A stretch of 64,000 nt of DNA from Babesia bovis T2Bo (lineage: Eukaryota; Apicomplexa; Aconoidasida; Piroplasmida; Babesiidae). A program made the translations under genes and the position numbers. The DNA is taken from NCBI RefSeq assembly GCF_000165395.2, contig NC_010574.1, positions 744,001 through 808,000 of the forward strand, written 5' to 3'. This document shows, in pieces, positions 1 to 64,000 of this stretch (position 1 is the stretch's first letter; each line of letters begins with the position of its first letter). The notes under the pieces are model-generated. The model worked only from the letters and a program-made list of their open reading frames with translations, made no database searches and was not told the DNA's origin.

Positions 1-164
1 AAGAAGTCATGCTAAATCGATCTACAGGACGGTTAGTGTTGCGACGATATATTGAGGTATGCAACGATATGGATACAAAGTATATAAAGTTGATTCCTGG
101 AGGTACTGCATTCTCCGCCCACAATAATGTCATTGCTAAGAAATACAGAGAGGCCTTGCTTTGA
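1..164 (+). CDS. 3' end of an unidentified gene (partial)
   Basis: An open frame enters from the left edge and ends at a TGA at 162-164, giving about 53 C-terminal residues that finish in the basic run KKYREALL. There is no start codon context in the window, so this is the last exon or the end of a longer gene lying upstream. The peptide has no motif I recognise, and the call rests only on the open frame with protein-like composition at a window edge. It could also be a chance frame. Confidence 0.4.
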   Translation, partial: EVMLNRSTGRLVLRRYIEVCNDMDTKYIKLIPGGTAFSAHNNVIAKKYREALL

Positions 165-1349
165 TCATACTGTGGTTTTACAACACCTGTATCTTAATGT
201 TTATTTGGCTTCAATATGAAAAACGGTATTCCCTTAATGATATATCCCATTTATATGCACACTTATAGATAAGCATCGTATTTGATCATATAAAAGTGCG
301 ATAGCCAACTACAAGAAGCGGTGCAAACAGATGGAAATAAAAGTACATTAATCGGTGTAACCGAATAGATTCTGCACATCTGTAAATAAAACACAACATT
401 GTTGTCAATATGTGTAGCAATGAATATTGTAGAAGGGGCAATAAACAAGTATCCCCGCAAGGTAGCCGCACTGGACTACATCCCTAAAGGAAACTAAGAA
501 TTAGCAGACATAGGACTTTCAAATGTAATAATAACCGAATTATATTATTAATCTAACTGCCTCATCCTATTAACTAATTGCATTGTCCTATTCTAGTGAC
601 TGCAGGGCCTTCGTATTGTCTTCTGGTACACATCAGCCCCAATAATATTGGTGGGTACTCAATCGAATGATTTCAAGTTCTGCATCATTCGATATCCACT
701 TCTTTTTAGTGGGATCTGTATATTAGAGCGTTGTAGCATTCATCCTCAATGTATTACCTGTAGTGATGCAACCGTGTTGCTACATGTTTGCTCTAACACG
801 TGTCGTGTGCGCGTTCCATTAATTCACTCTAATGGATGTTTTATTATGCTTAACGTTCGATTGCCATTGGATATGATACTCTGATTATTCTGTGGCATCC
901 AACATTCCACTGATTGTACCATCTTTTACCTGATCAACTCAAGCTTGTATATTCGTGTATATAGGCTTAGGTTTTTATTTATGAATGCTCGAATGAACGT
1001 AGCATTTGTTATATTTTGGCTGGCTTATTAAAATAGCTCTCTATTCGTGGAATCTTTACGTTTTTATTCTGGGACATGCGGGTAGTTGTTTATACACCCA
1101 TTGCTGTGTATACTCATTTATCTCACATTGTCAATCATTTCGTTATCTCTGTGGATAAATAAGGTTATAAATCTAGCGGATTCACTTTTGTAGATGCATT
1201 TCAGTTTCTGAATTCACAGTCAAGACCTGGACTTTTATCGAAGTGACAGTATATTCCATATACATTGTCAAAGTTTAAATGGTCTTTCATATTCTATTTC
1301 ACGGTGGTAATTTTGATGTAACGGGATACTATTACATTTTGTTGTCATA
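165..1349. other. gene-free stretch upstream of the ApiAP2 gene
   Basis: About 1.2 kb of AT-rich sequence with only short, low-complexity frames. It presumably contains the 3' UTR of the left-edge gene and the promoter and 5' UTR of the AP2 gene. No RNA gene or repeat was recognised. Confidence 0.5.
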
Positions 1350-2852
1350 ATGGATGAAGACAAGGGAAATATACCTCCTGTCCCAACTCACCAAGCAGGG
1401 TTACCCCCCGCTGAAGATAATTATGCATATGATAACGCATTTATGTGCCAGATGCCTCCGGATATGTCTCGTGGATCTCCTGATATGCCCATGAATATGC
1501 CTCCTTTTGTCCAAAACAACGCTAATATGGGTAAAATGGATGAGCAAGCTTTCGAGGGAATGCCGATGCACCCAACTATGCATATGCAGATGCCTCCTAA
1601 TGAGCATATGCCTAACGCGATCGCTATGGGAATGCCAGTGGATGAAACGCAAGCGCATGCTCATATGATGGGCCAGGATGATGAAATGTCATCATCACCT
1701 AATGGGCACCATGCCATGCCACCCTTAGCTTACCCTGGAGCACCACCTTTTAACCGACAATTTTCACCAAATATGATGAACTTTCAAATGGTACCACCGC
1801 CACGTATGGGTGAGATGCCTGTGCCTCCCATGTTTAGATTTGCACCTCCTAAAGATGGTGTTAATAACGTGTTCCCTCCCATGGATGGCGACGGGGCTCA
1901 TAACGCCATGGCTCATTTAACCAAGAGTGTAGGAATGATACCACCACGCAAAACCCCGAATATACTCTACAATGCGTATAACTTGACAGTTGAGAGATAC
2001 CAAAACTTATTACGTATTCGCGCTGAAGCGGCTAAGAATGGCATGGATTACAATGGTGGTATTATATTCGACAAAGGGCCGTTTTCTCAAGGTGGACGTT
2101 GGTTGGTATTTTGGATATGTAATGGACGCATGTGGAGAAAGTCGTTCTTGGTGCATATGTACGGCGCGGATGGTGCTAAGGAACTAGCAGAGCAGTTTTG
2201 GTTCAGCAAGATGCGTGCTATGCAACTGTACAGGATAACTAAGACTGCTTCTATGAAACTAGACAAAGATCTCAAAAAGTTTGCTGAATCACAAAAAATT
2301 ACGCGTCCACGTCGTCCGCCAAGTCGTTCGACGCCAAGCCCAACGGAAAATACAGCTGAGGTTAAAAAGCCCGTAGTGTTGAATGATTTAGACATTTTTT
2401 GGGAGGAGGAAAGCAGCAGTTGGTGTTTCGACTACCTAGATCCTGATACGAATACAATGACGATAAAGCGTGTTCACGTTACGGATCCCTCAACATCCCA
2501 CGAGAAGAAGATGGAGGCAAGTAAACTAAGATCGGAGCATTGGCAAGATCTGATCAAGGTATACACTGAATCTGAGTACAGCGGGCACACATACGAGAAG
2601 AGCCGCACTTGTTGGCGGGTATCTCACTGGATCCCTTCTAAAGGCATTAACAGGAACCGATATTTCAACATAACGAAGTACGGTTACATCGAAGCCAAGG
2701 AAAAATCGCGTTTGTATCGTTTACTGGTTCATGACTTGGGTGGTGAGGAGCCAGAGTCTTTCCCTGTGGACTCGAAGACGCCTCCTGAATTTTTCGAGGA
2801 CCCAGTGACCAAATTTTACCACCGCATATTGAATTCTCTGCGCAACAAATAG
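1350..2852 (+). CDS. ApiAP2-family DNA-binding protein
   Basis: A single-exon gene of 500 residues. The first ~190 residues are rich in Met, Pro and His and look disordered. A first AP2-like segment lies at about residues 235-290: a tryptophan-rich sheet (GGRWLVFWICNGRMWRK) followed by a helix with YGADGAKELAEQFW, the typical AP2 G-[AE]-x-E-A helix pattern. A second lies at about 410-470 (CWRVSHW followed by ITKYGYIEAKEKSR). The stretch between them also has strand-like Trp/Phe spacing and might be a third diverged domain. ApiAP2 proteins are the main sequence-specific transcription factors of apicomplexans, so a nuclear DNA-binding role is likely. DNA target and stage of expression cannot be read from the sequence. 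The start is the first ATG of the open frame and has a purine-poor context. Confidence 0.75.
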   Translation: MDEDKGNIPPVPTHQAGLPPAEDNYAYDNAFMCQMPPDMSRGSPDMPMNMPPFVQNNANMGKMDEQAFEGMPMHPTMHMQMPPNEHMPNAIAMGMPVDETQAHAHMMGQDDEMSSSPNGHHAMPPLAYPGAPPFNRQFSPNMMNFQMVPPPRMGEMPVPPMFRFAPPKDGVNNVFPPMDGDGAHNAMAHLTKSVGMIPPRKTPNILYNAYNLTVERYQNLLRIRAEAAKNGMDYNGGIIFDKGPFSQGGRWLVFWICNGRMWRKSFLVHMYGADGAKELAEQFWFSKMRAMQLYRITKTASMKLDKDLKKFAESQKITRPRRPPSRSTPSPTENTAEVKKPVVLNDLDIFWEEESSSWCFDYLDPDTNTMTIKRVHVTDPSTSHEKKMEASKLRSEHWQDLIKVYTESEYSGHTYEKSRTCWRVSHWIPSKGINRNRYFNITKYGYIEAKEKSRLYRLLVHDLGGEEPESFPVDSKTPPEFFEDPVTKFYHRILNSLRNK

Positions 2853-3083
2853 GTGCTTTTTGGTCACATAAAATTAAAAGTAGATCATTTCTGTAATTTA
2901 ATATATATCACCTCGGTCCAGTCGCGTTGCACTGTAATGCATTGCAGATTAGGGTGTAACGTCATCCATATGTTGTTCACATAAAGAGCATTTATATACA
3001 CCTTCCTCTGGAAAAATTTCATTGTTTATTTTAGGTGTGTATTATAAGGTATTTACACGCGGTTACCCACTTGGACAACATCC

Positions 3084-3977
3084 ATGGCAAAGTTTCTGGA
3101 TTTCGTCGACTCAAAGCTAGTCAATCCATCTGGATCTGACGTAAGTACCTATTATTTTATTTTAATAATAACAGATTCGTTTCGGTTATGACGATATTCC
3201 CAGCCCAGTGAAGGTGAAGCAACGTGCGGTGAAAACTCAGCAACATCGCACCGATGTATATAACCCGAAATCTTCATTGAAAGAACGCCGTGTTAGCATT
3301 TACGATAATGATATAGTGGAAGTAGGCACAGCTGCCGAGATATCTAGACTAACACAGACCTTTCCTAGAACGCACCGTCATGAACACGCACCTTTCACTA
3401 AACCTCGTGATGTGTTCGAACGCCTAACTGACTATAGGTTTTTCACTGGTTCTCATAGGGAACGTTTCGACGAAAATGGATATGGGCGCGGTTTAGCTGG
3501 TAGAGAGGATGTTTACATCTTCGATGGTAACACTGAATCTGTATCCAGACCTCATGAGGTTTATTCCACTGTTTTACGAGGACCGCCGAAAACTGTAGTC
3601 CCTCGCGGCGTGCTGGGATTGCAGAAGTTTGGAGTACAAATCGCCACACCTAAATTAATGTGGCTTTATCGCAACGGTGATAAGTATCATGACGGTATAG
3701 CGTTCTACGTCAGACCATTCATCAAGAACATGGATATCCTTTATCAACACATATCCCGTGATCTGGAGCTGATAGCCGGCCCTGTAAGACGTATATACGA
3801 CCAGAACTTACACTTGATTACTTCTCTTGACGAGATTGTTGACGGTGCGAAGTATTTATGCACATCAGGTAAATAAAAATTTGTTTTATTTCATTGTTAT
3901 TAGGTGAACCGCCAGCCCCAGCTCATCGGCTACAAAAGTTTATGGATGAATGGGTAATACAAAAGTTTGCCCATTAA
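3084..3977 (+). CDS. apicortin (partial p25-alpha plus doublecortin domains)
   Basis: Three exons, 3084-3140, 3175-3868 and 3904-3977, joined by GT..AG introns of 34 and 35 nt, give 274 residues. A partial p25-alpha (TPPP) signature, FTGSHRERFDENGYGRG, lies near residues 108-125. A doublecortin-like domain fills about 165-255 (YVRPFIKNMDILYQHIS, then SLDEIVDGAKYLC). This pairing is the definition of apicortin, a tubulin-binding protein that in apicomplexans sits at the conoid or apical complex and stabilises microtubules. The first exon encodes a short N-terminus, and the last exon supplies 24 residues. The TAA stop at 3975-3977 interlocks with the stop of the convergent eIF3b gene. Identity is clear from domain order. 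The exact apical role in this species is inferred from relatives. Confidence 0.88.
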
Positions 3978-6487
3978 TCAAGGATCTCCTCCTTGACCTC
4001 AAGAACCTCCTCGAATATGTCATAGGACACCTCCCAATTACTCTCGTCGAAAAATTCGTCGTAACCACGTTTGAAATCGTTGAAGCGTTCCTGTAAAAAT
4101 GTTGTTCTTTAATGTAGTGTATAAATTACCTGCTTAGATAGGTAGTCCATGAGTTTAGCCGCAAGTGCAATGAATGCTTCTTCGGCAACTTGGCGTTTGG
4201 CCTTATACTGCTTTTCGTATTCTTCACGAGCCTTCTCATCAACAATGTCGTATCTACGACTGTATTCATCTAGATTTTTCTTAATGTGCTCAATCACGGC
4301 CTTATCCAACATAGGTGGAGGCGTAGGCCTGAACTCAAAGCTGTAAAAGTTTTCACGGCGTGCCATGTATAATCTCCTTCCTTGGAAAGTCCATATACAG
4401 AAACCAGCTTCAGCTGAGTATCTGAAGGTATCAGTGCTCGGCACAAGGTTCTGTGATGGCATGGGAACACAAACGCTTGTTGCCAAATAACGACCGCAAG
4501 GGCTCCACTTCATCGCGTTCATCATGAAGTGCTCGTCCTTGTACAAGATTTCCAACTTGTCATTGTTACTGAGCATACAAAATAAAAGTGTTCCTTCCCC
4601 GCTCAGTGAACCTAGGACGAAATAGTTACCGGTAGGTGACCACAGAATCTTATTCATCTGTGACTGAAGGTCATAAGTGGCAACGCATACAGTATCCCTA
4701 GCAGTGCCTTCATCAGATACACGGTAGAATTTAATCGAACACATGCTCATCTCCTCGTCCTTAACAACCAATGCGAAACGTTTGTTTCCACCCTCTTCCC
4801 AGTACAGGTTTTTCACAGTGGCATCCTCTATCTTGATAGTGTCCACAGGAATGTACTTTTCACGCAGTCGGAATAGATCTAATTGATAAAAGTTCTTGCG
4901 TCCCTTCTTACCCGTCTTCCTATATATGGTAGTCATGAGGCAGAAGCATTCACCCCTCGGATGCCAATGCATTGATGATTGGCAAACATTGTAAACGTTT
5001 CTAGCACTCAACTCACGGCGACTGGGAATATCAATCAATACAAGACGCGCTGTGAACTATGAGGAAGGAGTAAATATATAAATATATTCTCTAAGGACAA
5101 TGTGCAATGGCAAAACATGTACTGTACGGATCATAGACCACTATGTTATAGTGATCAACATTAAATACAGACATTGATATGGCAGACACAAATTAAGGTA
5201 GACCTTGCAATCTACCACACTCAACGGTCTGCTGCCGAGGAGGTAAACTCCCATACAATGCACACGTTGAGAATCACAAGGAACAGTGTGACAGAAATAT
5301 GAACGGGAATGCAATGAGAGCTTACCTGGAGTGTCTAGAGTCCCCGGTATAAGTACAGAAAGAATGTCATCTGTTGGAGACCAATCAAATCTCTCAGCAG
5401 CGTACTTTAGAGGCGCTGGCTTACCCTCGGCATCTCGTATGAGCTCCATCTCAGGTAGCTGATATACGAGAATCTCATTACCGTCCGTCGATGGGTTGAG
5501 CCTTGCGATATACTTCCCGTTATGGTTCCATAAGAAACGTAAAACGTCAGTACCCATCGTTGAAATTTCACGTGATGAGAAACTATATAGTTTTTCACCA
5601 GTTATAACATGCCATATGCAAACGGAATTATCTGATTTGTCAGAATCACTAGTACCATCCCAAGTAAGCAAATATTCTTCATCAGGTGAAAATGACACCT
5701 TTTGAACGTTCCTGTGTTCAAAACGCACCTTTAACTCAAAATCAGGGCCACCATATAAAGCAATACCAGGTCGCCTGTAAAAGACAAGATATGAACCATT
5801 ACGACTCCATTCAACCTTTTGGTCGGTCCATACCCTCTTACCCTGTGCTCGCTCGCGCTCACCATTATAAACTAATATGGGTTCACGTTCAAGCGGATCG
5901 AACCAGTTAATTTCGGTGTGGTCGCCGTATCTAACCACAAATTGATCTAACATACGGTCACTGTCAAATAACCAAGTACGAAGGTCATCTCTAGTAAATC
6001 CAAAAGTATTCAGAGCTGGCATACACTTATTCTCATCACTGACTATTCTCTCAAAATCGTCAATTAGCGCTGATTTCAACGTGTGCGATGCATCAAACTT
6101 GGACATGTTAATGTGCTTCTGAGCTTTCACAGCTTCCATGTGATTTGCAAATGTTAAAAATGCCACACCACTAGTGTTACCATCCTCATCATAAGGCATG
6201 TCGACCTTCATATCCTTCCCAATATTATATCCCTTCTTCTCAAAATCCTTGAGTAACTTCTTTCTCAAAATCTCCATAAGCCTATCGTACTTCTCCTGAG
6301 TAACTAAAGGAAGACCAGTGACGATAATAGTATTTGGAAATATAGTACTCAATTCAATGGGATGTTCCATTAATGCTAATCTTTCCATCTCCTCTTCATC
6401 TTTGCTGTCATCATGGTCCGACATCCACTCCATGAGGCCATCGGCCAAATCCTCAGCAGAAAGGTCGGACTCCCTTATCACAACCAT
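3974..6487 (-). CDS. eIF3b: translation initiation factor eIF3 subunit B
   Basis: Exons in order of translation: 6487-5326, 5049-4130 and 4090-3974, giving 732 residues. The introns are 276 and 39 nt. After an acidic N-terminus comes an RRM (TIIVTGLPLVTQEKYDRLM and later GVAFLTFANHMEAVKA, about residues 50-135), then a WD40-type propeller (VWTDQKVEWSRNGSYLVF, then VLFIDIP-like LVLIDIPSRREL). It ends in the helical tail that in other eukaryotes contacts eIF3a and eIF3i. Joining at the 276-nt intron restores the family sequence TPARLVLIDIPSRREL, which fixes both splice sites. It is a core scaffold of eIF3 and acts on the 40S subunit. The TAA stop at 3974-3976 shares bases with the apicortin stop, so the two genes have no 3' spacer. 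Confidence 0.92.
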
Positions 6488-7520
6488 GTTGATATAATGA
6501 ATATGTGTTAATCATGAGTTAGACTTCAGTGATTACAGCTTTATAACGGCGTCGTCCTTGTAGTGTTGACAATATATACTAACACAAATACTGAGTTCGA
6601 TTAAAATAATGATAGCGACAATATAAATATGTTATGTAACAGTATCGTGTTTTGTTTTGTGGCCTTTTAGTCGTTCATGATGGCATATTTTACACAATGG
6701 GGGAGGCCCTGCCTTCCACTGATAAAGGTGTACGTTATTATGTTAATGCTATCTATAATATAAATAAATCATTAATTTACATATGTGATGCTTATAATAC
6801 TACTAACTGAATATTGCTTTGATGTGTCTGTATCAGTGTCACAGTCATTCCTCATAAAGACGTATCCTCTTCTTTGGTTTCTTCCTATTATTTAGACATA
6901 TTATCTGATGTGGTCATTTTGTGATATATTAATTAATTTAAGATAAACGGTTGAGCTGGTCCATCCATTCTATTTGGCTCTGTTCTTTATCTGCGTGTTA
7001 CATTATTCTAACTAGTCTATTATTAAAGGCAAAACAATTTTATGATCTCAGAATTTACGTATCACTATTGAAGATTTATATTTTGATTATTGTGAAAAGG
7101 TTCAATATCGAAAATATATCAATATAGCCTACTAAAGGTACACACTAGGAATGACTTTGGTAACTTTCCTGTGGTATATAAGTGATTTTAAGCACATTTA
7201 CATGATAAATATAGCACAAGATTTATAGTGGCATTAAACCTCATTATTATAAAATTCTTTAAGCGTTGTACGTTCTGGGTGATTATACGCCATCACTGTC
7301 GTATACACTTCTGTTTCCTAAATCCCATATGTTAAAATCTACACACTTCATAATTTACGATTATGTATCATATTTCAAGAGCGTTGGGAATGTTAACGTT
7401 TTATTAATTCGTTATACATAATTATTGGATCGCATTAATCATGTTCATTGCTAGAAGCGGACCAATGATATATATGATGTCGTCAGGGTCAGGAAAACAT
7501 TAAATGCGTGATTGGATGTA
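6488..7520. other. divergent intergenic region, eIF3b / COX10
   Basis: About 1 kb between the diverging eIF3b and COX10 starts. It is very AT-rich with many ATAT runs and no convincing coding exon. It presumably carries both promoters. A slightly GC-richer patch at about 6,675-6,725 contains an ATG followed by a short frame, but nothing supports translation. Confidence 0.5.
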
Positions 7521-8971
7521 ATGACATCCTTATCTCGTATTGTCTTTAGTGTACCGCAGAGGCATTCTGGCAGGTTGTCTAACTGTTTGGTGAGTTAATG
7601 CCAGTTGTTAGTTTCATGGTGTCTTAGCAACTGACTAAATGGAAGTTGTCGTTATGGGTCAGCGCAACAGGCGCTGCAGGATTCTTCATGAACAGTCCTG
7701 TTCTATCTCCTGAGGTTTTTTGTTGCAGTGGAGGCATTTTCTTATGCAGTTCCGCTGCTCATGTTTTTAACCAAATTATCGAGCGTAAGACTGACGGTCT
7801 TATGGTTAGAACGCGTAATAGGTATGTGCACTGTGTCTTGTGAATTTGTTGTATGTCTCTATGGTTGGAATCTATGTCGATTTGCATTGGGCTTGTTTGT
7901 ATATCTTTTTAGTTGAGTGAAAATCCTTAACATGTTGTATTTTACCTCTAAATACATCAGTTTACATATATAGTTCTATTTAGTTTGGTTTAGTATATTC
8001 GTAAGTGAAAATGACACCTAGTGTATGTACTGATTTGTGTTTGAGGTTGTCTTTATTTCTTGTTAACGTTAGTAATGGAACCAATTAAAACCTCTTGTTA
8101 CATTTTATTATTTGTTCTGAAGCACATCAGTTAATATGGCACATAATTCTTAGGCCACTTGCGTCTGGTAGGGTGACGCCATCCCAAGCGGCTGGATTTG
8201 GAACATTCTGCGTACTCTCTGGTTCCACATTGCTTTCTTTAACTTCTGGTGCTACAGCAGCACCGTTAGCATTACTGAATATAGGATTGTACACTTGTGG
8301 TTACACTATTTTAAAAAGTGGGTTTCCAGTTGATCGTCATAATGTTATAGAATACACCGAATGGAACACCCATGTAGGAGCTATTGTAGGTGCAATACCT
8401 CCATTGATAGGCTATGTAGCTTCCGGCGTAAGTAATGTTAATATGTTAGTATACCTATGTAGGGTTCGATATATGCGCCGCAGCCGTGGATGCTTTTCGG
8501 ATTAATGTACGCCTGGCAGATTCCACACTTCTACACTCTGGCGTGGCTTTATCGCAAAGATTACAGCGTTGCTGCATTGAAGATGTATGGTATTGATGAT
8601 GAAACTGGTAAGAGAACCGCTCTTACTTCTGTTAAATGGATGACCCTATTGACAACAATGCCATTGGTATGTCGGGTGTATATATCAATTCATAAATTTT
8701 ACAGGCATACTCCTTGGGTGGATTGATATCACCGCAATACGCTGTAGTAACGTTACTACCAAACCTGTTTATCAACCACAAGTGCTTTCAGTATCTTGAT
8801 TACCCGACAAAGAAAAGCGCTTCAAGATTTTTTATTCACTCTCTCTGGTAAGGCAGCGTTGTGTTGCGTATTACTTTTTACAGGCACATCTTGGCGTTAG
8901 TCGGTTTAGCATCTTATTACGTTGCTGCTGAACGATTTAAATCTGAGGAGGAGGAATCTAATGATTCCTAA
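7521..8971 (+). CDS. COX10: protoheme IX farnesyltransferase (heme O synthase)
   Basis: Six exons (7521-7589, 7628-7821, 8154-8427, 8463-8666, 8705-8847, 8884-8971) give 323 residues. All junctions keep frame. Four introns are 35-38 nt and one is 332 nt. The UbiA-family active-site segment FNQIIERKTDGLMVRTRNR is followed across an intron by PLASGRVTP, matching the COX10 signature N-x3-E-x3-D-x2-M-x-RT-x2-RPL. Further hallmarks are VGAIVGAIPPLIGY and the conserved WMLFGLMYAWQIPHF. Hydrophobic helices occur throughout. The first exon encodes a basic, Ser/Arg-rich N-terminus consistent with mitochondrial import. The enzyme attaches farnesyl to heme b on the way to heme A for cytochrome c oxidase, in the mitochondrial inner membrane. 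The first ATG is the only one that joins in frame. Confidence 0.92.
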
Positions 8972-9781
8972 CCCCTTTTTGCGACATGTAGACTCTACCT
9001 AATGCATCATCCATTATATACACGTTGTTGATATCCACATATTGTATAAGGAACATATACATGTCTATAGTTATATAGGATGCCCCTTCACATACTGATG
9101 GGGAGTGAAATTTAAATTGTGAATATGCACATCAGTCCACCAGTAAAAGTTGTAGAATGCGTAACTTTGCGATATGCATGTGGTTTATATAATGGATAGA
9201 TAAAATTCATTCTATGTTCTTGTAGGGCATGTAATATGAACCATTCAAACTATATATAACAAAAGTGTATTTTCATATAGATTTAAATTGATATCAATCT
9301 CTGTCAACATTGGTATTGGTATGAAACATATGTTGAGTTTAATTTGGATATCTGCTTTAATGGCCAAGATATCGCACAACACCATGAACTATTGATCACT
9401 TATAAATTAATGTAAACTATTGAGAATACTCAAATCAATCAGTTTATGGACACCAATAAACATCTTGTATTCATAATAGTCTTACTTCTAATGCTAATCA
9501 ACGATCAACATTCTTTTTGTTTGTCGTCATGAAGGGCTCCCACTGGGCAGAGTATAGAAGGTTATAAAAATCGAAATAATGCATCAATAGGGAAGCCATT
9601 AGTGTTATACAGTAGAGTCAATAGCATCTGATACGATGGATATGACTGACTAATGGTATTGAATAAGTGGTATCGTGCCCGACATTGGTTACAGTGTATA
9701 AGAAACATGTATATAGTGTACCCAAAAATTGAGTGGTTGGCGTGTTAAAAACACTGTTAAGTGGAGCAGAAGAGTAACAGC
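8972..9781. other. long convergent spacer between COX10 and eS24
   Basis: About 810 bp lies between two convergent stop codons, far more than at other convergent pairs in this window. I see only short frames and no protein motif. It could hold UTRs or a non-coding RNA, but no RNA class was recognised. Confidence 0.45.
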
Positions 9782-10189
9782 TTACTTCTTCTTTCCGGCA
9801 GAGCACTTGGCCTTGTCCTTACCACGGACCTTCTTCCTCCTGTTCTTGAGTTCCTTCTTAGCACGGCGACCCATGCCCTTGCTTGGTTCTTCCAATCCAA
9901 GGCGAACCTGGCGGTAGTGGAGCTCGTACTTCTTAAGATTAGCAAGAGTATCATAGATAAGGCAGTAACCTGAACTCATGCCACCACCGAAGTATGTTTT
10001 GAAACCGAAAAGCACAATAGTCTTAGGGTCCTTGACCTTGAACTGTTTGGCGATACGTTCGCGCAAATCATTTTTAGAAACATTAGCGCGACCTGGATGT
10101 AGAACTTCCACACCAAATTGCTTGCGGGAAAGCAATGGGTTGGTGAGGAATTTCTTTACGCGAATGCTAAACTGATCATTGGTCGCCAT
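9782..10189 (-). CDS. RPS24: 40S ribosomal protein eS24 (RPS24)
   Basis: One coding exon of 135 residues, the usual length of eS24. The N-terminal half shows the family pattern FLTNPLLSRKQFGVEVLHPG, then TIVLFGFKTYFGGGMSSGY. The C-terminus is lysine/arginine-rich (KKELKNRRKKVRGKDK), as in all eukaryotic eS24. It is a structural protein of the small ribosomal subunit. The ATG at 10187-10189 is preceded by AAA on the coding strand, a good initiation context for this group. The start lies 43 nt downstream of a probable leader splice acceptor, which suggests the first exon is untranslated, as in many apicomplexan ribosomal protein genes. Confidence 0.95.
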   Translation of the reverse strand: MATNDQFSIRVKKFLTNPLLSRKQFGVEVLHPGRANVSKNDLRERIAKQFKVKDPKTIVLFGFKTYFGGGMSSGYCLIYDTLANLKKYELHYRQVRLGLEEPSKGMGRRAKKELKNRRKKVRGKDKAKCSAGKKK

Positions 10190-10680
10190 TTTGTAGCATT
10201 GACCTTTTAAAAACCTCTATACGATATGTTGCCTGTAAAATAAATTAGAATAGAACTCTCTATTATGTGTAAATGAATATGCAAAGCGGATTAGGGAAAT
10301 TTCATGTACCACTACAGACCTTCGCTATAAGCATTGACAAATCAGAGAAACCTCGCCCGTAATTAATAACACAAACACTATAAACATAACCAATGTATAC
10401 AACATATGCAACACATAAAGCTATAGATGAATAAACGTTGGAATTAGACCGCTTTGGACATAGGCCTAGCGGGTAACGGATGTGCGGAAGGCTGAAATTA
10501 TACATTATACTTACCTGATGATATTGTAGAACGTCTCCCGTTCAAACAAACATCTAGTCATATGTAATAGGCGATATGAAATGCTTGGTCAACATAGTTT
10601 TCCGAAGGTTTGCGATCTCAGGTGGCCGAAAATGGGGTGCGTTTGGACGCCAACGTCGTACTATAAATATATCACAAACT
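10190..10680 (-). promoter_or_regulatory. 5' leader of eS24 with a probable untranslated intron (10233-10514)
   Basis: Reading the minus strand, a consensus donor GTAAGTATA follows ATCATCAG at 10515/10514, and TTTTACAG ends at 10233, 43 nt before the ATG. This predicts a 282-nt intron in the leader, with a non-coding exon starting somewhere near 10,680. The upstream part is locally GC-richer (GCGTCCAAACGCACCCC on the minus strand), unlike surrounding spacer. Splice sites are seen; transcription start is inferred. Confidence 0.55.
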
Positions 10681-11250
10681 ATATTGCACAACCATTAAAC
10701 AACCATTGAAGGTTGATAATTAGTTATTTATCTATCCATAATGAAGGGTTCCGTATGTGTGACTCACCTCTATGATCCTCTTTATCCAAGGTAATATGTG
10801 TAGAACTCCAGTCCATGTTTGTATCTTTATGTGTATTAATTACGTCTTTTTAATTCTAATTATGCCATACTATTATGAATTTCATTAGTATAACGTATCA
10901 AAATGGTACTTTTAGCCACTCCCATGACAACATGGTATTGATTCTACTCTGTTTTCGTAAGTATTCGAACAACATTTACATCAAATCGGTTAACTTCATA
11001 ATGTAGTTGTTTATAATTATATTTATGTTTTAATTTTCAATATACTTGACGTGCTTCCGTCTCATCAAGGTTTATGGCATACACTATAGCGAGAGATTCA
11101 CTTCAATCCATTATACAGCAATATCTAGCGTTTTTCTGATAAAATATTGACTAATATAGATGATGTGTATGGTTATCATTGCAACTAACAGCGTAATATG
11201 TGCGTGTCCCAATATCCTATGATATACTAACAACTTCAACGACACATTGT
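10681..11250. other. gene-free stretch between PRP28 3' end and eS24 leader
   Basis: About 570 bp, AT-rich, with no coding frame that survives inspection. It is expected to hold the eS24 promoter and the PRP28 3' UTR. Confidence 0.45.
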
Positions 11251-13570
11251 TTAATCCTGTTTTTTTGTTGCAGTAGCTGGTTTGGTGTTGGTAGCTGGAT
11301 GCTTTTCTAGTTCAGGAGGTATGTCGTTTCCCGTGCTGATCAATTGCTGCTTCAGATCGTAGAACAAATGTGAATCATCTTCTGTGACGAACGAAATGGC
11401 CATTCCTTTAGCTCCTGCCCTTCCCGTACGTCCTGAATTTTTTTAATCAAGTGCTATTTCCTTACCTATTCGATGGGTGTATGTTTCAATGTCTTTGGGC
11501 ATGTCGAAGTTAATAACTGCTGTAACTCCCTTGACATCTAGACCACGTCCAACAACGTCAGTGGCGACTAGAATATCGAAATCGCCTGCTTTGAAGCTTT
11601 CAAGAGCTCCTTCACGGATGTCCTGTGTTTTTCCTCCGTGAAGCGATATTGCTCTATCAACCATTGATCGAGATATACCATAAACATACCTTAGGTTCAT
11701 ATTTGATATATGTCTTGCGACGACGTCAGCAACCTTTTTCATGTTTACAAAGACTATGATTTGTCCTTCGAGAGTATGTAGTAGGTCCTGCAGTTTCTGT
11801 TTCTTTCGATGTTCTGTGATGAACTCGAATCGTTGGGTGATAGATTTCTTTCCACTTCCAACATCACCGATAGACACAATTACGGGTGAACGAAGGTACT
11901 TCTTCGTTAGTTTCTCTACGGCTGCAGGCATGGTAGCGGAGAACATTTGTGTGATGCGATATTTACGATACCCCGCTTTGGTGCTCAGTTCCTGTATCTA
12001 TTATAATATATGTCATTAACATACCTGCTGCAATGCGAGATTTTCATCTAAATCCTTTAGATTCGACGTTGGTATGCAATCCAGGATGTCGTTTACAATT
12101 TCTTCGAAACCCATATCTATCATGCGATCAGCTTCATCAAGGATGACATAGTTGCATTGTGTAAGGACGGTGTATGACCTATCTAGACAATCTTTTATAC
12201 GTCCAGGAGTACCTATCACAATTTCAGCACCGTTCCTTAGTTCAAATCCTTGCTGATCTACGCTATGTCCACCAACAACTAAAACCGTCCTACAGCTGCA
12301 GAAAGCAGAAAATTTAACGGTTTCAGCGTGAATCTGAGTGGCTAATTCACGTGTAGGCGCTAGTGTCAATGCGTATGGTCCATCTTGTAACGTATCCTCG
12401 TTGAGTGGTGGTAGTGCTTTAACATATGTCAACATTGGTAAAACGAATGCTACAGTTTTACCAGAACCCGTTTCAGCTAGACCTATCAAATCTCTCATTC
12501 CTAGTCCTATGGGTATGGCCTGCATCTGAATTGGAGTTGGAGATTTAAAACCGGCATCCTTTATAGCTCGTAGCAGTTCTGAAGGTAGATTTGATTCCGC
12601 CCAGGTCCTCATGGGTGGTGGCACCCGAGTGCCTTTTACATATATATCGAAATCCTCTCTAAATATTCTCCAATCACGCTGTGTCATATTTTCCTTTGTT
12701 TTCGCTGACCAATGTGTATCTACATCATCATCCACTGATGTCGGTTCTGTCCTGTCCTCGTTGGATCGACTATCTCTAGAAAATGCTGCATCGCTGCCAG
12801 TTCTTAACTTCGATAACTTATCATAGAAGTCTGCATGTTTCCGTTGTTCCTTTGGATCCATTCCAGCTCTACATCCTCTACCAAAGAGCAACTGTGGTTC
12901 TGGTCGATTTTGGTATATTGGATTGTTATCATTCCGTGAGGTATCATCTGAATTATCCCATTCGAAATGAAATACATTCCTAAACTTTTCAGTAAGTTTT
13001 CTTACTTTTTGTTTTGTTGGCTTATTACCTAAATAATGTTCTCTTATTTGTTCCAGTTCCTTTTCAACCATACGTGGCCTTACTTCTGAATTGGGCAATG
13101 TGAGTAGTTTTTTCTTTGCAAGATCACTATTTTCCAGTTCAAATACTGCAGCTTTTGTATTATTCTCCGTCGTGTTTTCCAAAGACCTCTTTTTTCTATC
13201 CATACGGTGGCCATCACGTTTGTTTGATTCCTAGGCTAATGTTATGTGCTACTGCTTAACCTACTAGTTGGCGCATCAATTCCTTTCGTTGATTTCTTAT
13301 TTGTTCTTCTCTAGTTTTTGCTAGTTCCTCTGCCTTTTTAATCTCTTCTTGTAACCTTTGTTCTCTTAAGTGCTTTGGTACATAAGCAACCTGTATGGTA
13401 AATATAGAGCACATTATGCCAGGACATACCTTGACAGCATCGTTTGTTGTTTTCAGATCAGTATGTTTGCCCATAGCTGCAAGCGATTCTTTTTGACGCG
13501 TTCCAACAACATTTTCGGCACTTCTAGATGTCACAGCAATGCCTCGTTTTTTGTTGTCTGTAAACATCAT
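11251..13570 (-). CDS. PRP28: DEAD-box pre-mRNA splicing helicase PRP28/DDX23
   Basis: Five exons in order of translation: 13570-13430, 13390-13265, 13230-12025, 11991-11466 and 11432-11251, about 726 residues. The Q-motif region PTPIQMQAIP is preceded by FDIYVKGTRVPPPMRTW, the Prp28-type pre-core. Then come Walker A AETGSGKT, PTRELA, the DEAD box DEADRMIDMGFEE, SAT (MFSATMP), and motif VI, which is completed only after splicing as HRIGRTGRAG. The N-terminal ~200 residues are charged, with a KH/RE-rich coiled stretch. PRP28 unwinds the U1-5' splice site duplex during spliceosome activation. The fourth exon can begin at 11997 or 11991: both acceptors keep frame and differ by two residues, giving a 27- or 33-nt intron. 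The 33-nt form fits the local size range. Confidence 0.93.
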
Positions 13571-14152
13571 CTTGTACTAGATAGAATTCAACGTGATTTT
13601 CCCAGAGTATTTAGTACATATCATGAAAGGACAGAAACATAGAACTCATGGAAATATACGATTGGAATCTCTGATAATAAACTACCAAAGACAGGTGTTA
13701 TAATTATCATCGATTCTTGGGGAAGATATCACACAGTTAATTATGTTTTCATTTTTTTGATAATCGGTATATAAGAATCAATGAAAATGTGTTGCTGAGA
13801 TGTTGGCACGATGAGTTTACGATTGTGTTGATTTTTCACAAGGCAATGAATAATAGATGCAACACCCTATTGCATTTTAGGGGGAAGCCTAAATTTATTA
13901 GCGTGTAACGGAATTGCCTACGAAGCACTAACTAGTGTAATAGAGTGTTTGTTCATCCACAGCCTTCCGTGGAGCAAGTATCAACCCGATTTGACAATTT
14001 CATTACACATTTCGAGTTTTCTATACTTTTATACTATAGTTACAGTAGTTTCATGTTGCTTTAGCGTTACATATACGTTCAGTTGTAAAATGTGTATGTC
14101 TAATATATCATATTGATTTCCTGTTTGGTATGGTTCATTTAGCTGTTGCAGT
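13571..14152. other. divergent spacer between PRP28 and the WDR26-like gene
   Basis: About 580 bp of AT-rich sequence between two diverging starts, probably a shared promoter region. No further gene seen. Confidence 0.45.
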
Positions 14153-16539
14153 ATGGATACGCATACAGCAGTTGAAATTTGGGAAGGTTTTCCCAAATCA
14201 CATCTGCTTCGTTTAGTAATGCAGTTATTGACCGACATGGGCTATAGGTTAGTTTGTCTATTAACTCTTGTGACATTTTTGTTGTCATTCATAAAATTAT
14301 TTATAACCTTCTACTGTAGTCTTTATTTGTTAGATATTCCAGACAATATTCTATGGAGTGCAATGTAGAATTTGTTTTCACCCATATTTATCGCTGTTCG
14401 TGTTTGAATCGTATTGTATTTTCACAGCTCTACCAGTGCTTGTATCAGTCAAAACGATAGCGTTGTTTGTTTAGATATTAATATATGATTCTTGAATCTA
14501 TGTTCAGAGACACAGTATCATCATTGGAACGTGAATCAGGATATCTTTACGACACGTCTTGTGTTAACGTGCTTCGGGAGAGTATCCTAAGCAATGATAT
14601 TAGGAAAGCCCGTTCTTTGTTATCGCAGGTTACATTATCGCATGAAGTAAGGATGGCTTGTATTTTTTTGCTATCGCAACAAAGTTTTGCCACGGCATTA
14701 TATAATGATAATTTGGAAGAAGCCATCCGTATTCTCAGTGGTATGTTTAATGTGCTTGTATGATTATAGTATCTAATATAGTGAACGTATGGTTCCGTGA
14801 TGTGGTAATACTATGGATATAATCTATCTCACTGTTGTCTATTTGATCATATACCGACGCTTGAATAAGTGTAGCATTTCAGTGATGATTGTTATGTTGT
14901 GTTCATGATCTCTAATGACTGTTGTTTTGATTTGTATCATTGAATCACATTTTATATAGAGGATCTATCACTGACTGCGTTTGACGAGGAAACTGAAGCT
15001 CGTGCGAACAAATGTGCCAGTTTGATAATGTATCCAAGCCCTAGAGCAGCTCTTTCCAAAGAGCTTGCTTGGGATATGGATACCTCGTGTACAGTTTTGT
15101 GGTCTCGCATAGAAAAGTTGTTATCACCCGAGATGTGCGTGCCCAGTAATAGATTGCTGACTTTACTTTACCAAGCTGTTGAGTTACAGGAGTTATATTG
15201 CAAGAACCACTTTTCGTGGTCGCGTAGTACTGTTATGAATTTATATGAGGACCATTCTTGTGCCTCATTGCGTATGCAAACAAGATGCATAGCTCGTCTG
15301 CATGGCCACTTAGATGAGGTGTGGGATATTAAGCTATCTCCTTGTGGTACATATGTAGCTAGTGGTAGCAAGGACGGCACAGTTATCCTTTGGCACTCCA
15401 AGTCACCTTTTGAGCAGTTAAATTACTGGAAGCACCACCGAACTGCTGTGAGTTGTATTGCGTGGTCCAGCGACTCCACATACCTCGCTTCAGCGGACCG
15501 TGAAGGGGTGATTTTATTATGGATGCCTGGTTATTTATCTTGTGTTGGTCGTGTTGAACCGTGTTATGGCGTACCAATGTGTATGAGTTGGATTCCTAAT
15601 ACTCATACATTTTTGGTTGGTGGTTTTGAGCGTGATGTTGTATTATACTATGTTGAGAAAGGTCTTCGTCGTGGTCGCCACCGTAACAGTCATTACCCAG
15701 GAGCTAATAACAGTTCAAACAGTCCTGATATTGCTAGCAGTGGAAATACTCCTGAAAACGTCAATCTTTTGGAGCACCCATCCGGAATCCACGATATAGC
15801 TGAGGGCACCATTGATGACATTGAGATGGATGAGTCTCACTACGAAGATAGTGAGCAACCATTCACTGCCAGTGACAATCCTAATGATCCGGCAGATGCA
15901 ACTACAAGCGTAGCTGACACTGGTGATGTTGAAGGATCATATCATACCTGTAGCGATTACGCTGAGAGTGACTTCACCAATAATGAAGCTGAAGACCCCT
16001 TTTATTATATCCATGAGGTTAAACGTGCTGTTGTTGGTTGCAGAGTAAGGAACATTGCAATTAATTTCAGGGGTGATATTGCGGTGTTGAGTGCTCCTGA
16101 TCACGTGATACGGTTATTCGACATTGTGCAGTTTACCGACTTGTCGCCACTGCCTGACAATTCCATAGTTACGAGTTTATATTGCAGCAAGCTTTACAAT
16201 CAGGTATTGGTTAGCACCTCTGGGAAGTACCCTGTTATGCGTCTTTGGGATCTTGATGAACGCAGGATCATACAGACCTACCGTGGTCACCGTGAGGAAC
16301 GGTTTGACCTTAAATGTGCTATGGGCGGTCCCGATGAGATGTTTGTTATAAGTGGTAGTGAAGATGCCCAAATATACATATGGAATAAGGTATTCGGGTC
16401 ACTGATTCGAGTTCTAAAGGAACACACCTCAGCAGTCAATGCGGTTACCTGGAGTATTGTTCCATGGTCCCACATGTTTAGTGCAGCTGATGACTATCAC
16501 CTCGGTGTCTGGGAAATAAAGAATGATACCGAAGAATGA
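14153..16539 (+). CDS. WDR26/Gid7-like LisH-CTLH-WD40 protein
   Basis: Exons 14153-14247, 14508-14740 and 14960-16539 give 635 residues. Splicing the first two exons produces a LisH helix pair (LLRLVMQLLTDMGY joined to RDTVSSLERESG), followed by a CTLH-like stretch (LRESILSNDIRKARSLL). The third exon encodes a WD40 propeller: LHGHLDEVWDIKLSPCGTY, ASGSKDGTVILW, SGSEDAQIYIW and a final AVNAVTW...GVWE blade. Domain order and the CPSNRLLTLLYQAVELQ segment match WDR26/Gid7, the supramolecular-assembly subunit of the CTLH/GID E3 ubiquitin ligase. An acidic, Ser/Asn/Asp-rich insert of about 110 residues (roughly 330-440) interrupts the propeller and looks unstructured. It may be a species-specific regulatory loop. 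Introns of 260 and 219 nt are longer than the local norm. SMU1 is the main alternative family but its blades match less well. Confidence 0.8.
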
Positions 16540-16635
16540 TATTAATATTTACGGCTGTTGATTAGCATATAACAGATAAATATACATCTGCATCACGTAG
16601 ATTTGTTGCAGTGGCCACAAGTAGTTATAGCCGTT

Positions 16636-19293
16636 TCACGATAGTCTATTTGGCTGCACTGCTAGCGCCCTCTTGAATAATGCTTCAAGCATCTCTATAG
16701 AAGGTCCTGTTTTACTGAATCTGTCCTTTTTGGTCAATATGGGTTGTTGCCCAGAATATGTGGGTGGTTTCACATCAGATTCCTGACCATTCCGTTCTTG
16801 GTTAACTTGATCCAGATCTATAGAGCCCACCTTTTCGGCATTTGATAGCCTCAAGAGCTCTGCAGCCAGGTCGTCAGTGTCACAGCGATTAAATATTCCC
16901 AACATGTTGGTTTTATGCACAACGCCATTTTGCTTGGTGTTGGGTACATCGCTATTCATATGCTTTTTTGTTATTTTAGCTGCAATTCGTTTTCCTGTTG
17001 ACATTGTTCTTAACTCATCTATATGCGGCCTCATCCTTTTGAGCAGTTCGTCGAGGTCGCTGCGCTGTGCCACACTTAGTACCCGCTGTATGACGTAGTT
17101 CCCAAAAGGATGTAGCATTAGGTCTTTCAAGGTATCATATGGTGCCTTAACGAACTTTTCTACTAGTATGTTCCTTATTCTTGTGTGGGTCAATATCAGG
17201 CACTTTTCAATAACGTTTGAGCTGAATTTATGCTTAGCATAGAGAGTCGCCTTCGGCGCAACCGCCTTGACTATGCGAGCATTGACATCCATGTTCTTTA
17301 GTTTTAGGATGTACTGTACTACGTAGTTCCCGAAAGGATCTTGAATCAATTCCAGCGTGTGTTCAATCAGTGTTTCGACAAGTTCGTCACGTTGCCTGGT
17401 GTTGGCAGCGTCAATACAGCGCTGTATGACGCAACATCCATGCCTATGAGTGGCAAACATAAGGCTTTTCTTCAATATCGCTTGGTGAATAAACTCGCAA
17501 TCTTCAGGGGGCAATACGCTAAGACACTTCTGAATGACGTGGTTGCCATTAATATCAGTTACCAAGGTTTCCACTGAAGGGGACAAAAGTTTAGTAACCT
17601 TAGCAATTTGTTTAGGTTCGTGCAAAACCTCAATCAGCCTTTGTAGTGTTCTAGTCCCGTGCATGTTAAGTGATATATCGATTAACATCGGTCCTGCAAC
17701 ATCAATTATTGCGTCTATTTGCTGCGTAGAGCATACGGTTATTAGTTTTTGGCACAGGTAGTTCCCAAAAGGATCCATCATTAGGTCCACCAGATTATCC
17801 ATAACCCCTTCAAGTATTGTTTCAACTACTAGGTAATCTTCCGTTTCCAACATCTTTTGTAATAACCGACAACCCGTTTGATCTTTGGCGATTATCGCTA
17901 TATTGCCGGCGATATGTTCATCGGTGTTATTAATCAGTGTGGATACATTCAGTGAGTCATAGCACAATAATTCTGTGTTCAGCTCACCCGGTCGTAGAGT
18001 TCTATTAGCATCGTTTTGATATTGCCCAGATGAAAGATTAACTGCATTGCAGTAACTGGTGTTGTAACGTCTCACAGTTTTATTATCCGGCACCTCCCGC
18101 CTGAACATGAGGTTACCCTCAATGCCGATATTGTAATACGCACTATTAACCACATCTTGGAAGTAATTGATCGAATCACCATTGTTTCCCTCAATGTTTG
18201 GCATGTAACTATTAGAGTATGATCTAGATTGACTCACATTGTCATATGGAATCTTTCCATTCAAAGTATAGATACCCTCACTGGTGTTGATTGATCCGTC
18301 ATGCTCATTATGGGTTGTCTTTGGTTGTTCATTCAGTGAGTATTCATCCATTTCACTAAGGCTACTTAATGCAGGCCGCATCGTCGGGGTATCAAGTTGT
18401 TTTAACATCGACTCTGAGAGGCTGTCAAATTTTACCGCCAAAGAGTGGGAGCACAACTGGTCATCTTCAGCATCACTATATCTGGTTGATAGCGAATCAT
18501 AGTGGCCATATTTATCATTATCTGGGATTTTTACAAAACGAATCCTGCCATTTGATTGCATTTGTTGAGTGATTGGATATGAGCAGAATCCATTCTCCAT
18601 AATCATATTGTTAGATAATGGTTGTTTCGAAGCCACAGACAACATAGAGTTTGATCGTTTCATTTTTTGATCACATTTGTTATCTTTAGTAGTATTTCCA
18701 TCTTTAATGGCGTTATATCTGGCTTTAAAATCAGTCGGGTTTGTTTCGCCTTCTGTATAGGATAAAAGTTTGACCGCTTCTATACTACTGGGAAGAGGTT
18801 CCTCATCGTTACCAGTTTCGATAAATACTGTATGCAATGGTTTGTTCCATACTCCATCAACGTTGTTTACGATTAACGAAGGACGGGCATTTTCACATAT
18901 TTCAGGGGTGCGTACATCTTCATCCTTAATATTATTTTCTGTAACCAAATGTTGTGATTTGTCACTTCGGTCATCCTTTTCTATATTGAAAGCATATTTT
19001 CCAGTGTCTGCTCGTTTTAAGGTACTGCTTATCTCTAGAGATTTTGTTGCACCATATCGATATCCGTTAGAAGGTGAACTACATACCGAAGCGTATGTTA
19101 CTACAGGCATGGTATCGGGTGATCTAGTTGATTTTACGCCAGATGAAGCATCATTAACCAGATCGCCCTTTTGAATCGGTCGTACGTTTGCCACCATTAT
19201 TGCTTTTGCCCTACGTCCAGAAATAGTTGATATAAAAAATTTGATTCGTTTATATGTTGATTTAACACAATATAGTCCTTGTTGCACTTTCAA
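16636..19293 (-). CDS. Pumilio/FBF (PUF) RNA-binding protein
   Basis: A single-exon frame of up to 885 residues. The first ~450 are low-complexity, rich in Asn, Ser and Asp, typical of apicomplexan PUF proteins. The C-terminal part holds a Pumilio homology domain, about residues 480-820. Its repeats show aromatic/charged triplets such as DPFGNYLCQKL, NMHGTRTLQRL, DINGNHVIQKC, THRHGCCVIQRC, DPFGNYVVQYI, HKFSSNVIEKC and HPFGNYVIQRV, so at least seven or eight repeats are visible. PUF proteins bind 3' UTR UGUA-type sites and repress or store mRNA, in Plasmodium often during sexual or transmission stages. The start is uncertain: the upstream ATG at 19293 gives a basic, Phe-rich N-terminus, while an internal Met near 19197 (MVANVRPIQKG) is an equally good start. 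Confidence 0.88.
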   Translation of the reverse strand: MKVQQGLYCVKSTYKRIKFFISTISGRRAKAIMVANVRPIQKGDLVNDASSGVKSTRSPDTMPVVTYASVCSSPSNGYRYGATKSLEISSTLKRADTGKYAFNIEKDDRSDKSQHLVTENNIKDEDVRTPEICENARPSLIVNNVDGVWNKPLHTVFIETGNDEEPLPSSIEAVKLLSYTEGETNPTDFKARYNAIKDGNTTKDNKCDQKMKRSNSMLSVASKQPLSNNMIMENGFCSYPITQQMQSNGRIRFVKIPDNDKYGHYDSLSTRYSDAEDDQLCSHSLAVKFDSLSESMLKQLDTPTMRPALSSLSEMDEYSLNEQPKTTHNEHDGSINTSEGIYTLNGKIPYDNVSQSRSYSNSYMPNIEGNNGDSINYFQDVVNSAYYNIGIEGNLMFRREVPDNKTVRRYNTSYCNAVNLSSGQYQNDANRTLRPGELNTELLCYDSLNVSTLINNTDEHIAGNIAIIAKDQTGCRLLQKMLETEDYLVVETILEGVMDNLVDLMMDPFGNYLCQKLITVCSTQQIDAIIDVAGPMLIDISLNMHGTRTLQRLIEVLHEPKQIAKVTKLLSPSVETLVTDINGNHVIQKCLSVLPPEDCEFIHQAILKKSLMFATHRHGCCVIQRCIDAANTRQRDELVETLIEHTLELIQDPFGNYVVQYILKLKNMDVNARIVKAVAPKATLYAKHKFSSNVIEKCLILTHTRIRNILVEKFVKAPYDTLKDLMLHPFGNYVIQRVLSVAQRSDLDELLKRMRPHIDELRTMSTGKRIAAKITKKHMNSDVPNTKQNGVVHKTNMLGIFNRCDTDDLAAELLRLSNAEKVGSIDLDQVNQERNGQESDVKPPTYSGQQPILTKKDRFSKTGPSIEMLEALFKRALAVQPNRLS

Positions 19294-21027
19294 TTGTAGT
19301 ATAAACTAACTATACAACAATTTTGGGAACTCCTTAAATAAGTCTGCTATGATCTGGTTGATAACAAGACACAATATCCTAATTATTGTTACCGAATTAC
19401 AAATAGACTACTATATCACAATACTCTGCTTTGTTAGCTCGTATGACTAATGAAAACTAAACAAATGCTTAGTTGTGTCAACTCATATGTTTTCGTAGCA
19501 ATCTAGGCAACTATGATTAGTAGGCAATAAATATCGGCAGTGAAATAGGGTTGGTCGTCTGTATATATGATATATAAATATCAGTAAATTGTTTGGTAAT
19601 ATACTCTTCCGCTTTGTGATAACGCTATCAGACTTTTCGGAGGACAATATTATCCTCAGTTATAAATATCACTTTGGAGTTACTCTCGAAATATTAAAAC
19701 TCACTCCAATGTTGACAGAATGAGTATTAATCTAAAAAATTGAATATGATTGAGATAATCTACAGACAGAGTTTTACTATCCGCTTAGTATATAGAATCC
19801 CTAAGATGCAGTCTTGTCAATAAAACTAGCCTATTGGTTACAAATTCCTTTATTCGTTGAAATATATTATCCTGTCGTACATTCACTCAGGTAACCGTCT
19901 ACTGCATTCAAATGGAATGGCTGAAAAATCATACAAGTATATTTTGTTGCATATGTAATTCGTCATATATTATAACTGATACATTCACTTATATATATTT
20001 TCAAATGCAACGGCACATTTAATTATATTTATCATTGCAATGTTATTTGTATATATACAGTGAGCTAGCTATGCAGTGGACATATGCACTTTAACGGTAT
20101 GCGTTAACAGCCGTTGGCAAAAATTAAAGTTAACTAGATACCAAATAGATAAAAACATAGAATAAACTGTGGGGAAATAGCTGCTAATAAATTTCTACGC
20201 TGCGTTGCAGTAACTAGCCATGTATGAAAAATGATTTGCATAAAATTTTCGCAACAACATATTCCAGGTAAAGATAACATACATTGTATACGCATTTATT
20301 ACCAATAGCATTTATATACATCACTAAATCATAAGAATAATGCTTGGTAACGCGTTTGTTCAAGCAGCGTGAAAATTCCATACTGAAAATGCAGCATAAG
20401 CAGGGGTAGAATATGTGGTGTAATATTCCTTGATGTATCAATATAATATAAAGCAATATATGATACAACAAGGAAGAGATTATGTTTTTTTCACATGAAG
20501 TGTGTGAATAATTTATATGGCTTCTCTATCTACTGATTACGGTGGCCGTATTTTTTGGGTGGTTGTAGACATTAATAATTATTTTTCCAAACAACTAATC
20601 AGTATATAATACCACCTCCAAATAGATCATTCAAACATTTACAATGCGAATCACATGTTAGAATCATCTTGTTTGCTAATAAATGCATACAATCTGTATA
20701 GAGATGTGTAATGGTAATAACAGTGATTTATTAACACACATGATAAGAAACGTATCATTCAGGCACAATAATTAGAAATCGATGGCCGAATTTATAATGT
20801 GTAGATATACTTTATTATTTCAATGGTGCTGAATTAGTGATTCGACGCAGAGCTTCCAAATGTGTATCGTTTAAACAGCAGTTCAATAAAAGAAATTAGA
20901 AACTAATACAATAAACATTAAAAAACCTAATGTGGATCATTAGCTATACTCTAATGATGACCTCCTGTGTAGTAACACATCAATACGAAACTAGTCCCGG
21001 CAATTCGTGGATGTAAATTCGTTAACA
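19294..21027. other. 1.7-kb divergent spacer between PUF and PARN-like genes
   Basis: Long AT-rich spacer between diverging starts, the longest gene-free stretch in the window. Only short frames occur and none has recognisable protein character. Presumably contains two promoters and long leaders. No repeat, tRNA or snRNA motif recognised. Confidence 0.5.
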
Positions 21028-22885
21028 ATGTCTGGTCAAAGTAACATTTTTGCTGAATTCACGTCACTCGTTGAAAAGGCTGCGTTTGTTACTGTTGATA
21101 CAGGTTTGTTTTTGAATATACGTAGACATGTCTAGAGCTCAGTGGTTTGACTGAAGATCGCAACAACATTACTTCATTGGATGAGTACCTACTCCTCCTT
21201 CGTGATGGCGTGACAACATATTCTATGTGTAGGTCTTATGTATATAGAATCTTTATCTTGCTATAAAAATCTACTAGAATAACGTACTTTTCTGATTGCA
21301 TTCTGTATATAGCTTAATAGTTTATACAATAGAGAGTCTTGATTGTTATATATCAACGTTTCTTGTATTATAGTCTTACAATTTATTTGTATTCCGTACG
21401 CCAACGTAAAGATTCAATATCACTGATACTTTCCAGTACAGGTAGGATTCTGTCTGGCTGTCTACTGCTCTAGTACCCCTAACGGCAAGTGGATGTTATA
21501 TCCCTACAACTTCTATGTTTATCCCAGTGATGTAGGTTTATAAAAGTAGATATACAAGGTGGAGTACGATTGATCTATATTCTGCCTTTTCTATATCTTG
21601 TCAACGTTATCTAGTTGTTGAATATAATTCGTACACGTTTCATTAATATCCTATATTAATGAAATAATATGCCCTATGTTTCCCCCAACTTTATGATAAC
21701 CATTTCCAGGACTGTGTCATGCATTTAAGGAGTTCGACTGTTACGTGGTTACATGCCCAGGGCTTTAATTTTATGCGTTGGATTTCTGAGGGGTTTGTTA
21801 ATATGGGCGTTCTATACAAATTATAGGAGAGGATATCGCCGTCTTGAGTGCGAAGCTTCTACATCCGGTCGATCTAAGCGTCAGAAAAAAGTTAATCGCT
21901 ACGGTCTCCAGCGTTATTTGGAGGTTATTAAGAAACACAACAAGCCGTTGGTTGTTCACAACGGTTTGCTAGATTTGTTACACTTATATGACAAGTTTAT
22001 CGGTGTGATTCCTGAGCTACCCGGTGATATTTGTAACGCATTATATACTAAACTGGGTCCTGGGATATATGACACGAAGTATGTATCACGAACGCTGCAA
22101 TCACTTGGCATCCAAGAGACATTAAAGTATGTATATGGGCTATTGAATATATATGTATAGGGTCAACTCATTGGAAACGATATATCGTTACTATGACGAG
22201 CTCGTTAAATTTGGCAGTATCACCGAGATTTGTGACACTGAAAGCCACTTAAATTATAGCAAGTGTTTTTCCAAGACCGGTATGAGCAAACTTGCACTCG
22301 TCCACGAAGCTGGGTTTGATGCATTACTGACAGCTAGGGTGCGTTCCTAAGGTACATGATTGAATTCACAGGTTTTCGCTGGCCAAATATCGCTAATCAC
22401 TAAGGCTGATTCGCTACCTCCGGACTACGTACCAGTACATTCAGACGATCCAACGTACGTTGCTATGTGATGAATCATACTGTTTAGGGACATGGGTACC
22501 ACATTATCTGCGGTTATCAACCGAGTTAACATTCACGATCAAATTGGTATCGACTGTGTAAATTTGTTGACTGGTACCGGTTAATGGGTTATAGAGTTAT
22601 CTGCATTGTAGTTATACGATGATTTAGACCGTAGAATGTCAATGATGGGTTTTTACAAGTTCATTGAAATATCAAATCGACATGCTATAATCATTGGGGG
22701 TAATATTTCTGCCGTTAATATAGTAAGAGGTATAATATTGATCCACAATACTAGAAAAGATCATAGGACGTACATATAATATCTAGCAGTCTATTAATGA
22801 GTACATATCCACTGCGGCAGTGATTTGTTATACAGTGGCGACATATCTACCTTTTGTTGACTTAATAGCACATACCGGTCAATGA
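21028..22885 (+). CDS. PARN/CAF1-family poly(A)-specific ribonuclease with possible C-terminal membrane anchor
   Basis: Ten exons fit: 21028-21103, 21136-21228, 21437-21531, 21710-21792, 21827-22126, 22161-22338, 22372-22454, 22488-22573, 22628-22722, 22787-22885 (395 residues). The DEDDh exonuclease residues are all present once spliced: VDTELSG (D and E), HNGLLDLL (the HNxxxD motif), and HEAGFDALLT (the H and D). Family-specific text includes TVTWLHAQGFNFMRWISEG, as in PARN and PNLDC1. The core through exon 7 is well supported. The last three exons are open and phase-consistent but rest on weaker motifs. The final exon would add a hydrophobic stretch (STAAVICYTVATYLPFV) near the C-terminus, reminiscent of PNLDC1-type membrane anchoring. 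Likely role is mRNA or small-RNA 3' trimming or deadenylation. No RRM or R3H domain is visible. Confidence 0.78.
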
Positions 22886-23100
22886 TATATTAGTTACTAA
22901 TGTGGTGTCGTTTCTGTAATACTGGCTATCCTTCATCACTACCACATCGACGTCGTATACACATACACATTGACTGCATAGTTCATAATATGGCAATGTA
23001 ATATATTTGTTTCATTTTCTTTATGTTTTTATATCTGATATACTGATGCTAATGGATTAGTGTCCATTATGTTATTGATTCGTCAGTATTATTTTTATAG

Positions 23101-25659
23101 AACACGCTGGCGGTATTGAGTGCAATACGTGGTCAGACGGTTGACCGCCGTCATTTTGATGGTCGTTTAGACCATGGTTTTGTACCGCAGCCTGAACATC
23201 GTGTTGACTACACATCGGTTCGTCGGTACAATGTTGACTTTTGTCCTATATACTCCTCTCCTGAGGGTATTGTACAGGTTGGGTAGCTATATTATTGATC
23301 AATGCTTTACAGCCTGGTGGGAGTAACTTGAAGTTGTATGTTGTATCTCGTCGTAACAGTCTTCCTGGATTTCAGTCATATTTACCCTTTGATGTATTCA
23401 CTCAACTCAATCATTCCCATGGCGTTCAAGAACTGAGTCCCGGAGGTCAACGTGATATATTTGACTGTGGCATATCGAGCAGTGATGATGGTACTGAATT
23501 TGGTGGCAGTCCATATTTAACACCGAAATCGGTAGGCAAGCGCCTTGATTCTACTCGAAGTTCAATTCAACGCGAAGTAGTTTCACCAAATGTACAATAC
23601 ACGCCTGTAGCGTCAGTTTCTGCTACCCGTGGATTCCATGAGGGAACAGTCGATGCTCCTAATGTTGGTCTTAGCTCCACTGTGGTTCCAGAGGTAGTTG
23701 TCTCCTCTGGAAATGCGATTATTGCTCCACAACAAAGTCGTAAGAAAACTATTTCAGGCCGCCATGCGATAGAGCATCTATCGCCTACAGGTTATTCACC
23801 ATTTGCTTCTTTTGGTAATATATATGCAAATGGTCTCAAGGAACAAACAGGCGCGGATATACCCGCTGCGCCTGATCTTCATATCGCAAAACCCGAAGTT
23901 CTCAAGAAACGTCGTGGTCGTAAACCCAAGGATGCTGCCAAGCGTGGTAGGAAAAAACATGTTACCTTGGTTCCCGATATGGTTCCTATTGATTCGGAGC
24001 CGTTGCCATTACGTATTGCTGATGCTTCGGTATTGGACACCTCTACAGATTATGTACACAGCCCTGGTACTAAGGCAGTACCACATGTTAGCACTGCCAT
24101 GATGCCTTTGCCACCAGCAGTTGGTGATACCACTTCTATACATCGTATTAGTGATCACGTTGATTTGCGTCGTTTGAGCAACGGCAACATTTCATTGGAT
24201 ATTGGTGGCCATACAGGCGCTGAATCGATTGACAATCGCAGTGATGCCAATGTCCAGACGAATGCTATCGATGCTGGCCGACTATCGCTAGCAGTTGGCA
24301 GTGACGCCATTGATATGGGCGAGTATGCTACTCTAGAGGACCATGTACGCCGTGGTAGTTTAGGCGGGCCGAATAAACGACCGCGTCAGCGTGTTGCCAA
24401 GGACTCAATTAGCAGTGCTATGTTATTGAACAGTTGGTACATATCGTATGTAAACAAGGGCGACAAAAAGCGTGCTCGAAGGGCTGCTGTAGAGGATGCT
24501 GTGGTTTCTGATGATCGTCCCCGTCGGTATCCAACTCGTAATCGTTTACCTCCAATTCAACATTGGAATTCAAACTTCCATGAGGATGGTTCTTCTGTAT
24601 TATTCCTTGTTGGTGTGACATCATCTGACGACACCAAGTTGAATCAATCGTTGGCTCCGTCAGATTTATTATCCGACGATGGTAACAGCCCGGTAGGGTC
24701 ACCGGTGGCATCGCGTATGCAGCCTCGGAAGATCCCTGATGCTTCCCTGGTATTGAGTGACTCCGGTGGTACTATGGACGTCCATTTGGTCGAATCAAGT
24801 GCTGAAAGATACCTGCCTATAACAAATCACGTTTCAGGTCGGGAGGATATCGCCATATTACCCCTAAATTCACGTGGTGAGCGCACTCGAGAACCGAGAT
24901 CTGATATTGACTTACGTGCCATTGAAGACGTTCGCACTGGGAAGTCCATCCCTAAGAGCGTACGCAAACCAGCTAAACGCGTGGAGGGCACTAGGAAATC
25001 TACTGCTGGGCGTAAGAAGGAGCGTAGGGAGATGACCGTTGGTGAGGCGTGGGACATATTGTTGACTGAGGACCACGTGACATCTGATGACATATCTGAG
25101 ATACAAGAGAGACCCAAGGTAGCTAAAAGAGGTCGCCCCAAAGCTAGTACCGTATCCACGGCTTCTTTAACTATGACTGAAAAAGGTCCCACCCAATCGG
25201 CATCACAACCTCGTGGCAATCTAGAACCCGATTCAGAGGCGTTTGATCGTGGTCGTCTATTCAGTTACAACTCTTTGTTCAGGATTGACCGGGCACCAAT
25301 CCATGCTCACCACGGTTCGTTATTCCAACCTCTTGTGATGAACAAGCGTTGTCGCACTTCTCATGTAGTTATTCCCAAGGGCAAAAACGTGCAAATGGGC
25401 AATGTCAAGGGCAATTTCATTGTAAGTCGTTTATTATTATTTATATGGTGCAGACTGGGTACCTCTATACTGGCGATCGTGTATGCATTCGAAGCTTGGG
25501 TACGCATTGGCCTGTGGAACCAGGTCGTGCATTTTTCCTTCCTATATATGAAGAGTGGGCTTTATACAACGAAAGCGAGTATGTTTGTTGTTAGTTAAAT
25601 AACATATTTACAGTACCCACGATGCCGTTTTGGCATTGATATTTGTCACTATACAGTAG
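23101..25659 (+). CDS. CENP-C/Mif2-like kinetochore protein (5' end unresolved)
   Basis: Exons 23101-23277, 23313-25421, 25454-25578 and 25614-25659 join in frame. The first listed exon follows a TAG acceptor and contains no in-frame ATG, so an upstream start exon is missing from this model. The protein (about 818 residues seen) is mostly disordered. It carries AT-hook-like elements (KRRGRKPKD near 23,920 and KRGRPKAS near 25,130). A CENP-C-motif-like element, RRYPTRNRLPPIQHW, lies near 24,520-24,570. It ends in a short beta-rich segment (SHVVIPKGKN, GDRVCIRSLG, GRAFFLPIYEEWALYNE) that resembles the C-terminal cupin dimerisation fold of CENP-C. That order, motif then cupin, is diagnostic. The protein would bind CENP-A nucleosomes at the centromere. 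A generic AT-hook protein is the alternative. Confidence 0.65.
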
Positions 25660-25850
25660 CTAACCCGGCCTCCTAGCCTTTTATTAATGGATATGTTTTT
25701 GTTGGATCAACGGATTTTATTATATACATTATTACATCGCAAAAGTCTGTAACATTCTATAGTCTTGATGCTCTATTTCACATCTGTGTATTCGTCGATT
25801 CCTGCAGAAGTGAGTCTCAATCAGCTTTAAGCCTTACCTCCCATTGTTAG

Positions 25851-26275
25851 ATGTACACTGCAGGAGTCATTTTCTCCACGCTGTTTAGCCTTTATTACTT
25901 CTACGGCTACGTATGCACTTTTGGCATCTGCGTTGATAGCGTACATTTGCATAAATATCTGTGGGTTTATGTAATACTAATAATGGGCCTACCCTTTTAT
26001 CTACTGTGCTATGCCACCTATTGGACAGTAGAAACACATCTCGATGAGCAACATCCTTATCTTCCTTTGGGGCCTATATATGTTTATGCAACTCTATGGC
26101 ACCTACCTCTATGCAAATGTTTTTCATTAATGCTTCACCATATCTGCTAGACATGATAACGGCCGCATTCAACTTTCGCGAAATTCCCGTTAGAGTTGTG
26201 CATATTTCTGGCAACAGGTCTGTGCAACATTGGGATCACTACGATATATGCTTACTCCACAAGTCCCATCCTTGA
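25851..26275 (+). CDS. small two-span membrane protein resembling PIG-P
   Basis: Exons 25851-26118 and 26151-26275, separated by a 32-nt intron, give 130 residues. Two hydrophobic helices (about residues 4-26 and 35-58) are followed by a polar tail containing FREIPVRVVHIS. The PIG-P family has the same plan: two membrane helices, then a cytosolic tail with a D-[IL]-[PS]-I-x3-N-like motif. PIG-P is a subunit of the GPI N-acetylglucosaminyltransferase in the ER, which starts GPI-anchor synthesis. Sequence similarity is weak, and DPM2 has a comparable size and topology, so this is a tentative family call. The second exon runs on the opposite strand through the last coding bases of the RAD51-like gene, so the 3' ends overlap if both models hold. 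Confidence 0.45.
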
Positions 26276-27139
26276 GTATCGTCCACAATGCCAGTTATTG
26301 TGTGTATCATCACTATTGCAGGTGTCTTCCTAGGGTTGTCGTCTGAAGTATTGGATAACGACGGAGGGCTTGGACTTTGGTGCGTAGGGCTATTCACACT
26401 GCCTTCAGCTTTAGGGTATACATAGGCGTACAGGTCTTCAATTAACCATTTTACATCCGATATGATACGGCAGGTATGAATTTCAATGCGATCGAGAATA
26501 AAATTAGTAAAATCATTTAGATTGGTATAGCCTGTATTTATTGATAATATCAATATAGTGTTACCTGGAGGGCGATTAACTGATAGATACTCGCGTATAT
26601 TCTGGCGCAAAAATCGTTTATTCGGTATTCCATCTAGGAAATATAAATGCCAGTGTGATTACTTACTGTATGAAATAATGAGTGCGTGTTCAGTTGGATT
26701 GTTAGCCACATGATGTATAATGGTGTTTATCATAACCTGAGAATTATGTATCACTGAAAGTGTATATCAGTATCTGATATGCAACCTCCAAAAGGAACAT
26801 ATTACACTCATGACATCTAGATAAAGCATGAAAGTGTGAATGAACCCCGTCTGATAAGTGCACTAACACTCAGTAGCTATAAGTAATACCCAATTACTAG
26901 TAACTCACAAATCCAACATATTCAGACCGTAGACCAACAAATTCGGTAACCTCCTGAGTGAATATTCCTCCGCCTAATATTTGATTCAAACTGCAAATAA
27001 TTCTTAATGACATGGGAATATACCTGAATGAAGAGGTTGGGATACACCTCTTCTGAGCCAAGTTGTTAAGCGAAGCCTTGCTATACTGTTCCAAAAATTG
27101 CATAGCGGCGTGTGCTACGAGTGTATAAATGCTACACAT
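26239..27139 (-). CDS. degenerate RAD51/XRCC2-like protein
   Basis: Exons in order of translation: 27139-27024, 26990-26909, 26736-26667, 26633-26565 and 26531-26239, giving 209 residues. Introns are 33 nt except one of 172 nt. The best family clue is SLNQILGGGIFTQEVTEFVG, which matches the RAD51-family lead-in 'LD.LLGGGI..G.ITE..G' just before Walker A. In RAD51 proteins GxxxxGK[ST] follows at once, but here the text is LRSEYVGF and no GKT/GKS occurs in any exon. Later parts (EHALIISYN, AIVMIHTITGIV) sit where strand/Walker B text would be expected, without a clear hhhhD. It may be a RAD51 paralog that serves structurally, like ATP-independent paralogs elsewhere. The 172-nt intron could hide a Walker A exon, but none is visible in it. 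Confidence 0.5.
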
Positions 27140-28244
27140 CGTAACTTACGCCTTGATATATAGGATTCCATTTAATCAAATCTGTTGTCTAGTATATGTT
27201 CATTAGTCCGTTATGATGTATAATTAAACACACACATCCATTTCTAGGAATTAGGTCAACAAAGAAATGACTGTTACCCTTTTATAATAAAGGTAACTTA
27301 TATATATTAAAGATTCATTAAAAATAAAGTGACATCGTACGAAACATTGCTGTTCGATAATAATCGACATTTCGCACATTTACGTTTTTTGAATCTTTTT
27401 TCAAGTTAATCGAATATATCAAAATGAAAAAATAAAATATCGCTTGATGTGTCTATTCAATTCCAGTTTCATATACTGAGATTATACTATGGAATCTCAA
27501 CATGTGTATTGCCACGACATGATTAATTTAGGTCGTCAGCACTTTTGTGTAGTCTAATGGTTTACATGTGATTTTAGTTAATATATCTATTATATAGATA
27601 TAATATAATTCCGGGTGTATGCTATTTTGATTTTGGGTGTACTTCATATGGCAGTACACATACTGGATGTATATTCCATAGTGCTTTACGTTTATGATAT
27701 ATTAGGAATCTTTTATATAGACACAGTTACTAAATAAATACACATAATTGGTGTGTTGAATTTTTGCAGCTTTCTATGCAAAATTGGGTCTACAGTTGCT
27801 GCGCGACGCTGGTCGTTTCTTTATTGGCCTTCATTATTAATTAATCACACTGGGATTAAATATTTCCCAATATACTTGGTACAATTTGTACTCTTAAAGA
27901 CAACCCATTGCTTAATTCGGCAATATCTAGTGCGTATTACTACCTAAGGTATGTTTGCGTTATTACAGCACCTGGGTTGTTTGATCCATGTCTTCTAGTA
28001 TGGACTTACAGTAGGCTCCATGAAGTCTATATTATGTGTAGTGTGTTTGTATATAATTGTGTCTATAGGCTAATATCATTCAGGCAGTTACTTTGACGTT
28101 GGTGTCTGGTTGCTGTTATATCAACTATCTTGTTTGTTCTGCACAGTGATCATATGCTAATCGATATGGTCCTATTTTGGAATAACGGTGTTTTATCTTA
28201 TAAGTGGTCTATAGAAGACTTATAGGATTCGCCGTGTTTTTACG
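27140..28244. other. spacer with possible unassigned short exons
   Basis: About 1.1 kb between diverging RAD51-like and RRN3 starts. Around 27,771-27,846 a plus-strand frame after a TTTTTGCAG acceptor reads AKLGLQLLRDAGRFFIGL, and at about 27,870-27,950 another frame reads GTICTLKDNPLLNSA before a GTATGT donor. These look more protein-like than the surroundings. I could not chain them into a gene with a start and stop. They may be exons of a small gene or chance frames. Confidence 0.3.
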
Positions 28245-31200
28245 ATGGCGAGTTACTTATCGCAACTCCGGCGGTTTAAAGTTAACCGTGCCAACTTAGT
28301 GGAGAATGAACCTGCTCCGGTAGTGGTCAACAACACCACGATTATCCGGTATGTGCATTGTTGTATGTCTATCACTTTTCAGCAAACTGCAAGATATATC
28401 TAGATCACCATCTCAGGATGAAGGGACGTTAAAAGAATACATACGTATACTATGTGAGGAGATGCATTGGCAGTGTGCCAGTGAATCCGAGGTTAATGAT
28501 GTTACCAATGGGTTAATCGATATGGTCACAACAGAACACTCGTTACTGGGATCAGTTGTCCACGAGATTGTAGCTAAATTTAGGCGCATAGAGGGCGAAA
28601 ATGGCAAGATTGACATCGTTGACAAGGTATTCGATAATTTCTTGGAACTGAAAAAACAGTTGCGTCACATTCTTATCAACAGTACCTTGGACGTACCTCT
28701 TGAAGGCGATAGTTTAAAAATAGTTCGTGAAATATTACGCCAATATCCAGGTTCTATAGACGTGGATTCAGTTACTATTTTCACATCGGTCCATTTGAAT
28801 CCGAAGTATCGCGGGATGCGTTGTTTCTTCTTCAAGGAAGCCGATGGCCGATGCACTGACTTTAGTTATGCTCGGTGTGCTGATGGCGTTCCTGCACGGT
28901 ACCATCGGCTACACAATGTGTTTATAGACGTTCTAGTGGAACTATGTCGCCTATACCCTAGGGTAATAGGCCAGGTGATAGAGTCCTTTGAGAACTTGTA
29001 TCCACACTACAACCTTGCCCTGGAACATCACGTGTCGGTATCTAGGAATTTATGCACTCTTGCTAGAAGGGTACCAGCTTTATTGGGGCCACTGTATCGA
29101 TTGCTGATTACCAAGGTTACTATCATTGACGCCGAGATAAAGTTAGAGGACCCTAGTGAGTTTTGCGAGGAGAAGATTAAGGCGCTGCGACTGGAGACAA
29201 TGCGCCAGCTGGCGTCTGAGTTAAAGAGTGGATCTATTGACATCTCTGAGGCTAAGCACCGTATTGGCAACCCCAACTGGTACCAGGAGCTTTACGCCAC
29301 TGTACGTACTGATGAGGACCTGGATGACATGACGCAGAAGTTGGATGCTGTAATGTCAGTTTTGTTCAGCTCGCTGACTAGGCTACTAAATGACAATATG
29401 GACACGCCCGCTGTGCAGAAACCATCAATGCCCGAGTTAACAGAGGACTCCTCTGATAGTGACGGAAGCGACTCTGTATCCACTAGTGGCTACCATTCCG
29501 TATCCAGTTATAGGAATGAAGAGGTCAATTATCCAGATCATGGATTACGCAGCAAGTCTGTTTCGGGTGTCGTCAAATCAGAAGTGGGTTATAATGTCCC
29601 AACGGTTGCTGACAGGATAGTGTCTGAATTACTCGACGTCTTCGAGGATGTAGTGCTACCAACGCAACGGTGTAAATACGTCCAGTTCCTATATATCCAC
29701 GTGGCTTCTATGAAGACTGCATGGTCCCATTTATTCCTGCAACGGCTGTTACTTATACTATATGACGAAGAGGCCCATTCAACAAGTCGACGTTATGCTA
29801 GTAGCTACATAGCCTCGATAGTATCGCGTGCTGATTTTATCCAGGGCCAAGTTGTTTGTAGTGTGGTGTACTATCTGTTTTCCATATTGGCCAAGTTCGA
29901 ATATCTCTTGGTGCAGTGTCAGGATTCGGGTGCTAGTAGTGTGACTTCTGATTTTACCCTTAGGTCCCAAAATCGCTTTGGTGAATCCGGCAGTATAAGA
30001 TCGCATTCACAAATGAATCGATTCTATTCCTTATTACAGGACATACTTCATATAGTCTCTTACCATGCAGGTACACTAGGTAGTTCACCTCGTTGCGTGC
30101 GTTACCTCCAGGACAAAAGGTTATCTGTATGTACTTTCCTAGACAGCCATTTGTTCCCAGTTGGCCGTATGCGCGAGACTGTAGTTGATAACGCAATATC
30201 CGCGACATCTATAGTCCCCGAGCTGCGAACACTGCACATATCACTGGTTAAAGCCAGGGAAGCGGTATTCAGCAGTGACAACGCGTGTGCCAAAGGGTAT
30301 TCCACAAAAGTGATAGAAGGAAGTTTTCCCTATGACTCATTTGCTCTGTATCACTCCCGGTACTTCATTCGCAATAACTATCGTTTACATGGTTACTACG
30401 AGCTAAACAAGGACTTGGTGGCAGTGAAGCAGGAGCTGGTAGACATGGCACCTGATTACGTGGTAACTAAGGAACCAACAGCTAGAAAATGCATTCCAGT
30501 ATCGGCGTTACGTGACATTAAGGTTGAATGTACAAAAAAAGTTCCTCATGGCCTCGATTTGATACCGGATGGCACCAGTATCGACGTGCCAATGAAGAAA
30601 TCAGATCTTGACAGCGATATTCCCGAGGACAGGATAGTTGACCAGTTCATGCAGGCGACGCCTACTCGTCCGGAGCCGTGGCAAAGTCCAGTTCCGAGAT
30701 TGCAGAATCAGGGATTCGCTGTCGTGGGTGATCTTAACACGTCGGGGTACACCACTACCGAGGGTGGATTCTCCGACACAAAACATGATAACGCCCTTTG
30801 TTCATCACAGGATAGCGGTAGCTCCATTGCAACGCACATTCGGTCGCGGCTGCAACGGAAACACAGGAGGACACAAAAAATCGATATGGATCCCTTGTTC
30901 GATTTTTACGGGGAGGATGTGTCCGACATTTCAGAAGTCGACTTTAGGAGCGACAACCTGAAGCGTTTAAAGAGCTGCTCGAGCGCCGGTACTGAGTACT
31001 CCACAACCGGGCCTGAGGTCCCGGCTGACCATACCAACGACGACCAGCAGCTTATAGTTATCGGCATTGACCAGTTGGATGACTTTGAACTGTCACTTTC
31101 AAGCTCGATTTTGGTTAATGCCCCCAAGCGGAGCAGTAAACGAATATTCGACCTCTTGACAGCGACAGCGGCTTATAAATCGGCCATAGTCAATTCCGAG

Positions 31201-31245
31201 GTGACAAAGAACATACATAAGCGGTGTCAGGATTCACTCAAATAG
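28245..31245 (+). CDS. RRN3: RNA polymerase I transcription initiation factor RRN3 (TIF-IA)
   Basis: Exons 28245-28348 and 28383-31245 with a 34-nt intron give 988 residues, longer than yeast or human RRN3 because of disordered inserts. The HEAT-type core is recognisable: ELCRLYPRVIGQVIESF, PALLGPLYRLLITKVTIIDAEI, then LDAVMSVLFSSLTRLL. Next comes LDVFEDVVLPTQRCKYVQF and the block RRYASSYIASIVSRADF, all in the family order. A Ser/Asp-rich acidic linker lies at about residues 360-390, and the last ~250 residues are unstructured and charged. RRN3 bridges RNA polymerase I to the core factor at the rDNA promoter. In other eukaryotes it is a growth-control point through phosphorylation. Its last 8 coding bases overlap the 3' end of the AMMECR1 gene on the other strand. 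Confidence 0.9.
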
Positions 31246-32091
31246 AGGGATCCAATTTGACGTAGTCACTATAGCTTAATTTAAGCTTCTTGCTTTGATA
31301 TCTCGTGACCTGTATATATGTGTTCCTGGCAGTATAAACGGTACCAATGCATCTATAGATACCCACCTCTAGGATCTTCCATAACTTTGTAGGGTCACCA
31401 CGACGATACCCAGCCTTGCGTATAAGCTGGTTAATAGCGGCCTGTTTGGTTAAATGGTTCTCCTCAGCGACCTCGGGGAGGTATGTAGATGAGTACCTAT
31501 TGCATGATCTCTGGGCTCATATATAACTCACTTCTCTCCATTATGGTAAAACTTTATTATAACTCCGTGCTTACCAACCTCCCAGTCACTAGGGTTTTCA
31601 GCAGGCTGCGCCGTGTATAGAAATGGATATATCGCCAACCTCGTAGGTATGTAGTAGCGACACTTTGCATATCAGCTTGGGCACCTCTTCGGCAGTTATA
31701 GGCTTGAATCTCTTATCATCATATGCGCTCAATTGGGCGTAATAACCTAGCGAATATAAAGGAGTTTACCAGTACATACCCAAACTCTCGATGGACACCT
31801 TGCCCAAACTTCCAACACAACCACGCAATTGCTCGTTGCTGTAAGATATGTATGTATAAAATCTTAACATACCCATTATCGTCCACGATCATCCATGTTA
31901 CAAACATGGCAGACTTAATACCGAGGTCCATTAACCTCTGCATATCACTCCGAATTGGCTTTTTGTTTTTCTGTAAATATATATTCATTGAATCCCAGAC
32001 GTACAGTCAACAACTCATCCAAGGCGTCAAAACAAGAGGCGCAGAAATTGTCATCGAGGGTGTTGAGCATAAAGTCGATGTCAGTTGGCAT
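31238..32091 (-). CDS. AMMECR1: AMMECR1-domain protein
   Basis: Six exons in order of translation: 32091-32005, 31970-31873, 31838-31780, 31746-31640, 31605-31532 and 31496-31238, giving 227 residues. All five introns are 33-35 nt. After splicing the AMMECR1 signature appears in full: FVTWMIVDDNG-NEQLRGCVGSLG (the LRGCIG motif), DDKRFKPITAEEVPKLICKVSLL, and DWEVGKHGVIIKF. It ends with TYLPEVAEENHLTKQAAINQLIRKAGYRR and finally KLKLSYSDY. The family is conserved from archaea to humans and is fold-related to radical-SAM partner proteins (MEMO/AMMECR1 neighbours in prokaryotes). The molecular function is not settled. The start is the Met of MPTDIDFML; an upstream in-frame Met near 32157 is less likely. 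The TGA stop lies inside the RRN3 coding end. Confidence 0.92.
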
Positions 32092-33319
32092 GGTTACAAT
32101 GGTATTAAATAAGCTCCAGAATGATATCTTATATTTGAATTGTTTCTGCAGGGTCAAAATTTATGCCTGAACGAATATACTCCAGCGATTGATTGTCGAT
32201 AGATAGCCTATTTAGTGACAATAAGCTAGTAAACAAGTCGTTGTATTGTGTACCAGGAGTTAAACAATTATCTTGTTAACTCCATGCAAACGAGACAATA
32301 CGTAAATCTACTTTGGCAAACAGAGTTGGATTCCAAAGGTAGCGTGCAATATATCTGTATTCCCAATGAACAGATGTAGTATTGACAAGAAAACTATTAC
32401 TGAAAATTAAAAAATAAAACTCCACAGAAAAGACATTTAAATAGGACCAAAGGTATACGTGGAAGAATACATGCGTTAGATTGATACGTAATGGAACCGG
32501 GCATTATCCAACATATACCAACATATTGCACAAAAAAATAGACAATTTGTAAATATACCAGATGTATTACTAAATTATTAAATATGTAATAGATACAAAT
32601 GTTTTAGTAGATATACGGCAAAACACATGAAACAAGATCACAGGTTAACGTGGATCTAAGTGTATATATCACAACGCAACATTACCTCAAACGCAATGAA
32701 GTGGGTAACATATAACATATCCTAGATTGAATAACGAATTGTTTTTATTTTTCATTTATTAGTAAGCATATTTAATATTACACACACGTGTTGCTGCTGC
32801 TGATCATATCGCGATAACATCGCTATTATATATAAGATCTATTTATAAAATATAGTAGGACATTCTGTTTATGGAAAATACTGAATAACTAATGCTATGT
32901 GTAACATAAAGTAGGTGTACTCGGATATTAGCGCTACAGATTGTTGCCTTTACCTGTGATATGTTGGTGTACGCAATGTTTACCTCAAGATCCATTACAC
33001 GTGAATGAGTATGCAATTAATCTGTTTCTGAGTTAATTCCTTGATACAAGACATCGGATTGAACGCTTTAACAAGGTAATTTTTTGATACTACTCATAGG
33101 TGTGTGGTATTACAGGCTAATTCCTTGAGATATCGTTTATATATCTGTTTATAATTTGGTTCATGGCCTATTGGTAGTGATACCGAGCAATGGTGTATAG
33201 ATTTATGTCTACATAAATGAGATAACATTTTTCATCTGTATTGTGGCGTTTTAGCGACAATACTTCATTTGTATCTTGAGTCGTAAGAATCTACATTCTT
33301 ACAGTGGAGCGTAATCACC
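32092..33319. other. divergent spacer between AMMECR1 and the eight-span membrane protein
   Basis: About 1.2 kb, strongly AT-rich, no coding exon supported. Probable promoters for both flanking genes. A short CTG repeat-like run (TTGCTGCTGCTG at about 32,789-32,801) is the only simple repeat noted. Confidence 0.45.
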
Positions 33320-34912
33320 ATGGAGGCAAGTCAAGACCCTTGGCTGAGGAAGCCTTATAAAGAGCGTATTACCGAAAGTATATACCCACTGTTGTTGTGT
33401 GGTTGTAGGTTTATACTTTCGTTGACACAGTTTTCTGTGGCGGTTGACACTTTTGTTATGCTCAAGGAGCTTAACCGTATGAATAACGATTCGTTCGACG
33501 TGTCATTAAGGAATATCGCAGACACTGTCGAGCCAAAGGATTATGATTGGGTGCCAACATTAACCACACCAAAAGATCGTGGTGAAGCGATTACTACCAA
33601 CTACGGTACCAATAAACTCTTTAACCTCTATATCATAAGGCTGTCACACTATTTCAGAAGGCAACTGGGAGAGATCGTCATCTGTCCCGCAACAATATCA
33701 CTGATATTCATGACAGTGTTGACCGTATTTGACTTATATGAAATCCTGCAGTCAACTTACGCACGAGCTAAGCTGCAGCGCATTCGTACCTGGTTGCAGA
33801 CGTCACTATATGTCTTCACATTCACGCTCATCACTCTGCAATTGGTGACACTGCTCTACGAGAGCAGTGAAATAGCACATATGGAAGTGGTGTACTCTTT
33901 TCTATTTGCATACGAATCAAGAATTGATACTCTTAATCCAATGCTCATGAAATCTGGAGTCAGGTCGCTCAAGTACCGATTGGTGGCATGCATCATTTTT
34001 AACATAGCCTCCCTGGTGCCCGATACCTACCTTATCCTCGTTAGGACAATACAGCCACTGAGGCTGTACACTATAGTGAATTCCATGAAAGTGGCCACCG
34101 GTCTAATTACACTGGGTACCCTTGTCATGATAGGGATCATGAAGTACTACATTCTCTCTGCACTCGACCCCAAGCTACTTGGTGACAAGACCTCAATACA
34201 GCTGATCCAACATAACCCACTTATGGATATCAACTACTATTATCCTAGAACAACAAACAAGGTTGACATGATCACTACCTCCAGCTCATTTATTTCACAG
34301 GAGCTCACTCACCTGCCAGTATTCAGCAATAGTGATCAAATTAACTTTAGGCTACTCAGGACAATCAAGGAATTGAGGTTGAATGAGGAGAATTATGGTT
34401 CAAAGGATGCTATTACTGTGACACAGAAAATAGTAAACCAATTTGAAAACAAACCAAGTCCTACCAATACCAATGTTGCACTAGAAACTAACATGGCCAA
34501 CTATGCATTTGTCCAGAGTTCGTACGCACAGATGAAAACAGCATTAAACGTCCTACTACTGCTATGCGTGTACTTCACAATATCAGCACTGGGATTCGGA
34601 CTGTACGCATTCCTCATGGTAATTAGGAGACACAAGATTTATATATATGTCAACCTGATTGTTGATGTGGTTGGCATCGTGTGGCAAGTATGTAACATTA
34701 TACTGGCGGTTTACCCAATGGAAACCACGGAGTTTTTCTGCGATGCTGGAACGTACCTCCCGGGTACTGCAACACTCAACTTCGAGACGAACGCCGTATT
34801 CACATGGTTCTGCAGAGCTAAACCAATAGCGTCCCTGCTATTTGGTATGGCTATAGTTCAACTAGCCATATTCGTCTCGGACATTATCGTACTGTACCTC
34901 CTATGGAAGTGA
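33320..34912 (+). CDS. eight-span integral membrane protein of unknown function
   Basis: A single-exon gene of 530 residues, which I do not recognise. About eight hydrophobic helices can be seen, near residues 22-44, 115-138, 152-175, 214-240, 250-278, 400-428, 435-460 and 500-528. A polar loop of some 120 residues (about 280-395) lies between helices 5 and 6, and a short N-terminal tail precedes helix 1. There is no cleavable signal peptide, transporter signature or obvious catalytic motif. The topology suggests a channel, transporter or lipid-related membrane protein. Its stop lies only 9 bp from the stop of the convergent thioredoxin-like gene. Confidence 0.7.
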   Translation: MEASQDPWLRKPYKERITESIYPLLLCGCRFILSLTQFSVAVDTFVMLKELNRMNNDSFDVSLRNIADTVEPKDYDWVPTLTTPKDRGEAITTNYGTNKLFNLYIIRLSHYFRRQLGEIVICPATISLIFMTVLTVFDLYEILQSTYARAKLQRIRTWLQTSLYVFTFTLITLQLVTLLYESSEIAHMEVVYSFLFAYESRIDTLNPMLMKSGVRSLKYRLVACIIFNIASLVPDTYLILVRTIQPLRLYTIVNSMKVATGLITLGTLVMIGIMKYYILSALDPKLLGDKTSIQLIQHNPLMDINYYYPRTTNKVDMITTSSSFISQELTHLPVFSNSDQINFRLLRTIKELRLNEENYGSKDAITVTQKIVNQFENKPSPTNTNVALETNMANYAFVQSSYAQMKTALNVLLLLCVYFTISALGFGLYAFLMVIRRHKIYIYVNLIVDVVGIVWQVCNIILAVYPMETTEFFCDAGTYLPGTATLNFETNAVFTWFCRAKPIASLLFGMAIVQLAIFVSDIIVLYLLWK

Positions 34913-34921
34913 CATCGGCAC

Positions 34922-35660
34922 TCAATGTCTAAAGTAACCCAGCAAACGCTGGAGCATGTTATCTAGACTCATTTTGTCGAACAACCTCCTAATGCGTCCT
35001 ATGCTATATAGAATTGATGCCCAGTCGTATAGTTCCTGGTATATAAACAGGTCACCCTTGTAACTGTAACTGATGGTATACACTACTGTACACTTACCAC
35101 GTGGAGTGCAGTGATTTAATATCATCTATAGATTTACTAAGCGACCAACGCAGAGCGCGTGATACGGTACCTTGTGTCGACAGATGCTCACGTTGAATGA
35201 TAAATTGTGAGACGTAGGCCACGGAAGGAACAACTCCCACATTGTAACGGTGGCATAAATTATCACCCATTAAGCTTCCGCTACAGTCAACGCGGCCAAA
35301 CTTAACAGATTTACCATCTTGAGTAAATTGGTGCGATAATGTAATAAATAAGTTCATAAACTGCCTGAGTATGTCAGACATAATGTACACAATGCTGCTT
35401 ACCTAGAGATTGGATTATACGGCGAATAGAATAGTAGAATGTAGTCAGTAGTAGGTGGTTTCCGTAAGAGTGCATCAGCGCAGTCCCAAGATAGGTCAGT
35501 ATATGAAGGTGGCATACGCAAGGGTGACTTGCCAGGCTTGTTTCGCTCCGGATCTACACCAATGCCCAAACCATACCTGATCTGGGTAAACAGCAGTCCG
35601 AGGTCTGTATAGATGATAAACACAGCATCAAAACTCACAACAAAGCTTGGAAATTAACAT
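34922..35660 (-). CDS. secreted or organellar thioredoxin-fold protein lacking CxxC
   Basis: Exons in order of translation: 35660-35639, 35604-35403, 35364-35098 and 35063-34922, giving 210 residues with introns of 34, 38 and 34 nt. The N-terminus (MLISKLCYLGLLFTQIRYG) looks like a signal peptide or signal anchor. A thioredoxin-like domain follows: DYILLFYSPYNPISRQF, then KVKFGRVDC-like VKFGRVDCSGSLMGDNLC, then RYNVGVVPSVAYV with the cis-Pro position. The segment that should carry WCGPC reads SPYNPIS, so the redox cysteines are missing. This is the pattern of non-catalytic PDI- or Trx-like domains used as chaperones or scaffolds. The signal sequence could lead to the ER, an apical organelle or the apicoplast. 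Splicing the first intron is what reveals the signal peptide. Confidence 0.7.
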
Positions 35661-35934
35661 TTCTTGATATAATGTTACATTATTGTTAGCATTTAGTATA
35701 GTACTCCAAAATGACTATGATCGTGTCTACACATTCTCGTAGGGGGATTCCAAACTAGAATAGATGGAACAATACATCATGGGTATTTCCCGCTTATATA
35801 CACAACTAAGGGGTATGAATAACTGTGATACGGCTGTATTGTGGTTACACATTGGTGTTATATCATGGAATCCTAATGGTAAACATCCACCCTAATAGGG
35901 ATCCTACTATTATGGACAGAAGTAATATAGATAA

Positions 35935-37317
35935 ATGGAGTTCAAAAGTACTGTTATCACCGCTTGTGTAGCTACTGCGCTGCAGCAAGCACAGGCATAC
36001 GTGAATAGATCTATATCGAATATCGGTTGTCGCCATCGTGGCCATATGACTAATTCAAGATGTAGTGTACCAATACAGCGTCGCGCAATGGCTACGGAAG
36101 ATAGAACTCATCAAGGATCGACCGCTGAATCCATGGATGAAAGAAAACGGAAGCTGGTATTCCTGAGGACATCAACAGGAAAGGGTACACAGGAGTGCTA
36201 TGAAGCATTGAATGCAGCCCAGGGTGATTTGAAAAAGGCATTGGATATCATACGTAAAAGAATGGATAATTGCACTAGTAGCAGTTCAACTGCGGAAGTT
36301 ATTGATCTGCTACACGGGAGAGTTGCTACCGTGTCATCTAATAATGTTGCCGTCATCCTGGAGATGAGATGTGAAACTGACTTTGTGTCTAGGAACCAGA
36401 TTTTCATATCATTGACGAAGACATTCGCCAATGCAGCGCATCATGTGTTGAGCAATCATCCTGAAATAAGTAACACTGAATTATCCAAAAGCTTGTTAGG
36501 TCTTAAATGCATAAAATGTGGTCGCACACCAGGCGAGGCCGCTAATATAGCAAAGTCAGCACTAAATGAGAAAATGATAGTTACACGAATAGGGGTTGTA
36601 AGGGCCTCACAGGGAGATTTCGTGACGTCATACCTACACGGATCGTTACACGGTCAATATCCACTGAGCATGGTAGGATCAGCAGCGGCATTAATGAAGT
36701 ACAATCTTGAGTATCCGGATACAATTGTTATACCACAGCCCGAGGAATGTTTACAATCAATAGGTAATACCATTGGAGACAACCACTCGGGAAATTGCTG
36801 CTGCATGGATACTACAGAATGCAATTATACTTCGCAACCTATATATGTTGAGCCTAGTAATCACACTGGGGACGCCGAATCAATAAAGCATAAACTATCA
36901 CAATTCATAAAGCATATGGTTCAACATATTGTCGGGGCTAAACCACAAGCTATCAGCTTAGAGAGTTTTGACCCCGAAAAGGTACAGGCAGCAAGGCAGC
37001 AATTGGAAGCTGAGGCAGCAGCATCGGGCAAACCTAAAGAAACCATGGAAAGGATAGTCAATGGCAGAATACGCAAAATGTTCGGAGAACATGTACTAAT
37101 GGAACAGGTAGGTATATAATATATCAATAAGTATACGCAGAAATGGGCATTTGATGGAGGTAAACCATCTGTATCGGCTGCAATAGATGATTTTACTAAA
37201 AGATATAAAATATACATCAAAATAAAAGAGATGATACAGCTATCAATTGCCGACGATATGCTAGCATACAAAGCGCCAGATGGTACTGAATACCACCAAC
37301 CTAATATAGCATTTTAA
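35935..37317 (+). CDS. tsf: organellar elongation factor Ts
   Basis: Exons 35935-37107 and 37141-37317 (33-nt intron) give 449 residues. After about 75 residues of N-terminal extension comes the EF-Ts UBA-like domain (RTSTGKGTQECYEALNAAQGD, then KALDIIRKR). Then follows the classic nucleotide-exchange core beginning VAVILEMRCETDFVSRN. The C-terminal part has a Cys-rich, Asn-rich insertion around residues 280-310, and finally the second exon restores KRYKIYIKIKEMIQLSI. EF-Ts regenerates EF-Tu-GTP in bacterial-type translation, so it must act in the mitochondrion or apicoplast. The extension is not a clear signal peptide, so compartment is open. The TAA stop abuts the SLY1 stop with no spacer. 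Confidence 0.88.
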
Positions 37318-39189
37318 TTATATGGTAAAAGTAAATGTACCCAACTGATGGACAAAGTCATCAGCACGGTCAAAAGCTGTTGAGCCATACAAGAGGCTGT
37401 ACTTTGAACGCTGGGAGTAATCCTGTATAGCAAGGCTTTCGTTATAAGAACCACCCCCAACAACAAATACTATACACCTACGAGCTGTAGACCTTTTGGT
37501 ACCAGTGGGTAATGCAGTATCCGAAGTCTTAGGGTCAAAGTAGCTGAATTCCCCAGCCACCTTGTCGGAGTTGCCCAAAAGGTTCTCCAAGATACCTACA
37601 ATACAAGGCTGCTTCTTACGTGGCAATAGCCTCCGGACACCCTTGAATAAATTGACACCAGTGTCTATCAGCTTGCTGCTGTACTCAGCCAGGCGCTTGT
37701 GGCTTTGTGCGTACTCTTTCTTAGGTGCCTCAGTACCGCGCTCATTTATCTGCTTTACACTAGAGAGGTCAGCTGCCTTAGCCTTGCCAATCTGCTGTAA
37801 AATGCCCTCACTAAAAGCTTTCATCTTCATTACATTACGAAGACCCTTTAAGCTCTCCTGCTGGATGCTGCCCCGTAGCTTAACACGGTTTTCCAGCTCA
37901 TCCAAACGGCTGTCTGGTATAGTCGGTCGATGTAAAGCTATAAGTAACAGAGATCTGTAGAGGTCCATAGCCGAGCATTTGTCATTGGATAGCAGGTCCT
38001 CAAACTGCTGGAAACAGTTTTTCTCACTTAAAATGTCAACATCATAATCAAACTCATAGAATCGATCTAGTTCCCGAGACTTCACACTGTCGACCAACGA
38101 TGTTGCCAGGTTTGTATGCATGTCCAATAAACGCTTATGCTCACTCAAATGAGGTATTGCATTCATAGCAGTGACTAAACTGCCAGCAGTGTCGACGTCA
38201 TCCCGGTTTATACTAGAAACCTGAGAGTTGTAAGACTCCAAACTTGTTGCGATGTGCTGCGCCACGTCAGATAGTGGCAGCGATATTATAGACTGATATA
38301 ACTTATCGCCGTATTCAAGGTCGTATGTAACTCTTTTGCCCTTGTCGCCAACAGAGTCGAGCACCACCTTGTCGAAGCTAATCCCGAAAACATCATGAAC
38401 CAACGGTTGATAGTTCCAACTGTGCTGTAGCATCGGACTAAGATCAAATGTACGGTCAAGAATCAGTAGGAGAGGTCTGTTAAATGAACTTGATAGTGAT
38501 ACACCCAGCTGATGGCGAGCATTAAGGATCTCAAACAATTTGGCGTTCAACTTCTCAGCCACAGTTAATGCCGGTGATGGAGTACGCGGAACTACAATCA
38601 CAGGAAGAACACCCATTGTAACAATAACGGATAATAGGCGGTCTACCACTCTATTAACTAAAGCGTCACCTTCCTCCGCATTCACAGCTCCGCCACAATA
38701 AAATGAAGAAAAACATCCAGGCAGGTTCAATGAAAACGAGGATGTTGCAACCATAGTAAAGTGAAGGTAACGATCCGTTATGGACGAAATGGACATGTGA
38801 GCATTGGCTTCCACCAATCTCCGAGCAAGCTCGCCAAGGTAATCGTCACTACTGTAAGTAGTGAAATTAATGTGCATCTGCTTGTATTTGCGACTCACAG
38901 CGTCAGATACTATGGCATCCAGGTTAGACACTGTTGGACTCAACAAGTACACTGCATCAACACCTGGGATTGATTCACGACGATCACTGATAAGTAGATT
39001 TAAAGTAACACCGAGGCTACGTAAAGTGCCAACCTTTAATATTGGCGAAAGTAACGCACGAGTCTCCTCATCGTATATCAGTATCTTCCACGTCTTCAAA
39101 GAACGACCGTCAGAATCATCGTCAACAGAAAGCTGTAGCATGTCACTAACAGCCTTCAACACAAGGTCGTGAAGTTCATCATACATCAT
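37318..39189 (-). CDS. SLY1: Sec1/Munc18-family protein SLY1 (SCFD1)
   Basis: A single-exon gene of 623 residues, close to the usual SLY1 length. Family landmarks occur in order: WKILIYDEETRALLSPIL, LRSLGVTLNLLISDRRESIPGVDAVYLLSPT, NRPLLLILDRTFDLSPMLQHSW, HDVFGISFDKV, and near the end CIVFVVGGGSYNESLAI followed by LLYGST. These match SLY1 better than VPS45, VPS33 or Sec1. SLY1 binds syntaxin-5-type SNAREs and drives ER-Golgi fusion. The start is the Met-Met pair at 39189. It lies only 2 nt downstream of the stop of the FKBP-like gene on the same strand, so promoter and leader must overlap that gene. The stop abuts the EF-Ts stop. Confidence 0.9.
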   Translation of the reverse strand: MMYDELHDLVLKAVSDMLQLSVDDDSDGRSLKTWKILIYDEETRALLSPILKVGTLRSLGVTLNLLISDRRESIPGVDAVYLLSPTVSNLDAIVSDAVSRKYKQMHINFTTYSSDDYLGELARRLVEANAHMSISSITDRYLHFTMVATSSFSLNLPGCFSSFYCGGAVNAEEGDALVNRVVDRLLSVIVTMGVLPVIVVPRTPSPALTVAEKLNAKLFEILNARHQLGVSLSSSFNRPLLLILDRTFDLSPMLQHSWNYQPLVHDVFGISFDKVVLDSVGDKGKRVTYDLEYGDKLYQSIISLPLSDVAQHIATSLESYNSQVSSINRDDVDTAGSLVTAMNAIPHLSEHKRLLDMHTNLATSLVDSVKSRELDRFYEFDYDVDILSEKNCFQQFEDLLSNDKCSAMDLYRSLLLIALHRPTIPDSRLDELENRVKLRGSIQQESLKGLRNVMKMKAFSEGILQQIGKAKAADLSSVKQINERGTEAPKKEYAQSHKRLAEYSSKLIDTGVNLFKGVRRLLPRKKQPCIVGILENLLGNSDKVAGEFSYFDPKTSDTALPTGTKRSTARRCIVFVVGGGSYNESLAIQDYSQRSKYSLLYGSTAFDRADDFVHQLGTFTFTI

Positions 39190-39191
39190 GG

Positions 39192-39678
39192 TTAACGGTC
39201 TCTAATGTCAATCACGTGAACCTCGTAAAATAAATGACCATAATTACCAAATGATATTCCTAAGCGCCTGGGAATATAAACAACAAATATAAGACATACC
39301 TTATCTCATCAATGCACATGTTGTAAACCACCTGGTTTAACGGAGTGACACTGTGCTTACCAGCCTATACCAAATGAAGTATGTTGAAATCCATGGCAGA
39401 TATGCCCAAGGACATATGTGACCTACCTCAAAGGTCTGCCTAGCGACGCCAGATATATCGCGCTTTACAGAAGGAGAGAATGACCTAACCAATGCAGTGA
39501 CAATGTCCCCGGGAACTACACAACGACTGTTAGGAATACCGGGTTTCAATACGCGTACAGAATGTTCGCTACTCAGCTCAGAAGTATCTAGTGGATACTC
39601 GGGTTCATAACATAAAAGAAATGGGACACACTGGAATAACAATAGATGTAACAACCAAGACAGATTTAACATGTACAT
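39192..39678 (-). CDS. small secreted FKBP-like protein, degenerate
   Basis: Exons in order of translation: 39678-39427, 39364-39300 and 39267-39192, about 130 residues (start at 39678 or 39672; an upstream Met at 39723 is possible). A strong signal peptide (LNLSWLLHLLLFQCVPFLL) is followed by a domain with the FKBP layout. This includes a GDIVTALVRSF strand in place of GD-x-V-x-VHY, VTPLNQVVYNMCIDEIRRL in place of VI-x-GWDE-GL-x-M-x-GE-R, and a terminal LFYEVHVIDI strand, as in FKBPs ending L-x-FEVEL-x-I. Most active-site aromatics (Trp of GWD, Tyr and Phe of the pocket) are absent, so isomerase activity is doubtful. A role as a secretory-pathway chaperone-like protein is inference. The stop is 2 nt before the SLY1 ATG. 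Confidence 0.5.
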
Positions 39679-39881
39679 AATGTATCTAGCACTGGTAATT
39701 ATAATACAGATACAGAAACACAAATTAGTTCTATAAAGTGCGATAGTAACTAAATGTGCTCTCTATCTGAGGAATCCAGTTGCATATGTGTATACATGGG
39801 GATTTGTAAAAAGCTTTCGCGCATCTGAAATGCGCTAAACATACGAAATGGATCTACTAGAAATACATAAAAGACCGGTAG

Positions 39882-41782
39882 TCAGTCCAAGTTGGATATA
39901 ATACGACTAACGTCACTGTGAAGTGACTTTACCTCAGCCATCAAGTCGTCCCTGCTATATATTAAACTTGGATTAGCCAACTTACAACCCAAGTAGATAT
40001 AACCGCTCATGTAACTTGAATAATCTCGAAGCAATGTCTTCAAGAGACGCGCGTTGATTGAAGCTTGATGATGAAGAGTCGCTTGAAAATGAAGGTGATT
40101 TGTATCCAAAAAAACCACCTTCGGAACCCTCAAGTGATGCGTACGGAGTATTACCGTGAATTAGGTCCCGGCATTCCATCATATCGGCTTTGGAAGTCAC
40201 CTGGATAGTGTCTATAAAGTTATGTAGTGGAGTAGCCGGTGCGCTAGGTACGTAAACTGATGGATCACCAGGATCAGATAGACGTTTACGATACAATACA
40301 CGAATCTTGTGAGCTTTAGCAATTAAGTGGCTTATATCCTCCATTGGCGGGAATTTGAATAAACGTTGAAGGCAGTAGTTAATATCGTTCTCCAGCACTG
40401 TTAGTTACATAACTGTATATAAAAAGACTTACAATTTAAACGGACGTATGATATCATTGCAATGGAGAAAAAATCCATCAGCTCAAATTGAAACTCCGGT
40501 AAACCACGGCTTTCAACCCTTGTTAAGAAGTGATCCGCAAATACAGCATCCCATAGGTTCAACGTGTCATTGATATTAAACTCACGACTGAATATGAGCC
40601 TTATCCAACGCATCAAAAATATGTGAGGCTCAAGTTCAATCTTTTGAAAATGCGTGAATAGAGGCATGTCATAAAGCTGTGAATAATGAATGCAATGATT
40701 AGTGTACTTATATAGGCATATCTCACTAAACAATTCTATATGGAATCCACAGATAAATTGTTTAAAACCATACATATAGTGTCACAATACAATTTAGCCA
40801 TGAAATAGATATACTGTTGCGTGTAACACAGCATGACACAAACATTATCAAAACCAACCCGAAGAATGCTACCGAAGATAAATTTAGTACGTGCGATAAA
40901 TGAATTGTGAGCTTCAGCCTTTGTACGGTTGTGTATAGAAGCGACGTAGTACATATTGCGGGATATACCAACAGAATTACCAATCTGCGGAGATTTGACT
41001 GCAACGTTGTCAAACATAAGTTGGGTCTCTAGAGACATCAGTGCATCAAATAACATATATGCATCAGCCTCTAAGTCGCCCATGTCACCCGAAAGAATTA
41101 CATCAAATGAGGCGTCCTTGCCACTATCCAAGTTATGTACCTGGTCACGGTAGCATACAAGATATATCACAGCAAGCAACTCATTCATACCCTGCCGGTA
41201 CGATATATAGTCATGCTCACGACTCCAGACATATAAAATGTTCTGCAAGCTCTTACGAACGCTCTCCTGTTTGAATAAACTGCGTTCCTGATATGTACGC
41301 TCAACATCCTGCCATATCTCATCTAGTAATTCCTTGATACGCTGGGTTATCTCCCAAGGATTGCGTTCTACAGGCGCTAGAGGATGGAATAATTGAGGAT
41401 TCAGCGTTTGCATCTTACGAAGACCATCGTAGCGGTGCTTGTTAGTTAGTTCGAGGTAACGCTCCCTATTAGTTCTTATTACAGTACACAAATTGTCCAG
41501 ATCTGGGTTGTCATAGAGACCAAGAAAATAACCCCAAATTATACGACGAATGTTAACCACACCAAGATGAGACGATTCGATGTTGGTTGCGATTTTATGC
41601 ATCACTGACATCAAACCCTCCAGGTCAATCTTCTCGCCATCACCATCGGAAACAGTGGAAGCAGAATCTTCGTATAACGTGGGCTTGCGGAATAACTGTT
41701 CGAACTCCTCCAAACGAACTCCGCAGTACCCTTCCTCATCGTACGTTACCTCAAACAAAGACTCTTTTGAATTGTCGACCAT
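39882..41782 (-). CDS. TBC-domain Rab GTPase-activating protein
   Basis: Exons in order of translation: 41782-40859, 40676-40433, 40397-39986 and 39954-39882, giving 550 residues. The TBC domain runs from about residue 75 to 380. The conserved Arg-Trp start is VNIRRIIWGYFLGLY, the catalytic arginine motif IxxDxxR reads IWQDVERT, and the glutamine finger YxQG reads YRQGMNELLAV, so both catalytic fingers are present. After the 182-nt intron the domain resumes with DMPLFTHFQKIELEPHIFLMRWIRLIFSREF, the standard TBC text. The C-terminal 170 residues hold a serine-rich stretch and a short coiled segment. Overall arrangement resembles TBC1D5. It should accelerate GTP hydrolysis by a Rab protein in endosomal or Golgi traffic. 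The specific Rab cannot be predicted. Confidence 0.88.
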
Positions 41783-42253
41783 GTTGATTAGTCACTAAAT
41801 ACAGATCATTGGCATAACACTTTCAAGCCTAATGTAGTTATGTGCAAACCGATATATATGATACATAGACAAGGAGTAAATATCATCAACAGAATGACAC
41901 CTCAAGAAATTACACAACGTAAATTATCACATAAACTAAATACAATGCGATTATATTGTATTATATAACACACCACAGATTATAGAGTATAATGGAATCT
42001 CATGGCTCCATTGATAGCACTTGCCACATATGTTACATAGCAAAACTATCCTTGTGGTTATATCCGTTTGAAACTACTAGTTAGACTATATAAAAAGCAG
42101 ATATATGATGTGTGTAATCTAAATCGATCTAATGGTATCATTAGTGTCATTTGAATCATAACGCTGCACCTGATTGAATAAATACCAAGAAGATGTTATA
42201 GCATCAACATATCGCAATTTCGCCTATACTGAATCATTGTTAATTAGATACAA
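41783..42253. other. divergent spacer between TBC and NOL10 genes
   Basis: About 470 bp, AT-rich, without coding features. Probably a bidirectional promoter region. Confidence 0.45.
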
Positions 42254-44223
42254 TGTTGAGATCATTCAACTCTAACGGCTATAAGGTATGGTTTTTGCAA
42301 AATATCTGTTTTGGTGATAGCACTGCTAATTGGACCACCTCTTTTTTAATGTTACATTAAAGTTGCTCTATGACAAACGTAGATTCATATAGAATACCTT
42401 TTGTATTCCTTAATCTGTTATATACCAACTACAGGTTTATGCCTTGTCTGCCGGTAAAACTGATCCTATGTTTCATGTGAAAAAGAAGGCAAAAACAAAG
42501 AAGTATGTTAACGTATATAGATTACAAAAAGTACAGATCGAACAGTGATGAAAACTCGAGAGTGGAATTGATCCATGATCTAGAGTTTCCACAGGCATGT
42601 AATACAGTCGACGTATCCCCGGATCATCAATATATCATCGCTACAGGTGTTTACCCACCACAAGTAAGTTGTTTTTATTTGTTTAACTAATTCTAGATCG
42701 GTATATACGACACTAATGAGATGACCTTGAAGCATAGAAGAGGTATTGATCACGAAGTATTGAAGACTGCGTTCCTGGAAGAAGATTATACTAAGCTGGC
42801 ATTTTTATGTAAGAATAGAGTAATTGAATTTCACGATCGAGGAGGGAAATACTATTCTGTACGAATACCTAAGGAAGGTCGCGACATGAAATACATCTCA
42901 GATAATGCATCAATATTTACAGTGTCATCCAATAATGAAGTGTACCGTCTGAATTTAGAAAAGGGGGCTTTCGAGGTACCTCTGAAATCAGTATGCAGCT
43001 ACCTTAACTGCATAGCAGAAAACCCAATTATCCCAGTGGTTTCAGCAGGAGGGTATGTTTCATTCTCTATACATATATCCATTCAGGCAAGGTTCTATTC
43101 TTGAAAGCTGGGATCTCAGATGTCAAAAATCAATATCGCAACTACTATGCAATACCCAGGATACCGATGATAGCGTTACATACTGTACATATGATTCTAG
43201 TGGAATGAAAATAGCAGTGGGCACAGCCAACGGATACTTGAAATTATATGATATACGTAATACAAAGCCTTTATGGGAAAGATTACATGTTAATGAAGAA
43301 GCAGTGAAGCATATTGAATGGGTAGATTCACTTAACCATGCAGCCACAGGTACGTCAATTGTTATTTGCTTAAAGTGGCACAGGAGTTGGCAAAGATACG
43401 TTAATAGCATGGTCGGATCATAAAAGCGTCAGGATACAAAACTCAGAAGATGGAGATTTTATTGCATCTATAGAAGGATTGGTCACAGATAACAAGAACC
43501 AGATCACCAACATCAACTCATTCAGATTCTTTCCGGATACTGGTATATGTTTTGTGGTTGGTGACCATACAAGAGTTGGGACTTATTTCCTTCCTACTAT
43601 AGGAGCTGCGCCACAGTATGTTTTTTTGATCTATGATAACATCCTTTAGATGGTGCTCATTCCTTGAAAACATCACCGAAGAAATGGAAATACCGTCAGG
43701 AGCGTATTCCGGAAATGCAGAGACACAGGCATATGAAGATTTTGTGTTTGTGACTAAAGATCAACTGGAAGAGCTTAACGCGCTACAGTTAATCGGTACC
43801 AACATGCTCAAGGATTATATGCATGGGTACTTCATAGACAGAAATGTATACCATGATCTAAAGGATGTTGCTAATAACTTTGATTATGAAGCATATAGAA
43901 AGAAGAAGATACAAGAGAAGATCGATGCAAAGAGGAATATGAGGCTACCATTACGTAAGAAGAAGGTGGAGCCCGTTGTTAACGAGGAATTGCAAGAAGA
44001 GTTACGTGAAACTGCAGAAGCAGAGAATAAGAAGGTTAGTAACGTAGAATAGTTCCACACAATATCGCAGGGAGCGTCGAAGAAACAGCGTGAAAAGGCA
44101 AGATTTGCAAAGGCAGCATTACAAGATGAAAGATTTGCAAGAATATTCACTGATGAAAACTTTGCCATTGAACGGGTTGATGCATCAGAAATCAACAAAT
44201 CAAGGAAGCACTTAGATAACTAA
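42254..44223 (+). CDS. NOL10: nucleolar protein NOL10/ENP2
   Basis: Eight exons: 42254-42286, 42435-42502, 42537-42663, 42697-43052, 43087-43349, 43384-43615, 43650-44034 and 44071-44223, giving 538 residues. All introns but the first (148 nt) are 33-36 nt. Splicing yields the NOL10 text throughout. It includes VYALSAGKTDP at the N-terminus, VELIHDLEFPQACNTV, QYIIATGVYPPQIGIYD, KEGRDMKYI and SWDLRCQKS. The diagnostic APQWCSFLENITEEME is created across the 43,615/43,650 junction, followed by MHGYFIDRNVYHDLK. The C-terminus is a basic coiled segment. ENP2/NOL10 is a WD40 protein of the 90S pre-ribosome, needed for 18S rRNA maturation. It lies 14 bp from the stop of the convergent 950-residue gene. 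Confidence 0.93.
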
Positions 44224-44237
44224 ATTTAATGTTGTCT

Positions 44238-47090
44238 TTATACCACCATTATTTGGCGTACCTCAGCGTGTAGTTTGCGGCGACCACAGAAAACACGATA
44301 CAATGCCAGCCTAACAGCTAGCAATGTCATTACACAAGTACGCTTCTTAGAAGCTTTTGCATCTAACCTAGAAAGGTACATGATCTTGTGCAAATCAACA
44401 GATTGGAACTGCTCATGCATCTCATGTTGCAGTGATTCCAAATGACGCGATGCTAACTGACTCTGTGTAATAACACCGTCGTAAGACAAAAGAGGCGCTG
44501 CGTCACTCGCCTCCGAATATGTGTCGCACTCTGATAAAGGCGCAACAAAGTCCGTCTTGCGCCTGCCATTAGCGTCATCTATAGCAGACTTCCAGAAACC
44601 AGAAGGTATCTGAGATGGGACGTCACCATTTCCTTGTTGAGGATCCTCAGTTGATTGAGTTTCGCCAGGAATAGACATGCCCAATTGCTGTACTAAAATG
44701 TCCATCGATATGCGAATGACCGTAGAGTTGTAGTCGGTGGGTAAAAAGTTAAGCAGCTCAGCAGCTGCAAAATGACGTTGAATCACTTCTTCCATCAACA
44801 TGACTTGAGGAACGCCACGCATGCTATGACAACGTAGTAATTGGAAGTAAAAGTTCATCAAAAGATCAGTGGATAGCTTACCCTGCTGGAACTGCAAAGC
44901 ACGGGCGTCTTGGAGTGCATCACTGATGAGATCCAAATTGCACTCTACATGTTCCACACCGAGGTCTGATAGTGACATGTTGCTGATATCAGCAGTAATT
45001 GCATTATAAACAGCCGACACTAGGTTGTCCTTATTACAAGTAACACCATCTTTAAGTGTCGATACTCCAGGTACCTTGGTAGCTGAATTGTCCTCTTTTG
45101 AATAGAAGGCATTTAACGTGTTGCTTCCACCCGCGCCACTAAAATCGTATTCATCAACGTAAAAACGATCAAGGTCTATCAAATCATCCGCTATTGCAGC
45201 AGGGGTATCACTCTCGACGGTCACGCTACAGTGAGCATCCTCAATTATGTCTAAGTGAGATTCTGTATCACGTAACGACACCCGGGTGCCACACTTGTCG
45301 ATCAACGATCCGTTTACCTGGAAGTTTTCACATGGCAAAAGATCAACCTCATTGTACCAGTCAAAGGAATTGTGGGATTGTACAACGTCTCCCGCCTCAA
45401 ACGGACCTGGATCTATAGTTGATAGTGAGGTGCTCAATAAGTAGGGTTCACCGTGCTTTAGAACGTTTACCCCTTTGCTTGAACCAATGTCAATATAGTT
45501 CGTTGGCTTCGATGGTTGAAAGCATGTTTCCCCCGATAGTGACAAATGACGATCTGATTCGCTCAGCTTCAACACTCCAGTGCTATTGGGTAGCTTTTTG
45601 AAAATTTCATGAGTGCCATTATCCGATGTCTCCACATTACGCATAACAAGGCGATTGAATTTAACCATCTGGGTATCAATTTCCTTGGATGGCAAGATAG
45701 CTGGGTGGTCATTTGTTTTGTTCAACGGAACCGATGAACTGATATCATTGGAGACATCTGTTTTATCAATTGGTAGCGGTAACTGCATTGTAGAACTTTG
45801 AATAGGTCCTGATTGAGGAATAGAAATGTTCAACCCGCGGCTAACAGACACTTCATTGTTTAATAATGACGCTCTTGCCGATATATCACCAGTGAAGTCA
45901 GTCCATGATGAAGTTGTCATGCTATCCACTGTCAATTGACGAGTTAGTGTCGTCTGGATAATGCGATTTTGCTCAGACAAATAGTCATACAAACGTACCG
46001 AGCCCGGATCTGTCATTAATGATAAGCCTGAACGGGTGCTAAAGTCGTCATTATATACTCCCAAATCACTAGTAAGCTCAGAAACCGGAGTTATGCCACT
46101 ATTCTCCGCCATCGCATGAGGTATATCAGGGAAACCCAATGTAACGTGGTTGTCGAGCACTTCCGAAGAATGTGAACTGCCATTAAAGTTGGAAACAGTA
46201 TTCATACGACTTAAGCGAGAAACATCGTCAAAGACCATATTACTACTTGCCTGTATCCATGACTCCGTTGTAGTACCACGGCATGACGATGATTGCATAA
46301 ACTTTAACATCAACTGCAATTGATAATCATCTGGATGCTGTTTTACAAAGCATATCTTAGTAGAATTCCAAAATAACATAACAAAATCATCAACATGTGA
46401 AGTTTCAATAGAACATGATCTGCTGTTACCCAAAGGGGTTGATACATTCTTGTCATTCAGCGCCGAAGTGGCATAATTAAGGGATGTTTCAACCATAGAA
46501 TTAACCGAAGAATCACGGTCACCATTTAAAAAGGATAGCTTTCTCTTGTTAATCTTAACCCAACGCTGCTGAGAGACATAACGCAGAGTAATCTGGCCTA
46601 CAACAGCACCGCAACGATCAAACAAGTTCGTGCGAATAAAATTCAAATTGGCCGAAACATTAATGCCACGCAAATTTAGCTTTAACGTGCAAAGGCACTT
46701 TGTAGATTCTGCAGGGGAAACGATAGAAATGCTTAAAGCACCCCCCTTTACAGCAACCTTATCTTGACCGTCATTACAACAACGTAAAAGACAAAATATA
46801 GGATCAACCGATGTTGCAGATCCGTTGGATAATGTACTGTAACTGGATTCACAACGACATCCTGGGTCACATCCATCGTTTGTAGACAAGTTATATGCAT
46901 CGATGTCACTAGAACGCTGTGCGATTTTCCATATCAAACTTAAACGATCATCCCGTAATGTCTGCGATACAGACTCAAATAGGGTAAGGTCGGTTATATG
47001 AAAACCGAATAAATAAGAGTGAGTGGAGCAACTGTTCGCTGTGGATAAGGCGGAACGATTAGTACTCGACATTTTCCTTAACCTAAACAA
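44238..47090 (-). CDS. 950-residue protein of unknown function
   Basis: A single-exon frame with no family I recognise. The N-terminal ~200 residues are beta-rich (LFGFHITDLTLF, GALSISIVSP, CLCTLKLNLRGINVSANLNF, GQITLRYVSQQRW) and could form a C2-like or Ig-like fold. The middle ~500 residues are Ser/Asp/Asn-rich and probably disordered. The last ~200 residues contain predicted helices (LNFLPTDYNSTVIRISMDIL, ASRHLESLQHEMHEQFQSV, ALYRVFCGRRKLHAEV). There is no signal peptide or membrane span. The start could be the first Met or the Met six residues later (MSSTNRS). The stop is 14 bp from the NOL10 stop. A cytoskeletal or membrane-binding scaffold is conceivable, but the sequence does not show it. 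Confidence 0.6.
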   Translation of the reverse strand: MFRLRKMSSTNRSALSTANSCSTHSYLFGFHITDLTLFESVSQTLRDDRLSLIWKIAQRSSDIDAYNLSTNDGCDPGCRCESSYSTLSNGSATSVDPIFCLLRCCNDGQDKVAVKGGALSISIVSPAESTKCLCTLKLNLRGINVSANLNFIRTNLFDRCGAVVGQITLRYVSQQRWVKINKRKLSFLNGDRDSSVNSMVETSLNYATSALNDKNVSTPLGNSRSCSIETSHVDDFVMLFWNSTKICFVKQHPDDYQLQLMLKFMQSSSCRGTTTESWIQASSNMVFDDVSRLSRMNTVSNFNGSSHSSEVLDNHVTLGFPDIPHAMAENSGITPVSELTSDLGVYNDDFSTRSGLSLMTDPGSVRLYDYLSEQNRIIQTTLTRQLTVDSMTTSSWTDFTGDISARASLLNNEVSVSRGLNISIPQSGPIQSSTMQLPLPIDKTDVSNDISSSVPLNKTNDHPAILPSKEIDTQMVKFNRLVMRNVETSDNGTHEIFKKLPNSTGVLKLSESDRHLSLSGETCFQPSKPTNYIDIGSSKGVNVLKHGEPYLLSTSLSTIDPGPFEAGDVVQSHNSFDWYNEVDLLPCENFQVNGSLIDKCGTRVSLRDTESHLDIIEDAHCSVTVESDTPAAIADDLIDLDRFYVDEYDFSGAGGSNTLNAFYSKEDNSATKVPGVSTLKDGVTCNKDNLVSAVYNAITADISNMSLSDLGVEHVECNLDLISDALQDARALQFQQGKLSTDLLMNFYFQLLRCHSMRGVPQVMLMEEVIQRHFAAAELLNFLPTDYNSTVIRISMDILVQQLGMSIPGETQSTEDPQQGNGDVPSQIPSGFWKSAIDDANGRRKTDFVAPLSECDTYSEASDAAPLLSYDGVITQSQLASRHLESLQHEMHEQFQSVDLHKIMYLSRLDAKASKKRTCVMTLLAVRLALYRVFCGRRKLHAEVRQIMVV

Positions 47091-48078
47091 CCTTACCTAA
47101 TCCTTTAAATAAACATCCTGATAGATTTCAACAAACATCCAAGCAGTATAAAAGTCTTGAATATAGATACGCCTATCAAAACGTGATAAAAATGTTGTGG
47201 CGCATAATGAATGACACGTTCAGTAGACTAAGTTTGCGAAAAGATCAGTTTTATCTGTGATATAAACAATAGAGCTTCCCTGTTATTACAGGAATAAGAC
47301 ATGGATATGTTAATGAATATATAAAATATACAATACACATCAATGACATACAGCAACTAAGTGTATTTAAGCCAACTAGAACTGGATTAATGTCAACTAT
47401 CACAGCGTTCACATTAGATATCACAATTGTTTTGCACAGCAAAAGATGTAAACATCAAACAACCAATCCACAGGAATGTCAATATCAAAATATTATTCTA
47501 TATATGGATTATACACGAAGAAAACGTTGTTTCAATGTGTTAGTTGGCAGAAACATCTCGGATGTGTAATTCACTCGGGTGCAGATATACACCGAAGCTG
47601 AAGCCCTAATAAAACACAGCGTGGCACGAGGTGCTAAGTATAAATTCTCATTGATAACATTACTACAACATAACTAGACAATATATTTGCCGTTTTCTAG
47701 CCGGTGTGTAAGAAGATTGCTTCAGTACAATGACTTTTTCATTCATGGATAGACAACCATCGTGAATAACAACTATAAGTCCGTTGAATTACTTTAATAA
47801 ACAACTCAATGTTATATCCAATTTTATATTTTTCCATAGATAATGATTCATTTCAATAGACATTCACATCTTGAAAATGACATCAGGCCCATTGGGGAGT
47901 TAGTCATATACAGTTAGCAAGATGCCACTATATTATCATACAATAACCGAAATGATAAAGTGTAGGAATGTGTAAAAAGTGTTGAGATCATCCCGATCCA
48001 TCATATATAGGTCTTCTGACCGAATGTGTAGCCCATTTAGACTACTATGGCATCGAAAATAGGTTGGCTGAATCCAGC
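47091..48078. other. divergent spacer upstream of MCM10
   Basis: About 1 kb of AT-rich sequence between the 950-residue gene and MCM10. The region just before 48,079 is open in the MCM10 frame from about 47,983, so the gene may start slightly upstream. Otherwise no feature seen. Confidence 0.4.
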
Positions 48079-49919
48079 ATGCTTGTATATTCTACAGGGG
48101 CGAAATTAAGTCGCGATGGATTCATTGCTAACGGAATAGACCTAGTTATGAAGTATGTATTGTTGTTTTCCCTTGTATATTGTGTGTAGGAAATGGAATA
48201 AATCACGTGACGAGTTGGCACTTATCTTCAAAGACAGCTCTACTGTGTTTGCCCATGTGGAGGCTTTAATAAACGCTAGAGATACGGAACAATGTCGCAA
48301 TCAGTTGAAAATTGGACCAAATGTAGACTTGGCTGTTATATGTGTAGTCACAGCAACCAATACGTATGCAACGAAAGGCAATCATTTCACTGCATGGACG
48401 TGTTCAGACTTGAAGGAGAATTCTATCAGAATATCTATATACGGAATCCTTAACGAAGAACTTGTAACGGTTGGGCACGGCAGTGTGGTTGCAGTCCTTA
48501 ATCCTGATCTCACCGATTATGCCAAAGATCACTATAGAGCCATATCAGTGAAGCAATGTGATAACGTGATGCTTATTGGTGTTGTAGATGGATTACAGAT
48601 GTGCAAAGGTGTAACGGTAAATAGAACTAAATGTAAAAATCTTGTTTACAAGCATAAACAAGGCGAGTTTTGTAAATACCATATCAAATCTGCATTTGTG
48701 AAGCCAAAGGATGATCAAAAGAAAATTAGTCCAAGAGCGGGGGAAATTGCTAACCAGGTTAATGGTGCAATTGCCAAAATTGAAATCCAAGACAATGAGA
48801 AACAGCCGTTTATATTCAAGGATACTTCGCCCACTGACCCTGGTAAAGTAATGGCGAAATTAGGTGACCTTGGGGAGTTGTTAAATAAAGTTAACGAAAT
48901 GAGAACTGGTACTATCATCAATAGTATAACGAAAAAACAGACAGCCTCCAATGATAATAGTATGCAAGTAGATGATAAAAAGAAATTTGATTCTGCGGTG
49001 CAAAATCTTAAAAATGTCATCACTCCGGTATGTTAACATCACGATAATACTAATTGAAAAATAGAATCACGCCAACAATAAACAGGTTCTAGGATTGTTG
49101 CAACATATATCCAAACATATCAGTCGTATAGATAAGGAGCATATTAAAAAATCTGGGATCATGAAAATGTGCGCCAACCTTCTTGATCATCCTATGGAAA
49201 CGATAGCAATCGAAAGTCTAAAACTAATAAGGAAACTAAAAAGACCTGATAGACAAATAAAAAAGTTTTGCTCTAAGCCAACGTATATATTCGAACCTAG
49301 GAAACAGACCAAAAAAGATGTTGTAATAACCCAAGTGGTTGGTTTTATGAATGTGTAGCACACACTTATTGCAGAATTCCCAAGACGTGGAAGCTATCTT
49401 AAGTGCTTCTTCCGATGTCAACTCTTATGTAGAAATGGTAAGGCTATCTTTTCACTTACAAAAGTTATCCTTAAAACAGGAAGACTTTGAAGAAACTAAG
49501 AAAAAACTAGAAACACTAGAGCGCATGGATAAGGCGCAGGAGTACCAAATGACGGTCACTGAAATCGATGTAATTGCGACATACTGCGAAGATTGTAAAA
49601 AATGGACTGAAAAAACATCGCCTTATTGTCAACAGGAATCGCACACCTATTCCAAAAAGAAATGTAAGAAGGCTTACCATGTATGTTTGGAAGCTGGTTG
49701 TGGATACAGGTACTATTCGCTTAATGGCCAGAAACCCCCATGGTGTCCTGGGTGAGTCTGTTAGTACATCATACACATCAACGCAACAGATGCAAACAAA
49801 ACACACTTTTGGCTGAAAAAAGCTCTGTATATAAAATTAGAAAAGACTACCTCCTACCGAACGAGAAACTCCTCGATTGTGAAATTGGCGCGAGAAGACC
49901 TGTAGACTGCGATGAGTAA
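48079..49919 (+). CDS. MCM10: DNA replication initiation factor MCM10
   Basis: Exons 48079-48152, 48190-49027, 49086-49334, 49375-49437, 49480-49751 and 49790-49919 give 541 residues. The start Met and the 49,334/49,375 junction are the least certain points. The OB-fold segment reads TAWTCSDLKENSIRISIYG and GHGSVVAVLNPDL, followed by the Mcm10 zinc finger CKGVTVNRTKC...GEFCKYH (about residues 162-188). The C-terminal zinc ribbon reads YCEDCKKWTEK and C..AYHVCLEAGCGYR, and the final exon completes it as WCPGCKQNTLL. MCM10 activates the CMG helicase and recruits polymerase alpha. The last exon ends GAT GAG TAA, and the ATG of the next gene begins inside it at 49912, an 8-nt same-strand overlap in another frame. 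Confidence 0.82.
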
Positions 49920-50657
49920 CGTCGAAAAGTTCCATGAGGCGATGCGCCAATACATTGAAACCAAAGAGTTTCATAAAATATCGCCGCATGATGCTGCTGA
50001 TGTGTTTGTTAAGTTGTTAGAAGGTCATGGAATCAAGGTTATTGCCTCAGATTTCGATTCTACCATGATTGCTAAGCACTCAGGTATGAACTTCGGTATC
50101 TATTTATAACTTTTAGGTGGATTTTGTGACCCAAAGGAGGATATAGATGTACTTTCATCTGTAACAGCTCACTTTAAAGCGGTTGGTGAAAGGCTGAAAA
50201 AATCGAATATTAAACTTGTTGTTGTCACCTTCTCGGATGATTCACACGTCAAGAATCACCCTGTGTATATCAGCGGTGCGAGAATGGTAAAGAAGGCACT
50301 TGAACATAGCAATTGTGCAGCCAATATAGAAAAGGTGTATGACTTCTACCCTAGGTATGGTGAATTGTAGTAATAGTTAATACCACCTCCAGATTCTGGT
50401 CGGAACCTTCACAATACACACAACTGGGACTTGCAGCACCCATGCCCAGGCACAAGGAATACCACTTGAATCAGGTGAGTGTATATAATGTTGTTACTGA
50501 CGCATTCTAGGTTTGTCATGATTTCAACGTCCAAATGAGCGAAATTGTGCTTATCGACGATGACATACATAATTGTAAAAACGCAAAAAAGATTGGAGCT
50601 GCGGTGTTATACGTTAAAGGTGCGGGGTTTGACCTTACAGAGGTTGACCTAATTTGA
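49912..50657 (+). CDS. HAD-superfamily phosphatase-like protein
   Basis: Exons 49912-50083, 50117-50354, 50393-50474 and 50511-50657 (introns 33-38 nt) give 212 residues. The HAD nucleophile motif DxDxT reads ASDFDSTMIA, motif II reads VVVTFSDD, and the acidic motif IV reads IVLIDDDIHN, followed by AKKIGAAVLYV, so all catalytic positions are present. There is no signal peptide or membrane span, so a cytosolic enzyme is likely. The substrate cannot be inferred. The ATG overlaps the last codons of MCM10 (ATGAGTAA at 49912-49919), so translation from an independent transcript would need a promoter inside MCM10. The 3' end overlaps the release factor gene on the other strand by 9 bp. Confidence 0.82.
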
Positions 50658-51786
50658 ACCTTGCGTATATTCTAGGTACGACAGCATAACTGGCAAGAGC
50701 TCGCCATCAAGCACTGTATTCACTTCAACTGTCTCCCAGTTGGTGCGATGGTCTTTAAAGCGTTGGTCAGGGCTAAGAATGTAGCTACGCATATGACGGC
50801 CCCAATCGGCCTCAACTTCCTCACCACGCAGCTCGTTGCACTTCTCACGTAGTTGTTCCTAGATGTTGTCAGGTATGGGTATGGAGTCCTTTACCTTGTA
50901 ATGTGCGTCGACCATCTCACTGATTCGGCGCATTGCGATTTCTCGATTTTGCGATTGAGAACGCTCAGTCTGTACTCGGACTGATAAACCAGTTTTCTTG
51001 TGAGTAATGCGAACTACTCTATATATATGTTAAACGAATGTACATACCAGCTGTTTCTACTTTGTTGACATTTTGGCCACCCTTCCCCCCGCTACGCATA
51101 GTCTCCACTATTACATCTTTTTCAGTAACATGTTTTGAAGATTCATAATGCTGAACGTCACGATCGTCAGCAGACAGCAGGGGTACCACCTGAACGCTGC
51201 TAAATGTGGTTTGGCGTTTTCTCATAGCATTATAAGGAGAATTGCGAACCAAACGATGCGTCCCTTTTTCTCCCTTGAATAATTTGTATGCGTAGTCACC
51301 ATGCACCTCAAATTCTAGTATACGGTAGCCAGCCTTGTCACCAGGGACTACAGTCCCATCTACATAGTGCAAAGAACGTGGAAGGTCGCCGTAGAGTTCA
51401 CGATTCCAACTTTCCGGTTGGCAGTAGTGTTGAATAAAACGCTTGTACATCCTTCCAAGCATCTTGCAGAAATCAAAAGCTTCAGTACCACCTACACCTG
51501 AAGGACTGTTTTACTCCAGCAAATTACATACCAGCTGTAATAGTTACTTTGCAATGATTCTTATCATATTCACAAAGATCAAGATACAAGTCACTATTGG
51601 ATGCATTCTTAGCCTTTAACTTCGTATGTTCATTACTTAGAAATACGCTGCACAATATCGTATCCGTAATATAACGTCTAACCATGGATTATAAGAAAAC
51701 TTATTAATAAGTTTGCTTGACACAACAAATCTTCCTGGATTCCATATAGTATGTCTGTAAAGGTTACGGAACGCCGAAGCAGCCAT
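50649..51786 (-). CDS. prfB: organellar peptide chain release factor, RF2 type
   Basis: Exons in order of translation: 51786-51683, 51647-51532, 51497-51048, 51013-50895 and 50858-50649, giving 332 residues with introns of 34-36 nt. The GGQ motif is intact (MRSGGKGGQNVNKVETA, then VRITHKKTG after splicing). The codon-recognition loop region GTHRLVRNSPYN aligns with the RF2 block GxHRLVR-x-SPFD, so the SPF tripeptide is SPY here. RF1's PxT is not present. GVGGTEAFDFCKMLGRMYKR and the terminal DHRTNWETVEVNTVLDGEL are also RF2 text. Helical domain 1 is much shorter than in bacteria (only about 55 residues precede GGTEA). The N-terminus (MAASAFRNLYRH) is basic and transit-like. RF2-type factors in apicomplexans serve the apicoplast or mitochondrion. 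An in-frame TAG near 50,860 lies in the last intron. Confidence 0.88.
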
Positions 51787-52893
51787 GTGTACTATATTAA
51801 ATGCCAACAATATATGTATTACTGTAAACATCGAAACACAGAGCCGAAGTTACAGCTATCAAACCAAAACGATACTCCTTAAATGTTTCATCTCATTAAT
51901 ATCTTATGTGTAAAGAGACTAAGCGTCTGTGTAGTGTACACATGTGAATGATTAAGGTATCATTCACTGAAGTAAAATTCGTTGATAACACACGATCACT
52001 CGATTGTACAGTCATATGCCAACCATGATGAATAATATAATTATAAGTATCATTGTAGAACTATGATTATCTAAAATAGTATGAAGATCACGAGTAAGGA
52101 CATCATTAGGAGCAATGGTAGACGTAATAGATTGACTTGAAAAAATTAAATAGACCTGACTGTTGTGAAAAACAACAAAAGTTGCAAGATTCTATAATAT
52201 AACATTAAAAGGACCCATATGACCGCTGCCTTCTATGATAAAAAATATATACATATATATAAAAGAGCGAATCAAAAATATGCACAACACACTATTCTGA
52301 TTACAAAATGATAAATATTCAAATGCGGCTCACGAATTTGAGCCACGTGGTCACAAAAACACATTCGCAGGACCATTGTACGTACGGTATAAAAGTAAAA
52401 CGAAACAAAAGGAAACAATATGATGGCGTCTGTATGACAATAAAAACGTCAATGTATAACAAATCAAAAGCAAATCAAATAAATAAGGCGTTAAAGACTG
52501 TTCTCTGGCAATTCGACGTTGATTTTCGACCGTTGCGCCCCACCCAGGTCCCAGTGGATGGACGACCACAGTCAAGAGAAGCCATTTGACAACATAAACA
52601 TACTGGAAAATGATGCTTAAGGCAACATAGCTTGTCTTTTGCGATATTTGCTATATTGTTGCATAGAAAAGAGAACACGACGAGTTGAGCTGCTAGCTGC
52701 CGCAAAGCGGTGAAGCTCCTCGTTTGTTCTTCTATCCATAGGTTTAATCTATCGGATATAAAATCGCATTTGATTTATTTATGTGATGTTATTAGTTAGT
52801 GTATTACGTAAAAACATCAGGGTAAACATATTGTAGACTCCTGGAGATATTTCAATATTTAGACAGGCTGAGTCGACACACATCAACAATAAA
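51787..52893. other. divergent spacer between release factor and eIF4G
   Basis: About 1.1 kb. Most is AT-rich and featureless, with a palindromic GTGTACAC at 51934-51941. A distinctly GC-richer block at about 52,505-52,590 (TTGCGCCCCACCCAGG) stands out and is described with the small frame next to it. Confidence 0.45.
52617..52739 (-). CDS. possible small basic peptide gene (40 residues)
   Basis: A complete ATG-to-TAA frame encodes 40 residues starting MDRRTNEELHRFAAASSS and ending in a basic stretch (YSKYRKRQAMLP). Its composition is more protein-like than neighbouring spacer, and it adjoins the GC-rich block at 52,505-52,590. Alternative splicing from its Arg codons into the next frame is possible but not decidable. 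It might equally be part of a non-coding RNA gene. No family recognised. Confidence 0.25.
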   Translation of the reverse strand: MDRRTNEELHRFAAASSSTRRVLFSMQQYSKYRKRQAMLP

Positions 52894-55800
52894 ATGGCGA
52901 CGGAACAAGGGGATAATCCCGATGAAAATGCTCCGAAGAGTACAACTACGTTCAATGTCGATGCACCAGAATTTAATCCTAATCCAACGCGATCATCTGG
53001 GACGTTGAACGCTGATGCTCCGGAGTTCATACCTGGTAAACTCGGTACATATGACGGAGGTCTAGGGTATGTTTCAGTTAGTGATATGAAACATGGGAAG
53101 AGGTACAATAGAGGTGCCTACCAGAGACCATCGCAAATGCATCAAGCGGGGATGCAATACCACCCACGTTGGTCCCCGCAATACGTTCCAATGTGGGTTC
53201 CATATTCAGTAGAAATGGATAGAAGCGGTGCTGTTTACGATTATTCGCCATACCATTACGGTCAACGAAGAGGATATGATGGTCATCCCAGGCATAACAG
53301 GTTTTCAAAGCATCCATCAGCAGATGGAGAGCTACCGAAAAGGGAACCGCGAACACCTCATGGCATGTCGGTGCATGCTAACGCTGGAACATATTCGAAA
53401 TATTCTGATTCGCAAGGTGTTGAGACAACCCATGTGGATTCAGTTTCAGTTGGGCCTTCCACTGAGGATGGACCAGTAAAAGATGCTACTTCTACGCCCA
53501 AGAAAATGACGTTGCAAAATTCAAAGGATAATCAAAGCACATGGGCAGACAAATTCCGTCAAACAAACGCCGAACAAGGGGAGCCAGATGTTGTTAAAAC
53601 AGAGGAACCAACACAACCAGCACCTTCATGGAATGGTAGACCGACTTTTGCTGAAATGATGAAGAAAGCCGTCGGAAGAGATCGAAAGCTGCAGGAGACT
53701 CCACCTGAGTTACCAGTTCAACCTGTAGTAGATAATGCTGAACCCGTGAACGAGCGTCTTGAAGAAGTAACTCCCACTGACACTTGTGTTGCGAAAGACA
53801 ACAAATCACCCGTCAATGTGCCGCCTCAAGTTGTGGATGTATCTGTGGAAAATAAGACCGTAACAGAAGAGGCATCAGAGCCTGTACAGGATCCCATATC
53901 TGAAACAGCAGAGGTATCGATGTTGGCAATGGATTTAGATAAATGTCACATTAACCAAGAACCACCAGTTGAAGACTATACTACAACTCCGAAACACAAA
54001 GAGGCAGAAACAACTGATGTGGAGACCGAAACATTTCAAAATCAAGAGCCTATTGTTAAACCAGAGGACGATGGTGAATTGGAAAATCGCGAAATTCCAA
54101 TTCAGGAAACGAAGGTCGAACCAAATGCAGAAGCCGTTTTGGAAGATGAGACTGAATACCAAGAGGTTGAAGAGCCAAGTGAGGTTGTTGATAAGGATTC
54201 CTGTTTGATTTCCGCAACTGATGACAGTGTTGATGACGATGTAGCTGAAACAAATGAGGGCACTAAAATGATCTATGATGGTCAATACACAGTAGACAAA
54301 TTGTTGGCTTGTGGTTTTGAATTAAAGAAACATTATATGGAAGAGAAGCTACGTTGGGGTTTCATGGGTCCTGGCCGTGAATCCAAGGGCTCTGACCATC
54401 GTCGTGGCGTAACTTATGATGACAGAACTAATAACTCGAGATATAAGGGTGAAAACTGGCCGACGCAAAGGCGCTCTGCACGATATGATGTTAAGAGCTT
54501 TGGTTCTTCTAACAAAGGTGTTGAGTTTTCAAGGGATCAATTAGAAGCAGTATCAATACCCCGTGCCTCGGAATCCTCCTGGATTATTAAACAAGCAAAG
54601 CTTAAAATGGACAAGGAACAACAATTAATCCGCAAATTAATGGGTTTGCTAAATCGTTTAACCGTAGAGAAGTTCGACACCATTTACAAGCAGGTTTTGA
54701 GTAGTGGTGTGGAGACATATAACCAAGCGTTTGTGCTTGTCAAAATTATCTTTGAAAAGGCTATTACCCAACACCATTTCATTCCCATGTATGTGGAATT
54801 ATGTGCTAAGCTATCGTATGATTTAAATAATTTTACCGATAATGAAGATGCATCTGTCGCACAGGGTGATAGCTCCACAACTGGTAAAAGTGATCAGAAG
54901 GCAACTAGAAGGAGTGACTTCATGAAGATATTACTCAACTGTTGTCAGGATTCTTTTGAAAATAATTTGAAGCCAATGGAGTGTCCACCTGATTTAGAAG
55001 GTGATGATAAATTTGAATTTGAGCTTAAATATAAGCACAGAATGAGAGGTAACATGATTTTCGTTGGTGAACTGTTTAAACAGAAGCTATTGGCAGCAAA
55101 ATTACTTATAACGTGCTTGAGTGAAGTCTTTGCTAAACGTAATGAATGCATTGCAGCTACCGGAAGAATAGAAACCGGTGACAACCACTTGGAGGGCATG
55201 TGTACACTTTTGCAGACTGTAGGTAAATGTTTCGACACCGACAAATGGAAATATTCCGGGGAATTTGAAAAATATATTCAAATGCTCACTGATTTGGGAA
55301 GGAATCCAAATATTTGTTTCCGTATAAGGTGTCTTATACAAAATGTCCTAGACAGCCGGCATGGTAACTGGACTACATCCACTCCATATAAGCCAGAGGG
55401 CCCTTGTAGGCTCCAAGAACTTAGAACAAAGGTTATGGAGCAGGAGAAGCAACAGGATGAAAACGCTTGGAGACTGAAGAAGCGTGGTAAGAATCTTGAA
55501 ATCAAGACTCCGTCGTCTAAACCTTCACCTGCTCCAAACGTTTTAGCAAATCCCATAGTTATTGAGCCATTGTCATCAGAGGAAATCAAGAGGAGAACAC
55601 GTGGCATTGTTAAGGAGTTGGTCATGTCACACGATGCTGCAGAGGCTTCGCTGTGTATCAGTGAGTTGAACCTTGCACAAGGTCAGGATGTGGAACTGTT
55701 CTGCCATATATTCAATGCTGCTCTCGAGTCGTGTGCTAAAATCACAGCGGAAAACGAGCGGCATATTGTTGCCAAGTGGATGGTTGACCTTGCTATTGGT

Positions 55801-56025
55801 CGATTATCGCAGGAGTCCTTGGTAAAGTGGATGAAGGGTTTCGTTACCGACGAAACGCCAGAACATGGCTACAGTATGATGATCGAGGACTATCCGGTGG
55901 TGCCTCTTATGTTAAAGGAGCTCCTTGTATGCATGAAGGAGAGATACTCCAACGTGTCGGGTTTTGACGAGGTCTCCAAAATTATCGAAAACGATATATA
56001 TCCTAACGCGGCCATGATTAACTAA
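52894..56025 (+). CDS. eIF4G: translation initiation factor eIF4G with PAM2-like motifs
   Basis: A single-exon gene of 1043 residues. Two PAM2-like motifs lie at the extreme N-terminus: FNVDAPEFNP (residues 20-29) and LNADAPEFIP (38-47), matching the LNxxAxEFxP consensus that binds the MLLE domain of PABP. A long acidic, disordered region follows. The eIF4E-binding motif YxxxxL-phi is present as YTVDKLL at residues 465-471. The MIF4G domain covers roughly 570-855 (KLMGLLNRLTVEKFDTIYKQ, AFVLVKIIFEKAITQHHFIP, GNMIFVGELFKQKLL). A MA3-like helical domain ends the protein (EEIKRRTRGIVKELVMSHD, about 895-1040). It scaffolds eIF4E, eIF4A and PABP on capped mRNA. The first ATG follows ACAATAAA, a plausible leader. 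Identification is strong from MIF4G plus the eIF4E motif. Confidence 0.9.
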   Translation: MATEQGDNPDENAPKSTTTFNVDAPEFNPNPTRSSGTLNADAPEFIPGKLGTYDGGLGYVSVSDMKHGKRYNRGAYQRPSQMHQAGMQYHPRWSPQYVPMWVPYSVEMDRSGAVYDYSPYHYGQRRGYDGHPRHNRFSKHPSADGELPKREPRTPHGMSVHANAGTYSKYSDSQGVETTHVDSVSVGPSTEDGPVKDATSTPKKMTLQNSKDNQSTWADKFRQTNAEQGEPDVVKTEEPTQPAPSWNGRPTFAEMMKKAVGRDRKLQETPPELPVQPVVDNAEPVNERLEEVTPTDTCVAKDNKSPVNVPPQVVDVSVENKTVTEEASEPVQDPISETAEVSMLAMDLDKCHINQEPPVEDYTTTPKHKEAETTDVETETFQNQEPIVKPEDDGELENREIPIQETKVEPNAEAVLEDETEYQEVEEPSEVVDKDSCLISATDDSVDDDVAETNEGTKMIYDGQYTVDKLLACGFELKKHYMEEKLRWGFMGPGRESKGSDHRRGVTYDDRTNNSRYKGENWPTQRRSARYDVKSFGSSNKGVEFSRDQLEAVSIPRASESSWIIKQAKLKMDKEQQLIRKLMGLLNRLTVEKFDTIYKQVLSSGVETYNQAFVLVKIIFEKAITQHHFIPMYVELCAKLSYDLNNFTDNEDASVAQGDSSTTGKSDQKATRRSDFMKILLNCCQDSFENNLKPMECPPDLEGDDKFEFELKYKHRMRGNMIFVGELFKQKLLAAKLLITCLSEVFAKRNECIAATGRIETGDNHLEGMCTLLQTVGKCFDTDKWKYSGEFEKYIQMLTDLGRNPNICFRIRCLIQNVLDSRHGNWTTSTPYKPEGPCRLQELRTKVMEQEKQQDENAWRLKKRGKNLEIKTPSSKPSPAPNVLANPIVIEPLSSEEIKRRTRGIVKELVMSHDAAEASLCISELNLAQGQDVELFCHIFNAALESCAKITAENERHIVAKWMVDLAIGRLSQESLVKWMKGFVTDETPEHGYSMMIEDYPVVPLMLKELLVCMKERYSNVSGFDEVSKIIENDIYPNAAMIN

Positions 56026-56131
56026 TTCTTAATGATTGAATGAATTTAGTACTATATATACGATGATTAGCGGTGCCGTGTTTGATGATCGTACAGATGT
56101 TAACATCCCATATTCCCACCTGCATCGATCA

Positions 56132-58811
56132 CTATCCGCTTTCCGAATTTTGTTGCAATATATAATTTACGTCGTTGGAATCTTGATGAGCCACTTCATG
56201 AATGCTTGGAATCCTGAAGTCACACTCTATTCCCTTGCTAATATCATTCAACTTCTGTGGGATTGTTCAAACATACACCATAGAACATACTTGTTTGTAT
56301 ATATTGTTCAGATGATTCCACCTCTCTTGTCGTTGGCTTAGCAATAGGTGAAATCGAGTTTCAATAGAAAGTCGTAAATCTTCGAATGCTTTATTGGCAA
56401 AATCGCATGTCGCCCTTCTACGCTTCTTCAACAATTCTGTCGCACTCTTCAGATGCTTGATGAGACTTTGTTTATCTCCATCATTATCTGTTTTCATGTG
56501 GATAATTCATTTTAAACCTACTGATCTGTGTTGGATTATATGTTATATAATTCCTAAGAGGAACGGGAGAACCCGCCTTACTGAGTTCAGAGGTTTTACG
56601 TTTCTTAATTGCACGTTTTCGTTTCAATGGCACTTTATGCATGAAAACATGAAATACAGCTTCTTTTGATGGTCCTGGATCTGTTTCTTTTGATGTAATT
56701 TCATACGAGTGATTCGAAGAATTATCGGGTAGTACCTCCGCAATGTTGCATACCGCTTTGGCGTCATTTGTTTGATTGATATCTTTTTGTGTGATTGTGA
56801 TCGATTCCGTGTTTTCAACATGATCTATATCATTAGTAATGTTTGTTCTTTCATCTTGTCCTGACTGTTCCATTTTATCTGCTACCGCCATAAAAGGTCC
56901 CTCCTGAGGCAATTGTATGATAGCCACACTAGATTTCTTTTTTTGTGAACTATGACAACTGGCTTCATATATGTTTGTTTTGGACTTAATACTCTTTTCA
57001 TCTGATATTTTTATTGTTTTTATTGTTGTAAGGACATACCCATAAGTGGTGTACCAAAGGCACGTGTAGTAGTGCCCTACATAAGAAGTCTAAAAAGTAT
57101 AATATGAACAAACCCGATTGAAAGATGGCGGAAGTGTGCTACCATATGGTGAGTTTTGCCCACTCTTCGTGAGATACTGATGGTGCAATGTGGGAGTTTG
57201 CCACTGAAGTGCTGTATAAGGAGTCTCTTCCCCGATAGTGGAATATGAGATATATGGCGCACTATAAATGTGGTTGTTAACGGGAAGCTATATAAATTAT
57301 CAACGTAACATTTCTAAACATTACCTCCATTGATATGTAACTACATTTAGTTATTGGGTTGATTGAGCCTTTTTGTATAGTTCCACTTATGATTGCATCA
57401 CTTGTGGTACAGCGTGATATATATGCATCACAGTTCACACGCTCCTTATAAAAATCGATGACTGCTTTATCGTATTCCAACTTTTTAATACAACTAGTCT
57501 TCATACATGTCACAATGAAACGATATTGCATTGCTAGCTGGTGTCGGAATCCACAGGCAACCTTATTGGGAAGATTTTCTGAAATTTATATTTATTGAAG
57601 AATGATAGCCAACCTTTTATATATGTCAAATTCACATCAAAGTAAAATATCAATGAATCGTTTTTATCTTGGAAGTCAATACAACTGATCAATGGCAATT
57701 CGATAGCCATATCCATAGTCTACAATGTAGTGTTGCCCATATCATTTTTAGAAGTATATATAATGTCTACGCTTCAATTCAAACTTACATCTATGGGTAG
57801 TATAGTGATATTGGTTCGAGTGAATGACGCTACAGCGTCATGAATGTTCAAAAGAACTATATCGTTGTCAATCATCTATATTGGGTGACGCTGATTCATA
57901 ATTTTATTTACCCTTTGATCAGTATAGCTGACTTTAAGCATACATTTACGCCATATTAATGGATTGTTATAAACCGTATCTATGCACTTGAACACGGACT
58001 CGACATCAGTGGTCCCCAAAGCAATTTCTCTTGCAACTGAAATTACAACAATGCATTTGATATCCCTTATTGACCTTATAAAAGGTTCAATGTCGACATA
58101 AAAATTTATTCCGACTGTGGTGTTTGAGGAAATACATTCATAACTTACCATGAAGTAGTAGAAGGAGTAAATTACGAAGCAATGATACAGCCTCATACAG
58201 GTTGCGTAGTTCAAATGTGGTATCAGATCCTTTATCATCGACTGAAACATAATGTATTTGTAGTGCAAATACGTACTAGTGATGTGATACTTCGCAATAG
58301 CGTTACAGATCTTTCTTAAGATCCTCCTGTATATTCTGTCCAAGTTAGCACGTCTGTTGTGCTCTATCATGGTTTGCGTACATGCGTTCAACAACCTAAC
58401 ACAAGGTACACTTCTATCCCAATCTTTTATCTTGCAAATGTTCATAAACAACATCTACAGCGTTTGACTGGGACAACTATATATCTGTACCTCCATATTG
58501 TTGACATACTCATTATCTACCAATGTGTTGTATAGATTTGGTGCTACGGTAAAACATGTAATAATTGCTGTCAGGATACGATCTGCAAGTAGGAATTTAT
58601 GTTGACAACATGCATTAAGTACGCAACAGATAAGTGGTTTGAAGTTCTCTTTTGTAAGGAAAGCCTGGGAAGATATGTCATAGAAATGACCATTAAGTTG
58701 TAATGGAGTACCGGAAAGTGATTCCTGTATTCCATCTGAATGAACATAGCTATAGTTCTTCAGCAACGATGCTGATAACTTGGGATCGCTTCGTCGCAAA
58801 GTAGAAGCCAT
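56132..58811 (-). CDS. 12-exon gene for a 750-residue protein of unknown function
   Basis: Exons in order of translation: 58811-58491, 58454-58277, 58241-58149, 58114-57912, 57875-57789, 57719-57614, 57578-57325, 57287-57114, 57076-57040, 57001-56522, 56487-56291 and 56254-56132. Every junction has GT..AG and all phases agree, with introns of 34-38 nt except one of 69 nt. That agreement is the main evidence that these fragments form one gene. The N-terminal ~240 residues are helical (LICCVLNACCQHKFLLADRI, LRNLYEAVSLLRNLLLLLLHG) and resemble helical-repeat mitochondrial RNA proteins. The middle is beta-rich (DSLIFYFDVNLTYIK). After a disordered Ser/Lys stretch comes a basic coiled coil (KHLKSATELLKKRRR, RWNHLNNIYKQ). 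No family recognised. The first ATG lacks a signal peptide. Confidence 0.6.
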
Positions 58812-59273
58812 TTTATAAAGTGGATCTAAGGTATACTTTGTATATAAGGTTTCATTGATGCGATGATTAAGGAAATTTCACACTTGTGTTATTACTACGA
58901 ACCAGTGGTATGATATTTCGCTTCTACCTTGCCAGGAAGGTTAGGAGTAATACGTTTTTTGAAATGACATTGTGTGTTAACATATTGACATAACCAATGT
59001 GTAAAAGAATACTAGGTTATTCGCCTGGCAAGTAAAATAGATCTACAGTTAAACTGTAATTTAGTCAATTTCATAATGGAAAATTTTCTGTCGCAGCGAC
59101 TTTATAGCGTTTCCCACGACAAACTGCAAGGGCCATCCCCCATTTAAATATAAAACATGGGTTTCCTTTTGTGGTTTCATTGGGTATTTTAATTTTTGAA
59201 CTATGTAGATTGGTATTTTAAAATATATTCGTGTTTCCCCTTTGGGTGTTTTTGGTTGGTGTTGTTTCACGAC
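58812..59273. other. divergent spacer between the 12-exon gene and bystin
   Basis: About 460 bp, presumably a bidirectional promoter. It contains the inverted repeat listed separately, and no coding exon. Confidence 0.45.
58928..59032. repeat. 9-bp inverted repeat in a divergent promoter
   Basis: CTTGCCAGG at 58928-58936 and its exact reverse complement CCTGGCAAG at 59024-59032, separated by 87 bp, in an otherwise AT-rich spacer. The GC-rich arms stand out. It could be paired binding sites for a factor or the base of a structured RNA. Chance cannot be excluded. Confidence 0.3.
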
Positions 59274-61098
59274 ATGAAGGGTAAAACAACTAAGAAAGGC
59301 GGCAAAGGCCGAGCCTCTGGTGGGATTAAAAAAGATGGAAATCGAAAGAATAAGGGTCATGGTGTTAAACCTAAAGATCCTGATGACGATGAATATTTAT
59401 CGGATATCGAGGCGGAGTACCTCGACGACATACCCGAGTTTATCGCAAAGAAAGTTCACAAAATGGTGAATGAGAACGACCAAGAGTCAATTAAGTGAGT
59501 TTTATTCTATTATATGGGCAGTGATGATGTATAATGACAAGCATATATCCTATATGTTGTTGAGGAAATGTGGATATCTGAGCCCTTTTATTCTGTAACC
59601 ACATTTTACACATTTATATTTAGGATCGCAATAGTCAATGATTCTGACTTCCTGAGTCAGGATAAGCTGGTATCTGATACTCTCAATGAGATTGATGGTT
59701 TTATGCCTGAGAGTTCGATACCCAGTAGTACCATAGAGATCGGTCAGCTGAGCGAGCGCATCTTTAAAATTCCAGAGGCTGAGACAGAATCAATTCGTAA
59801 GATGAGAGCAGTATTTAGTGAGATTGGCGTATATATGTCAAAATACACTAGTGGTGGTCTTCCAAAAGCATTTAAATTTCTTCCTCGTATGTCAAATTGG
59901 GAAGAATTTTTAGAGCTGACCCATCCGGAGAACTGGACGCCTAATGCTATGTATGAGGCTACTCGTATATTGGCATCTAACATGACTGATAGCACGGTTG
60001 AAAAATTCTACAGCAAAGTGCTTTTGCCAACTGTGCGTAAAGACATTCGCGGCAGTAGGAAGTTAAACTACCATTTATATATGGCATTAAAGAAAGCTAT
60101 GTATAAGCCAACAGCTTGGTTTAAGGGTATTATGGTACCTTTAGTCGAGGAGGTGAGTTTTGCGTGAATGAGTGGTAGGAGAAATTAAATGATGATTGAT
60201 ACTAATTGACGTTATAATGTCAGGATTCGTATCGCCCCAGTCTGATATATAATACGCTCCTTGTTTTCATTTTTAATTTGCTAATCATTTTACAGGGCTG
60301 TTTATATCGTGAGGCTGCTATTATCGGAAATATATTACGTCGTATGTCAATACCTATACTTCATGCATCTGCTTTCATTCTACGATTATGTCAATGTCAA
60401 AGATGGTATGGTAGCAGCAGTTTTATTATGTCTATCATGCTTCAAAAGCAGTACAACTTGCCAAAGAATGTAGGTTTTCTTTGCTTTTGTTATGGTAGTT
60501 TTTAATGATGATACACCGACCTTAAGCCAGTTCTGCTTCTGAGAACTTGATGACAACGGTCGCCCATTCTGATCATTTTTTATGCAAAGTCACTCTGAAT
60601 TTCACGTAACGTGTCTTTCAATTTTCCCTTTGCTATAAAAACACTTCCATTCATCTTCTATGGGTTATGCTCAGTGTAACCGCCTGTTGTTTGGAATACA
60701 TGCTGTGTTATAGCGTTTTAGTTATAATTCAATAGGTTGTGCAAGAATGTGTACAATATTTCTGCAAATTTGAAAATTTTGGCGACCTATTACCTGTAAT
60801 ATGGCATCAGTCCTTGCTTATTCTGGTTACAAGTTATAAGCGTAAGTTTATACACGATATTGCAATCGATGATGTCACACATGAAGTCCTAGACTATGTC
60901 TATGCGGACTTAAAGTTATCCCTGTCTGATGATTTGCTATAACTATGTCACGTAGAATATACACATTGAATTTCAGATTATTTCACTCCAGCTGATTTCG
61001 CTAGCATAAAGCGATTGACAAAGGTACACGTGCATCCTCATATAACTCCTGCTATCATTCACTTGTTGTCGTGTACGATAAACGAAGTTGAAATTTAA
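59274..61098 (+). CDS. ENP1: bystin/ENP1, pre-40S ribosome assembly factor
   Basis: Exons 59274-59494, 59624-60152, 60296-60469, 60736-60841 and 60977-61098 give 383 residues. Introns here are long for the window (129-266 nt). The N-terminus is Lys/Gly-rich, then an acidic stretch. The bystin core is clear: [69 protein letters not shown], then across a junction [22 protein letters not shown]. The last exon completes it with [13 protein letters not shown] and HPHITPAI, aligning with the family ending YK-x18-HPQITPEI. Bystin binds pre-40S particles and is needed for 18S rRNA processing in the nucleolus. If the last intron (60842-60976) is kept, the frame stays open for 32 more codons before a stop, giving a different tail. 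Confidence 0.92.
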
Positions 61099-61648
61099 CA
61101 TAAAAGTGGTATATGATGACTAACACAATGGGAATCTCTCCGATTTTGTTGAGGATTTGTTACGTCTGAACCACAATAATAACCTATCGGTTAAATAATA
61201 TTTTGTAAATACCGAAATTTGTATATGCGTAACTAGAAGGCATCTCGTGTGGTATACCGGGGTTATCAGATACAAAACACATTGTTGGAATACATAATAA
61301 TTATGTCCCTATATTCCATTAATACGGTTAATACGTTATTTTTGGGGGCAATCTGTATGATTAGATGATCTTAGCCGAACGTGAATCTCGGACCTTGGCA
61401 TTCCCCATAACTGGGAGTTGGCCTCGTTTTCCATTATATACTATCGGTTTATTATTCAAACATTTATACACATATTAAACACTGCAAAGGTATGTTTTAC
61501 TGCGTATTTCGTGGTGTCATTGGGTTTGGTTGACGTTAGTAAGGAGGGTCGTTTGATGTCAGGGTTAATAAAGCGAATCCTCCCGATGAAATTAAGGCAC
61601 ACCTTTCTTGTAACCATGTGATATTTTGTTTATACGTTTTGTAGGACA
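61099..61648 (+). promoter_or_regulatory. spacer and probable spliced 5' leader of eL36
   Basis: Downstream of bystin lies a leader region with a consensus donor AAAG|GTATGT at 61489/61490 and an acceptor TTTTGTAG ending at 61644, 4 nt before the eL36 ATG. This predicts a 155-nt intron in an untranslated leader, as at eS24. A locally GC-richer segment (61,377-61,435) precedes it. Splice sites are seen, transcription start is inferred. Confidence 0.5.
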
Positions 61649-62038
61649 ATGACAGTCAGGAAAGAAATGAAGATCGAGGCCCCAAGGTCTGGTATCGCTG
61701 GTATGTTTCTAATATAACACTATATTCATCCAATTTCAGTCGGCCTCAACAAGGGTCACATCACTACTCCCATTCCATTGGTGAAGAGTGTACGTCCTAG
61801 TCGCAAGAAGGGTTTGAAGACAAAACGCAACGCTTTGGTTTCTGAGGTTATCCGTGAGGTTTGCGGCTTTGCTCCATACGAGAGGCACATGATCGAGCTC
61901 ATCAAGACTGGTTCTGCTTCTGCTCAGAAACGTGCTCTTAAATTCGCTAAGAAGCGTTTGGGTACTCTTCGTCGTGCTAAGACTAAGAACGATGAGATGA
62001 TGCGCGTCGTTGAGTTACAGCGTAAGCGCAAGGCATGA
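61649..62038 (+). CDS. RPL36: 60S ribosomal protein eL36 (RPL36)
   Basis: Exons 61649-61700 and 61740-62038 (39-nt intron) give 116 residues. The protein carries the eL36 signature: [11 protein letters not shown] across the splice, [30 protein letters not shown], and [12 protein letters not shown] followed by a basic C-terminus ([19 protein letters not shown]). It is a core protein of the large ribosomal subunit. Length fits the family (about 100-115 residues). The start is the Met of [10 protein letters not shown], 4 nt after the probable leader acceptor. Confidence 0.95.
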
Positions 62039-62198
62039 ACACACAACACCATCGCGTACCATTAATAGTGTACATCATATTCTTATATGTTATGTGTTAC
62101 TGTTTATAAAATTGTAAGCGTTACTATAATGCAGCACAGGCCCCTATTATATTACCGGGTGTAACGCTTGGGTGTATATATATTTATTTTACATAACC

Positions 62199-62787
62199 AT
62201 GGCAAAAGGTATCCGTGCGAAGTCGTTGCGGAGATATCGCACAGCTAAACGTCATGTTATCAACGGTAATGCTTATGTGTGGTGAATGTCCTATATTTTG
62301 TAGAACTCGTTGAGTTACCCTTAGTAAAGGAAGCAAATCGCAAAGTCCGCCTTCTTCAATGTGGTATTGATATAACCCCGGAGATCAAGCCAAATAAATT
62401 TCTTGAACCAGGTAAATGCATTGAATCAGTGTTACACATTTTCCAGATAATCCTGATGCTGTGTTTCCCCAACGTGTGGTTAAGCCTGCAATAGATCTCC
62501 GATCGGAGGCTTTGCCATATTCAGGTATGTTATGTGTATATATGACATTATACCTAGGTCTTGCTGGTATGTATAACAGGCGTAAATTTAGCCCTGAGGA
62601 GATTCGTGAGAGTCAGTATCTCTCTGTTGTTCAGGGTCATTTGTTACCACCTCAAGGTGAAATCGCAATGTCTATAGATGAGGCCCCTGTTTCTATAAGT
62701 AGTACAGCGCGTGAGGGTAACTACAAGCGTGGCAAGGCTCACGCTCATGCTGCTAAGAAGTTAAAGTCCATCAAGAAGCGAAAGTGA
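62199..62787 (+). CDS. small basic nucleolar protein, DUF2423/LLPH-like
   Basis: Exons 62199-62265, 62304-62411, 62447-62524 and 62558-62787 (introns of 33-38 nt) give 160 residues. The N-terminus MAKGIRAKSLRRYRTAKR matches the DUF2423 pattern 'MAKSLRSKxKRRxRAxKR' of LLPH/Ybl028c-type proteins. The C-terminus is also basic (KRGKAHAHAAKKLKSIKKRK). The middle (ITPEIKPNKFLEPDNPDAVFPQ) is unremarkable. Relatives of this family associate with pre-60S particles, and here it sits beside eL36 in tandem, though the role is inferred. The stop is 33 bp from the convergent RPN8 stop. Confidence 0.6.
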
Positions 62788-62820
62788 TAAAACTGTTTCT
62801 TAAGATTGAAAATACGCGTT

Positions 62821-63927
62821 TTATGATGATGTTTGTTTTGGTTGTGCAGCGGCCGCTTCCTTTTTGTTTTTGGCAATACGCTTATTCTCTGTCATGTTAT
62901 CAATTAGGTTGTGGAGTGCGAGTATGGCCCTGAGTATGCTACCTAGATATATTGCCAAGGATGTGTCGTTCATGTTAATGATAAATGCCTCTTTAATAGC
63001 ATCACTATCTACCGACGGAAATAGATTTAGTATATCCTGCGTGTTATAAATGGAGAACATATATATTACCTGTAGCATGTAAACGATGGCAGGGTTAAGG
63101 TTATACTGTCCACCGATAACTCCTTTAAGGTAATCTACAATTTCAGCAAGTTTGAGCACTAGTGACTTCAGAGCCAACACTTTATTGTCAACCTAGGCAG
63201 AATCTTAGTCACTGATATTGCAAACTCACTTTGGTGGACAGCGTGGAAGTGGTCACGTTTGTTAAATCGCGCAACAAGTGTTCCAATCCAACTTCCTCAG
63301 CTTCAAAAGCGCCTGTGGAAATTTGAATTAACACCGTTTATTACTAACCCATTTCAGAGGGAACATGTGCAAATGTCCTTCTGAATCTTCTATCACTGGT
63401 TGGTTCTTCTACTGATACATATGCTTCTATTGGGACTTCTTCCTTCTATACAATGTTTGAAATAGATAGAAATCAAACGTACTTGATTGATATCGACTAT
63501 AATATAAATTGGATTTGGACAGTATTTGCGATAGAGTTCATGAATTTCCAAATCAGCAGGTTTACATTTAGGTCCGGTGCTGTACCAGCCTAGTACCTTT
63601 TCCTTTGTATTTATCTGTAGATTGTGTGTTTAATATGTTGCGACTCGATGAGCTTACTTTTTTGAACATTGTGAACATGCGTTCATGGTAGTTATGGTCA
63701 AAAAACCAAACCAATGGATTTTTAGTATCCTCTTCGAATGGTACTGCGTATGAATTAGTGATGTGTATGTCTCCTTCTATCATCTCTCCAAGAATTGTGC
63801 CAACAACTCGTCGCGAGGTCCCCGCGGCAGCTCTGTTGTAATGGTCTACCACTGAGAGCATTACGATCGGGTGTAATACCACCTTTTTATGTGAAGAGAG
63901 AAACGCCATCTTCTTTATTTGTTCCAT
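62821..63927 (-). CDS. RPN8: 26S proteasome regulatory subunit RPN8 (PSMD7)
   Basis: Exons in order of translation: 63927-63658, 63614-63483, 63445-63349, 63312-63230 and 63192-62821, giving 317 residues with introns of 36-43 nt. The MPN domain begins [18 protein letters not shown] and continues [29 protein letters not shown], then [18 protein letters not shown]. After splicing comes [29 protein letters not shown]. No H-x-H-x7-S-x2-D zinc motif of active JAMM enzymes is seen, as expected for RPN8, which is the inactive partner of RPN11 in the proteasome lid. The C-terminal helices ([22 protein letters not shown]) and a Lys-rich tail are typical. A second Met at codon 7 (MAFLSSHKK) is an alternative start. 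Confidence 0.93.
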
Positions 63928-64000
63928 TTTGTATATATAATATATTTGTATTTATACTAAATTGTTGTGTCACGTGCCGTACCCACGTAACACATCACAT

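What the first reader, a model, noticed from the sequence alone, without database searches (positions are those of the whole stretch)
52951..53037. Tandem PAM2-like motifs at the N-terminus of eIF4G
FNVDAPEFNP and LNADAPEFIP fit the PAM2 pattern (LNxxAxEFxP) that binds the PABP MLLE domain in PAIP1, ataxin-2 and eRF3. The canonical eIF4G-PABP link uses a different region, contacting PABP's RRMs. A PAM2-based bridge in eIF4G would be a distinct way to close the mRNA loop in these parasites.
Basis: partly seen in the sequence, partly recalled or inferred. Interest (0 to 1): 0.75.

Follow-up and report, generated by a model that had tools for sequence, protein, structure and literature searches.

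The report
PAM2 repeats in protist eIF4G
The scaffold protein that starts translation in this Babesia-like parasite carries two short docking motifs for the poly(A)-tail protein at its very front, as do related proteins from organisms such as Theileria, Perkinsus and Symbiodinium, which suggests that they may join the two ends of their mRNAs by a different contact from the one known in animals, fungi and plants.

Summary
An intact 1043-aa ORF (52894-56025, +) has FNVDAPEFNP (52951-52980) and LNADAPEFIP (53005-53034), which pass Pfam's PAM2 cut-off (29.1 vs 20 bits). The protein is an eIF4G by MIF4G, an exact YxxxxL-phi motif and an MA3-like C-terminus, and closer to eIF4G than to PAIP1. The genome search found one MLLE domain, in a 4-RRM PABP whose Phe pocket is identical to human. 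The other PAM2 matches in the genome are eRF3 and an ataxin-2-like protein. The strict motif occurs in 15 of 15 piroplasm homologues, 24 of 47 other proteins of the same clade (Symbiodinium, Perkinsus and unnamed ones), and 0 of 168 other proteins returned by the searches. Binding was not tested. Prior art: a 2011 paper predicted PAM2 + MIF4G in Plasmodium PF11_0086, called it PAIP1, and cited a yeast two-hybrid contact with PABP. A 2018 review says dinoflagellate eIF4G lacks PABP- and eIF4E-binding regions; these sequences argue otherwise. Best reading: an old myzozoan eIF4G that docks PABP through PAM2-MLLE, a new variant of the closed-loop scaffold.

The parts
52894..56025 (+). single uninterrupted ORF, 1043 aa, eIF4G with N-terminal tandem PAM2
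   Evidence: ORF; Pfam MIF4G E 6e-31, PAM2 E 6e-7; PDB eIF4G hits; upstream stop
52951..52980 (+). PAM2 motif 1, FNVDAPEFNP, residues 20-29
   Evidence: aligned in homologues
53005..53034 (+). PAM2 motif 2, LNADAPEFIP, residues 38-47
   Evidence: aligned in homologues
54286..54306 (+). candidate eIF4E-binding motif YxxxxL-phi (YTVDKLL), residues 465-471, about 110 aa before MIF4G
   Evidence: pattern match; binding not tested
54631..55362 (+). MIF4G domain, residues 580-823
   Evidence: model and fold search
55576..56013 (+). MA3-like C-terminal helical region, residues about 895-1040
   Evidence: Pfam MA3 below cut-off for this protein alone (13.8 vs 23.2 bits); profile of 29 sequences matches PDCD4 and eIF4G MA3 chains; helices in the model

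Best explanation
This is the eIF4F scaffold eIF4G of a piroplasm. Its N-terminus carries two PAM2 motifs that dock on the MLLE domain at the C-terminus of PABP. Through YTVDKLL it would hold eIF4E at the cap, and through MIF4G/MA3 it would hold eIF4A/eIF3, so cap and poly(A) tail are joined by eIF4G-PAM2:PABP-MLLE instead of, or in addition to, the eIF4G:RRM contact known in animals, fungi and plants. Two motifs 18 residues apart would raise avidity or hold two PABPs on one tail. eRF3 and ataxin-2 would compete for the same MLLE. Shown here: motifs, domains, conservation, one MLLE-bearing PABP. Inferred: binding, loop closure, competition, and that the arrangement is ancestral to the myzozoan clade.
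For: Pfam PAM2 over cut-off with two stretches. In this genome the motif is otherwise matched only in eRF3 and an ataxin-2-like protein. One MLLE domain found, in a 4-RRM PABP; Phe-pocket residues identical to human in 7 of 7, Leu-pocket residues in 2 of 5 (residue lists from passages of PMC7356810). Mean fraction of the commonest residue is 0.84 and 0.93 in the motifs against 0.51 in the rest of residues 1-120 over 16 piroplasm rows. Strict motif in 15 of 15 piroplasm homologues, 24 of 47 other rows of the clade, 0 of 168 other rows returned by the searches; shuffled mean 0.005 rows of 47. Pfam PAM2 at E<=1: 16 of the 31 rows with a relaxed motif, 0 of the 16 without, 0 of 30 controls picked from the 168. 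Over cut-off in Perkinsus chesapeaki (P0134), P0034 and the apicomplexan-like P0143. eIF4G identity. Published support in a likely relative: yeast two-hybrid contact of Plasmodium PF11_0086 (MIF4G + PAM2) with PABP (PMC3090354).
Against: No binding data here. At the conserved place the eIF4E pattern is exact in 6 of 16 piroplasm rows and a near variant in 8; P0003 has none, and P0017 has an exact pattern only about 296 residues before MIF4G, at another place. 16 of 47 clade rows lack even the relaxed motif; ten of them have under 240 residues before MIF4G or do not begin with M, but P0026, P0027, P0036, P0038, P0051 and P0137 begin with M, have over 300 residues before MIF4G and still lack it. 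Of the five organism-named rows among the 47, Vitrella (P0140) and Karlodinium (P0051) lack it. The Leu pocket of the MLLE has T576E and P600E. The RRM contact is not excluded. Plasmodium and Toxoplasma sequences were not retrieved.
Confidence: 0.72

Rival explanations
1. The protein is a PAIP1-type PABP partner (PAM2 + MIF4G), not an eIF4G, and stimulates translation by bridging PABP to eIF4A/eIF3 rather than to eIF4E.
For: PAIP1 has the same PAM2 + MIF4G order (recalled), and a 2011 study named a Plasmodium PAM2 + MIF4G protein PAIP1 (PMC3090354); later Plasmodium papers keep that name (passages only).
Confidence: 0.12
2. The PAM2 motifs bind PABP but are auxiliary: the main eIF4G-PABP contact is still through RRM1-2, and PAM2 tunes mRNP storage, stress-granule recruitment or poly(A) stability.
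For: PABP RRM1-2 are well conserved, and a methionine that I recall as important for eIF4G contact in human RRM2 (M161) is kept. Toxoplasma eIF4G1 and eIF4G2 enter stress granules (PMC11237481, section 6 read).
Against: The only stretch matched in human eIF4G1 chains lies over MIF4G, but the RRM-binding peptide is short and such a search would miss it, so this is weak.
Confidence: 0.2
3. The motifs are chance or low-complexity resemblance.
For: PAM2 is short and degenerate.
Against: Shuffles, conservation against a variable background, 0 of 168 other rows.
Confidence: 0.01
4. The motifs dock on an MLLE domain of another protein (UBR5-like) rather than on PABP.
For: UBR5 has an MLLE domain (PDB hits).
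Against: The genome search found one MLLE only, in PABP (six-frame, exon by exon, so a split domain could be missed).
Confidence: 0.02

Closest known systems
PAM2-MLLE partners of PABP (PAIP1, PAIP2, eRF3, ataxin-2; Pfam PF07145)
   Same: LNxxAxEFxP consensus (stated in PMC7356810, passage), Pfam score over cut-off, MLLE-bearing PABP in the same genome
   Different: carried by eIF4G itself, in tandem, at the extreme N-terminus; 0 of the 168 other rows returned by the searches has the strict motif, 3 have a single relaxed one
Leishmania eIF4E4 with PAM2 (PMC6379680, passages read)
   Same: a cap-complex subunit docks on PABP MLLE through PAM2 to link 5' and 3' ends
   Different: there the motif is on eIF4E4, and no eIF4G3-PABP1 binding was detected; here it is on eIF4G. 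A convergent solution, not a homologous one (inference)
Canonical eIF4G (human eIF4G1, yeast p150)
   Same: MIF4G, MA3-like domain, eIF4E motif before MIF4G
   Different: the known PABP contact is to RRM1-2 through an N-terminal site (stated in PMC6379680, passage); here PAM2 is present
Plasmodium PF11_0086, annotated PAIP1 (PMC3090354); PF3D7_1107300, listed as PfPAIP1 (PMC4933991)
   Same: MIF4G + PAM2 and a reported yeast two-hybrid contact with PABP; in the mRNA-bound proteome tables
   Different: named PAIP1, not eIF4G; its sequence was not retrieved here, so orthology with the window protein is untested. That the two ids are one gene is recalled

Membership tests
PAM2 (PF07145) | consensus LNxxAxEFxP and Pfam score over cut-off | tested here: met
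   29.1 bits vs 20, two stretches; pattern
PAM2 (PF07145) | an MLLE-bearing PABP partner in the same organism | tested here: met
   Phe pocket 7 of 7 identical to human, Leu pocket 2 of 5
PAM2 (PF07145) | measured binding to MLLE through the Phe | not testable with these tools
   needs ITC or FP; published only as yeast two-hybrid for a Plasmodium relative
eIF4G | MIF4G domain of the eIF4G type | tested here: met
eIF4G | YxxxxL-phi eIF4E motif N-terminal to MIF4G | tested here: met
   YTVDKLL, residues 465-471; exact at this place in 6 of 16 piroplasm rows; binding not tested
eIF4G | MA3 domain after MIF4G | tested here: met
   profile of 29 sequences matches MA3 chains and the model is helical there; this protein alone is below Pfam's cut-off
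eIF4G | PABP RRM1-2-binding peptide | tested here: inconclusive
   no stretch outside MIF4G matched human eIF4G1, but the peptide is too short for that test
PAIP1 | MIF4G closest to PAIP1 | tested here: not met
PAIP1 | PAM1 acidic C-terminal PABP site | not tested
   feature recalled; no model at hand

The most novel reading that the evidence does not exclude
Myzozoans (apicomplexans, perkinsids, dinoflagellates) close the mRNA loop mainly through eIF4G-PAM2 and PABP-MLLE. Initiation (eIF4G), termination (eRF3) and ataxin-2 then compete for one MLLE surface, instead of using separate PABP surfaces as in animals and yeast. This would be an independent counterpart of the Leishmania eIF4E4 solution, and it would mean that the Plasmodium 'PAIP1' is an eIF4G.
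Probability: 0.45. Interest if true: 0.75.

Novelty: new variant of a known kind. Interest (0 to 1): 0.62.

Why it matters
The eIF4G-PABP contact is a textbook step in translation, and in alveolates its form is unclear: a 2018 review (PMC6027434, passages read) states that dinoflagellate eIF4G lacks the eIF4E- and PABP-binding regions and is unlikely to circularise mRNA, while noting that the sequences then known seemed incomplete. The sequences here give a concrete, testable candidate contact for the group. They also question the PAIP1 label used for a Plasmodium mRNA-bound protein, and point to a possible parasite-versus-host difference in a core complex.

Tried and rejected
Chance: rejected by shuffles, conservation and controls. 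PAIP1 identity: weighed and disfavoured. Paralogues: the MIF4G search of this genome gave 5 matches: the window protein, L008 (C5), L007 (C4), L009 (MIF4G + MA3; I take it for CWC22 from recall) and a weak one below cut-off, L010. The open frame around L008 (1537 aa) has no PAM2-like motif and no YxxxxL-phi before its MIF4G; the L007 frame (345 aa) has neither, but it was read as one open frame, so upstream exons could be missed. Both match eIF4G chains best; L007 also matches PAIP1 weakly (E 0.013). On the MIF4G tree both lie outside the clade of the window protein, on long branches (quick method, SH-aLRT only).

Led nowhere: searches of the PDB with each motif peptide gave no hits (such short queries are insensitive). 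No Plasmodium or Toxoplasma protein is among the rows listed by the three protein-database searches (the last two list 120 of 554 and 120 of 170), perhaps because candidates are limited by length, so those lineages rest on papers. The Vitrella row (P0140) has no motif, but only 239 residues before MIF4G. The Symbiodinium rows (P0132, P0133) have the motif at residues 767 and 677, upstream of MIF4G; I read these long gene models as fused, which is inference.

Novelty searches in the paper library (open-access PMC only): PAM2+eIF4G+apicomplexa, PAM2 motif+eIF4G+MLLE, Toxoplasma/eIF4G/eIF4E/PABP, dinoflagellate/eIF4G/PABP/PAM2 (30), PAM2+eIF4G+Plasmodium, eIF4G+Babesia, PAM2+eIF4G+protozoa, a six-term search (69, 6 of 4,384 listed, uninformative), PAM2+apicomplexa (70, 15 of 16 listed), PAIP1/PF3D7_1107300/Plasmodium (77, 15 of 40 listed). 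In those listings and in the passages that I opened I saw no statement of PAM2 in an alveolate eIF4G, apart from the Plasmodium 'PAIP1' prediction. One paper (PMC7356810) lists eIF4G among MLLE partners, but the title of the work it cites for this is about RRM domains.

Full report
What is there. The ORF at 52894-56025 (+, 1043 aa, uninterrupted) begins at the first ATG after an in-frame stop at 52834. It contains FNVDAPEFNP at residues 20-29 (52951-52980) and LNADAPEFIP at 38-47 (53005-53034). Pfam gives MIF4G (E 6e-31), PAM2 (E 6e-7, 29.1 bits against a cut-off of 20, two stretches) and a weak MA3 (E 0.056, below cut-off). The window lies in an 8.23-Mb, 8-contig genome.

Is it more than chance? 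With the strict pattern [LF][NS]..A.EF.P, shuffles of the first 110 residues gave one or more matches in 1 of 200,000 and two in none; shuffles of the whole protein gave one or more in 1 of 20,000. A PF07145 search of the genome in six frames gave four matches: these two, one at the N-terminus of an eRF3 (GTPase domains in Pfam) and one in a protein with an LsmAD domain, that is ataxin-2-like. eRF3 and ataxin-2 are classical PAM2 proteins (established knowledge), so the search behaves as it should; they score below Pfam's cut-off, while the eIF4G pair passes it.

Is there a partner? The search found one Pfam MLLE domain in the genome, in an ORF with four RRMs and a C-terminal MLLE (92 bits). 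Against human PABPC1 it is identical at 32 of 59 MLLE positions. Of the residues that PMC7356810 lists for the pocket that takes the Phe/Trp, 7 of 7 are identical; of those for the pocket that takes the Leu, 2 of 5 are identical, one is L to I, and two are changed to Glu (lists from passages). That paper calls the Phe a main determinant of the interaction.

Conservation. Fifteen piroplasm homologues were found (12 named: Babesia ovis, sp. Xinjiang, ovata, caballi, bigemina, duncani and microti, Theileria equi, annulata, and three orientalis entries; three unnamed). All 15 have the strict motif, 12 have two strict copies, and all 15 have two under the relaxed pattern. Over 16 rows the mean fraction of the commonest residue is 0.84 in motif 1 and 0.93 in motif 2, against 0.51 in the rest of residues 1-120; the best-conserved 10-residue window starts at residue 38 (the B. 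microti row is misaligned at motif 1, which lowers that value).

Beyond piroplasms. On a tree of the MIF4G domain (78 rows, quick IQ-TREE, SH-aLRT only) the piroplasm proteins lie in a clade (99) with 47 others, apart from 13 opisthokont and plant eIF4Gs and from this genome's two paralogues. Five of the 47 carry an organism's name: Symbiodinium microadriaticum, S. natans and Perkinsus chesapeaki have the strict motif, Vitrella and a Karlodinium transcript do not. The rest are unnamed; that many are dinoflagellates is inferred from their grouping. P0143 (2468 aa) groups with the piroplasms, but on a long branch, so its place is unsure; I take it for a non-piroplasm apicomplexan. It has relaxed, not strict, motifs, and passes Pfam's cut-off. 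Of the 47, 24 have the strict motif, 31 the relaxed one and 16 two or more relaxed ones; among the 168 other rows returned by the searches the numbers are 0, 3 and 0. Those 168 are dominated by vertebrates, so they are not 168 independent tests, and only 13 were placed on the tree. Strict motifs lie upstream of MIF4G and, outside the two Symbiodinium models, start within the first 107 residues. Under the relaxed pattern P0037 has four copies and P0024 three. Pfam PAM2 at E<=1 hits 16 of the 31 rows with a relaxed motif, 0 of the other 16 and 0 of 30 controls that I picked from the 168; P0134 (Perkinsus), P0143 and P0034 pass the cut-off, while P0123 and P0035 are below it and P0128 has no match. 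Of the 16 rows without the motif, six (P0026, P0027, P0036, P0038, P0051, P0137) look long enough to have shown it, so losses or paralogues without it exist.

How it most likely works. Shown: the order PAM2-PAM2, eIF4E motif, MIF4G, MA3-like; one MLLE-bearing PABP; conservation. Inferred: the PAM2 phenylalanines F27 and F45 enter the MLLE pocket, so that eIF4G ties the cap complex to PABP on the tail. Since eRF3 and the ataxin-2-like protein of the same genome also carry PAM2, the three would compete for MLLE, whereas in animals and yeast eIF4G uses the RRMs (established knowledge). Two motifs may raise avidity or hold two PABP molecules. An additional RRM contact is not excluded.

What is known. 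A 2011 domain-context study (PMC3090354; passages read) added PAM2 to the MIF4G protein PF11_0086 of P. falciparum, proposed that it is PAIP1, and noted a strong yeast two-hybrid contact with PABP. PF3D7_1107300, which I recall as the newer id of that gene, is listed as PfPAIP1 in the mRNA-bound proteome (PMC4933991, table passages). In Toxoplasma, eIF4E1 pulls down eIF4G1, eIF4G2, PABP, eIF4A and most eIF3 subunits, and both eIF4Gs have YxxxxL-phi; the term PAM2 does not occur in the main text (PMC11237481, section 6 read and term search). Leishmania eIF4E4 binds PABP1 MLLE by PAM2, while no eIF4G3-PABP1 binding was detected (PMC6379680, passages). A review states that dinoflagellate eIF4G sequences lack the eIF4E- and PABP-binding regions, noting that the sequences seem incomplete (PMC6027434, passages); rows such as P0018, P0019 and P0034 here have both a candidate eIF4E motif (exact in P0034, YxxxxLK in P0018 and P0019) and two strict PAM2 motifs.

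Verdict. It is a new variant of the closed-loop scaffold, pending a binding test.

Noticed in passing
53179-53205, 53539-53559, 53629-53661: Short blocks between the PAM2 pair and the eIF4E site are kept in the four-row piroplasm alignment (QYVPMW..Y; TWAD.FR; WNGRP.FA.MM). Similar SWAD/SWAAR blocks occur in some of the unnamed clade rows. Their partner is unknown.
   Followed up: no
L011 (G000:C5:674000-680500): A second eIF4G-like protein (1537-aa open frame) has MIF4G with an EKDAEKDT-type repeat inserted, but no PAM2 and no YxxxxL-phi before MIF4G.
   Followed up: partly
P0123, residues about 1-220: An unnamed clade protein has several N-terminal PAM2-like motifs, one with Trp in place of Phe (LNPNAPIWTP), like the PAM2w of LARP4.
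   Followed up: no
28351-31245: One ORF carries both an RRN3 domain and an N-terminal DUF3223 domain, a combination that I do not recall seeing.
   Followed up: no
16636-19293: A PUF-repeat RNA-binding protein is encoded on the minus strand of the same window.
   Followed up: no
5141-6487: A minus-strand ORF has a partial RRM and a weak eIF2A-type beta-propeller match, possibly an eIF3b exon.
   Followed up: no
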